The position numbers and the translations under genes were made by a program. Positions 1 to 47,441 of a stretch of DNA of 47,441 bases are shown here, in pieces. The notes beneath the pieces are model-generated. The model did not search any database and had not been told where the DNA came from. It saw only the letters and a program-made list of their open reading frames with translations. Origin of the DNA: Candidatus Nanopelagicales bacterium (lineage in GTDB: Bacteria; Actinomycetota; Actinomycetes; S36-B12; UBA5976); the NCBI GenBank assembly GCA_016463095.1, contig JAEMSA010000005.1, positions 1-47,441 of the forward strand, written 5' to 3'. Positions within the stretch are counted from its first letter, which is position 1. Each line of letters opens with the position of its first letter.

Positions 1-554
1 TGCGTTCAATTCCAGGATTTGCTGTTGTTAGACCATGTGATGCTAATGAAGTAGCAATATGTTGGCTAAAAATAATGGAAGATAGAAAGCCAGCTGGAAT
101 TATTCTCTCCAGGCAAAATATTCCAACTCTTGATCGAAAAATTAATGCTCCTGCCGAAAACGCTCGAAAAGGCGCTTACATTTTGCAAGATGCCCCGAAT
201 TCAAATCCTGAGGTAATTCTTATCGCCACTGGATCAGAAATTGAACTTGCTTTAAATGCACAAAAAGAATTGAATTCACAATCCATAAACACTCGAGTGG
301 TGTCAATGCCGTGTGTGGAATGGTTCCAAGAACAACCACCAAGTTATCAAGAAAGCGTTTTACCAAGAAATATTAAGGCCAAAATCGCTATTGAAGCAGG
401 ATCAACTTTTGGTTGGTATCAGTTTGTAGGACTTGAAGGTGGCGTTATTGGGCTTGATCATTACGGAGCAAGCGGTAAACCTGAACTGTTATATAAAGAA
501 TTTGGAATTACTGTTGAAAAGATTGTTGCCAAAGCCAAAGAATTAAAGAAATAA
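1..554 (+). CDS. tkt: Transketolase, C-terminal part (partial)
   Basis: Open at the window edge; the frame begins at base 3 and stays open upstream of the ATG at 75, reading RSIPGFAVVRPCDANE, so the ORF-track start is internal. The visible 183 residues cover the end of the pyrimidine-binding domain and the C-terminal domain, with the family strings LSRQNIP, IATGSEIELA, FGWYQFVG and LDHYGASGKPE. Transketolase moves two-carbon units between sugar phosphates in the non-oxidative pentose phosphate pathway, using thiamine diphosphate in the cytoplasm. It converges on rbpA with only 4 bp between stop codons, leaving no room for a separate terminator. In many actinobacteria tal, zwf, opcA and pgl follow tkt; none is here. 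Confidence 0.95.
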   Translation, partial: RSIPGFAVVRPCDANEVAICWLKIMEDRKPAGIILSRQNIPTLDRKINAPAENARKGAYILQDAPNSNPEVILIATGSEIELALNAQKELNSQSINTRVVSMPCVEWFQEQPPSYQESVLPRNIKAKIAIEAGSTFGWYQFVGLEGGVIGLDHYGASGKPELLYKEFGITVEKIVAKAKELKK

Positions 555-558
555 ATCT

Positions 559-894
559 TTAACGGTCTCCCCGTAATTTATCGATAGCTTCAGCTAAAAT
601 TGCATCGCCATCTTTATCATCACGACGTTCCTTGACATAAGCTAAATGAGTTTTGTAAGGAACATTTACCACTGGTTTCGGTGGATTATCTTGATCTTGA
701 CCTGCTGGCCAACCACAGCGGGGACAATCCCAAGTTTCAGGAATTGGTGCATCTACCGCAAAAGCTGGTCTGCTTTCATGACCGTGTGCGCAGTAAAAAG
801 ATAACCGAACTCGTGGTGCTGCATCTCCGCGCTCTGCTTCGCCCATTGGGCCTGCACCAACGCGACTTCCTCTGATTGCACTACCACCAGCCAT
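559..894 (-). CDS. rbpA: RNA polymerase-binding protein RbpA
   Basis: A 111-residue actinobacterial transcription factor that binds RNA polymerase and the principal sigma factor and helps open promoters. The N-terminal tail (AGGSAIRGSRVGAG) leads into a core with one Cys and two His in FYCAHGHE and a CPRCG pair, then a basic segment and the C-terminal sigma-interaction helix (PYKTHLAYVKERR, DAILAEAIDKLR). Length matches the family. The ATG is preceded by GGGAG with 8 nt spacing. It follows secG by 18 bp, so it is probably cotranscribed with it. Its Arg/Gly/Ala-rich composition looks more like a high-GC actinobacterium than its Lys-rich neighbours, probably because contact surfaces are conserved. 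Confidence 0.95.
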   Translation of the reverse strand: MAGGSAIRGSRVGAGPMGEAERGDAAPRVRLSFYCAHGHESRPAFAVDAPIPETWDCPRCGWPAGQDQDNPPKPVVNVPYKTHLAYVKERRDDKDGDAILAEAIDKLRGDR

Positions 895-912
895 TTATTT
901 CTCCCTTTTTTA

Positions 913-1152
913 TTAAGCGCTTAAAACTAAACCAAGGCCAATAACACTGGCAGCCCATATAAATCCGATAGCAATTGTAAAACGGTCCAAGTTTTTTTCT
1001 GCCAAAGATGATCCACCCAGTGAAGAACTAAAACCGCCACCGAACAAATCTGACAGACCACCACCGCGACCTCTGTGTAACAGAATTAAAAGTAAAAGTA
1101 AAAGATTAGAGATAACCAAAATGACACCTAAGGTCCAGGCAATAATCGTCAT
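913..1152 (-). CDS. secG: Preprotein translocase subunit SecG
   Basis: Small membrane subunit of the SecYEG channel. Two hydrophobic helices (IIAWTLGVILVISNLLLLLLILL and the segment after NLDRFTIAIGFIW) flank the typical actinobacterial loop HRGRGGGLSDLFGGG...SSLGGSS. The ORF track starts 8 codons earlier at a TTG; I prefer the ATG at 1152 because MTIIAWTLG aligns with the family N-terminus and the extra residues would put charges before helix 1. The SD is weak in either case. It lies 95 bp downstream of tpiA, behind a nested palindrome, and 18 bp ahead of rbpA. Linkage of secG to tpiA, pgk and gap is a conserved actinobacterial order. Confidence 0.93.
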   Translation of the reverse strand: MTIIAWTLGVILVISNLLLLLLILLHRGRGGGLSDLFGGGFSSSLGGSSLAEKNLDRFTIAIGFIWAASVIGLGLVLSA

Positions 1153-1205
1153 TATGTTTCTGACTAACCTTTCCAAAAATCGTCTAGTTAAAGGATACGA
1201 CTCAG

Positions 1206-1244
1206 GTGTGACAAAATAAGGTCCCGGGACCTAGTGAGTCACAC
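1206..1244 (-). terminator. Nested inverted repeat between tpiA and secG, possible terminator or operator
   Basis: An outer pair GTGTGAC/GTCACAC (7 bp) encloses the perfect 14-bp palindrome AGGTCCCGGGACCT. Read on the minus strand it starts 3 nt after the tpiA stop, and the inner palindrome is followed by TATTTT. It can fold as a hairpin with a 5-bp stem and CCGG loop, so a weak intrinsic terminator for gap-pgk-tpiA is possible. Alternatively the DNA palindrome is a protein site next to the secG promoter. The structure is seen; its role is inferred. Confidence 0.45.
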
Positions 1245-1247
1245 AAA

Positions 1248-2033
1248 TCATGGTTGATCTGGCCATCTAATGATGCGCAAGAATTCTTCTGGATCAAGTG
1301 CTGCTCCACCAATAAGTGCGCCATCTACATCTGGTTGTTCCATGATGGATTTCACGTTTCCAGCTTTCACTGAACCACCATAAAGAATACGAACTTTTTC
1401 AGCCACATCTTGAGAATAAAGTTTGGCAACTTTTTGTCTAATCGCTATAGACATGTCTTGTGCGTCTTGTGGTGTAGCAACTTCTCCGGTACCAATTGCC
1501 CACACAGGTTCATAAGCGATAACTAATTCTCCAACATAATTTGAGCGCACATCTTTTAACGCTGCTTGTACTTGAGACAATGTGTGCTCCACCGCATTAC
1601 CCGCTTGTTTGATATCAAGAGTCTCACCCACGGCAATCATTGGCACTAAGTCATTTTTGATGGCTGCTTTAACTTTGGCATTCACACTTTCATCTGTTTC
1701 ATGATGATATGCACGTCGTTCGCTGTGACCGATGAGCGCATATTTTACTCGCAATTTCTTCAACATTGATCCACTTATTTCACCGGTGTAAGCACCTGAA
1801 TCATGAGCACTTATATCTTGAGCTCCATAAACAATACTTAAATGATCTGCGTCGATAACTGTTTGTACTGAGCGAATATCAGTAAAAGGTGGAAAAATTG
1901 CAACTTCAGTGCGCGCATAGTCTGCATCAATAAGTGAGAAAGCCATTTTGTTCAAATATCCAATGGCCTCTAAATGATTCATGTTCATTTTCCAATTACC
2001 AGCCATCACCGGCTGACGTTTTTCGTTTGTCAT
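1248..2033 (-). CDS. tpiA: Triosephosphate isomerase
   Basis: Interconverts dihydroxyacetone phosphate and glyceraldehyde 3-phosphate in glycolysis and gluconeogenesis. The 261-residue protein has the whole catalytic set: Lys15 in AGNWKMN, His103 in IGHSERR, and Glu175 in AYEPVWAIGTG, plus the phosphate-binding C-terminal strings LYGGSV and LIGGAALD. Length is normal for a TIM barrel. The ATG directly abuts the pgk stop codon (TAAATG), so it is probably translationally coupled to pgk in a gap-pgk-tpiA operon. The product is cytoplasmic and works in series with the two upstream enzymes. Confidence 0.98.
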   Translation of the reverse strand: MTNEKRQPVMAGNWKMNMNHLEAIGYLNKMAFSLIDADYARTEVAIFPPFTDIRSVQTVIDADHLSIVYGAQDISAHDSGAYTGEISGSMLKKLRVKYALIGHSERRAYHHETDESVNAKVKAAIKNDLVPMIAVGETLDIKQAGNAVEHTLSQVQAALKDVRSNYVGELVIAYEPVWAIGTGEVATPQDAQDMSIAIRQKVAKLYSQDVAEKVRILYGGSVKAGNVKSIMEQPDVDGALIGGAALDPEEFLRIIRWPDQP

Positions 2034-3239
2034 TTATTCCTCTTCCAATACGGCTAAACCGGGCAAAACTTTTCCTTCTAGCAGTTCAAGTGAAGCTCCA
2101 CCACCTGTGCTGATGTGATCAAACCTTGATTCATCTAACCCCAGCAATCTAATTGCAGCAGCAGAATCTCCCCCACCCACAACGCTATAGGCATTTGAGT
2201 TAGCAAGTGCCTGTGCAACAGTTTTTGTGCCCGCAGCAAATGCGTTTACTTCGAAAACTCCCATGGGTCCATTCCACACAACAGTTTTTGCTTCATTTAT
2301 TTTACTTGCAAATATTTCACCGGTTTTCGGACCAATATCTAAGCCCTTTTGACCTACCGGAATTTGTTGTGCATCAACAACTGATACCGGCGCGGAGCCA
2401 TCTAGTTGTGCAGAGATAACCACATCTACCGGCAAAACTATCTCAACATTTTTTTCTTTAGCTGTGATCATCAATTGTTTTACTTCGTCTATGCGATCAA
2501 TTTCGAGAAGTGAATCTCCGACTTCGAAACCTTGAGCTTTAAGGAAAGTAAATGCCATTCCCCCACCAATTAGTAACTTGTCAACTTTATTGATCAGATT
2601 ATTAATAACACCTAATTTGTCACTAACTTTTGACCCTCCCAGCACAACCACATAAGGACGTTCAGGGTTATTTAATACTTTTGCAAAAGCTTTTTGTTCT
2701 GCTTGCACTAAACGCCCAGCTGCTTTAGGTAAAAGTCGTGCAATATCAGTTACTGAAGCTTGTTCCCTGTGTACTACCCCGAATCCATCAATCACAAAAA
2801 CATCAGCCAATGAGGCAAGACTTTGAGCTAATCTAATTCTTTCGGAAGTGTTTTTACTGGTCTCATCTTTTTCAAATCTTATGTTCTCAACCATAGCAAC
2901 TTCGCCAGGCTGTAAGGCGTTAACAACGTTTAAAGTCTTGGCATCGTTTAAATTTTCAATAAATTGAATGGGAGTATTTAGTAGCTCACTAAGTCTTTTG
3001 GCTATTGGTTTTAGCGACAATTCAGGTTTTCTTTCACCTTTGGGACGTCCTAGGTGTGCCAAAATAATAATTTTTGCTTTCTTATTTCTTAAATCGTTAA
3101 TTGTGGTAACACTGGCTTTTAGGCGACCATCATCAGTGATTTGCATGGCACCCGAAGCATCTTGCTTCATAGGGGCATTTAAATCAGCGCGTATTAATAC
3201 GCGCTGATTTGTTACCTCAATATCATCGATTGTTTTCAT
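2034..3239 (-). CDS. pgk: Phosphoglycerate kinase
   Basis: Transfers phosphate from 1,3-bisphosphoglycerate to ADP. The N-terminal domain carries RADLNAPMK, HLGRPKG and the substrate-binding VFVIDGFGVVHREQAS; the C-terminal nucleotide domain has VVLGGSKVSDK, LLIGGGMAFTFLKAQG, VWNGPMGVFE and VVGGGDSAAA. The hinge is in between, and the 401-residue length is typical. The track ORF starts at 3266, which would overlap the end of gap; the ATG at 3239 (MKTIDDIEV) avoids this and fits the family N-terminus. It lies 7 bp after gap and abuts tpiA. Confidence 0.97.
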   Translation of the reverse strand: MKTIDDIEVTNQRVLIRADLNAPMKQDASGAMQITDDGRLKASVTTINDLRNKKAKIIILAHLGRPKGERKPELSLKPIAKRLSELLNTPIQFIENLNDAKTLNVVNALQPGEVAMVENIRFEKDETSKNTSERIRLAQSLASLADVFVIDGFGVVHREQASVTDIARLLPKAAGRLVQAEQKAFAKVLNNPERPYVVVLGGSKVSDKLGVINNLINKVDKLLIGGGMAFTFLKAQGFEVGDSLLEIDRIDEVKQLMITAKEKNVEIVLPVDVVISAQLDGSAPVSVVDAQQIPVGQKGLDIGPKTGEIFASKINEAKTVVWNGPMGVFEVNAFAAGTKTVAQALANSNAYSVVGGGDSAAAIRLLGLDESRFDHISTGGGASLELLEGKVLPGLAVLEEE

Positions 3240-3246
3240 TAAAGAA

Positions 3247-4296
<1,050 letters not shown>

Positions 4297-4371
4297 TTAT
4301 CAATCAACTCCAGAAAATAGTCACGGGGACGAAATTTTTATTACCATTGAGGCGACCTTGCCTACCTAATT

Positions 4372-5352
4372 CTATCCTTCTAACATTTCCGGAGTCAGTG
4401 AGGCTTCAGTTGGCGGAATTCCCAGTTCAGATGCTCGTTTATCTGCCATTGCTAAGAGTCTTCTAATGCGACCTGCAATTGCATCTTTAGTTAAAGGCGG
4501 ATCACTTAATGCACCTAATTCTTCTAAACTTGCTTGCTTATGGGTGATTCTTAAATCACCTGCCGCTTTCAAATGATCTGGTATTTCGTTTCCTAAAATT
4601 TCCATGGCCCGTGCAACTCTTGCTCCAGCGGCAACGGCTGCTTGAGCACTGCGACGAAGATTGGCGTCATCAAAGTTTGCTAAACGATTTGCAGTAGCAC
4701 GAACTTCTCTGCGCATCCGTCGTTCTTCCCACGCCATCACGGCAGTGTGCGCGCCGAGTCTGGTCAACAGTGCACCGATGGCATCACCATCTCTAATCAC
4801 AACTCGATCAACACCGCGAACTTCTCTTGCTTTTGCCACCACATCAAGTCTTCGCGCAGCACCCACTAATGCCAACGCAGCTTCTGGTCCTGGTGCTGTT
4901 ATTTCTAAAGCACTTGATCTTCCTGGTTCAGTTAAAGAACCATGAGCAAGAAAGGCTCCCCGCCAAGCTGCTTCAGCGTCACAAATTCCACCACCGACTA
5001 CTGATGGTGGTAAACCTCTAATTGGTCTGCCCGCAGCATCAACTAAACCAGTTTGTTTGGCAAGCACATCTCCGCCTTGCACAACTCGCACCACGTAACG
5101 TGCACCACGTCTTATTCCTGATCCTTGCAACACAGATAACTCTGCGTCGTGACCATAAAGTTCTACAATGTCTTTTCTTAATCTGCGCGCTATTTGCCCG
5201 GCGTCTAGTTCAGCTTCCACCACAATTTGTCCTGCTACAAGATGTAAACCGCCAGCAAAGCGCAACAATGCTGAAACTTCAGCTTTCCTACAACAAGTTT
5301 TATTTAGTTCAACTCGCGCTAATTCGTCTTTCACTGCAGATGTCATGGCCAT
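4372..5352 (-). CDS. whiA: Sporulation/cell-division regulator WhiA
   Basis: WhiA has an N-terminal LAGLIDADG homing-endonuclease-like fold lacking nuclease function and a C-terminal helix-turn-helix. The start [15 protein letters not shown], the [18 protein letters not shown] segment, and the C-terminal HTH ([25 protein letters not shown]) are diagnostic. The 326-residue length is normal. In Streptomyces it activates division genes by binding GACAC; in non-sporulating actinobacteria it is retained for division or other roles. An ATG at 5346 is an alternative start with better SD spacing. It has its own promoter at 5370-5398, overlapped by GACAC inverted half-sites. The usual yvcK-family neighbour is absent. 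The protein is Ala/Arg-rich and Lys-poor compared with its neighbours. Confidence 0.96.
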
Positions 5353-5363
5353 ATCTTCTATTT

Positions 5364-5387
5364 TGACACATTAAACTCGGCGTGTCA
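5364..5387. promoter_or_regulatory. Candidate WhiA operator (GACAC inverted half-sites)
   Basis: TGACAC and GTGTCA, 12 bp apart, form a perfect 6-bp inverted repeat that covers the -10 element and predicted start site of the whiA promoter. GACAC is the reported core recognition sequence of Streptomyces WhiA, and whiA there is autoregulated. The position over the -10 suggests repression by WhiA; this is inference. Confidence 0.5.
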
Positions 5388-5398
5388 GATTGTTTCAA
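5370..5398 (-). promoter_or_regulatory. Predicted sigma-A-type promoter of whiA
   Basis: On the minus strand TTGAAA, a 17-bp spacer and TTTAAT form a good housekeeping promoter. The predicted start of transcription is an A about 12 nt before the whiA ATG, giving a very short leader. It lies in the 113-bp spacer after rapZ, so whiA need not depend on read-through from the uvr-rapZ genes. Inferred from sequence only. Confidence 0.6.
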
Positions 5399-5465
5399 AT
5401 TTTTCTTTTTAAACATCAAATTTATAGTCACATTAGTAACATTGGTTACAAAATCAACTTATTTC

Positions 5466-6323
5466 TTATTCTTTCCCTAAATCTCTATGTACAACTCTTA
5501 CTTTTGCGCCACTATTTAATAATCCTTGAGCCACCTTTTCAGCAATTGTCACACTGCGATGTTTACCCCCAGTACAGCCAATTGCCACGGTGACATATTT
5601 TTTACCTTCACGAACATAGCCAGGTGTGGTGGTATTGATCAAATCATTTATGGTCTTAGAAAAATTCTCAGCACCGTCTTGTTTCAAAACAAAATCTTGC
5701 ACCTTTTTATCTAGTCCTGTGAGATTTTTCAAATCCTCTTCCCAGAAAGGATTTGCCAAAAATCTCACGTCAAAAACAAAATCGGCATCAACAGGAATAC
5801 CGTATTTGAACCCAAAAGATAAAATTGTTGCCTGAAAAGTTGCCACATCACTTTCAAAAGTTTTTTCAATAACACTTCTTAGCCCCGGTGATGACATATC
5901 TGATGTGTCAATCACTACATCAGCATTTGCTCTCAAGTCACCCAATAATTCTCTTTCATTTTGTAAACCATCTAAAACTCTGCCATCACCTTGCAGCGGA
6001 TGAGGTCTTCTACTGCCTTCAAATCGGCGCACCAAAGAAACATCAGATGCCTCAAGATAAAGCACTCTTACTTGCCATTTATCTTGTTTAACCTCAGCTA
6101 AAGCTTTGTCAAGATTGGCAAAAAGTTTTCCACCACGCACATCGACTACTACCGCAATATGACTTGCTACCCCTTGCAACTTCACATCATTTAACGCCGA
6201 TTTCAAAACTGAAGGCGGCAAATTATCAATAACAAACCAACCTAAATCTTCTAAGGCACGTGCAGCAGTTGATCTACCTGCACCAGACATTCCAGTGACT
6301 ATGAGTACTTCTGGACTATTCAT
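5466..6323 (-). CDS. rapZ: RapZ/YvcJ family RNase adapter, nucleotide-binding protein
   Basis: A P-loop protein that in E. coli binds small RNAs and glucosamine-6-phosphate and steers RNase E; the actinobacterial role is less clear. The Walker A is VTGMSGAGRSTAA, followed by the signature DLGWFVIDNLPP; the C-terminal half has SFGFKYGIP, DFVFDVRFLANPFW and the conserved IGCTGGKHRSVTIAE, which matches the metabolite-binding end of RapZ. I take the ATG at 6323 (285 residues), which puts the P-loop near the N-terminus; a GTG at 6344 adds seven residues and nearly touches uvrC. It is probably cotranscribed with uvrC. The typical rapZ-yvcK-whiA order lacks yvcK here. Confidence 0.92.
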   Translation of the reverse strand: MNSPEVLIVTGMSGAGRSTAARALEDLGWFVIDNLPPSVLKSALNDVKLQGVASHIAVVVDVRGGKLFANLDKALAEVKQDKWQVRVLYLEASDVSLVRRFEGSRRPHPLQGDGRVLDGLQNERELLGDLRANADVVIDTSDMSSPGLRSVIEKTFESDVATFQATILSFGFKYGIPVDADFVFDVRFLANPFWEEDLKNLTGLDKKVQDFVLKQDGAENFSKTINDLINTTTPGYVREGKKYVTVAIGCTGGKHRSVTIAEKVAQGLLNSGAKVRVVHRDLGKE

Positions 6324-6345
6324 GTTTACAGTCTGCCCTATCACT

Positions 6346-8250
6346 CTAGTTTTCGATGATTTCCCCGGTTAAAGGATCAAACTTAGTGGGAACATTTCTT
6401 AAAGCCTGCTCAATATTTTTTGCGATCGCCTCATTTATTCCAACCACTTCGACAAGTTGGGCAACACTTTGTTCCCGAATATTATTTACCGAACCAAAGG
6501 TATCTAACAGAGCTTTGATTTTTTTCTCCCCTAATCCTTTTATTCCATCTAATTCACTTGCCAAAGAAGCTTTGCTGTGACGCATTCTGGTCTTAGTGAT
6601 GGCAAATCTATGAGCTTCATCCCTGATTCTTTGGACTAGAAACAAAGCTTCACTGTTTCTAGGTAAAAGAATTGGATCTTTTACTCCCGGTTTCCATAAT
6701 TCTTCTAACCTTTTTGCGATACCAATGGTTTCGATATCTGAAAGACCTAATTCGTCTAACGCATGGCGTGCAGCATTTACTTGCAACGAACCACCATCAA
6801 CTAGCAGCAAACTGGGGCGATAAGCAAAACTTTTCTTATCCGTAGGATTTTCTTGGTCTTGCCCATCAACCAAATATCGGTATCGCCTAGTTACCGTTTC
6901 ATGTATTGCTCTGGGATCATCTTGTCCGGTGAAGGATTTGATATTAAAAGTTCGGTAATGCTTTTTCTGTGCCACCCCATCTTCAAAAACAACCAAAGAT
7001 GCAGTGGTGCTGGTTCCAGAAATATTGGAAACATCAATACATTCAATTCTTAACGGAGGCTGATCTAGTTCAAGTGCTCGTGCTAACTCTTCCAAGGCTT
7101 TAGTTCTACTCAATAAATCAGCAGAACGTTTCAACTTATGCATTGTTAAATTCTGTTCAGAATTTTTTTCACTGGTTTCCATTAGTTTTCGTTTATCGCC
7201 TCGTTGTGGTCTTCTGATCTCCACACTTTTTTGGGCATTTTCAGAGATCCATTTTGTGATAGCAACAATTTCACTTAAATCTTGATTGATAAGAATTTCT
7301 TTAGGAATCCCGTCCCCTGTTAATTCACCATAAATTTGAACTAATAAATCTTCAAAATGTTCGGGCATTGTTTTGTGATCTATTCGATCTGAAACAAAGG
7401 ATCTCTCACCCTTAATTTGACCTTGTCTGACATGAAAAATCTGGGTAGATAGATGTAAATCATCTGAAGTTAACGCAATTAAATCCGCATCAGTTTCATC
7501 ATCAAAAACGATTGCGTTTAGTTCCACTACCTTTGTAAGAGCACCTAATCGGTCTCTCAATCTGCCAGCTTTTTCATATTCTTCATTGGCACTGGCCGTT
7601 TTCATTTCTAATTCTAAATCTTTGAAAATTGTTTTAGTGTTACCATTCAAAAAATTCACAACATTATTCACAATCGACGCGTATTGGTCTTTATCAACTC
7701 TTGCCACACATGGGGCAGCACATCTTTCAATGTCACCTAAAAGACAAGGTCTTTTCATTAATTGGTGGCGCCGATAAACAGTGTCCTTGCAGGAGCGAAT
7801 CGGGAAAACTCGAATTATTTGCTCCATGGTTTGTCTAATCGCCCACACATGGGTAAAGGGTCCGTAATATTTATTTCCTTTTCTCTTAGCACCCCTGGTT
7901 ACTGCTATTTGAGGAAAATCATCTTTCAAAGTCAAAGTTAAATAAGGATAGGTTTTGTTATCTCTAAAGCGAACATTAAATCTTGGGTTGAAAGCTTTTA
8001 TCCAAGTAAATTCGAGTTGCAATGCTTCAACTTCGTTATGAACCGTAACCCAATCAACCATGGCTGCAGTTTTAACCATCATTGCTGTTCTAGGATGCAA
8101 GTTAGTAATATCTGTGAAATAACTATTTAACCTGTTTTTTAGATTTTTTGCTTTACCTACATAAATAACTTTTTCATCTTCTGTTTTAAATCGATATACA
8201 CCTGGAAGTTCCGGAATATTAGTTGGCCGATATTGAGAAGGATCTGCCAT
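6346..8250 (-). CDS. uvrC: Excinuclease ABC subunit C
   Basis: Makes both incisions in nucleotide excision repair after UvrB marks the lesion. Domains in order: an N-terminal GIY-YIG nuclease (PGVYRF, VIYVGKAKNLKNRLNSYF, residues about 14-95), a Cys-containing stretch (CLLGDIERCAAPC), the UVR motif that binds UvrB (EEYEKAGRLRDRLGAL, about 215-235), the RNase H-like C-terminal nuclease (IECIDVSNISG, LLLVDGGSLQVN) and a helix-hairpin-helix tail (LDGIKGLGEKKIKALLDTFG). The 634-residue length is normal. It is separated by 2 bp from uvrA and by about 22 bp from the chosen rapZ start, so this is a tight operon. Confidence 0.98.
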   Translation of the reverse strand: MADPSQYRPTNIPELPGVYRFKTEDEKVIYVGKAKNLKNRLNSYFTDITNLHPRTAMMVKTAAMVDWVTVHNEVEALQLEFTWIKAFNPRFNVRFRDNKTYPYLTLTLKDDFPQIAVTRGAKRKGNKYYGPFTHVWAIRQTMEQIIRVFPIRSCKDTVYRRHQLMKRPCLLGDIERCAAPCVARVDKDQYASIVNNVVNFLNGNTKTIFKDLELEMKTASANEEYEKAGRLRDRLGALTKVVELNAIVFDDETDADLIALTSDDLHLSTQIFHVRQGQIKGERSFVSDRIDHKTMPEHFEDLLVQIYGELTGDGIPKEILINQDLSEIVAITKWISENAQKSVEIRRPQRGDKRKLMETSEKNSEQNLTMHKLKRSADLLSRTKALEELARALELDQPPLRIECIDVSNISGTSTTASLVVFEDGVAQKKHYRTFNIKSFTGQDDPRAIHETVTRRYRYLVDGQDQENPTDKKSFAYRPSLLLVDGGSLQVNAARHALDELGLSDIETIGIAKRLEELWKPGVKDPILLPRNSEALFLVQRIRDEAHRFAITKTRMRHSKASLASELDGIKGLGEKKIKALLDTFGSVNNIREQSVAQLVEVVGINEAIAKNIEQALRNVPTKFDPLTGEIIEN

Positions 8251-8252
8251 TT

Positions 8253-11162
8253 CTAACCTGCTTTACTAGATGACTTCTTTAGAATCTGAGCCAAGTATTG
8301 TCCTGTGTAACTACCACCGGCTTTAGCAATTTGTTCTGGTGTGCCTTCGGCAACAACTGTTCCACCTCTAAAGCCTCCTTCTGGTCCCATATCGATAACC
8401 CAATCAGCATTTTTTATAACGTCAAGATTGTGTTCAATCACAATTACAGTGTTACCTGAATCCACTAACCTTTCAAGTACTCCCAGCAGTTTTCTAACAT
8501 CTTCAAAATGTAGCCCAGTGGTTGGTTCATCCAAAACATAAATTGTTCGACCGGTACTTCTGCGTTGTAGTTCTGTAGCCAGTTTTACCCGCTGAGCTTC
8601 ACCACCAGAAAGTGTTGGTGCTGATTGTCCTAAGCGAACATAGCCAAGTCCAACATCAACCAAAGTTTTTAAATGTCTGGCGATAGCTGGAACAGATTCA
8701 AAAAAACCTAATGCTAATTCGATTGGCATATTGAGGACATCACTAATAGTTTTTCCTTTGTAATGAACCTCTAATGTGTCCCTGTTGTATCTGGCACCCT
8801 GACATATTTCACAGGGCACATAAACATCAGGTAAGAAGTTCATTTCAATTTGAATAGTTCCGTCACCAGAACATGGTTCACATCGGCCGCCTTTGACATT
8901 AAAACTGAATCGACCTGGTTGGTAACCACGAATTTTTGCTTCACTTGTTTCGGCAAACAATTTTCTAACATTGTCAAAAACACCTGTGTAGGTTGCAGGA
9001 TTACTGCGTGGTGTTCTTCCAATTGGGCTTTGGTCAACGTGTACAACTTTATCTAAATGTTTTATACCCTCAACTTTTTTGTGCTGACCTGGTACACCGC
9101 GTGCTTGCTGCAGATCTCTTGCCAAAGTTGTGTACAAAATGTCGTTAACCAGGGTTGATTTACCTGAACCACTAACCCCTGTTACTGCCACAAAAACACC
9201 TAAAGGAAATTCCACAGTTACTTTCTTTAAATTATTTTCTGCAGCTTCAACAACTCTGATCATTCGTTCTTTATCTATTGGTCTTCGCTTTTTAGGAATG
9301 ACCACACTTTTTCGACCTGAAATATAATCACCGGTAATGGATTTTTTATTGTTTTCTAATTCTTTGACTGTGCCACTTGAGACAACATAACCACCGTGTT
9401 CCCCTGCCCCTGGGCCTATATCAACAACCCAATCAGCAGCACGAATTGTTTCCTCATCGTGTTCAACCACAATAAGAGTGTTTCCTAAATTTCTTAACCG
9501 AATTAAAGTATCAATTAATTTCTTATTGTCTCTTTGGTGCAAACCAATACTTGGTTCATCAAGAACATAAAGAACTCCAACTAAACCAGAACCAATTTGT
9601 GTAGCTAAGCGAATTCTTTGTGCTTCTCCCCCAGATAAGGTCCCAGCAGCTCTATCAAGTGAAAGGTAGTCCAGACCCACATCGAGTAAGAATTGCAATC
9701 TTTCAATTACTTCTTTCAAGACTCTTTGCGCAATTGCCATTTCCCGTTTACCAAGTTTTAGTGAAGAGATGAATTCGGTTACTTCACCAATTGACATTGC
9801 ACTCATCTCTGCAATGTTTTTAGTACCAATTTTTACTGCTAGAGAAACTGGTTTTAGTCTTGCTCCTTTACAGGTTTTACAAGGCTTTTGTCTCATGAAA
9901 CCTTCTAATTGTTCACGAGCTGAATCAGAATCAGATTTCTCGTGACGGTTATGAATATTTTCTATTACTCCTTCAAACTCAGTCCAATACGATCTTTGTC
10001 TGCCATAAGAGTTTTTGTATTTAACATTAATGTTACTTTCATAACCGTAAAGTAAGGAATGTTTTACTTTTTCGGAAAGTTTATAATATGGCGTATCCAT
10101 TGAAAACTTTAGATCTTTTGCTACAGCTTCTAATAAACGTGCCCAATATCCTTCCGCAGAAGAGGTGGACCAAACCGCAATAGCGCCATCACCGATGGAT
10201 ATGTCTTTATCAGGAATTACTAAGTCTTCATCAACCTCTAAATGATTACCTAAACCACTACATTCAGGACAAGCACCAAAGGGTGAGTTGAACGAAAAAG
10301 ATCTAGGTTCAAGTTGATCAAAAGATATCTCACAGTTGGTACAAGCCAAGTGTTCTGAATAAACTTTTTCTTTATTTTTTGATTTTGCTGGTTCATCAAC
10401 AAAATCTAAAACCACGGTTCCGTTTGCCAATCTTAAAGCTGTTTCAACAGAATCTGTGATTCGTTGTCTTGATTCAGCTTTAACACTTAAACGGTCAACC
10501 ACAACATCTATATTGTGTTTTTCTTGCTTCTTTAAGGCGGGCACTTCAGTCAAAGCGTAAGTTTCGCCATCTATTCTGGCACGGGAGAACCCTTGGGCTT
10601 GTAGTTCTTTGAACAGATCTTGATATTCACCTTTACGTCCACGTATTACTGGTGCCAGTACTTGAAATTTAGTTCCAGCTGTTAGTTCCAGAACTTGATC
10701 AACTATTTGTTGTGGATTTTGTCTATGTATAACTTCGCCACACTTAGGACAATGTGGAGTTCCTGCTCTGGCAAACAACAATCTCAAATAATCATGAACT
10801 TCGGTTATGGTGCCCACAGTTGAACGTGGATTTCGATTTGTTGATTTCTGATCTATAGATACCGCCGGTGATAAACCTTCAATGAAATCAACATCAGGTT
10901 TATCCATTTGGCCTAAGAATTGGCGCGCGTAAGCTGAAAGACTTTCCACATATCTTCTTTGACCTTCAGCAAAAATTGTGTCAAATGCTAGTGATGATTT
11001 ACCCGAACCTGATAATCCTGTGAAAACAATTAGTGCATCTCGAGGTAACTCTAAGGACACATCTTTGAGGTTGTGTTCTCTTGCCCCACGAACAATTAAT
11101 TTATCTGCAACAGCTGAACCGTGTCTCTTGGTTTCTGTTTTTTGAGGAGTTGTTGCAGTCAT
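8253..11162 (-). CDS. uvrA: Excinuclease ABC subunit A
   Basis: DNA-damage-recognition ATPase of nucleotide excision repair, which loads UvrB. It contains two ABC-type ATPase modules: Walker [13 protein letters not shown] near residue 50 with signature [12 protein letters not shown], and [13 protein letters not shown] near 660 with [12 protein letters not shown]. Zinc-binding Cys pairs are visible (CTNCEI and CPECSGLG in the first half, CEPCSGDG and [10 protein letters not shown] in the second), plus an extra CPKCG pair in the UvrB-binding region. The 969-residue length is typical. The gene lies between TerC and uvrC; 28 bp and 2 bp spacers suggest a shared transcript. I see no LexA-type operator upstream. 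Confidence 0.98.
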
Positions 11163-11190
11163 TTAACAAAGATTACTTCTTAAGCGTTAG

Positions 11191-12216
11191 TTACGCTTGT
11201 TCAACGTCTGGATGATCCCTTTTTATGTCGGCAATTGCTGAGCCGGCTGCTTTTTGGCCTGGCTTGTGCGCAAGTTCGGGATGAAGCTTTGTTTGGCGAA
11301 GAGAGGCAAAAACCGTAATTGCTAACACACCAATAATCACAGCTAAGGAAATCGGAGTGGTAATTTCGGGAGCCGACTTGAACCCGTTTTCATGTGCTGC
11401 GTGCAGGATTAGTTTTATTCCAATAAAACCTAAAATAACTGACAAGCCGTATGAAAGATAAATTAATCGGTCTAATAAACCATCCAACATGAAATACATT
11501 TGACGAAGTCCCATTAAAGCGAAAGCATTTGCGGTGAAAACAATATACGGATCTTCTGTCAAACCAAAAATTGCTGGAATAGAATCTAGTGCAAACAAGA
11601 TATCGGTGGTAAATATTGCGATCATGACCACAAATAATGGCGTGAAATATTTTTTACCATCAATTTTTACCCTAAAAGCACCTTCGTGATATTTCGGGGT
11701 AACTGGCAAATACTTTTCGGCTAATTTAAGAACCTTATTTTGGGATGGGTCACTTTCGGTTCCATGATTGGAAGCTAATTTATAGGCGGTGTAAAGCAGG
11801 AAAGCACCAAACAGGAAAAATATCCATGAGAATTTAGCAATAGCTGCTGCACCCACAATTATGAACAAGAATCTTAAGACAAGTGCACCAATTATCCCTA
11901 CCTGTAAAACTTCTTGCTGATATATAGCAGGAACTGCGAAAGCAGAAAGAATAATTACAAACACAAATAAATTATCAACACTTAAACTGTATTCAGTTAT
12001 CCAGCCAGCAAAAAATTCCACACCAGATGCTTGACCTTTTACTAACCAAATTCCGATACCAAAAAGAATTGCTGCACTGATATAAACAACAACCCAAATG
12101 GCAGCTTCGCGAAATTTAACTACATGAGGATGTTTCTTGGCATAAATAAATTCAGCGGTGTAAACAGCAAAAAATGCTGAGACTGTGACTATCCATACCC
12201 AAAGTGGCTCTTCCAT
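11191..12216 (-). CDS. TerC/Alx family integral membrane protein
   Basis: A 341-residue multi-pass membrane protein with about eight to nine hydrophobic helices. Family-typical motifs are EFFAGWITEYSLSVDNLFVFV (acidic residues within the membrane), FTTDILFALDSIPAIFGLTEDP and FALMGLRQMYFMLDGLLDR. TerC/Alx proteins have been linked to metal-ion (notably manganese) export and to tellurium-ion resistance; the substrate here cannot be read from sequence. The C-terminal tail (AHKPGQKAAGSAIADIKRDHPDVEQA) is hydrophilic and probably cytoplasmic. It sits between uvrB and uvrA, a position also seen in other actinobacteria, perhaps for expression rather than a repair role. Confidence 0.88.
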   Translation of the reverse strand: MEEPLWVWIVTVSAFFAVYTAEFIYAKKHPHVVKFREAAIWVVVYISAAILFGIGIWLVKGQASGVEFFAGWITEYSLSVDNLFVFVIILSAFAVPAIYQQEVLQVGIIGALVLRFLFIIVGAAAIAKFSWIFFLFGAFLLYTAYKLASNHGTESDPSQNKVLKLAEKYLPVTPKYHEGAFRVKIDGKKYFTPLFVVMIAIFTTDILFALDSIPAIFGLTEDPYIVFTANAFALMGLRQMYFMLDGLLDRLIYLSYGLSVILGFIGIKLILHAAHENGFKSAPEITTPISLAVIIGVLAITVFASLRQTKLHPELAHKPGQKAAGSAIADIKRDHPDVEQA

Positions 12217-12233
12217 ATATTTAACCTAGCCGA

Positions 12234-14297
12234 TTAGGCATGGCCGGCAGCGACCATCTGGCGCAATTCTTTTTTAAGTTCGTGAATTTCGTCACGGTAC
12301 CTGGCAGCCAATTCAAAATTCAATTCAGAGGCAGACAATTTCATTTGGGCGGTCAGTTCGGTTATTAAATCAGCTAAATCTTGGGCTGGGCTTAGGCCAT
12401 CTTTTTTGTCTTTGCGTAACTTTTTGATCGACATGGCTTCTTCTAGGACCTGCTCAGTATCTGCGTCTTCTTTGATTATCGAATCATTAATATCTGAAAT
12501 CTTCTTACGTAAAGGTGTGGGATCAATTCCGTTTGCCAGGTTATGGGCCACTTGTTTTTCGCGGCGTCGGTTTGTTTCTTCAAGAGCTTTTTTCATTGAC
12601 TTAGTTATATTGTCGGCATACATAATTACTTTGCCGTCAACATTTCGAGCGGCACGACCAATAGTTTGGATTAGTGATTTATCTGATCTCAAAAATCCTT
12701 CCTTATCCGCGTCCAATATCGCCACTAAGGACACTTCAGGTAAATCTAATCCTTCTCGCAAAAGGTTAATTCCAACTAAACAATCAAATTCGCCAATTCT
12801 TAAACCTCTCAATAATTCGACTCTTTTCAAAGTGTCTATTTCTGAATGCAAATATCTGACTCTCATATCTTGTTCCAAAAAGTAATCTGTTAAATCTTCG
12901 GACATCTTTTTTGTCAAAGTGGTAACTAAAGTTCTTTGACCTTTTTCAGCTCTGATCTTTATCTCGTGTACTAAGTCATCAATTTGACCTTTTGTGGGTC
13001 TGACTTCAACTTCGGGATCAACTAATCCTGTTGGTCTAATTACTTGTTCGACAACTGATGTTACTTTTCCTAATTCGTAAGGTCCAGGAGTCGCAGACAA
13101 ATAAACAGTTTGTCCAACCCTTTCTTCAAATTCAGCAAATCGTAAGGGACGATTATCCATTGCACTTGGTAAGCGAAAACCGTATTCAACCAAAGTTCTC
13201 TTACGCGAGGCATCCCCTTCATACATTCCCCCAATTTGAGGAACTGCAACATGTGATTCATCAATTACTAACAAAAAATCTTCAGGAAAATAATCCAACA
13301 AACAATTAGGTGCACTTCCTGGGGCTCTATCATCAAAGTAGCGAGAATAGTTTTCAATTCCTGAACAAAAACCTAATTCTCTGATCATTTCCAGATCAAA
13401 AGCGGTACGCATTTTTATTCGTTGAGCTTCCAATAGTTTATTTTGACTTTCTAGTTCTTGTACTCTATGCATTAATTCAACTTCAATACCTGATAAAGCT
13501 TTTGCAGTTTGTTCTGGACTAGCCACATAATGTGAGGCTGGGAAAATAAACATTTCCTCATCATCGGTCAAAATTTCACCAGTCAAAGGATGCAAAGTCA
13601 TAATTCTTTCAATCTCATCACCAAACATTTCAACTCTCACCGGGTGTTCTTCATAAGCCGGATAAATTTCGACAGTGTCTCCCCTAACCCGGAAGGTACC
13701 TCTTTCAAACGCATAATCATTTCTTGTGTATTGAATGCTAACTAATTGTCGAAGTAATTTATCTCTGGAAAAATCTTGATTCTTACGAATTCGAACAGCT
13801 TGTTTGACATATTCCTCAGGTGTTCCTAAACCATAAATACATGAAACCGTGGCTACCACCACGACGTCACGTCGTGTTAGTAATGAACTGGTGGCCGAAT
13901 GCCTGAGTCTTTCGACTTCCTCATTAATACTCGAATCTTTTTCGATGAAAGTGTCGGTCTGGGGCACATATGCTTCTGGTTGGTAATAGTCGTAATAAGA
14001 AACAAAATATTCAACAGCGTTATTGGGTAACATTTCACGCAATTCATTAGCAATTTGTGCAGCTAAGGTTTTATTTGGTTCAATAATCAATGTGGGTCTT
14101 TGTAATTTTTCAATTAACCAAGCAGTAGTTGCTGACTTACCTGTTCCAGTTGCTCCTAGTAAAACAATGTCTTTCTCACCATTGCGTATACGTTGTTCGA
14201 GATCCTTAATCGCTGCAGGTTGGTCTCCGGCAGGTTGGTAATCGGCTACAACCTTAAAAGGCGCAACTGTTCTTATTAAATCGTTTACTGGTCTCAT
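12234..14297 (-). CDS. uvrB: Excinuclease ABC subunit B
   Basis: Helicase-like core of nucleotide excision repair, which receives the lesion from UvrA and recruits UvrC. It has Walker [13 protein letters not shown] near residue 45, the beta-hairpin [20 protein letters not shown] that probes the DNA strand, the DESHV box in [14 protein letters not shown], helicase motifs V and VI ([35 protein letters not shown]), and a C-terminal UVR coiled coil ([21 protein letters not shown]) matching the one in UvrC. The 687-residue length is normal. Its ATG abuts the coaE stop, so it is probably coupled to coaE translation. Confidence 0.98.
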
Positions 14298-14894
14298 TTA
14301 AGACTGATATTTTCTTTCTTGTAGTGTTTGCCATATTTTTTGCACATCTGCTTCCAATTGCTCGAGGCTGCCATCATTTACAATTAGAAAATCTGCTGCT
14401 GCTTTGCGGGCTTCGTCATCAACTTGTTTAGCCATTCTAGCTTTTGCTTGCTCCAGATTTATTCCATTATCAACTAATCTTGCCAAACGATTCTTCTCAC
14501 TTGAAATAACGATAACTAAGAAATCATAAATTGATTGCATTTGTTTTTCAAGCAGCAATGGTACTTCGTTTACTATTATAGTTTCAGGTGTTTGTTTATC
14601 CATTATTTCATTTGTTTTATCCCTCACCAAAGGGTGGATAATGTTTTCTAAATCCTTTAAAGCCTTATCGTCACTAAAAACAATTTGGGCAAGTTTGGTC
14701 CGATCAATATTTTGGTCTTGATCAACAATTTCGGAACCAAATAAGGCTACAACTTTTTGAAATCCGGGTGAGTCATGTTCAATGACTTGTCTGGCTAACT
14801 GATCTGCGCGGATAATTACCGCACCTTTTTTTGAAAACAAGTCAGCAACGGTGCTTTTTCCAGCACCGATGCCGCCTGTTAATCCAACTTTCAT
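14298..14894 (-). CDS. coaE: Dephospho-CoA kinase
   Basis: Last step of coenzyme A synthesis: ATP-dependent phosphorylation of the ribose 3'-hydroxyl of dephospho-CoA. The P-loop GLTGGIGAGKSTVADLF is at residues 4-20, followed by IIRADQLARQVIEHDSPGF (substrate-binding Asp) and the lid/core strings IVNEVPLLLEKQM and FLIVNDGSLEQLEADV. At 198 residues it is a single-domain kinase; some actinobacterial CoaE proteins carry a C-terminal GrpB-like extension, which is absent. It lies 19 bp after rpsA and abuts uvrB. The rpsA-coaE-uvrB linkage is conserved in actinobacteria. Confidence 0.96.
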   Translation of the reverse strand: MKVGLTGGIGAGKSTVADLFSKKGAVIIRADQLARQVIEHDSPGFQKVVALFGSEIVDQDQNIDRTKLAQIVFSDDKALKDLENIIHPLVRDKTNEIMDKQTPETIIVNEVPLLLEKQMQSIYDFLVIVISSEKNRLARLVDNGINLEQAKARMAKQVDDEARKAAADFLIVNDGSLEQLEADVQKIWQTLQERKYQS

Positions 14895-14913
14895 GTTGGC
14901 TTTTAAATCTGAA

Positions 14914-16266
14914 CTAGTTTGAATCTAATTTGTCGCTTAAAGCGGCAAGATCAGGGTTAGCAACTTTTCCATCTTTTTCATCTTGCCATTTGGCAAGTGC
15001 GTCAGAATATTGCTTTTCCCATTCTTTCTTTTGATCTTCAAAACCAGATTTCCATTCGCCAGTTTCAGGATTGAATCCTTCTGGTCCAATGTATTTTCCA
15101 GCAGAATCGTAAGCAGGTGGCATGCCATAGGAATACGGATCAAACGAAGCTCTTGCTTCACCTGTTTCGCCAGCTTGCTTAACAGAAAGAGAAATTCTTC
15201 TGCGTTCCAAATCAATGTCAATGATTTTCACAGTGACTTCTTGATTTACTTGCACAACTTGTTCAGGGATTTCTACTTGATTATCTGAAAGTTCAGAAAT
15301 GTGTACAAGTCCTTCGATACCATCAGCAACTCGGATGAATGCTCCGAATGGAACAAGTTTGGTAACTTTTCCAGGAACAACTTGGTTTATCTGATGTGAT
15401 CTTGAGAATTGTTGCCATGGATCTTCTTGAGTTGATTTCAAGGAAAGAGAAACTCTTTCACGTTCCATATCAACTTCTAGTACTTCCACAGTTACTTCTT
15501 GGCCAACTTCAACAACTTCTGAAGGATGTTCAATGTGTTTCCATGACAATTCAGAAACGTGAACCAAACCATCAACTCCACCTAAGTCAACGAAAGCACC
15601 AAAGTTAACAATGCTCGATATTTGACCGGTACGAATTTGACCTTTTTGTAATTGGTTTAAGAATGTGGAACGAACAGCAGATTGTGTTTGCTCTAACCAA
15701 GCACGACGAGATAACACAACATTGTTGCGATTCTTATCTAGTTCAATAATTTTAGCTTCAATATCTTTACCAATATATGGAGTTAAATCTCTTACTCTAC
15801 GCATTTCAACCAAAGATGCGGGTAAGAATCCTCGAAGACCAATATCAACAATCAAGCCACCCTTAACAACTTCGATGACATGACCTTTAACAATTCCATC
15901 TTCATTTTTAACTTTTTCGATGTCGCCCCAAGCTCTTTCATATTGAGCTCTCTTTTTGGAAAGAATTAAGCGACCTTCTTTGTCTTCTTTTTGTAACACT
16001 AAAGCTTCAATTCGATCACCTGGTTTAACGATTTCACTTGGATCGATGTCGTGCTTTATGGAAAGTTCACGGGAAGGAATAACACCTTCTGTTTTGTAAC
16101 CGATATCTAAAAGAACTTCATCACGGTCAATTTTAACAACTATTCCTGAGACAAGGTCTCCATCGTTAAAATACTTTATGGTCGCATCAATTGCGATTAA
16201 TAATTCTTCTGGTGTTCCAATATCATTTACTGCCACGATCGGACTTGCGCTAGTAGTTGAGGTCAT
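14914..16266 (-). CDS. rpsA: 30S ribosomal protein S1
   Basis: RNA-binding ribosomal protein that helps recruit mRNAs with weak Shine-Dalgarno sites. Four S1 domains follow in order: SGIVVKIDRDEVLLDIGYKTEG (about 40-105), KGHVIEVVKGGLIVDIGLRGFLP (about 125-190), RTGQISSIVNFGAFVDLGGVDG (about 210-280) and PGKVTKLVPFGAFIRVADGIEG (about 295-365). E. coli has six, and actinobacteria usually four. A Tyr/Trp/Asp/Glu-rich tail of about 80 residues follows, of unknown role. Many genes in this window have poor SDs, which fits a need for S1. The 80-bp leader holds a 6-bp stem hairpin. Confidence 0.96.
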   Translation of the reverse strand: MTSTTSASPIVAVNDIGTPEELLIAIDATIKYFNDGDLVSGIVVKIDRDEVLLDIGYKTEGVIPSRELSIKHDIDPSEIVKPGDRIEALVLQKEDKEGRLILSKKRAQYERAWGDIEKVKNEDGIVKGHVIEVVKGGLIVDIGLRGFLPASLVEMRRVRDLTPYIGKDIEAKIIELDKNRNNVVLSRRAWLEQTQSAVRSTFLNQLQKGQIRTGQISSIVNFGAFVDLGGVDGLVHVSELSWKHIEHPSEVVEVGQEVTVEVLEVDMERERVSLSLKSTQEDPWQQFSRSHQINQVVPGKVTKLVPFGAFIRVADGIEGLVHISELSDNQVEIPEQVVQVNQEVTVKIIDIDLERRRISLSVKQAGETGEARASFDPYSYGMPPAYDSAGKYIGPEGFNPETGEWKSGFEDQKKEWEKQYSDALAKWQDEKDGKVANPDLAALSDKLDSN

Positions 16267-16286
16267 TTACTTCTTCTCTATAGTGA

Positions 16287-16301
16287 CTCGGACCTTCCGA
16301 G
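16287..16301 (-). terminator. Short hairpin in the polA-rpsA spacer
   Basis: CTCGGA and TCCGAG form a perfect 6-bp GC-rich stem with a 3-nt loop, about 21 nt upstream of the rpsA ATG. No T-run follows on the minus strand, so a classic intrinsic terminator for polA is unlikely. An rpsA leader element or processing site is as likely. Confidence 0.35.
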
Positions 16302-16346
16302 CCTGTGTAAAGATTAGTTGAACCTGATTTGGCCTCATCTAAGTGG

Positions 16347-19022
16347 CTAGTGTGCAGCCTCATCCCACGAAGAACCCACACCAATTGATACATCTAATGG
16401 AACCAAAAGTGAAGCAGCTTTTGCCATAGCTGTTCGAGCAAGTTTCTCTACCTGGTCTTTCTCCCCTTTGGCAACTTCGAAAACCAATTCGTCATGAACC
16501 TGCAAGAGCAATCTTGATTGCAATTTTTCACTCTTTAACAGCGCATCAGCATTCAGCATCGCGTTTTTAACAATATCTGCGGCACTTCCTTGTATTGGAG
16601 CATTTAGTGCCATACGTTCAGCCATTTCTCTTCTCTGACGATCAGGATTGGTTAGGTCTGGAAAATATCTTCTTCGCCCCATAATTGTTTCGGTGTAGCC
16701 AAGTTTTCTTGCAACCTCAACGACTTCTGCTAAATAATCTCTGACACCCCCAAATCTTTTGAAGTATTCATCCATCAATTTTTGAGCAGCACCAACTTCT
16801 ATATCTAAGGATTGGCTTAGTCCGTATGCGCCCATGCCGTAAGCCAATCCATAAGAGATGGCTTTTATTTGTCTTCTTAGTTCTGCATCAACTTCAGCTG
16901 GTTTGACACCAAATACTAAGGAAGCAGAAGTTGTGTGTAAATCTTCACCAGATTTGAAAGCCTCAATAAGACCAGGATCTTTTGAAAGATGAGCCATAAT
17001 ACGCATTTCAATTTGACTGTAATCAGCAGTTAGTAAACACTCATAATCTTGGGCTGAAATAAAACAATCTCTGATTCTTTTACCTTGATCTGTCCTGATT
17101 GGAATATTTTGCATATTTGGTTCAGTGCTGGAAAGGCGTCCTGTAGAGGTAACTGTTTGATTAAACGTGGTGTGAATTCGATTATCTTTTGCAGCCAAGG
17201 GGATTAAGGAAACAACGGTTTGCTTTAATTTCGTAATATCTCGCCAACTTAATATTGAGGAAAGCACAGGATCTTTTGTCTTAGCGAACAGATCCATTAA
17301 GCCTTCAGCGTCTGTGGTAAAACCTGTTTTGGTTTTCTTGGTTTTCGGTAATTTTCTTTCGTCAAACAGAACTGTCTGTAGCTGTTTGGGTGAACCCATA
17401 TTGAATTCATGACCTACAATTTTGAATGCATCCTTCTCGAAACCATTGGCTAATTTCTCAAATTCAGTTGATAAATTATTGAGCTTATTCATATCTACGG
17501 CGATTCCAGTAACTTCCATCTCTGCTAAGACTTTCACTAAAGGAAGCTCAAGTTCTTCTAATAATTTACTTAATTTTTTCTCTTCAATTTGGGGCATAAG
17601 TGCGAAGTGAAGTTGATAAATGGCGTTTGCTCTCTTGGCTAAACCTTCTACATTTAAAGAATCATCCCCCAGTGCTAATTGACCATCATTTTCATTAGCA
17701 AGTTCTGGCACAAATCCCAGGACTCTCATGGCAACATCTTCTAGTTCATAGCTTCTTAGACCTGGATTTACCAAATAAGCACTAATTTCGGTATCGGCAA
17801 GTAGACCTTTAAATTCAATTTTCTTACTTAGCGCTATCTGGTAAAAGTCTTTTGCGTTGTGAACAATTTTTTGTTTACTGTTATCGGTAAGTAATTCGAT
17901 TAGAGCATTTTTATCTTCAGCAGAAAGCTCTTCGTCACTAAAGGCTATTCCTGAATTGGAATTGGCTAAGCCCCACGCAATACTTGTAATATTTTGTGCA
18001 AACCCTTCAGATTGCACATCAAGTGCTATTGCTTCCCCGGCATGAGTTGTAATCCATTTCTTCAATTCCCCCGACTTATAAGTTGTGACTTGAAACGAAC
18101 TAGCACTACTTTTCTTGACTGATTGCTTCGCAACAACACTATTTCCGAGTAAACGCTCTCTTAAAGACTTGAATTCAAGTTCAGTGAAAACTTTATTTAC
18201 TTCATCAACATCTGGGCCCTTCACGGCTAATAGATCCACAGATATATCAAGTGAAACATCTTTAACTAATTCAGTCATTTTTCGGTTTAGTTTCACTTGA
18301 TCAATATTTGCTCTTAAAGCTTCCCCAACTTTTCCAGATATTTGATCAGCGTGCTTAATCAACTCATCTAAATTACCGTATTCCTTTATCCATTTAACAG
18401 CTGTTTTTTCACCTACACTCGGAACCGATGGCAAATTATCTGAAGGATCACCTCGCAATGCTGCAAAGTCTGGGTATTGTGCAGGTGTTAATTCATATTT
18501 ATCTAACACAGCTTGCGGAGTCATACGTGCAATATCTGAAACACCTTTACGCGCATATAAAACTGTTATTGAGTCATTTACTAATTGATAGGAATCTCTA
18601 TCTCCAGTAAGAATTGAAACTCTCATGCCTTTTTTCTCACCCTGTTTAGCCAAAGTGGCGATGATGTCATCAGCTTCAAAACCTTTTACTTGTATTCCAG
18701 GAATTTGCATCGCTTTTATCACTTCAGTAATCAAGGGCAGTTGTGATCTAAATTCGTCAGGACTTTTTGCTCTATTTGCCTTGTACTCAGGAAACATCTC
18801 TTTTCGAAAAGTTTCTCTTGAAACATCAAAAGCAATTGCTAAATGAGTTGGTTTTTCATCTTTAATTGCATTGATGAGCATTGAGGTAAAACCAAAGACT
18901 GCGTTTGTGGGCTGACCTGAACTGGTTGCGAAATTGTCCAATGGCAATGCATAAAAAGCTCTATAAGCCAAAGAATGACCATCAACTAGTAATAAATGTT
19001 CGGGGTGTTTCATCTCAACCAT
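16347..19022 (-). CDS. polA: DNA polymerase I (5' nuclease and polymerase; proofreading site degenerate)
   Basis: Fills repair patches and removes RNA primers. Domains: 5' nuclease (LLVDGHSLAYRAFYALP, GFEADDIIATLA, ILTGDRDSYQL; residues about 1-290), a 3'-5' exonuclease-like fold (about 305-480), and the polymerase with motif A (LTADYSQIEMRIMAHLS), motif B (RRQIKAISYGLAYG) and motif C (LLQVHDELVFEV). The exonuclease residues are mostly lost: DxE reads ALDVQ, and the later acidic positions appear as HNAKDF and ANAIYQLH. Motif B has Tyr where E. coli and Taq have Phe, as in mycobacterial Pol I. The track ORF starts at 19067; I prefer the ATG at 19022, behind AGGA with 8 nt spacing. The thioesterase gene diverges upstream. 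Confidence 0.97.
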   Translation of the reverse strand: MVEMKHPEHLLLVDGHSLAYRAFYALPLDNFATSSGQPTNAVFGFTSMLINAIKDEKPTHLAIAFDVSRETFRKEMFPEYKANRAKSPDEFRSQLPLITEVIKAMQIPGIQVKGFEADDIIATLAKQGEKKGMRVSILTGDRDSYQLVNDSITVLYARKGVSDIARMTPQAVLDKYELTPAQYPDFAALRGDPSDNLPSVPSVGEKTAVKWIKEYGNLDELIKHADQISGKVGEALRANIDQVKLNRKMTELVKDVSLDISVDLLAVKGPDVDEVNKVFTELEFKSLRERLLGNSVVAKQSVKKSSASSFQVTTYKSGELKKWITTHAGEAIALDVQSEGFAQNITSIAWGLANSNSGIAFSDEELSAEDKNALIELLTDNSKQKIVHNAKDFYQIALSKKIEFKGLLADTEISAYLVNPGLRSYELEDVAMRVLGFVPELANENDGQLALGDDSLNVEGLAKRANAIYQLHFALMPQIEEKKLSKLLEELELPLVKVLAEMEVTGIAVDMNKLNNLSTEFEKLANGFEKDAFKIVGHEFNMGSPKQLQTVLFDERKLPKTKKTKTGFTTDAEGLMDLFAKTKDPVLSSILSWRDITKLKQTVVSLIPLAAKDNRIHTTFNQTVTSTGRLSSTEPNMQNIPIRTDQGKRIRDCFISAQDYECLLTADYSQIEMRIMAHLSKDPGLIEAFKSGEDLHTTSASLVFGVKPAEVDAELRRQIKAISYGLAYGMGAYGLSQSLDIEVGAAQKLMDEYFKRFGGVRDYLAEVVEVARKLGYTETIMGRRRYFPDLTNPDRQRREMAERMALNAPIQGSAADIVKNAMLNADALLKSEKLQSRLLLQVHDELVFEVAKGEKDQVEKLARTAMAKAASLLVPLDVSIGVGSSWDEAAH

Positions 19023-19096
19023 AAGTGTGATCCTAGGCTTGCGATATGGCAAATAGTGATGGCGCACCGCAAAATAAAACTCGCTCTGAGATAGCT

Positions 19097-19519
19097 ATGT
19101 CTGAACTTTCACCTGAAGATTTAACTAAGGCGCTAAACGAATTCGGTCTAGGCGAATTGGCAGAACGTATGGGAATTAAGTTAATAGAAGTTAGTGCAAA
19201 TAAAACTGTTGGAACAATGCCTGTAGAAGGAAACCGTCAACCGTTAGGACTTTTAAATGGTGGCGCAAACGCTCTCTTAGCTGAAACTCTTGGTTCGATT
19301 GCTGCAAATGTCGCAGGTTATCCTGATCGCTTCGCAGTCGGTGTGGATATAAATGTTACGCATCACAAAGGTGTTAAAGAAGGTTTCGTAACCGGAATTG
19401 CAACTCCAAGTCACTTAGGTAAGTCAACTGGAAGTTATGTAATTGATATTTTTAACGATAAAGATGAAAGAACAGCCTCAGCCAGATTAACCGTATTCTT
19501 TAAAGAGAAAAATAAATGA
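19097..19519 (+). CDS. PaaI-type hotdog-fold thioesterase
   Basis: A 140-residue acyl-CoA thioesterase-like protein. The hotdog core is recognisable from GTMPVEGNRQPLGLLNGGANALLAETLGS (the long helix with its catalytic-region Asn/Gly and Glu) and the strand VGVDINVTHHKGVKEGFVTGIATPSHLGKSTGSY. The substrate is not known; hydroxybenzoyl-type or aromatic acyl-CoA is common in the family. The track start at 19046 would leave only 23 bp to the divergent polA start, with no promoter room; the ATG at 19097 (MSELSPEDLTKAL) fits family N-termini better, though both SDs are weak. A thioesterase beside polA also occurs in other actinobacteria. It overlaps the DUF554 gene by ATGA. Confidence 0.88.
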   Translation: MSELSPEDLTKALNEFGLGELAERMGIKLIEVSANKTVGTMPVEGNRQPLGLLNGGANALLAETLGSIAANVAGYPDRFAVGVDINVTHHKGVKEGFVTGIATPSHLGKSTGSYVIDIFNDKDERTASARLTVFFKEKNK

Positions 19520-20259
19520 TTATTGGATTAGGCACAATAATAAATTTTCTGGCAATTGTTGCTGGAGCACTCATCGGAACACTATTAGGTGATCGTTTAC
19601 CAAACAAGACAAGAGATGTAGTCACCGATGCACTAGGGCTGATGACTCTTTTAGTTGCTGGACTGTCAATTATTGACATTACAAAACCAGAATTTAAAGA
19701 AGCAGTAGGTCCAGGAATGGGAGTGTTAATCGTCTTAGGAAGTCTCATCCTTGGTGGAATCACTGGTTCTTATTGGAAACTGGAAGATCGTTTCGAGAAC
19801 ATTGGCAAAAAATTAAAGAAATCACTTAAGACCAGAATTAGATCAAAAGATGAAAACTTTGTTGAAGGCTTTGTAAGCGCCTCCCTGCTATTTGTTGTTG
19901 GTCCACTGGCAATTCTTGGTTCAATTTCAGATGGACTAGGAAAAGGTATTGAGCAATTAGCGTTAAAGTCTTCCCTTGACTTTTTTGCCTCAATTGCATT
20001 CGCTGCATCCCTAGGAATTGGTGTTGCGTTTTCTGCTTTGGCAGTTGGTGTTTATCAAGGATTATTTACAATTCTTGGTTTTGGTTTGGGAGATGTCTTA
20101 AACGAAGCTCAAGTTATTGCCTTGACTGTAACTGGAGGATTATTGCTGGTTGGTGTCAGTTTCAGATTATTAAAAATAAAACAACTGCCTGTTGCCGATT
20201 TGTTGCCTGCTTTGTTTTATGCCCCAATATTGGTGGCATTAGTTACTGCACTTAGATAA
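19516..20259 (+). CDS. DUF554 family membrane protein (YdfK/YqgA-like)
   Basis: A 247-residue membrane protein with about six to seven helices, beginning MIIGLGTIINFLAIVAGALIGTLLGDRLP, which is the standard DUF554 opening. Other family strings are LIVLGSLILGGITGSYWKLEDRFE and FVEGFVSASLLFVVGPLAILGSISDGL. The function is unknown; a transporter has been suggested for the family. The start codon overlaps the thioesterase stop (ATGA), so the two are translationally coupled. Its TAG stop directly abuts the stop of the convergent livF, leaving no space for a terminator on either side. Confidence 0.88.
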   Translation: MIIGLGTIINFLAIVAGALIGTLLGDRLPNKTRDVVTDALGLMTLLVAGLSIIDITKPEFKEAVGPGMGVLIVLGSLILGGITGSYWKLEDRFENIGKKLKKSLKTRIRSKDENFVEGFVSASLLFVVGPLAILGSISDGLGKGIEQLALKSSLDFFASIAFAASLGIGVAFSALAVGVYQGLFTILGFGLGDVLNEAQVIALTVTGGLLLVGVSFRLLKIKQLPVADLLPALFYAPILVALVTALR

Positions 20260-20976
20260 TTAAGCGCCAGTTCCTAAGTAAGCTTTCTTAATTGCATCGT
20301 CATTTAACAAGTCTTTTCCAGCGCCTTCTTTAACAATGTTGCCTGTCTCCAAAATATAAGCACGATTCGCGCAAGAAAGTGCTTGGGCAGCGTTTTGCTC
20401 AACCAATAAAATTGATACACCTTGAGTTTGAATTTCTCGAATAATGCTGAAAATTTGTTGAATAAACATTGGCGCAAGACCCATTGATGGTTCATCTAAG
20501 AGTAATAATCTTGGACGAGACATTAAAGCTCTTCCAATGGAAAGCATTTGCTGTTCTCCCCCAGAAAGAGTTCCACCAAATTGGCTTTGTCGTTCTTTTA
20601 GTCTTGGGAAAAGTATGTAAATACGATCAAGGTCTTCCGCTAATTCGTTTTTCCAATTGGGACGAGCGTATTTACCCATTTCGAGATTTTCTAAAACGGT
20701 CATACCAGGAAATATTCCGCGACCTTCCGGTGCTTGACACACGCCTTCTAATACACGGTTATGGGGAGCAATACTTTGAATGTCTTTGCCCTCAAAATTA
20801 ATTACACCAGCTGAAGGTTTTAAGATTCCTGAAATTGTTTTCAATAATGTTGTTTTGCCAGCACCATTAGCACCCACAAGGGTAACAATCTCGCCTTTAT
20901 TTACATTAAGTGAAATTCCTTTAATGGCCTCGATTTTGCCGTAAGAAACTTTTAAGTCTTTAACCTCAAGAAGCAT
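20260..20976 (-). CDS. livF: Branched-chain amino acid ABC transporter, ATP-binding protein LivF
   Basis: One of two ATPases that power high-affinity uptake of Leu, Ile, Val or related amides. It has Walker A VGANGAGKTTLLKTISG, signature GGTLSGGEQQMLSIGRAL, Walker B RLLLLDEPSMGLAP and the H-loop LLVEQNAAQAL. The C-terminus GAGKDLLNDDAIKKAYLG is typical for LivF. The track start at 20985 is a TTG; I choose the ATG at 20976 because AGGAG lies 9 nt before it. The gene still overlaps the end of livG by 11 bp. It is the last gene of livK-H-M-G-F. Confidence 0.95.
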   Translation of the reverse strand: MLLEVKDLKVSYGKIEAIKGISLNVNKGEIVTLVGANGAGKTTLLKTISGILKPSAGVINFEGKDIQSIAPHNRVLEGVCQAPEGRGIFPGMTVLENLEMGKYARPNWKNELAEDLDRIYILFPRLKERQSQFGGTLSGGEQQMLSIGRALMSRPRLLLLDEPSMGLAPMFIQQIFSIIREIQTQGVSILLVEQNAAQALSCANRAYILETGNIVKEGAGKDLLNDDAIKKAYLGTGA

Positions 20977-21742
20977 GGTCGGCAACTCCTAGGTATGCAT
21001 CAATAACTCTCTGATTATTTTGAACTTCGGAAGGTGTTCCTTCAGCAATTTTTTGACCAAAGTCAAGCACAGAAACGCGATCAGAAATTTTCATCACCAG
21101 ACTCATATCGTGTTCAATCAAAAGCACAGCAAAACCTGCGTCACGAAGCTTTTTGATTAATTCACCAAGTTCTACTTTTTCCTGAGGATTAAATCCTGCA
21201 GCTGGTTCGTCAAGTAATAAAACTTTTGGTTCAAGTGCAAGTGCACGAGCTATTTCTAATCTTCTTTGATCACCGTAGGGAAGATTTCTAGCAAGTTGTC
21301 CTCCGCGGTGACTTATCCCCATGAAATTTAATAACTCAGCTGCCTTTAGGTGAGAACTTTCTTCATCTCTTCGACTTTGAGCTGTGCCAAACATTGAACC
21401 AATTAAACCAACTTTATTTCGAGAATCAGCACCTGTCATTACGTTTTCTAAAGTAGTCATGTCACCAAAAAGTCTGACGTTTTGAAATGTTCGAGCCAAA
21501 CCTTTTCGGGCAATTTTGTGTGGTTTTAATCCGATAATTGATTCGTTATTTAGTAAAACTTCACCTGAAGAGGGAGTGTAGTAACCAGTTGTTACGTTAA
21601 AAACTGTAGTTTTACCTGCACCGTTTGGTCCAATTAGAGCCGCGATTTCACCTTTAGATACATGCAAATTAACTTCTGATAACGCTGTAACCCCACCAAA
21701 TTGCATTGTTAAATTACGAACTTCAAGTAAACGATCACTCAT
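20966..21742 (-). CDS. livG: Branched-chain amino acid ABC transporter, ATP-binding protein LivG
   Basis: Second ATPase of the Liv importer. It has Walker A IGPNGAGKTTVFNVTTGYY, the LivG-style degenerate signature LPYGDQRRLEIARAL, Walker B VLLLDEPAAGFNP and H-loop LLIEHDMSLVMKISD. The string ARTFQNVRLFGDMTTLENVM is also typical of LivG. The 258-residue length is normal. The start overlaps the livM stop by ATGA and the end overlaps livF, so these cistrons are translationally coupled. LivG and LivF form an ATPase heterodimer under LivH and LivM on the inner face of the membrane. Confidence 0.96.
   Translation of the reverse strand: MSDRLLEVRNLTMQFGGVTALSEVNLHVSKGEIAALIGPNGAGKTTVFNVTTGYYTPSSGEVLLNNESIIGLKPHKIARKGLARTFQNVRLFGDMTTLENVMTGADSRNKVGLIGSMFGTAQSRRDEESSHLKAAELLNFMGISHRGGQLARNLPYGDQRRLEIARALALEPKVLLLDEPAAGFNPQEKVELGELIKKLRDAGFAVLLIEHDMSLVMKISDRVSVLDFGQKIAEGTPSEVQNNQRVIDAYLGVADHAS
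20986..20990 (-). promoter_or_regulatory. Ribosome binding site deciding the livF start
   Basis: AGGAG on the minus strand lies 9 nt ahead of the ATG at 20976 and directly touches the TTG at 20985 chosen by the ORF track. This supports the internal ATG as the livF start. Confidence 0.6.
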
Positions 21743-22797
21743 CGTGATACCTCCTTACCTGTGTTCTTGTCATAAACTTTTTCACGTTTCTTTCTGGGAA
21801 TTATGCCGTCAGGTCGTATGTTCATCATGACAACCATTAGTAAACCGAAGAATAAAATACGAGTGTCAGATAAAAATCTCAATTTTTCTGGGAAATACCC
21901 AAGTAAGGCTGCGCCAAATGCTACGCCCCATAGATTTCCCATTCCACCAAATACCACGCAAGCAAGAATCATGATGGAAACGTTTAGGTCGAATAATTCA
22001 GGAACAATTGAAGTTACTTGTGATGCATAAACAGCACCTGCACCTCCACCGATTGCACCACCTAATACGAAAGCCCAAAGTTTATATTTAGTTGTCGCAA
22101 TTCCCATAAATTCAGCAACGTCTTCATCTTCTCTAATTGCTTCCCATGCTCTTCCGGGACGACGTTTTATTAAACGCATGTATGCCCAAATCACAAGCAA
22201 AGTCAAAGTTAAAACTAACCAATAATACGGACGAGGATCATCCACTAAGAACTCAACGCCGAAAATACTTGGTGGTGCAGGAATTCCAGCAAGTCCTGCT
22301 GCTCCTCCTGTGAAATTTACGTTGATAGCCACAATTCGAACGATTTCACCAAAACCTAAAGTAATGATTGCCAAATAATCTCCACGAAGTCTTAAAGCTG
22401 GAAGACCTAGTAATACTCCGGCAAACATGGCAAAAGCCATACCCAAAACAACGTTAATCCAGAAGTTGAAACCAAAACTAAGTCCCAAGATCGCATGTGT
22501 ATATGCACCGATTGCAAAAAAAGCTACATAACCTAAATCAAGAATTCCACTCTTTCCAACCACAATATTTAAACCAATTGCCATCAGTACATACATGCCC
22601 ATTGGATAGAACAAAACTGAGGAGAAATCTGATTCTGTTGTTCCAAAGACCGGGTTATCTAAGAAAGGCAGAATGTAAAAGAATGCGATTAATAAAACAC
22701 GGAAGATAATTCTTTGGTTCCTAGTGGTTCCTTCCCACCAGTCACCAAATTTATCGCGCAAATTGAATTTTGGTATTGAAATTTTTGATGTACTCAT
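21739..22797 (-). CDS. livM: Branched-chain amino acid ABC transporter permease LivM
   Basis: Membrane subunit of the Liv importer, 352 residues with about eight to ten helices. Diagnostic strings are AIGLNIVVGKSGILDLGYVAFFAIGAYT, GLPALRLRGDYLAIITLGFGEIVRI and GGAIGGGAGAVYASQVTSIVPE, followed by MILACVVFGGMGNLWG. The cytoplasmic loop GRAWEAIREDEDVAEFMGI is the EAA-like contact for the ATPase. The basic C-terminal tail (PRKKREKVYDKNTGKEVSR) is cytoplasmic. ATGA overlaps with livH upstream and livG downstream indicate coupled translation. Confidence 0.96.
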   Translation of the reverse strand: MSTSKISIPKFNLRDKFGDWWEGTTRNQRIIFRVLLIAFFYILPFLDNPVFGTTESDFSSVLFYPMGMYVLMAIGLNIVVGKSGILDLGYVAFFAIGAYTHAILGLSFGFNFWINVVLGMAFAMFAGVLLGLPALRLRGDYLAIITLGFGEIVRIVAINVNFTGGAAGLAGIPAPPSIFGVEFLVDDPRPYYWLVLTLTLLVIWAYMRLIKRRPGRAWEAIREDEDVAEFMGIATTKYKLWAFVLGGAIGGGAGAVYASQVTSIVPELFDLNVSIMILACVVFGGMGNLWGVAFGAALLGYFPEKLRFLSDTRILFFGLLMVVMMNIRPDGIIPRKKREKVYDKNTGKEVSR

Positions 22798-23744
22798 ACT
22801 CGAGCCCTTTGTATTGCCTCACCAAATAATCCAGTTGGTTTGAACAAAAGCACCAAAACCAAAATTAAAAATGTCACAACATCTCTCCAGTTATAACCAA
22901 GAATGGCTGAAGAGAATTGTTGGATCAAACCTAAAGCAAACGAACCAGCTAAAGCGCCACGAATATTTCCAATACCGCCCAGAACTGCTGCAGTGAATGC
23001 AGATATTCCTAGTAGGAATCCAACGTTAAATTTTGTGGCTTCATAAAACAACATATAAAAGGCGGAGGCAACTCCTGCTAGAACTCCTCCTATTAAGAAA
23101 GTGAAGGCAATAACTTTATCAACATCTACACCCATCAGCACTGCAGTTTTCTCATCTTGTGAAACTGCTCTAATTCCTCTGCCAAGTCTTGTTCCTTGAA
23201 TGATCCGATCAAGTGCAAACATCAAACCGAAGGCACCTATCAACACAACTAATTTGTCTGCAGTGACATATGCGCTGCTTACTTCAAAAAGTGAGTTCTT
23301 ATCCAATAATCTTGGGAAATCCCAATCCTTTGAATCAGTTAATAATCTAAAAAGTTCCACTAAGAAAAATGAGGCACCAATTGCTGATATCAGTGAAGAA
23401 AGTCTGTTAGCACCTTTTCTTCTCAATCTTCTGTAAGCAACTACTTCCAAAAGCATTGCAGCTGAACCTGAAGCTACTGCTGCAACAACGGTGATCAATA
23501 TAAATGTTACTAGAAAAAGTCCAATACCAATTGGTTCTTCATAACCGGTGTAACCAAGCAGCATGGTCACGCCTAAACAGGCAAATGTGCCAAGCATGAA
23601 TATTTCTGAGTGTGCAAAGTTAATTAAACGAAGTACGCCATAAACAAGTGTGTAACCAAGAGCAACTAGTGCATAAATTGCACCTACAACAATTCCATCT
23701 AGAAATAGTGAAGCGAATTCGCTTACGACTATCGAAAAATCCAC
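22794..23744 (-). CDS. livH: Branched-chain amino acid ABC transporter permease LivH
   Basis: Second membrane subunit of the Liv importer, 316 residues. Typical strings are LDGIVVGAIYALVALGYTLVYGVLRLINFAHSE near the N-terminus, GRGIRAVSQDEKTAVLMGVDVDKVIAFTF (the loop that docks on the ATPase), and GFLLGISAFTAAVLGGIGNIRGALAG. The start is GTG, with AGGGAG 6 nt upstream. It follows livK after a 69-bp spacer containing a 12-bp stem hairpin, which probably lowers its expression relative to the binding protein. Confidence 0.96.
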   Translation of the reverse strand: MDFSIVVSEFASLFLDGIVVGAIYALVALGYTLVYGVLRLINFAHSEIFMLGTFACLGVTMLLGYTGYEEPIGIGLFLVTFILITVVAAVASGSAAMLLEVVAYRRLRRKGANRLSSLISAIGASFFLVELFRLLTDSKDWDFPRLLDKNSLFEVSSAYVTADKLVVLIGAFGLMFALDRIIQGTRLGRGIRAVSQDEKTAVLMGVDVDKVIAFTFLIGGVLAGVASAFYMLFYEATKFNVGFLLGISAFTAAVLGGIGNIRGALAGSFALGLIQQFSSAILGYNWRDVVTFLILVLVLLFKPTGLFGEAIQRARV

Positions 23745-23766
23745 TAAAGCTCCCTAGATATTGATG

Positions 23767-23795
23767 AGGGTGAGGTACTTAATGTACCTCACCCT
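23767..23795 (-). repeat. Perfect 12-bp stem hairpin between livK and livH
   Basis: AGGGTGAGGTAC and GTACCTCACCCT form a perfect stem with a 5-nt loop, 18 nt after the livK stop. No T-run follows, so it is more likely an mRNA 3'-end stabiliser or partial terminator than a full terminator. This is a common arrangement after substrate-binding-protein genes, which need more product than the permease. Confidence 0.7.
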
Positions 23796-23813
23796 ACAAC
23801 TTTAAATACGTAA

Positions 23814-24950
23814 TTACTTAATTGCTCCTACGTATTCGATCTTGCCATTTTTGACGATGAATTCGTTCATCACCTTAGTGGCTGGTTCACCTGCAGCGTC
23901 GAATTTTAGAGTTTGACCAACACCCTTGTATGAGGTTTTGTTGATGTAATCCAAAATTGCTAGACGATCGGTTTTACCTGCTTTAACTGCTGCAAGGAAG
24001 AATCCTGCTGCGTTATATGCCTCAAGGGTGTAAACCGCTGGAGCAACGCCGAATTCTTTCTTGTAGATAGCTGTAAGTTTCTTGTCTGCACGTTCCATAG
24101 GAATGTATGGAGCGGTCATAGAAGTTCCTTCAGCATTTTTCTTAGCCAACTTGATGTATTCGTTGTCTAATACTCCGTCGCCAGCAATGAACTTAACGTT
24201 CTTTGTAGCAGCGTTGTCGCGAAGTTGCTTCACAAATTTAGCAGCTTCTGGGTAGTAACCACCGTAAAATACAGTGTTTGCACCAGACTTTTTAACCTTT
24301 GCAACTACTGAAGAAAAGTTTGTTGTTCCTTCAGTTACAGAGTCAGATCCAACTTGGCTAGCTTTTGCAAGTTTTTTCTTAACTGTTGTTGCTAGATCTT
24401 TACCGTAAGTTGTTTGGTCATCAACGATAAATACTTTCGCATCTGGTTGATTTCCTGCCAACTTAGCAAGTGCTGGACCTTGTACGTCATCATTTGCTAC
24501 TACACGGTGGAATACGTCGCCACCAACTGTAGGCAAAGTTGCGTTTGTTGCAGATGGAGAAATCACTGGAACAGCTGCCTTTAGGTAAATAGGCAATGCT
24601 GCACGAGTTTCACCTGAGTACATACCGCCAACTACACCGATAACACACTGGTTGTTAACGGTTGCTAATGCAAGAGCTGGAGATTGTGCAGGATCTGCTT
24701 GTGTATCGATAAAACCTGGTTCAACTTTTGGAGATGATCCACGCTTTTCGTTGTATTGCAATACTGCAAGTTTGAAACCTTGGTATTCACCAATACCGGT
24801 TTGAGCGGCTGGGCCGGTCAAAGCGCCTTGGAATACCAATTTCAAATCACCGGAGCAACCAACTGGTGCTGCTTGTGCAGGTGCAACGAAAGTTGCAAAT
24901 GCAACAGCCACAGAAGCTGCAACGCCGATAGTTTTTTTAACTAATGACAT
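23814..24950 (-). CDS. livK: Branched-chain amino acid ABC transporter substrate-binding protein
   Basis: Extracytoplasmic receptor of the Liv importer with a type I periplasmic-binding fold (peripla_BP_6 group). After the signal peptide [21 protein letters not shown] come [57 protein letters not shown] and [15 protein letters not shown], which are typical of LivJ/K proteins. Ligand cannot be told between branched-chain amino acids, amides or urea. The signal ends in AQAAP, a signal peptidase I-type site, and I see no lipobox. Two Cys (GCSGD, NNQC) could form a disulphide. The track start at 25148 is too early; the ATG at 24950 follows a strong SD and gives 378 residues. Confidence 0.93.
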
Positions 24951-24952
24951 TA

Positions 24953-24963
24953 CTCCTCTTTCT
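24953..24963 (-). promoter_or_regulatory. Strong ribosome binding site of livK
   Basis: AGAAAGAGGAG, close to the full anti-SD complement, lies just before the ATG at 24950. It is one of the best SDs in the window, matches the high output expected of a binding protein, and settles the start downstream of the ORF-track choice. Confidence 0.7.
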
Positions 24964-25100
24964 ATTTCCCTAGGGCACAGAATTTCCAAGACCAAAGCCT
25001 CAGCCATTCCGTGTGTGAATTGACAATACCTGAAGTTCACCTTTTGTTCACTTCGAGTGTGACCCCCTGCACAATTACCGTCATTTCCCCCACAAAAGGC

Positions 25101-25109
25101 TGCTATATA
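25101..25109 (+). promoter_or_regulatory. Candidate extended -10 promoter of upp
   Basis: TGCTATATA is an extended -10 (TGn plus TATAAT-like) about 16 nt before the upp ATG. No good -35 is found at the right distance, which extended -10 promoters can tolerate. The leader would be under 15 nt, with GGAG directly ahead of the start. Confidence 0.4.
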
Positions 25110-25124
25110 GATAGTCTCGGAGTC

Positions 25125-25763
25125 ATGAAAACCCTGATCATCGATCACCCCCTGGTCTCAGCCAAGTTGACCACCCTAAGAGACAAAAATACGGACACTC
25201 CAACCTTTAGAAAACTTGTTGAAGAATTAGTGACACTTCTTTCTTACGAAGCAACTAGACATTTAATTGTGAAAGAAACAGAAGTTGAAACACCAATCAC
25301 AAAAACTAAAGGTTATGTAATAGCAAAGCCTAAACCACTTGTTGTACCAATTTTAAGAGCAGGATTGGGAATGCTTGATGGCATGATGCGCATCCTTCCC
25401 AATGCCGAAGTTGGCTTCTTGGGAATGGTTAGAAATGAAAAAACTTTACAACCATCAACTTATGCGGAACGAATTCCAAAAGAAATTAACAACCGCCAAG
25501 TATTTGTGCTTGATCCCATGCTGGCAACAGGTGGAACACTGGTCGCTGCAATCAAGCTACTTATTGATCGTGGGGCCAAAGATGTGGTGGCAATCTGTTT
25601 ACTGGCAGCACCAGAAGGTTTAAAAAAAGTTGAATCAGCATTTGGCAATGAAGTAAATGTCACCATTGTTTGTGCCGGTCTTGATGAAAAACTTAACGAA
25701 GTTGGTTACATCGTTCCTGGTTTGGGCGATGCTGGCGATCGTTTATACGGCACGGCCGATTAG
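25125..25763 (+). CDS. upp: Uracil phosphoribosyltransferase
   Basis: Pyrimidine salvage: uracil plus PRPP gives UMP. The 212-residue protein has [15 protein letters not shown], the PRPP loop [18 protein letters not shown] and the uracil-binding C-terminus [17 protein letters not shown]. The ORF track starts 38 codons too early; the ATG at 25125 ([19 protein letters not shown]) is the family start. It is divergent from livK, with a 174-bp shared spacer, and convergent with pdtaR, with which it overlaps by 4 bp at the stops (25760-25763). It acts in the cytoplasm and recycles nucleobases, fitting a scavenging lifestyle alongside the amino-acid importer. Confidence 0.97.
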
Positions 25764-26341
25764 TTCTTTTCGAACTCATCCATAACTAATTGAGCAACAT
25801 CTGTCATAGATCTTCTTTTATCCATTGCAGTTTTTTGCATCCATTTGAACGCTTCGGGCTCAGTGATACTTAAGTTCTTCATTAAAATTCCTTTAGCTTT
25901 CTCTATCATTTTTCGTGCTTTCAATTGTTCTTGTAAGTCAGTAACTTCAGCATCTAGTTGCTTTATTTCTTGGAATCTGGACACAGCTAGTTCAATAGCG
26001 GGCATCAAATCATCAATTGTGAAAGGTTTTGTTAGATAGGCCATAGCACCAGCATCGCGGGCTCGCTCCACTAAATCTTTTTGCGAAAAAGCAGTCAAAA
26101 TAACTACCGGTGCAATTCTTTGATTCGCAATTCTTTCGGCAGCACTAATGCCATCTAACTTAGGCATTTTGACATCCATCACCACAAGATCAGGTTTTTC
26201 TTTTTCAGTAATTTCTATTGCTGCTTCCCCATCACCTGCTTGCCCAACAACCTCATAGCCAGCTTCGGTCAACATTTCAACTAAATCAAGACGAATCAAT
26301 GCTTCATCCTCGGCGACAACAACTCTTAATGATGGCTTCAT
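25760..26341 (-). CDS. pdtaR: ANTAR-domain response regulator, PdtaR-like
   Basis: A two-component output protein that acts on RNA. Residues 1-125 form a receiver domain with the acidic pocket AEDE, phosphoacceptor Asp56 (LVVMDVKMP), Thr83 (ILTAFSQ) and Lys105 (YLTKPF). A coiled-coil linker ([18 protein letters not shown]) leads to the ANTAR domain ([40 protein letters not shown]), which in characterised proteins binds paired RNA hairpins and prevents termination. It is close in layout to M. tuberculosis Rv1626 (PdtaR). Its kinase PdtaS is not in this window, and Mycobacterium also has this gene near polA. It overlaps upp stop-to-stop by 4 bp. Confidence 0.93.
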
Positions 26342-26425
26342 ATGTGTTCAATAGCCTAGGCGAACTAGGAATCTATCTTTTAAGTGTCGTAGAGTTAAGA
26401 ACGCAATATTGAAAAATTGGCTTTG

Positions 26426-26499
26426 GCCCCGGTAGCCCAACTGGCAGAGGCATACGACTCAAACTCGTACCAGCGTGAGTTCGAATCTCACCCGGGGCA
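26426..26499 (+). tRNA. tRNA with CAA anticodon (Leu-type) but short variable loop
   Basis: A 74-nt cloverleaf: perfect 7-bp acceptor stem GCCCCGG/CCGGGGC, a 3-bp D-stem GCC/GGC with an 11-nt D-loop containing AACTGGCAGA, anticodon stem TACGA/TCGTA with loop CTCAAAC (anticodon CAA, codon UUG), a variable loop of only CCAGC, and T-arm GTGAG-TTCGAAT-CTCAC. The discriminator is A73 and no CCA is encoded. The D-arm and A73 are leucine-like, but normal bacterial tRNA-Leu has a long variable arm, which is missing. It sits between divergent pdtaR and convergent nusB. Leucine identity is the simplest reading, but charging is uncertain. Confidence 0.88.
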
Positions 26500-26505
26500 C
26501 AAGAT

Positions 26506-26895
26506 TTAGATTTTTTTACTTATGGTTCCTAATGTTCCGTTTACAAATGCTGATGATTCGGCTGTACTCAAGGACTCAGCTAAAGAAACTGCTTCGCTGA
26601 TGACCACATTGGTGGGAACATCTTTTTGATAAAGCAATTCATAAACAGCGATTCTTAAGATATTTCTATCAACTCTTGGAATTCGATCAAAAGTCCAATT
26701 CTGCAGTGAAGTGGAAATCATCTCATCTATTTGAACCTGGTTTTCTTTAATACCTTTGATCAAATCTTGCGAATAATTTGTCACTTCTTGATCTGTTTCA
26801 TCATTGGTATTTGTGGCAGGAATTGAAATACCTTTTAGATCTGCTTCGAAGATTGTGTCGAGAGCACGTTTACGAGCTTTACTGCGTGCGCTCAA
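26506..26895 (-). CDS. nusB: Transcription antitermination factor NusB
   Basis: All-helical RNA-binding protein that joins NusE (S10) on boxA RNA and supports antitermination of rRNA operons. Visible family strings are ARSKARKRALDTIFEAD at the N-terminus, NWTFDRIPRVDRNILRIAVYELLY and DVPTNVVISEAVSLAESLSTAESSAFVNGTLG at the C-terminus. At 129 residues it is on the short side, lacking the C-terminal extension of some actinobacterial NusB. It lies 20 bp after efp at the end of the aro-pepP-efp run and converges on the tRNA, 6 bp away. Confidence 0.95.
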   Translation of the reverse strand: MSARSKARKRALDTIFEADLKGISIPATNTNDETDQEVTNYSQDLIKGIKENQVQIDEMISTSLQNWTFDRIPRVDRNILRIAVYELLYQKDVPTNVVISEAVSLAESLSTAESSAFVNGTLGTISKKI

Positions 26896-26915
26896 TTTGG
26901 TTACCTAATTATCTT

Positions 26916-27473
26916 TTAAGCGCGACCAAGATAAGAACCATCGCGAGTGTCAACTCGGACCTTCTCACCTTGATTAATAAATAGTGGCACTTGAATTTCG
27001 AAACCTGTTTCTAATCTGGCCGACTTTGATCCAGCATTTGATCTATCACCTTGTAAACCAGGTTCGGTGTATTCGATTGTTAATTCCACGTTTGCTGGCA
27101 TTTCAATGTATAGCGGGTTACCTTCATACATCGCCACCATAAGTTCTTGGTTTTCTAACATGTAATTAGAAGCTTCCCCAACAGTGGTGTTACTTATTGT
27201 GATTTGGTCGTAATTGGTGGTATCCATAAATACCCAATCTTCGCCATCTTTGTAGAGATATTGCATATCTCTCTTATCAACTTGTGCTGTTTCAATTTTT
27301 ACTCCAGCATTGAAAGTTCTGTCTACTACTTTGCCGCTCATTACATTTTTTAATTTAGTGCGAACAAAAGCCCCACCTTTACCAGGTTTTACGTGTTGGA
27401 AATCAATAATGTTCCATAGTTGTCCGTCAATGTTTAAAACCATGCCATTTTTTAGTTCATTCGTTGATGCCAC
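26916..27473 (-). CDS. efp: Elongation factor P
   Basis: Relieves ribosome stalling at proline stretches. Three beta-barrel domains: the KOW-like N-terminal part with the loop [17 protein letters not shown] (the tip Lys is the one modified in some bacteria), the central OB part ([19 protein letters not shown]), and the C-terminal EF-P signature ([34 protein letters not shown]). The 185-residue length is typical. The start is GTG, with AGGAG about 9 nt upstream. It follows pepP, in the conserved aroQ-pepP-efp-nusB order. No efp-modifying enzyme is in the window. Confidence 0.97.
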
Positions 27474-27506
27474 TTAATTACTCTCCTATTTAATATTTTC
27501 TAGCAT

Positions 27507-28583
27507 TTAAGCCACACAAATAATTTCGTGGGAACCTGTGGTTAACACTTCTGCATCACCCTCACTGACTAAGCACGTATCTTCGATACGAACTCCACCT
27601 TTACCTGGTAAGTAAATTCCAGGTTCAACAGTGATGCAACTTCCTGTCGAAAGTTTAGTCTTAACACCTTTGGCTATGAACACAGGTTCATGAATTTCTA
27701 AACCAACACCATGACCTGTGCTGTGCACAAAAAAGTCCCCATAATCTGCATCTCTGATAACTTTTCGAGAAGCTTCATCAACATCCTCCGCGACTGCACC
27801 GGTGACAAGTTTTTTTCTTCCAGCAGCTTGTGATTCCATGACTAGGTTGTAAATATCTTTTTGCCAATCAGCACATGAACCAATGAATATTGTTCTAGTC
27901 ATATCGGCGTGATAACCATTTAGTAACGCACCACAATCAATGGTGATCATGTCACCTTTTTCAATAATTCTTTTGGAAGGTTCATGATGAGGGGTGGCAC
28001 TGTTTACTCCACTAGCCACAATTGAGGCGAAAGCTAAACCGTCAGCTCCACGTTTCAAGAAGCCATCTTGTAATAGATTTGAGATTTGTTTCTCGTTCAT
28101 TCCAGGTCTTAGATCATTGATTAAAAACCACAAGGTTTCTGCAGTAATAGCACAGGCTTTTCTAATTTGGGCTATTTCATATTCATCTTTTATGCTTCGA
28201 AGTGGTGTTAAAACGTTCTTCATTTTTATTAATTCAAATTTACCTTCATCAGCGATAGCTTCGCCTTGGGAAATGTTCATCAAAAGTGGATCGACTGCTA
28301 TTTGCTTAACTGACTTATCTTGCAAACGCTTATGAATCAATTTAATAAATTCGCCATTTATTTCAATCTCGATATCAGGTGATTCATCTTTAGCTCTTTG
28401 GGTGTAGCGCGAGTCAGTTAAAAGTAAGTCAACGTCTACTTCTTCACCAATTACTAGGGCTGCATTACTGCCTGAAAAACCTGACAAATACCGAATGCTT
28501 ATGGGATCTAAAAAAACTGCTGACTGGGCATTGTTGGCAAGAATTTTTCGAAGTGAATCTCTTCGTTTGAGGTAATCAACCAT
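27507..28583 (-). CDS. pepP: M24-family Xaa-Pro aminopeptidase
   Basis: Metallopeptidase predicted to remove N-terminal residues before proline, in the cytoplasm. An N-terminal creatinase-like domain (FLDPISIRYLSGFSGSNAAL) precedes the pita-bread domain with all five metal ligands: two Asp in ITIDCGALLNGYHADMTRT, His in HSTGHGVGLEIHEP, and two Glu in TVEPGIYLPGKGGVRIED. I use the ATG at 28583 (358 residues); a GTG at 28589 shares a base with the aroQ stop and would add two residues. The pairing of this peptidase with efp is common in bacteria. Whether it is PepP- or PepQ-type cannot be told with certainty. Confidence 0.92.
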   Translation of the reverse strand: MVDYLKRRDSLRKILANNAQSAVFLDPISIRYLSGFSGSNAALVIGEEVDVDLLLTDSRYTQRAKDESPDIEIEINGEFIKLIHKRLQDKSVKQIAVDPLLMNISQGEAIADEGKFELIKMKNVLTPLRSIKDEYEIAQIRKACAITAETLWFLINDLRPGMNEKQISNLLQDGFLKRGADGLAFASIVASGVNSATPHHEPSKRIIEKGDMITIDCGALLNGYHADMTRTIFIGSCADWQKDIYNLVMESQAAGRKKLVTGAVAEDVDEASRKVIRDADYGDFFVHSTGHGVGLEIHEPVFIAKGVKTKLSTGSCITVEPGIYLPGKGGVRIEDTCLVSEGDAEVLTTGSHEIICVA

Positions 28584-28588
28584 GATCA

Positions 28589-29023
28589 CTATTTAACCAA
28601 CTTTTTAAGTGCAGTTAGAGCTAAACGATAACTATCAATTCCAAATCCTGCAATTGCCCCATCAGCAACACCAGCCAGCACACTAAAATGTCTGAACTCT
28701 TCTCTGGCTTGTGGATTGGAAATGTGAACTTCAATTAGGGGTGCTGTGTGCATCGCGGCCGCATCTCTCATGGCGTAACTGTAATGAGTGAAGGCGGCAG
28801 GATTAATTACCACAGGAATTTTTTGATCTGCAGCTTCATGCAACCATTTAATAATGGTTGCTTCGTCATCTGTTTGACGAAAATCGATATCAAAATCTTG
28901 GGTTTTTCCAAATTCCAAACAGGCATTCTTTAAATCTTCAAAAGTATCGGAACCGTAAACTTCTGGTTCTCTAGTACCTAATCTTTGTAAGTTTGGGCCA
29001 TTAAGTATCAAAACCTTGATCAT
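28589..29023 (-). CDS. aroQ: 3-Dehydroquinate dehydratase, type II
   Basis: Third step of the shikimate pathway, dehydration of 3-dehydroquinate. The compact 144-residue flavodoxin-like fold has the catalytic strings ILNGPNLQRLGTREPEVYG (Arg and Tyr of the mobile lid), INPAAFTHYSYAMRDA (substrate-binding Asn) and EVHISNPQAREEFRHFS (catalytic His). Type II enzymes are dodecamers in known cases. It overlaps the aroB stop by 4 bp and touches pepP, so it is within a coupled aroC-aroK-aroB-aroQ operon. Confidence 0.96.
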   Translation of the reverse strand: MIKVLILNGPNLQRLGTREPEVYGSDTFEDLKNACLEFGKTQDFDIDFRQTDDEATIIKWLHEAADQKIPVVINPAAFTHYSYAMRDAAAMHTAPLIEVHISNPQAREEFRHFSVLAGVADGAIAGFGIDSYRLALTALKKLVK

Positions 29024-30105
29024 TTAGACACCTTCTCCCAAGCTTGGTTCAATATTTTAAAACTAGGATTTTCTAACCTTGCTGGTTGAGCAATATCTTC
29101 TAGTATCACAAATCTTAATGTTGCTCCACGACTTTTCTTATCAAGAGCCATGATTTCAATTAACTTCTTAAAGTTACCAAACTTGTAACTTGTGGGCAGT
29201 CCCACTAATTTCAAGATATCTCTATGGCGCTGCACAACTTCTGGCGCTAATTTTCCATCAGCTAAAGCTAGTTCTGCCGCAAAAACCATACCCACAGAGA
29301 CTGCATCACCATGCCTCCATTTATATTTCTCATTTTTTTCAATTGCATGGGCCAAGGTATGACCATAATTAAGGATTTCTCGTCCTGTTTTAGAACTGGA
29401 AGTTTCTTTGAAATCTTTTGCCACTGTGTCAGCTTTTACTTGAATAGATCGGGTGACTAGTTCTGGTATTTCTACCCCATCATATTTCTTACATTCTTGA
29501 GGATAGTTTTCAATAATATGTAAAATTCTTTCATCAGCAATAAATCCGCATTTGACAACTTCTGCCATGCCAGTTGTGAAGTCGTGTTTATTAAGAGACT
29601 TCAAATTATCAAGATCAACAATTACTTGAATAGGGTTATGAAAGGCACCAACTAGATTTTTTCCAGATGCAGTATTTATGCCAGTTTTTCCACCGACAGC
29701 AGCATCAACCATGCCCAGTAATGTTGTTGGAATCGAAATAAAATCTATTCCTCTTAACCAGGTAGCAGCCACGAAGCCTGCTAAGTCAGTGGTAGCTCCG
29801 CCACCTATAGCAACAACTAGGTCTGAACGAGTGAATTTACTTTTACCTAATTTGTTCCAACAATTTCCTATAACATCGATGTTTTTAGCAATTTCAGAAT
29901 TAGGTACCTTAATTTCGGTTACTACAAAGCCCATTTTTGTGATTAGTTTAGTTACTTTTTTGGCAATTTTTTCTACATGACTTGTATAGATAATTGCTAC
30001 TTGATTGACTGTTTCATTAACTTTGATTGTGTCCAAAATGTCATTGCCAATAATTACTTCATAATTAGGTTGGGCATTAACCGTGATGGTTTTATGAATT
30101 CCCAC
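29020..30105 (-). CDS. aroB: 3-Dehydroquinate synthase
   Basis: Second step of the shikimate pathway: cyclisation of DAHP to 3-dehydroquinate, using NAD and a divalent metal. Motifs are VVAIGGGATTDLAGFVAATW, SIPTTLLGMVDAAVGGKTGIN, NLVGAFHNP, and the metal ligands in GMAEVVKCGFIAD, REILNYGHTLAHAIE and WRHGDAVSVGM. The 361-residue length is typical. Its first base overlaps the aroK stop region (30105) and its end overlaps aroQ, which shows coupled translation with both neighbours. Confidence 0.97.
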   Translation of the reverse strand: MGIHKTITVNAQPNYEVIIGNDILDTIKVNETVNQVAIIYTSHVEKIAKKVTKLITKMGFVVTEIKVPNSEIAKNIDVIGNCWNKLGKSKFTRSDLVVAIGGGATTDLAGFVAATWLRGIDFISIPTTLLGMVDAAVGGKTGINTASGKNLVGAFHNPIQVIVDLDNLKSLNKHDFTTGMAEVVKCGFIADERILHIIENYPQECKKYDGVEIPELVTRSIQVKADTVAKDFKETSSSKTGREILNYGHTLAHAIEKNEKYKWRHGDAVSVGMVFAAELALADGKLAPEVVQRHRDILKLVGLPTSYKFGNFKKLIEIMALDKKSRGATLRFVILEDIAQPARLENPSFKILNQAWEKVSK

Positions 30106-30614
30106 TAATTAGCCTCACTTGTTTTCAAAATTACTTCTTGGACTACTTCTTCAATACTTTTTCCTGAAGTGTCTATTTCCCAGTCTGCCACTTCTTCATA
30201 TAAAGGTGTTCTTTCTTCAAGTAGTTTCACCAAAGTAGATCTAACATTTCCCATTAAAACTGGTCGAGACAGTCCTAAACCGACTCTGGATGAAGCATCA
30301 CCTGGTGAAACTTTCAACCAAACCACTGGAGCAATAGCTAAAGCCAGGCGAGTTGTTTCATCAAGCACTGAGCCGCCCCCTAATGACAAAACTCCTTGAA
30401 ATGAATTGAGTAATTCGTTTATTTTGTTTCTTTCTAATTGACGAAAATATGATTCACCTTTTTGCACAAAAATCTCAGAAATGGTTATTTTTTCATCCAT
30501 TTCAATTTCATGATCAACATCGATGAAATCAGCTTCTAAGTTTTTAGCAACAATTTTTCCGATAGTTGTCTTCCCTGATCCGGGAGCACCCACGAAAATT
30601 AAACGTGGTGACAT
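30105..30614 (-). CDS. aroK: Shikimate kinase
   Basis: Phosphorylates shikimate at the 3-hydroxyl, the fifth step of the pathway. The 169-residue NMP-kinase-like protein has P-loop VGAPGSGKTTIGKIVA, the shikimate-binding DVDHEIE, GVLSLGGGSVLDE and the lid GLGLSRPVLMG. It lies 2 bp after aroC and overlaps aroB by one base. Together with aroC, aroB, aroQ and aroE this leaves only DAHP synthase and EPSP synthase (aroA) outside the window. Confidence 0.96.
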   Translation of the reverse strand: MSPRLIFVGAPGSGKTTIGKIVAKNLEADFIDVDHEIEMDEKITISEIFVQKGESYFRQLERNKINELLNSFQGVLSLGGGSVLDETTRLALAIAPVVWLKVSPGDASSRVGLGLSRPVLMGNVRSTLVKLLEERTPLYEEVADWEIDTSGKSIEEVVQEVILKTSEAN

Positions 30615-30616
30615 GT

Positions 30617-31795
30617 TTATCGAACCTTTAGGTTCGAAATATAGTTTTCGAAGTTTCTTTTTGTTTCAGAAACTGCATCTCCACCGAATTTTTCTAAAAA
30701 TGCATCAGCTAGCACAAGTGCCACCATTGATTCGGCTATCACTCCTGCTGCCGGAACTGCACAAACATCTGATCTTTGGTTATGGGCCTTGACTGCTTCA
30801 CCAGTTGTGGTGTCTATTGTTTGCAACGCTTTAGGAATTGTTGAAATTGGTTTCATCGCAGCTCTAACTCTTAAAACTTCACCAGTAGTCATTCCACCTT
30901 CGGTGCCACCAGCACGATGAGTTAAACGCTTCACACCATCTTTGGTGTTTACAATTTCATCATGCGCTTGTGAACCACGACGTGATGCTGTTGTGAAACC
31001 ATCTCCTACTTCCACACCTTTAATTGCTTGAATGCCCATAAGTGCACCTGCTAATTTCGCATCAATTTTGCGGTCGTGATGAACATAAGAACCTAAACCT
31101 GGTGGTAAACCATAAACCACAACTTCCACAACTCCACCTAAAGTATCGCCATCTTTGTGTGCCGCTTCAACTTCTTGTTGCATTAATTGACTAGTTGTTG
31201 GATCAAAACATCTTGCTGGATCTTCATCAATTTTGTTTAATGAACCTGGGCTGGGAATTATTCCATCTGGTGATTTAACTGTTCCCAGTTGCACAACATG
31301 ACTCATTATTTCTATCCCGGCAACTTGGGCTAAGAACTTTTTAGCCAAACTTCCTAAGGCAACTCGTGCAGCTGTTTCTCTGGCACTGGCACGTTCTAAA
31401 ACTGGTCTTGCATCTTCAAAACCATACTTTTGCATTCCCACAAGATCAGCATGGCCAGGTCTTGGTTTAGTTAACGCTGCGTTTCTTGCTTGTTGGCTTA
31501 ATACTGTTTCATCTACTGGATCAGCAGACATTACGTCTTGCCATTTTGGCCATTCAGAATTATTTATTTTTATTGCAATAGGTGCACCAATACTCAAACC
31601 GTGTCTAATCCCACCCAATATTTCAATTTCGTCTTGTTCAAATTTCTGTCGAGCTCCTCGACCAACACCAAGTCTTCTTCGAGCTAATTCATTTTGAATG
31701 TCTTGTGAAGTAATGGATATACCTGCAGGTAATCCTTCAATTGTGGCAACCAATGCAGGACCATGGGATTCACCCGCTGTTAGCCATCGAATCAT
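30617..31795 (-). CDS. aroC: Chorismate synthase
   Basis: Last step of the shikimate pathway, converting EPSP to chorismate with reduced FMN. Signature strings are [18 protein letters not shown] at the N-terminus, [30 protein letters not shown] in the middle, and [24 protein letters not shown] near the C-terminal half. The 392-residue length is typical. It heads aroC-aroK-aroB-aroQ; a 43-bp spacer separates it from the prepilin peptidase gene. The enzyme is cytoplasmic and feeds Phe, Tyr, Trp, folate and quinone precursors. Confidence 0.97.
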
Positions 31796-31838
31796 ATATT
31801 TATTGTTTCATCATCCCAACATTGAGTTACTTATCCCC

Positions 31839-32297
31839 CTACAAATTAAGCACAAGAAACAAAAAATATGAAACTGACATGAACGGACCAAAAGCAATTG
31901 CATGATTTTTGGGAACTTTTTTGAAAACCATCAACCCGATGGCAGTAATGCCACCGAGGATAAAACCAGTCAAATGCATATTCCATGCTTGGTTGAAGCC
32001 AAATACATAGGTGCTGGGAATGCTCAAAGCGAAGCTATATTTAACGTCACCTAAACCAAAAGATTGTTTCGAAATGAAGAAGATTACTAAGTAAACAAGA
32101 AATATCAAGAATGATAATAATATTATCATCAAAAGTGATTCAAGAGTTACATCAGGAGCTAAACAGATTAAACCTAAATTTGTGATGATCATAATCAAAA
32201 CATATTTATTAGGTAAAAGTTTAGATCTGTAATCGATAATGCCAAGTAAAATTGCAAAAATTGAAGTGTTTAAAAGAATCAGCAGATCCCAATTCAA
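31839..32297 (-). CDS. Small A24-family prepilin peptidase
   Basis: A 152-residue membrane protein with about five helices and the two catalytic Asp motifs of type IV prepilin peptidases: GIIDYRSKLLPN and SFGLGDVKYSFALS, with the later AFGPFMSVSYF. The N-terminal methyltransferase domain with its CxxC pairs, present in E. coli PilD-type enzymes, is absent, giving a peptidase-only form usual in actinobacteria. The start is TTG with GAGG 5 nt ahead, overlapping nothing. No pilin or secretion ATPase gene is nearby, so its substrates must be encoded elsewhere. The gene also sits next to aroE in Mycobacterium. Confidence 0.87.
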   Translation of the reverse strand: MNWDLLILLNTSIFAILLGIIDYRSKLLPNKYVLIMIITNLGLICLAPDVTLESLLMIILLSFLIFLVYLVIFFISKQSFGLGDVKYSFALSIPSTYVFGFNQAWNMHLTGFILGGITAIGLMVFKKVPKNHAIAFGPFMSVSYFLFLVLNL

Positions 32298-32304
32298 TTC
32301 TTCC

Positions 32305-33108
32305 TCAGCTCTTAAAAAGCGCCTCCCGCATTTGCTTGAGTGGTGCTTTTTGTCCGGTCATTAACTCAAACTGCTTGGTAGCTTGATGTAACAACATCTC
32401 TAAACCTGAGACGACAAAACCGCGTCGAAGGATCCATTCTAAGGCAATTTTTGAAGGCCACGGTGAATACGCAACATCAAGTAGTGAGCCAGGAATCTCT
32501 GGTCCCATGGCTGCAAAATCATCCAATGCTCCGCTTGGCAACGTGCTAATCACTGTGCTCGCTGCCAATGCTTTGTAAATCTGATTCCAAGGGACATCTG
32601 TCACAGTTAAACCAAATTCTTGCGCTACTTTTTTTAACTCTGTAATTGTTTTTTCATTCCTGGCACACAACATTACTTGTTTAGCACCTAATTGAGAAAG
32701 GGCCGCTATTGCAGATCTAGCAGTTGCCCCACTGCCAATTATCGCCGGATTAGAAACATCAAGTTGCTTATTTGTTTGTAATGCAGCAACGATGCCATAA
32801 ATATCAGTATTACCGGCAAAAACTTTTCCATCTTTAAATAACAATGTATTTGCCGAATTAACTTGTTTTGCTAGCTCGGTAACAGAATCGGCAAGAGTAA
32901 TTGCCACTTCCTTTAAAGGCATCGTCAGAGACATTCCTACTAGATTTGTATCTCGATTTTTAACAAAATCTGGCAACGTGTCAATGTTCAAATCATATTT
33001 AAAATAATCCCAATCCATATTTAAAGCAGCATAACCTGCCTTATGAATTTCAGGACTTAGCGAATGTTCAATGGGAGATCCTGCAACACCAGCAAACTTG
33101 TTGCTCAT
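32305..33108 (-). CDS. aroE: Shikimate dehydrogenase
   Basis: NADPH-linked reduction of 3-dehydroshikimate, the fourth step of the pathway. The substrate site has GSPIEHSLSPEIHKAGYAAL and GMSLTMPLKEVAI (catalytic Lys), then NTLLF, the catalytic-Asp motif AGNTDIYGIV, and the Rossmann loop IGSGATARSAIAAL with CARNEKT. The track start at 33126 is upstream; the ATG at 33108 overlaps the mltG stop as ATGA, which supports it as the coupled start and gives 267 residues. It is separated from aroC by the prepilin peptidase gene. Confidence 0.95.
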   Translation of the reverse strand: MSNKFAGVAGSPIEHSLSPEIHKAGYAALNMDWDYFKYDLNIDTLPDFVKNRDTNLVGMSLTMPLKEVAITLADSVTELAKQVNSANTLLFKDGKVFAGNTDIYGIVAALQTNKQLDVSNPAIIGSGATARSAIAALSQLGAKQVMLCARNEKTITELKKVAQEFGLTVTDVPWNQIYKALAASTVISTLPSGALDDFAAMGPEIPGSLLDVAYSPWPSKIALEWILRRGFVVSGLEMLLHQATKQFELMTGQKAPLKQMREALFKS

Positions 33109-34190
33109 TTGTTTTGGTTGTACCATCTTAAGAATTCTTGCTTGTGTATTAAGAATTCGTTATTGGTTGAAGCAAATTTTGTTTCCTTGGTGTCAAGATT
33201 GACCGTCACCCAATACAGCCAATCACCATCTTCAGGATTTAATACTGCGTTAAGAGCAGCTTCTGAAGGATTAGAAATCGGTCCTGGTGGTAATCCATCA
33301 TTGGTATATGTGTTGTACGGGGAATCTTCCTGCAGTTGTTCACTAGTCAAAATAATTGCATTTGAATCTAATTCATAATTAAGTGTGCTATCTAATTGCA
33401 ATCTCATTGGCCTAGCTAATCTATTAAGAACCACCCTTGCTGCTTTTGGTTGATCAACAGGTGCAACTTCTTTTTCAATAATGCTGGCTATGACCAACAC
33501 CTCATATGGGGTTAAACCATTTGCTTTAGCTGTTGCTTCTAATTGCTGTTCAGTTGCTGCTTGAATAAATCTTTTGATCATTTGTTGCAAAACTTCTTTA
33601 GGAGTTATTCCCTGATCAAACCTGTAAGTTGCAGGATAAAGAAATCCTTCAACGTTTTTGTTGGCATATTCAGGTAAGCCTAAGTCGGTAGGATTTTTAG
33701 CCAAAGATTCAAAATCGCCAACTGAAACACCTAGTGCTTGAGCTGCTGCTGCAAAAACATATTTTGATCTAGAACCCTCTGGAATAACTACTTTGATACT
33801 TACTTTGCTTTCTGGATCTAATAAAGCAAAAATAGCTTCTTTGGATCCCATGCTTTTAACTAAGTTGTAATTACCCGGGCCAATGGCACTTGATTGAGGA
33901 ATGTCTGCTGCTGCTGTAACAAATTCTAAATAATTATTAACTACCCCAGCACTGGCCAAAGTTTTACCAATTTCTGTTAACGAAGAACCAGGGGCAATTG
34001 ATACTTGTACTGGACCACTTCCGCCTGGACCATTAATTATTTTTACTCCGCCACTGGGAATAAAAGAGAAAATAACAATTCCAACTAAAACCGCAAAAGT
34101 AATTAAACCCATTTTCAAATAGGGTGCAGGGTGAAGATCTGATTTGTAACTATTCTGCTCTGATTTAAAATCATCCAAAATAGATTTCAT
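33105..34190 (-). CDS. mltG: Endolytic murein transglycosylase MltG
   Basis: Cuts nascent glycan strands and so sets their length. A cytoplasmic N-terminus and one membrane helix (YLKMGLITFAVLVGIVIFSFIP, about 24-45) are followed by a LysM-like segment and the YceG domain with NVEGFLYPATYRF, the catalytic Glu in LVIASIIEKEVAP, and SPYNTYTNDGLPPGPISNPSEAAL. The 361-residue length is typical. It abuts ruvX and overlaps aroE by 4 bp. The alaS-ruvX-mltG-aroE order is conserved in actinobacteria. Confidence 0.96.
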   Translation of the reverse strand: MKSILDDFKSEQNSYKSDLHPAPYLKMGLITFAVLVGIVIFSFIPSGGVKIINGPGGSGPVQVSIAPGSSLTEIGKTLASAGVVNNYLEFVTAAADIPQSSAIGPGNYNLVKSMGSKEAIFALLDPESKVSIKVVIPEGSRSKYVFAAAAQALGVSVGDFESLAKNPTDLGLPEYANKNVEGFLYPATYRFDQGITPKEVLQQMIKRFIQAATEQQLEATAKANGLTPYEVLVIASIIEKEVAPVDQPKAARVVLNRLARPMRLQLDSTLNYELDSNAIILTSEQLQEDSPYNTYTNDGLPPGPISNPSEAALNAVLNPEDGDWLYWVTVNLDTKETKFASTNNEFLIHKQEFLRWYNQNK

Positions 34191-34649
34191 TTACTTCACC
34201 TCTTTCAAGTCTTGCCCAGGAATCTGGTTATTACGCTTCTCAAAATCCAGTGCTTGCTCTAATAATTCTATGGCGGCAGCCTGATCAATCAAGCCTTTCT
34301 GTGCGCGAGTATTCACACCACTTTCCTGTAAACGAGCACTAGCACTTGAGGTGGTTAATCTCTCGTCCATCATTCTTATCGAAATATCTGGTAATTGTTT
34401 ACTTAATTGTTGTGCGAAATTGAGAGCTTTATTCGCTGATTGTCCAATGGCGCCTGATAAATGTTTAGGTAAACCAACATATATTTCTATACAACCAGTT
34501 TCATTGATATGTTCGATAATATTTTTTAACATGTTTTGATCATTTTTTATTGTTGCCACCGGAACCGCCATGATGGCGTCAATATCACTTTTTGCCAAAC
34601 CGACTCTGGCATCGCCAAAATCTATGGCGTATCTGATTCCTTTGCGCAC
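34191..34649 (-). CDS. ruvX: Putative pre-16S rRNA nuclease RuvX (YqgF)
   Basis: An RNase H-like protein implicated in 5' maturation of 16S rRNA, earlier annotated as a Holliday-junction resolvase. The 152-residue fold has the first acidic strand YAIDFGDARVGLAKSD, the conserved IYVGLPKHLSG, MMDERLTT with its acidic pair, and LIDQAAAIELLEQAL at the C-terminus. It starts at GTG, 7 bp after alaS, and abuts mltG, so the three are one transcript. Confidence 0.93.
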   Translation of the reverse strand: MRKGIRYAIDFGDARVGLAKSDIDAIMAVPVATIKNDQNMLKNIIEHINETGCIEIYVGLPKHLSGAIGQSANKALNFAQQLSKQLPDISIRMMDERLTTSSASARLQESGVNTRAQKGLIDQAAAIELLEQALDFEKRNNQIPGQDLKEVK

Positions 34650-34656
34650 TTTCTGA

Positions 34657-37314
34657 CTATCGGATCAAAGAATCGACACCGGCAATAACTTTTTTCGCAT
34701 CACTGACGTTACTTCCCGCACCTTGAGCCATGTCTGCTTTACCGCCACCTTTGCCATCTAATTTAGACAAAACTGCATTCAATATTTCCCCGGCATTAAG
34801 ATTATTTTTTCTAGCAGCATCATTAGTTGCGACCACAACATTTACCTTGCCACCACTAATCCCTGCCCCGATTACCACTGCAGCACTTTCTCCTAGTTGG
34901 CCACGCACATTTGTCACAAGTTCACGCACATCATTAGCACTGAGTTCACCTTCGGCTAAGAAGTTAGCAACCTTAACCCCATTTACCTCATGGGCGGATT
35001 TCAAATAATCATTGATACTGCCGGAGAGTTGATTCTTGCGAGATTTTTCGATTTCCTTTTCAGCATCTTTCAAGCGTTCCATTAAAGAGGAAACTTTGTC
35101 AGCTAATTCTTCAGGTCTTCCTTTTAACATTTCTTGCAAGTTGGAAACAATTAAATGTTCTCGTGCTAAAAATTGGTAGGCATCAGTTCCTACTAAAGCT
35201 TCCACTCGTCTCGTGCCAGCACCAATACTTTGCTCACCTAAGAATTTAATTACTCCTAGTTGTGCTGATCGTTGAGCATGAGTACCGCCACATAATTCGT
35301 GAGCCCAATCTCCCACACTAACCACTCTGACTACGTCACCATATTTTTCACCAAATAATGCCATCGCACCTAATGATCTTGCTTGATCTTGGGACATTAG
35401 TTGTGCACTAACACCAAGATCGTTTAGCAAGACTTCGTTAACTCTTGCTTCCACATCATTTAAAACACTTAATGGAACTGGTTTTGGTGAAGGAAAATCA
35501 AAACGTAATCTGCCCGGAGAATTTTCGCTTCCTAATTGTGTGGCAGTTTCTCCTAATGCTTCGCGGAAAGCTTTATGAATTAAGTGAGTCGCAGTATGTG
35601 CTCTAGAGATTGCTTTTCTTCTTAACAAATCGACATGGCCCACACCTTTTAATCCAGTGACAGCCTCACCCTTAGCAACACGACCACGGTGCACATAAAG
35701 ACCAGGCACAGGTTGTTGCACATCATCAACTTCAATTTCAGACCCGTTACTTAAAACCAATTTGCCACTATCAGCTAATTGTCCACCACCCTCTGCATAG
35801 AAGGGAGAACGATCCAACACAAATTCGACTTCTGATCCTTGGTTAACACTCTTGGCAACAGCACCGTTTACTAACAAACCTTTCAAATTAACTTCACTGC
35901 TTGTTTCTGAGTAACCTGTGAAATCAGTTATGCCCGCTAAATCAGCCAAAGCTCTGTATTGCTGCACATCTGCTAAACCTTGCTTTCTTTCTTTAGCATC
36001 TGCTTTAGCTCTATTTTTTTGTTCTAACATCAAACGTTTGAATCCTTCAGCATCAATGGAGATACCGGCTTCTGTGGCCATTTCCAAAGTTAGGTCATAA
36101 GGAAACCCATATGTGTCATGAAGTTCAAAAACTTTCTCACCTGACAAGGTTTTTGATTTCGACTTACCTAAAACATCAATTGTGTTTTCAAACAACATGG
36201 TTCCAGTTTTAAGAGTTTGCGCAAAAGAGGTTTCCTCACCAATTGCTATCTCTAAAATTCTTTTTTTGTCACTAACTAATTCTGGATACTGTGGTCCCAT
36301 TGCTTTAATGGTTGCTTCAATTAATTCCTTCATCACCGGATTATCGGCACCTAAGATTCTCATATTTCTGATTACACGTCTCATCATGCGGCGAAGCACA
36401 TATCCGCGTCCTTCGTTGCCCGGAATAACTCCATCACCAATCAAAAATGCTGCGGTTCTGGTGTGATCGGCTACCACTCTTAACCGAATATCAGCTGAAA
36501 TTTCGGCACCGTATTTAACACCAACAATCGCAGTTGCCTTATCCAAAATTATTTTTGTGGTATCAATTTCATAAATATTGTCCACCCCTTGCAAAATAGC
36601 GGCCATTCTTTCCAAACCCATTCCAGTGTCAATGTTTTTTGCAGGAAGTTCACCATTTAATGGGAAGTCATCTTTAGTTCCACCTTCCCCGCGGTTGTAT
36701 TGCATGAAAACTAAATTCCAAACTTCTAAATAACGTTCCTCATCAGCAATTGGTCCGCCTTCTTTGCCGTGTTCAGGTCCACGATCAAAGTAAATCTCTG
36801 AACATGGTCCACATGGGCCTGGAATTCCCATTGACCAATAATTATCGGCCATGCCTCGTCTTTGAATTTTGTTTTCTGGTACTCCAACTTTGTTTCGCCA
36901 AATGTCGTAGGCTTCTTCGTCATCTAAATAAATTGTTACCCACAGTTTTTCTGGATCAAAACCGTATCCACCATCTTTAACACTTGAAGTTAATAATTTC
37001 CACGCCATAGTGATGGCGCCTTCTTTGAAATAGTCTCCGAAAGAAAAGTTTCCAGCCATTTGAAAAAATGAGCCGTGACGTGTAGTTTTGCCAACTTCTT
37101 CAATGTCTAATGTTCTAACACATTTTTGAACAGAAGTTGCTCTTTTGTATGGTGCAGGTGCTTCACCTAGGAAATATGGTTTAAACGGAACCATTCCAGC
37201 GTTAACAAGTAACAGTGTTGGATCATTGGCAATCAATGAAGCTGAAGGAACAATGGTGTGACCATTTTTTTCAAAGAAATCTAGGAATCGGCGACGAATG
37301 TCTGCTGAATCCAC
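34657..37314 (-). CDS. alaS: Alanyl-tRNA synthetase
   Basis: Charges tRNA-Ala and clears Ser or Gly mischarging. The class II catalytic core holds MDSADIRRRFLDFFEKNGH, PTLLLVNAGMVPFKPYF, RHGSFFQMAGNFSFGDYFK and MGLERMAAILQG; the editing domain has the zinc-binding HTATHLIHKA and CGGTHAQRS; the C-Ala domain includes GGKADMAQGAGSN. The 885-residue length is normal. It follows rarA by 25 bp. In many actinobacteria rpsD lies between rarA and alaS; it does not here. Confidence 0.98.
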   Translation of the reverse strand: MDSADIRRRFLDFFEKNGHTIVPSASLIANDPTLLLVNAGMVPFKPYFLGEAPAPYKRATSVQKCVRTLDIEEVGKTTRHGSFFQMAGNFSFGDYFKEGAITMAWKLLTSSVKDGGYGFDPEKLWVTIYLDDEEAYDIWRNKVGVPENKIQRRGMADNYWSMGIPGPCGPCSEIYFDRGPEHGKEGGPIADEERYLEVWNLVFMQYNRGEGGTKDDFPLNGELPAKNIDTGMGLERMAAILQGVDNIYEIDTTKIILDKATAIVGVKYGAEISADIRLRVVADHTRTAAFLIGDGVIPGNEGRGYVLRRMMRRVIRNMRILGADNPVMKELIEATIKAMGPQYPELVSDKKRILEIAIGEETSFAQTLKTGTMLFENTIDVLGKSKSKTLSGEKVFELHDTYGFPYDLTLEMATEAGISIDAEGFKRLMLEQKNRAKADAKERKQGLADVQQYRALADLAGITDFTGYSETSSEVNLKGLLVNGAVAKSVNQGSEVEFVLDRSPFYAEGGGQLADSGKLVLSNGSEIEVDDVQQPVPGLYVHRGRVAKGEAVTGLKGVGHVDLLRRKAISRAHTATHLIHKAFREALGETATQLGSENSPGRLRFDFPSPKPVPLSVLNDVEARVNEVLLNDLGVSAQLMSQDQARSLGAMALFGEKYGDVVRVVSVGDWAHELCGGTHAQRSAQLGVIKFLGEQSIGAGTRRVEALVGTDAYQFLAREHLIVSNLQEMLKGRPEELADKVSSLMERLKDAEKEIEKSRKNQLSGSINDYLKSAHEVNGVKVANFLAEGELSANDVRELVTNVRGQLGESAAVVIGAGISGGKVNVVVATNDAARKNNLNAGEILNAVLSKLDGKGGGKADMAQGAGSNVSDAKKVIAGVDSLIR

Positions 37315-37339
37315 TTTTTTAACTTCCTTTGCTAATTAA

Positions 37340-38692
37340 CTACTTAGATGACCTTAGTACCTGACGAATACGCTCCCATAAATCGGCAAAGCGTTGTTCT
37401 GCTCCACGACTTCCAGGTTTGTAATAAGTCTTATTCTTCAAGTTATCTGGCAAATATTGTTGACTTGCCACACCTTCTTCAAAATCATGTGCATATTTAT
37501 AACCTTTTCCAGCACCAGTGTCTCTAGAAGCAGGCAATGAACCGTCTCTTAAATGCTGCGGTACCGGCCCAGCGTTGCCTTTTCTGACATCATCAAGGGC
37601 TTCATTGATTGCGTTATAAACAGAGTTCGATTTTGGAGCAAGGGCTAAATAAGTTGTAGCTTCGGCCAAAATGATTCGTGCTTCAGGCCAGCCCACAAGT
37701 TGAGCTGCCTGCATGGCAGCAACTGCCATTGTTAAAGCATTGGGATCTGCTAAACCAATATCTTCACTTGCCAAAATTACTAATCTGCGGGCAATAAATT
37801 TTGGGTCTTCCCCAGATTCAACCATTCTGGCTAAGTAATGAATTGCAGCATCAACATCACTGCCTCGGACACTTTTTATGTAAGCACTAATTACGTTGTA
37901 ATGCTCATCTCCTGCTTTGTCATATCTCAACGCAGCTCTTTGCACAGCGACCTCTGCATCAGCTAAACTTATTTCTAATCTTTTTTCAGCATCAGCAACA
38001 GCGGCCGCAGTTTCTAAAGCGATAAGTCCGCGTCTGGCATCACCGCCACTTGCCCGAGCAATATGTGCCAAAGCTTTCTCATCACACTGGTATTTGCTTT
38101 TTAAACCTTTGTCGCTGGTTAAAGCTTTTTTCAGAAGTTCAATAACATCTTCATCTTTGAGTGGATTTAGTGGCAGCACAAGTGATCTACTCATTAATGC
38201 TGAATTTATTGAAACAGAAGGATTTTCAGTTGTGGCCGCAACTAAAGTAACCCAACCTTCTTCTACTCCGGCCAGTAATGAATCCTGTTGAGATTTTGAA
38301 AACCTATGAATTTCGTCAATAAATAAAACTGTTCCTACTCCTCGCGCAAATCTTCTGCGCGCTAAGTCAATTACTTCTCTAACTTCTTTTACTCCACTTG
38401 AAGTTGCAGATAGTTCCACAAAAGATCTACCGGTAGAAACAGAAATAACGTGAGCCAAAGTGGTTTTACCACTCCCCGGTGGTCCCCACAGAATCAAAGA
38501 GGTGGCAGCTAATTTGTTGTCATCATCTGGATTTAATAAAACTCTTAATGGTGAATCAGCTCTGGTGACTTGATTTTGTCCAACTACTTCATCTAAAGAA
38601 CTTGGTCTCATTCGCGCAGCTAAAGGTGCGGTTACAAATTTATTGTTTGCAGGGACTTCAATTGGTTCAGCGTCAAACAGCGCATCATCCAT
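37340..38692 (-). CDS. rarA: Replication-associated recombination protein A (RarA/MgsA)
   Basis: A clamp-loader-like AAA+ ATPase that acts at stalled replication forks. It has PLAARMRPSSLDEVVGQ, Walker A WGPPGSGKTTLAHVIS, Walker B VLFIDEIHRFSKSQQD, sensor 1 LVAATTENPS and the C-terminal tetramerisation part (ASEDIGLADPNALTMAVAA, PQHLRDGSLPAS, GYKYAHDFE). The 450-residue length is typical. It lies 2 bp after aspS and 25 bp before alaS, so it sits inside a run of aminoacyl-tRNA synthetase genes, an order found in other actinobacteria. Confidence 0.96.
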   Translation of the reverse strand: MDDALFDAEPIEVPANNKFVTAPLAARMRPSSLDEVVGQNQVTRADSPLRVLLNPDDDNKLAATSLILWGPPGSGKTTLAHVISVSTGRSFVELSATSSGVKEVREVIDLARRRFARGVGTVLFIDEIHRFSKSQQDSLLAGVEEGWVTLVAATTENPSVSINSALMSRSLVLPLNPLKDEDVIELLKKALTSDKGLKSKYQCDEKALAHIARASGGDARRGLIALETAAAVADAEKRLEISLADAEVAVQRAALRYDKAGDEHYNVISAYIKSVRGSDVDAAIHYLARMVESGEDPKFIARRLVILASEDIGLADPNALTMAVAAMQAAQLVGWPEARIILAEATTYLALAPKSNSVYNAINEALDDVRKGNAGPVPQHLRDGSLPASRDTGAGKGYKYAHDFEEGVASQQYLPDNLKNKTYYKPGSRGAEQRFADLWERIRQVLRSSK

Positions 38693-38694
38693 GA

Positions 38695-40437
38695 TTATTT
38701 TTCAGGTTTAAAATCTATGCCAGCTTCTTTTCGTTGCGCTGGGGTAATTGGTGTTGGGGCACCTGTGAGTGGGTCTTGTCCGCCACCACTTTTGGGAAAC
38801 GCAATCACATCTCTAATGCTGGTTGCTCCAGTTAATAACATCACCACACGATCCCACCCAAATGCAATTCCAGCATGTGGTGGTGGACCGTACTTAAATG
38901 CTTCTAATAGGAAACCAAATTTATCTTGAGCTTCTTCCTCATTGATGCCAAGAATTTTAAATACTTCTTTTTGTACATCTGCTCTATGAATACGAACAGA
39001 TCCGCCGCCGATTTCATTTCCGTTCAAAACTAAGTCATATGCCCAAGCCAGAGCTGATCCAGGATCTTTCACAAATGTTGCTAACGATTCAGCATTTGGT
39101 GAAGTAAAAGGATGATGCACTGCAGTCCACACCAGTTGTCCTTGATCATTGGTTACTTGTTCAAACATCGGTGCATCAACTACCCAAACAAAATTCCATT
39201 CCTTCTCATTAATTAATCCCAGTCGTTGCCCAATTTCTGATCGTGCCGCACCAAGAAGTCCTAAGGCCTCACTTCGAGAACCGGCGGCAAAGAAAACAGC
39301 ATCACCTATTTTTGCTCCAACTGCATTCATCAAACCATTTCGTTCTTCATCACTTAAGTTTTTGGCAACCGGGCCAGCTATTTCACCATCTGCAGAAAAT
39401 ACTGCGTATGCCAAACCTTTGGCACCACGTTGTTTAGCCCACTCTTGCCAGGCATCAAATTGTTTTCGAGGTGTATCTGCACCACCAGGCATAACAACTG
39501 CACCTACATGATCTGCTTGGAAAACTCTAAATGGTGTTGCTTTGAAATATTGTGTTAAATCTACTAATTCAAGTGCGAATCTTAAATCTGGTTTATCTGA
39601 ACCATATTTTCTCATCGCTTCGTGATAAGTGATGCGAGGAATTACACCAATTTCGTGATCTAGAATTTCACTCCACAGTTTTTTAATAACTTTTTCGCCA
39701 ACTTTGATGATGTCTTCTTGATCAACAAAAGACATTTCAATATCAAGTTGGGTAAATTCTGGTTGACGATCGGCTCTAAAGTCTTCGTCTCGATAACAAC
39801 GAGCGATTTGGAAATATCTTTCCATCCCACCTACCATTAGTAATTGTTTAAACAATTGGGGTGATTGTGGCAGTGCATACCAAGAACCTGGTTGCAAACG
39901 AACTGGAACTAGGAAATCTCTGGCACCCTCAGGGGTAGAACGAGTTAAAGTTGGTGTTTCTATTTCTATGAAGTCATCATTCAATAAAACATCTCGAGCA
40001 TATTGACTTACTTTGCTACGAATTCTTAACGCAGCTCCTGGACCACCTGGTCTTCTTAAATCTAGATAGCGATATTTCAATCGAGATTCTTCGTTAACAT
40101 CTACTTCTTTATCTATCTGAAAAGGAAGAGCTTGGGATTGAGATAAAACATTAACTTCGCTAGCAAAAACTTCAATACTTCCAGTAGGTAAATCCTTATT
40201 TTCATTACCTGCAGGGCGAAGCTTTACTTGACCAGTTATTTGTACACAAGTTTCTGGTTTTAAATCATGGGCAAGTTTTTCATCATGAACTACTACTTGC
40301 ACTATTCCTGAGGCATCTCTTAAATCAATGAAGGCAACTCCACCATGATCGCGACGGTTTCCAACCCAGCCCGCCAATGTCACTTTTACTTCAGCATCAA
40401 TTGGTCGAAGCGCATCTGCCACATGTGTTCTTAACAC
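38695..40437 (-). CDS. aspS: Aspartyl-tRNA synthetase, probably non-discriminating (Asp/Asn)
   Basis: Class II synthetase of the bacterial type, 580 residues: an N-terminal OB anticodon-binding domain (about 1-110), class II core, inserted GAD domain (about 290-410) and core end with [13 protein letters not shown]. Catalytic strings are [41 protein letters not shown] and [13 protein letters not shown]. The OB domain has [14 protein letters not shown], with His where discriminating enzymes such as E. coli have Leu, and Gly in LRPAGNEN; both fit a non-discriminating enzyme needing GatCAB to finish Asn-tRNA. The start is GTG with AAAGGA upstream. It lies 43 bp after hisS. Confidence 0.94.
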
Positions 40438-40480
40438 TTAAATTTCATCCTTTTTTTGTAACAAAAAACTTAGTTTTTTA

Positions 40481-41755
40481 TTAGTTCTCAGTCTGTCGTA
40501 TCACTTGAATTAAGTGCGCAACCATGTCACCTAGAGCGACTTGAACTTGTGAAGATTCCCCTAAATTCTTAATTTGCACCTGGGCACTTTTTACTTCATC
40601 CTCGCCAATCACCACGGCATATTTCGCACCACTCTTATCAGCTGCCTTCATCGCACCTTTTAATCCTCGATCACCATAAGCCATATCGGCTCTTATTTCT
40701 GCTGCTCTAATTTGTTGCAATAACGAAACAGCTAACCTGTGTGCATTATCTCCAATTGGTACAATGAACACATCTACCAAAGTGGTATCACCCACTATTA
40801 AATTTTCCACTTCGCAAGCCATCAAAGTTCTATCTGTGCCAATACCAAAACCAATTCCACTTAAATCTTGACCACCAAGTGATTCCATAAGACCGTCATA
40901 TCTTCCGCCACCACCAATACCGGATTGGGCACCCAGTTCTGGATGGTCGAATTCAAAAGTGGTGCGGGTGTAGTAATCAAGTCCGCGCACAAGTCTTGGA
41001 GCAGGAGTAAATGCAATTTCTGTTGCTTTAAGTAAATCTTCAACTTCATCGTGATAACTGGAACACTCAACACATAATTCGTTAATAATCAAAGGAGCAT
41101 TCGTTAATTGTTTTTGTATTTCTGGTCTTTTATCATCCAACACTCTTAACGGATTTATGTTAGCTCTTGTTTTTGTTTCATCATCAAAATCAAGTTTTGC
41201 TAAATAACCAGATAGTTTCTCTCTGTATTTTGGTCTACAAGTTGCACATCCCAAAGAGGTTAAAAGTAGTTTAAAATTTCTTAAACCAAGGGATCTAAAT
41301 GCATCATCAGCAACACTTATGACTTCAACATCTAATGCTGGATCTGGTGCACCAATTGCTTCAATACCAACTTGTTGTAATTGTCGGTATCTTCCTAGTT
41401 GCGGACGTTCTGCTCTAAAGAATGGACCTTTGTACCAAAGTTTTACTGGAAGTTGGCCACGATCTAATCCATGTTCAATAACTAAACGTGCTACACCAGC
41501 TGTACCTTCAGGTCTTAAGGCAAGAGTTCTGCCACCTCTATCTTCAAACACATACATTTCTTTGCTCACCACATCGGTTGATTCACCAATTCCTCTAACA
41601 AAAAGATTTACATCTTCAAAAATTGGTAATTCGACATAACCATAACCAGCTAAAGCTGCTGCATTACCAATTGCGTTTTGAACAGCTAAAAAAGAATTTG
41701 AGCGGGGAGGAAAATAGTCTGGAACTCCTTTAGGCGCTTGAAACTGTCCAGCCAC
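40481..41755 (-). CDS. hisS: Histidyl-tRNA synthetase
   Basis: Class II synthetase for tRNA-His. It has [11 protein letters not shown], motif 1 [16 protein letters not shown], motif 2 [14 protein letters not shown] with [21 protein letters not shown], the histidine-binding [16 protein letters not shown] and motif 3 [16 protein letters not shown]. The C-terminal anticodon domain follows ([32 protein letters not shown]). Motif 3 reads GTDRT rather than the common GLER; as I recall, this Asp-Arg form is usual in actinobacteria. The 424-residue length is typical. The start is GTG with GAGGAG upstream. Confidence 0.97.
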
Positions 41756-41783
41756 TTTTTATCTACTCCTCAGGAAAATATTT

Positions 41784-42443
41784 CTAAACCAAGTGTCGCA
41801 GGTAAGGGTTACTTGTGCGCTCATCTTGGATTGTTGTTGATGGTCCGTGTCCTGGGTAAACGCTCATTGCATCAGGGAATTTAAGAATTACATTTGCCAA
41901 AGTGTGATCCATGGCGCTGGCGTTTCCGCCCGGTAAATCAGTTCGCCCGATTCCCCTATTGAATAAAACATCACCTGAAAACAAATGGTCACCAGTTTCA
42001 AAAACTGTGGAGCCTTCAGTGTGGCCTGGTGCATGATGAGTTTTGAATTTAATTCCTGCTAAATCTAAATTTCGGTTTTCTTTAATTAGTTTTAGCTCAT
42101 CAGGTCTGTAATCAGGGACACCACCGGCCATATTAACTATTTCTTGCCAACCTGATTTTGAATAAGCTTTTTCTGGAGTGGTGATCATCCATTCATCATC
42201 AGTGTGTAAATAAGCAGCAATGTTGTGATGTTGACACAGTGGGACAACAGACCAAACATGATCCATATGGCCATGAGTTAACAAGGTGGCAACAGGATGA
42301 AGACCAAACTGTTCTGCTATTCGCTTTATTTCTGGTAAGGATTCAAAACCTGGGTCGATGATGACACATTCAGCATTGGCTTCATTGGCAACCAAATAGC
42401 AATTAGTAGCCCAAGGACCAGCTGGGAAAGACTTGATCAACAT
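41784..42443 (-). CDS. MBL-fold metallo-hydrolase (glyoxalase II-like)
   Basis: A 219-residue metallo-beta-lactamase-fold hydrolase. Metal ligands are in LLTHGHMDHVWSVVP (HxHxDH), HHAPGHTEGSTVFE (His), GDVLFNRGIGRTDLPGG (bridging Asp) and VYPGHGPSTTIQDE (His). This is the hydroxyacylglutathione hydrolase-like group, but actinobacteria usually lack glutathione, so the thioester substrate is unknown; a mycothiol or other adduct is possible. It follows hisS by 28 bp on the opposite side from the divergent cyclophilin gene. The hisS-MBL-PPIase-rel linkage is also seen in Mycobacterium. Confidence 0.9.
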   Translation of the reverse strand: MLIKSFPAGPWATNCYLVANEANAECVIIDPGFESLPEIKRIAEQFGLHPVATLLTHGHMDHVWSVVPLCQHHNIAAYLHTDDEWMITTPEKAYSKSGWQEIVNMAGGVPDYRPDELKLIKENRNLDLAGIKFKTHHAPGHTEGSTVFETGDHLFSGDVLFNRGIGRTDLPGGNASAMDHTLANVILKFPDAMSVYPGHGPSTTIQDERTSNPYLRHLV

Positions 42444-42541
42444 TTACTGTATTAATCCTCTACTCGGATTTATTCCTGACCTGCGTACAGCCTAGACTTT
42501 AGTTAATCCCTAAATCCTAAAAGTGGCTTTGAAAGGTAACG

Positions 42542-43210
42542 ATGTCTGACCAAAATCGCTCTAACGCAACTAAGAAGTCAACAGTTTATATTGCATTAAT
42601 AACCGCCTTAGCGATAATTATCGGTTCCGTAATTCTAGGTCTGGGTGGACAAACCTCAACCCAAGATGTCACCGCAGAATCAACTCCTGCTGCTGCACTA
42701 CCAACAGCTGGTATTACTGCCACAAATAAAGCGGTAATAACTTTTACTACCAATCAAGGTGAAATTGTGATTGACACAATTCCTGCACTAGCACCACAAA
42801 CCGTTAACGCTATTTCATCACTTGCTCAATCAAATTATTTTGATGGCACAATTTGTCATCGTTTAACAACTGAGGGAATTTATGTTTTGCAATGCGGAGA
42901 TCCAACAGGCACAGGTTCGGGTGGACCAGGATTTAATATCCCGGATGAAAATCTTCCCGAAGCTAAAGAAAATAATTACCCAGCCGGAACTGTTGCTATG
43001 GCAAATGCTGGTCCAGGAACATCGGGTTCTCAATTCTTTTTGGTGTACCAGGACACCACCCTTGGCCCTGATTACACAATTTGGGGCACAGTCACCAGTG
43101 GTTTAGATATTTTGAAGACAATTGCAAGTGCAGGCGTGATTGACGGGGGTGCCGATGGTGCACCCAAGACCAGTGTCACGATTGAATCTACAAAAGTTAC
43201 AATTAGTTAG
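42542..43210 (+). CDS. Membrane-anchored cyclophilin-type peptidyl-prolyl isomerase
   Basis: A 222-residue protein with a basic N-terminus, one membrane helix (VYIALITALAIIIGSVILGLGG, about 15-36), a Thr/Ala-rich linker and a cyclophilin domain placed outside the membrane. The active-site Arg lies in ICHRLTTEG, then CGDPTGTGSGGPGF, TVAMANAGPGTSGSQFF and GPDYTIWGTVTSGLDIL. The usual FHR is CHR, and a second Cys precedes GDP, so a disulphide across the active-site sheet is possible. It should help fold exported proteins. The SD GAAAGG lies 5 nt before the ATG. It is divergent from the MBL gene. Confidence 0.92.
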   Translation: MSDQNRSNATKKSTVYIALITALAIIIGSVILGLGGQTSTQDVTAESTPAAALPTAGITATNKAVITFTTNQGEIVIDTIPALAPQTVNAISSLAQSNYFDGTICHRLTTEGIYVLQCGDPTGTGSGGPGFNIPDENLPEAKENNYPAGTVAMANAGPGTSGSQFFLVYQDTTLGPDYTIWGTVTSGLDILKTIASAGVIDGGADGAPKTSVTIESTKVTIS

Positions 43211-43241
43211 CAATAGAAGCAGAAAGTAGTAACAAAGCCCG

Positions 43242-44486
43242 ATGACCACCAGTACTAGTTCAACAGACTTCGGTCGAGTTGAAAATGATGGCACTGTCTT
43301 AGTGAAGATGCCTGATGGATCTGAGAAACAAGTTGGCCAATGGGCCGCTGGCGATCCCAATGATGGTTTAACTTTCTTTGTTCGCAAATTTCATGAAATT
43401 GAGAACGAAATATCTTTAACTTTACAAAGACTTAAAGAAGGTAAAGGTAACGCAGAAGCTGCTTTTAAACTCATTGAAAGAGTTAAAACTAATCTGGAAA
43501 ATCCCACCTTTGTGGGAGATTTATCAATCCTTTCAACCAAAGTTGAAGAACTCCAAGTAATTGCTGCAGTGAAAAAAGCAGAATTTTCTGCCGCCAAAGC
43601 TATTGCTAAAGAAAAAGCAATGGAAAAAAGAAACCAACTTGTCGCAGAAGCTGAAAATTTAATCAATTCCAAGCAGTGGAAAGTTACCACCCAAAGATTT
43701 AAAGAAATAGTTGAAGAATGGAAGAAACTTCCCCACGGAACAAAATCTGAAGAACAAATTTTGTGGAAAAGATTTAGTTCTGCCCGATCAGCCTTCGATA
43801 AGACCAGAAGACACTATTTTTCTACTCTTGAATCAGGTCGCAAAGAAGCCAATAAAATTAAAGCAGAAATTGTTTCTCAAGCAAAAGCTATTGCTGATTC
43901 TAAAGACTGGTCTGATACTGCTAATAAGTTTAGAAATTTGATGGTTAAGTGGAAAGCAGCCCCAATTTTAGATCGCAAAGAAGAACAAAAACTTTGGAAA
44001 GATTTCAAAGTTGCCCAAGATGTATTTTTTGCTGCTCGTACTGCTGCCCTATCAGTGCTTGATGAAGAACACACAAAAAACTTAGCCGCGAAGAAGTTAT
44101 TAGCTGAAAAAGCTGAAAAGATTCTGCCCATCACAGACATGAAATCAGCTCGACAAGCCTTAAAGCCTATTCAGGAAGAGTGGAGCAAAATTGGTCATGT
44201 TCCCCGCAAAGACAAAGAACAAATTGAATCAAGATTAAAAGCTGTGGAAGAAGCAATAAAAAATACTGAAAAAAATGAAATTAATCGCACCGATCCAGCA
44301 AAAAGTGCTCGTGCTCAATCAACACTGCAATTACTTGAAGTAAAACTTGCCAAGACTGAAAAAGAACGAGAAGCAGCACTGGCTAAAGGTGATAACAAAA
44401 AGGCTGAAACTCTTTCCATCACAATTGAAAGTCAAAAAATGTTACTTGATGCCACAAAATCAGCTTTAGCTGAATTAACTCGCTAA
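43242..44486 (+). CDS. DUF349 repeat coiled-coil protein
   Basis: A 414-residue, highly charged, helix-rich protein. After an N-terminal segment (VLVKMPDGSEKQVGQWAAGDP), at least three DUF349-type repeats can be seen by their Trp-Lys core: SKQWKVTTQRFKEIVEEWKKLP, SKDWSDTANKFRNLMVKWKAAP and MKSARQALKPIQEEWSKIG, each followed by Arg/Phe-rich helices. The C-terminal part is coiled coil (LLEVKLAKTEKEREAALAKGD). There is no signal peptide. The biochemical function is not established. It is a conserved neighbour of rel in actinobacteria, and here its stop overlaps the rel stop by 4 bp, tail to tail. Confidence 0.87.
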   Translation: MTTSTSSTDFGRVENDGTVLVKMPDGSEKQVGQWAAGDPNDGLTFFVRKFHEIENEISLTLQRLKEGKGNAEAAFKLIERVKTNLENPTFVGDLSILSTKVEELQVIAAVKKAEFSAAKAIAKEKAMEKRNQLVAEAENLINSKQWKVTTQRFKEIVEEWKKLPHGTKSEEQILWKRFSSARSAFDKTRRHYFSTLESGRKEANKIKAEIVSQAKAIADSKDWSDTANKFRNLMVKWKAAPILDRKEEQKLWKDFKVAQDVFFAARTAALSVLDEEHTKNLAAKKLLAEKAEKILPITDMKSARQALKPIQEEWSKIGHVPRKDKEQIESRLKAVEEAIKNTEKNEINRTDPAKSARAQSTLQLLEVKLAKTEKEREAALAKGDNKKAETLSITIESQKMLLDATKSALAELTR

Positions 44487-46705
44487 ACGCGATAAACGTC
44501 GTAAACTCCCGCAATATTTTTTACTGCCGCTAATACACTTCCCAAATGCTTTGGGTCAGCCATTTCGAAAGCAAACCTGGAGAGAGCAATTCTGTCTCGG
44601 GATGTTGAAACCGAGGCATTCAAAATATTTACATGATGCTCAGACAATGTTCTTGTGACATCTGAAAGCAAACCATTTCGATCTAATGCTTCTATTTGAA
44701 TATTAACTAAATAGATTCCCGAACTAGATTCTGGCCAAGTAGTTTCCACTATTCTTTCTGGTTCATTCTTCAAATCTGTTGCGTTGGTGCAATCAATTCG
44801 ATGAACTGATACTCCTTCACCTCGGGTTACGTAACCAAATATTTCATCTCCCGGAACAGGTGTGCAACATCTGCTCAGTCGGGTATAAACATCATCGATT
44901 CCTTTAACATTCACACTTGGGGAATTTGTTATATTCCCACTTCTTCTAACTCTGGTAGGAGCAATTGCTTCTGAAAGATCTTCACTCGCACCTTCTTCCC
45001 CACCGTGGAGTTGTAATAGTTTTGCCACCACACTTTGGGCACTAATCTTTCCTTCCCCAACAGCTGAATAAAGTTCATCAATTCCTTTTATTCTTAATTC
45101 GTGAGCAACACCAACCAGGGCTTGATTTGCCATCAGTCGATGAAGTGGCAGATTTTGTTTTCTTAATAATTTAGCTATCTCATCTTTTCCTTGCTCAAGA
45201 TGTTCTTCACGTCTTTCTTTAGTAAACCAGGCTTTAATTTTACTTTTAGCTCTTGTCGATACAGCAAAGTTTAACCAGTCATGGGAAGGACCAGCAGTTT
45301 CAGATTTTGTGGTAAAAATTTCAATATTATCACCACTCGAAAGAGTTGAATCTAATGAAACTAGTTTTCCGTTAACTCTTGCTCCCACACAATGATTTCC
45401 TACCTCGGTGTGAACTGCGTAAGCAAAGTCAATTGGAGTAGCACTATTGGGTAATGCAATCACATCACCAGCTGGTGTGAAAACAAATATTTCATCTTGC
45501 TGACCTAGGTCATAGCGCAACGAATCAAGAAATTCATCTGGGTCTTCTGTTTCTTTTTGCCAATCAACGAGTTGACGTAACCATGCCATGTCATCAGTTG
45601 GTTTCGCATCATTTCCTTGACGTTCTTTGTATCGCCAATGGCTAGCTACACCGTATTCAGCTTCCTTATGCATGTCTTGGGTTCTGATTTGAAATTCAAT
45701 TGGTCGACCATTTGGTCCCATTACCGTGGTATGAAGTGAACGATAAAGATTAAATTTTGGCATTGCTATGTAATCTTTGAATCTGCCCGGCACTGGATTC
45801 CAGCGGGAATGAATTGTGCCTAATGTGGCGTAACAATCTCTCACATCTTCTACCAAAATTCTTATTCCTACCAAGTCATAAATTTCGTTAAAGTCCCTGC
45901 CACGCACAATCATTTTTTGGTAAACCGAGTAATAATGTTTTGGTCTACCACTTAATTCAGCTTTTATTTTGGCATCACTTAAATCTTTTTGAACAAATTC
46001 CACAACTTCTGCGATATCACGATCTCGTTGCGGGGCTCTTTGCCCAACTAGGTGCACAATTTCGTCATACATTTTGGGATAAAGACCAGCAAAAGATAAA
46101 TCTTCTAATTCCCATTTGATGGCATTCATGCCCAAACGATGAGCTAAAGGAGCAAATATTTCTAAAGTTTCCCGAGCTTTTTGTTCCTGCTTATCAGCAG
46201 GTAAAAATTCAAGGGTGCGCATGTTATGTAATCGATCAGCTAATTTGACGAGTAATACTCGGATATCTTTGGCCATGGCAACAACCATTTTGCGAACAGT
46301 TTCTGCGGCACTTGCATCACCGTATTTCACTTTATCTAATTTGGTAACTCCATCAACTAATCGGGCAACCTCTGTTCCAAAATCGGCTTCAAGTTTTTCA
46401 ATTGAGTAACCGGTATCTTCCACAGTGTCGTGCAGTAACGCAGCCGCCAAAGTTTCACTAGACATTCCCAAATCAGCCAGAATGGTTGCCACAGCTAAAG
46501 GATGAGTTATGTAATCCAGACCGCTTAGGCGCTTTTGACCTTCATGCTGTTTCTTGGCCACAACATATGCTTTGTTAACTAATTCAATATTGTCTTTAGA
46601 GTGATATTTTTTAAGCGTTTTTAAGAGTGGATCAAGTTCAGGATTCTCAGATTTCCAACCAGTTATTTTGGCTATTCTACTGCGCGTGTCTGGAGCATCA
46701 GTCAT
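44483..46705 (-). CDS. rel: Bifunctional (p)ppGpp synthetase/hydrolase
   Basis: Stringent-response enzyme of 740 residues. Domains in order: HD hydrolase (YITHPLAVATILADLG, ALLHDTVEDTGYS; about 45-195), synthetase (YDLVGIRILVEDVRDCYATLG, GRFKDYIAMPKFNLYRSLHTTV; about 240-390), TGS (IFVFTPAGDVIALPNSATPIDFAYAVH; about 415-475), a helical/Cys segment with RCCTPVPGDEIFGYVTRG, and a C-terminal ACT (about 665-740). The synthetase has the RFKD form of the RxKD motif that marks bifunctional enzymes, and the HD residues are intact. GGGAGG lies about 9 nt before the ATG. It follows secF by 76 bp, as in other actinobacteria. Confidence 0.97.
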   Translation of the reverse strand: MTDAPDTRSRIAKITGWKSENPELDPLLKTLKKYHSKDNIELVNKAYVVAKKQHEGQKRLSGLDYITHPLAVATILADLGMSSETLAAALLHDTVEDTGYSIEKLEADFGTEVARLVDGVTKLDKVKYGDASAAETVRKMVVAMAKDIRVLLVKLADRLHNMRTLEFLPADKQEQKARETLEIFAPLAHRLGMNAIKWELEDLSFAGLYPKMYDEIVHLVGQRAPQRDRDIAEVVEFVQKDLSDAKIKAELSGRPKHYYSVYQKMIVRGRDFNEIYDLVGIRILVEDVRDCYATLGTIHSRWNPVPGRFKDYIAMPKFNLYRSLHTTVMGPNGRPIEFQIRTQDMHKEAEYGVASHWRYKERQGNDAKPTDDMAWLRQLVDWQKETEDPDEFLDSLRYDLGQQDEIFVFTPAGDVIALPNSATPIDFAYAVHTEVGNHCVGARVNGKLVSLDSTLSSGDNIEIFTTKSETAGPSHDWLNFAVSTRAKSKIKAWFTKERREEHLEQGKDEIAKLLRKQNLPLHRLMANQALVGVAHELRIKGIDELYSAVGEGKISAQSVVAKLLQLHGGEEGASEDLSEAIAPTRVRRSGNITNSPSVNVKGIDDVYTRLSRCCTPVPGDEIFGYVTRGEGVSVHRIDCTNATDLKNEPERIVETTWPESSSGIYLVNIQIEALDRNGLLSDVTRTLSEHHVNILNASVSTSRDRIALSRFAFEMADPKHLGSVLAAVKNIAGVYDVYRV

Positions 46706-46781
46706 GTTTGATGCCTCCCAGGAATTTCTTCAACTGTTGGCTCTTTAGTTTAGCAATGAATAAATTGCAATTAAAAACTAC

Positions 46782-47441
46782 TTAAGATTTCTTTCTTTTT
46801 GAGCGCGTAAAGCGTTTAGGTTGAGTTCTTGGTCCTGCTTGCATGAGTTGATTGGCCAAAATTGGGCTACCAGTTATCTTCATATTTTCTGGTCCATCCA
46901 CTCCCGCATTAACTCTTCTAGCATGAACTCGTCTTGCTAAAGCTTGAATTTCTGGTTGACGTTCTTTTAGTTGCACCAAAATTGGGGTGGCAATAAAGAT
47001 TGAAGAATATGTTCCGGCAGCAATGCCCACAAATAAAGCTAATGCTAAATCTTTTAGGGTTCCGGCTTGAAGAATTCCTACTCCCACAATCAAAATTGCC
47101 GCCACTGGTAAAAGTGCCACGATGGAGGTGTTAATAGATCTAATTAAGGTCTGGTTCAGTGCCAGGTTGGAAGATTCACGGTAATTCAATCTTGATTGGG
47201 CAATGATTCCCCTAGTGTTTTCTTTTACTTTGTCAAAAACAACCACAGTGTCATAAAGTGAGTAACCAAGAATTGTTAGAACACCAATCACAGTGGCTGG
47301 TGTTACCTCAAAGCCAGTGATGGCATAAACACCAATTGTGATCAACAAATCGTGTAGTAATGCAACTATTGCTGCTGCTGCCATTCTTAATTCAAAATAA
47401 GCAGTTAAAAAGAGAATAACTAAAAGCACAAACACACCCAA
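46782..47441 (-). CDS. secF: Protein translocase subunit SecF, C-terminal part (partial)
   Basis: Open at the window edge; the first visible codon is an internal Leu (TTG), not a start. The 219 residues cover the last five helices of the RND-type export accessory protein: AAAAIVALLHDLLITIGVYAITGFEVTPATVIGVLTILGYSLYDTVVVFDKVKEN is the conserved core with the HD and D residues used in proton-driven pulling of exported chains, followed by RSINTSIVALLPVAAILIVG and the GTYSSIFIATPILV helix. A basic C-terminal tail (RTQPKRFTRSKRKKS) is cytoplasmic. secD should lie just beyond the window. Linked to rel as in other actinobacteria. Confidence 0.96.
   Translation of the reverse strand: MGVFVLLVILFLTAYFELRMAAAAIVALLHDLLITIGVYAITGFEVTPATVIGVLTILGYSLYDTVVVFDKVKENTRGIIAQSRLNYRESSNLALNQTLIRSINTSIVALLPVAAILIVGVGILQAGTLKDLALALFVGIAAGTYSSIFIATPILVQLKERQPEIQALARRVHARRVNAGVDGPENMKITGSPILANQLMQAGPRTQPKRFTRSKRKKS

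Follow-up and report, generated by a model that had tools for sequence, protein, structure and literature searches.

A class I tRNA-Leu(CAA) without the long variable arm in Candidatus Nanopelagicales, and its relatives across Actinomycetota

A tRNA gene with a leucine anticodon and no long variable arm raises the question of whether it is the cell's leucine tRNA in an unusual shape or something else that carries a leucine anticodon. The gene occupies positions 26426–26499 (+ strand) of the window, the whole 47,441-nucleotide stretch of a Candidatus Nanopelagicales genome that was analysed. It comprises 74 nt up to the discriminator, and CCA is not encoded. ARAGORN calls a tRNA-Leu(caa) at 26426–26500 (+), and the Rfam RF00005 covariance model matches 26426–26499 at 56.6 bits (E 1.1e-9; gathering cut-off 29). 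Direct reading gives four perfectly paired stems (7-bp acceptor, 3-bp D, 5-bp anticodon, 5-bp T), an 11-nt D loop and the anticodon loop CTCAAAC, in which the anticodon CAA, reading UUG, lies at 26460–26462 (+). The predicted fold energy is −29.3 kcal/mol, against −19.6 kcal/mol for shuffles (z −3.4). ARAGORN, Rfam and direct reading confirm what the earlier note had described from the letters, namely a class I cloverleaf with anticodon CAA and no long arm. A scan for sigma-70-like promoters upstream of the gene, a weak kind of search, found none.

The variable loop, CCAGC at 26470–26474 (+), is 5 nt long and resembles the NCAGU consensus of the family, placing the tRNA outside class II, which has a variable region of at least 10 nt. 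The leucine-type features are present elsewhere in the molecule. The D arm at 26435–26451 (+) has a 3-bp stem (GCC/GGC) and the 11-nt loop CAACTGGCAGA, with C13, A14, A15, G18, G19, A20a, G21 and A22, and the discriminator at 26499 (+) is A73. A leucine anticodon is thus combined with A73, A14, G18G19 and A20a, nearly all of the known leucine identity elements are retained, and the proposal that the D arm and A73 mark a genuine tRNA-Leu is borne out. In the complete sets of two relatives (G035 and G182) together with the window's own genome, where no search pattern was imposed, the combination of G21 and A22 is confined to tRNA-Cys and the leucine tRNAs, class I and class II alike; requiring A15 as well leaves leucine tRNAs only. 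Among 165 parsed distinct class I tRNA-Leu sequences, G21 and A22 are invariant (165/165 each), A20a is found in 161/165 and U48 in 163/165. A14, A15, G18G19 and A73 were demanded by the pattern that collected these sequences, and 7 other short-armed calls did not fit it. Base counts at pattern-scan loci are conditioned on the pattern, because it fixed several loop bases.

The 15–48 pair (26440 and 26474) speaks against an ordinary leucine tRNA charged by LeuRS. It is A15-C48 here, with C48 in place of the usual U48, and A15-U48 is reported to be needed by E. coli LeuRS; that pair is an identity element of the E. coli enzyme and no general definition of tRNA-Leu. Among the leucine tRNAs of the two complete sets and of the own genome, the window tRNA alone has C48 for U48. 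A compensated form, G15-C48, is seen in the class I Leu(CAA) of another genome (G221, L351).

The fold is conserved. An alignment of 72 distinct relatives has standard pairs in 98.5% of its pair cells. Both sides are changed in 300 pair cells, compared with 55 in shuffles and 32–46 in slid controls. Fitting the rows to the structure gives it some advantage, but the margin is large. Two-sided changes so far above the shuffles indicate that the window tRNA is neither a chance fold nor a decaying pseudogene. A pseudogene or annotation artefact, for which nothing speaks beyond the unusual shape, has a negligible probability in view of the perfect stems, the strong compensatory change, conservation across the phylum and the detection of all 45 M. 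tuberculosis tRNAs by tRNA-seq (PMC11541572). The earlier judgement that the gene is no pseudogene stands.

The role of the tRNA can be read from the leucine tRNA set around it. The own genome (G000; 1.22 Mb, 87 contigs, 88.6% complete) yields 24 tRNA matches. Its CAA and TAA leucine tRNAs are class I, and its TAG and GAG leucine tRNAs are class II. The normal class II tRNA-Leu(CAA) whose presence had been raised as a check was found neither here nor in G035 and G182, the two relatives with complete sets. The 24 matches include no class II gene for CAA or TAA, but at 88.6% completeness the assembly may have missed a copy. A tRNA-Leu(CAG) was found neither in the own genome, perhaps through incompleteness, nor in G021; as G021 is 98% complete, the UAG tRNA may be the sole reader of CUG.

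Leucine tRNA lists were assembled for 21 genomes, and every match was read in 20 of them; the other genome, G010, has two class I matches without an anticodon reading. In none of the 20 do class I and class II genes share a leucine anticodon. The class I forms serve CAA and TAA in G000, G021, G035, G110 and G182, CAA only in G025, G026, G061 and G221, TAA only in G319, G237, G099 and G046, and CAA and TAG in G027. Class I is absent from the lists of G162, G011, G013, G018 and G024, and also from that of G034, for which just three leucine genes were found. Several drafts have no listed gene for one anticodon, so the statement that each anticodon occurs once is limited to the more complete genomes. 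In three loci (L341, L342, L346), from genera of the same family without class I tRNA-Leu, class II Leu(TAG) and Leu(TAA) stand in tandem.

In the complete 45-tRNA sets of G035 and G182, the only tRNAs with NAA anticodons are Phe-GAA and the class I leucine tRNAs CAA and TAA. The class I tRNAs are the only dedicated readers of UUA and UUG in these genomes. That the tRNA works mainly away from the ribosome, perhaps supplying an aminoacyl group to a tRNA-dependent enzyme, is a reading prompted by the unusual shape only, and no positive evidence for it was found. It is highly improbable given that the complete sets of relatives hold no other tRNA with anticodon CAA, that UUG makes up 18% of leucine codons (15 genes), and that the gene keeps a conserved place beside an ANTAR regulator and nusB/efp.

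One LeuRS locus passes the cut-off in each of 15 genomes, a result that led to rejection of a second, class I-specific LeuRS and implies that a single enzyme probably charges both tRNA shapes. The own LeuRS (L048 1237–3723, G000 C19) is without most of the leucine-specific domain, the insertion before KMSKS, with 16 residues from NQG to KS where 48–53 are usual. G046 and G319 share this short linker with G000 and its order. Loss of the leucine-specific domain was considered as a correlate of class I tRNA-Leu and rejected, since mycobacterial and Streptomyces-like class I genomes have the long linker and G162, without class I, has a long one too.

UUA and UUG together account for 59% of leucine codons in the 15 genes. 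At homologous Thermus/Aquifex sites, leucine is found for 34/60 UUR sites and 15/34 CUN sites; in these distant homologues UUR thus coincides with leucine no less often than CUN does, and is therefore read as leucine. Charging by another synthetase, with UUG (and UUA) partly or wholly reassigned, could draw on the shape and on most of the sequence outside the leucine core, which resemble other class I tRNAs such as those for Arg and Lys. It is nevertheless very improbable in the face of the UUR comparison, the leucine-type A73, A14, A15, A20a, G21 and A22, and the one-for-one swap with class II Leu(CAA) described below. The earlier note had suggested that the tRNA could be charged poorly, charged by another enzyme or used outside ordinary decoding. 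None of these suggestions is supported: the tRNA is one of the two class I leucine tRNAs that cover UUA and UUG, no class II copy was found, and there is one LeuRS.

The preferred reading, to which a probability of about 0.92 is assigned, is that the window tRNA reads UUG as the normal, and probably essential, leucine tRNA of the cell in a class I, short-armed form, presumably charged by the one LeuRS. Most likely, then, it works as tRNA-Leu even though its structure falls outside class II. By analogy with E. coli LeuRS, the single enzyme would recognise it through A73, A14, contacts between the D and T loops (G18, G19, A20a) and the 15–48 pair, not through the long arm. The E. coli enzyme is reported to rely on A73 together with hinge elements (A15-U48, G18G19, A20a, D–T loop contacts); the long arm is not crucial, and tRNA-Leu variants without the anticodon arm and the long arm are still active (PMC9976931).

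How often such tRNAs occur in actinobacteria, on which the earlier note could not comment, is answered by searches of the order, the phylum and named genomes: they are common. A covariance model (R1) built from twelve relatives, with which ordinary tRNAs score about 60 bits or less, has matches at E ≤1e-12 in 56/60 genomes of the order, and most often a genome has two. Across the phylum, sampled by drawing 297 genomes, about 100 of the matches listed reach at least 70 bits. A pattern scan of named genomes gives at least 80 loci, all of those listed being called tRNA-Leu by ARAGORN (39 TAA, 34 CAA, 7 TAG). The matches listed include Mycobacterium, Corynebacterium, Rhodococcus, Nocardia, Streptomyces, Bifidobacterium, Nocardioides and Microbacterium, as well as Acidimicrobiaceae. 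Class I tRNA-Leu is widespread in Actinomycetota.

Members also turn up elsewhere. Among the matches listed are MAGs labelled Christensenellaceae, Planctomycetota, Rokubacteria, Gemmobacter and Deltaproteobacteria (R1 76–85 bits; labels taken as given). Short-armed tRNA-Leu genes are carried by mycobacteriophage BeanWater, Streptomyces phage Targaryen, Felixounavirus wV8 (E. coli), Enterococcus phage PEf771 and a cyanophage. The tRNA cluster of BeanWater (L300 301–644) contains three short-armed leucine tRNAs (cag, gag, caa), two of which differ from the bacterial class I family. The coliphage wV8 has a class I tRNA-Leu(tag) (L299 294–370); E. coli itself is known only for class II tRNA-Leu. 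On a Tsukamurella plasmid (L304 301–377), a class I tRNA-Leu(caa) lies beside a site-specific integrase, a possible integration site.

The genomic neighbourhood connects the two classes. In the window, the tRNA gene is flanked by a divergent response regulator with an ANTAR domain (PdtaR type; 25760–26341, − strand; Pfam PF00072 and PF03861) and a convergent nusB (26506–26895, −; PF01029), followed by efp, encoding elongation factor P (26916–27473, −; Pfam). Alignment of homologues beside nusB/efp had been proposed as a check, and synteny shows this locus to be conserved in the order. Throughout the order, and also in Mycobacterium, Streptomyces and further actinobacterial families, the class I Leu(CAA) gene adjoins the ANTAR regulator; 82 class I Leu(CAA) loci, some of them duplicates of one gene, lie within 1.5 kb of an ANTAR regulator gene. 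The same regulator marks the class II gene, which is divergent from it at a distance of 44–231 bp in 9/9 genomes. Close relatives differ accordingly. Within genus g22, G061 and G221 have a class I Leu(CAA) and G162 a class II one, with the same locus and the same LeuRS linker. In family f1, the class differs between g1 and both g6 and g8 at a fixed locus. For Leu(TAA), which was examined less fully than CAA, flanking genes are likewise common to class I and class II genomes.

Because class I and class II Leu(CAA) genes share a locus, structural class changes in place. If LeuRS hardly needs the arm, actinobacterial tRNA-Leu genes could shift between class I and class II at a fixed site, either through remodelling or through recombination with a different tRNA-Leu gene. 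The synteny with class II Leu(CAA) favours the loss of the arm from a tRNA-Leu that the earlier note proposed, but the direction of change, and remodelling as opposed to replacement, are not proven: once the leucine core is set aside, class I Leu resembles the tRNAs for Arg, Lys or Thr as closely as it does class II Leu. A derivation from tRNA-Phe, hinted at by one Phe sequence, was dropped, Phe being seldom among the closest in complete sets.

An origin by replacement is a tentative alternative, judged at somewhat less than even odds. An unrelated class I tRNA would have gained leucine identity and replaced class II genes at their loci by recombination, instead of a stepwise loss of the arm in place. 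Consistent with it, class I leucine tRNAs of anticodons CAA, TAA and TAG share one tight consensus (NCAGU variable loop, A9, C13, C12-G23) and look like one family, with members in phages and in MAGs of several phyla. The loci shared with class II and the leucine-only core A15/G21/A22/U48, also shared, argue the other way, as does the Leu(CAA) of G099 (L445), a possible intermediate whose variable arm is class II and whose D arm (TAGCCGAATTGGCATAGGCA) is class I-like.

Several known systems are similar in part. The canonical bacterial class II tRNA-Leu shares the anticodon set, A73, A14, A15, G18G19, A20a, G21, A22, the 3-bp D stem and, in other actinobacteria, the locus; it differs in having an arm of about 13–18 nt instead of 5 nt, and G9, G13 and G12-C23 where class I has A9, C13 and C12-G23. 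Animal mitochondrial tRNA-Leu(UUR) also has a short variable loop and is reported to be specified mainly by A73 and A14 (PMC9976931), but it has its own mt-LeuRS and a weak anticodon arm, whereas the present tRNA is a perfect bacterial cloverleaf sharing one LeuRS with class II tRNA-Leu. The window belongs to a bacterial chromosome with one bacterial LeuRS, and is not an organellar gene served by mt-LeuRS. A short-loop tRNA-Leu(TAG) has been described in an auxiliary mycobacterial tRNA cluster (PMC6582537). It too is a mycobacterial tRNA-Leu with a short variable loop, but an auxiliary one beside a normal long-armed isoacceptor, while the class I form here is a core gene and the only one found for its anticodon. 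A reported tRNA-Met-like gene with the leucine anticodon CAA similarly has no long arm; it is possibly silenced, unlike the window tRNA, which is conserved and has leucine identity elements.

According to a 2023 review, tRNA-Leu keeps its long arm everywhere except in animal mitochondria (PMC9976931). Class I tRNA-Leu in actinobacteria contradicts this rule. In M. tuberculosis, tRNA-Leu-2, -3 and -5 are said in passing to have long variable loops (PMC11541572), which suggests that the remaining leucine tRNAs would be the short ones. No published account of class I tRNA-Leu as a general bacterial chromosomal feature was found in the open literature, subscription papers lying outside the search; the sequences themselves are already in databases. 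A possible lead, "tRX" in Streptomyces, yielded no supporting paper.

A broader proposition is moderately probable: bacterial tRNA-Leu would be dimorphic, with several isoacceptors across Actinomycetota each existing as class I or class II and not both, flipping in place at conserved loci without a matching change in LeuRS, while the class I family also travels in phages and works with LeuRS enzymes from hosts that have only class II tRNA-Leu of their own, E. coli among them. Major bacterial genera, mycobacteria included, read UUA and/or UUG with short-armed leucine tRNAs. They provide a natural test of the arm's role, in which a single LeuRS meets both shapes within the same cell and close relatives have different shapes at one locus. 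The finding is also relevant to annotation with isotype models, to enzymes and toxins for which the variable arm distinguishes tRNAs, and to how mitochondria could lose the arm.
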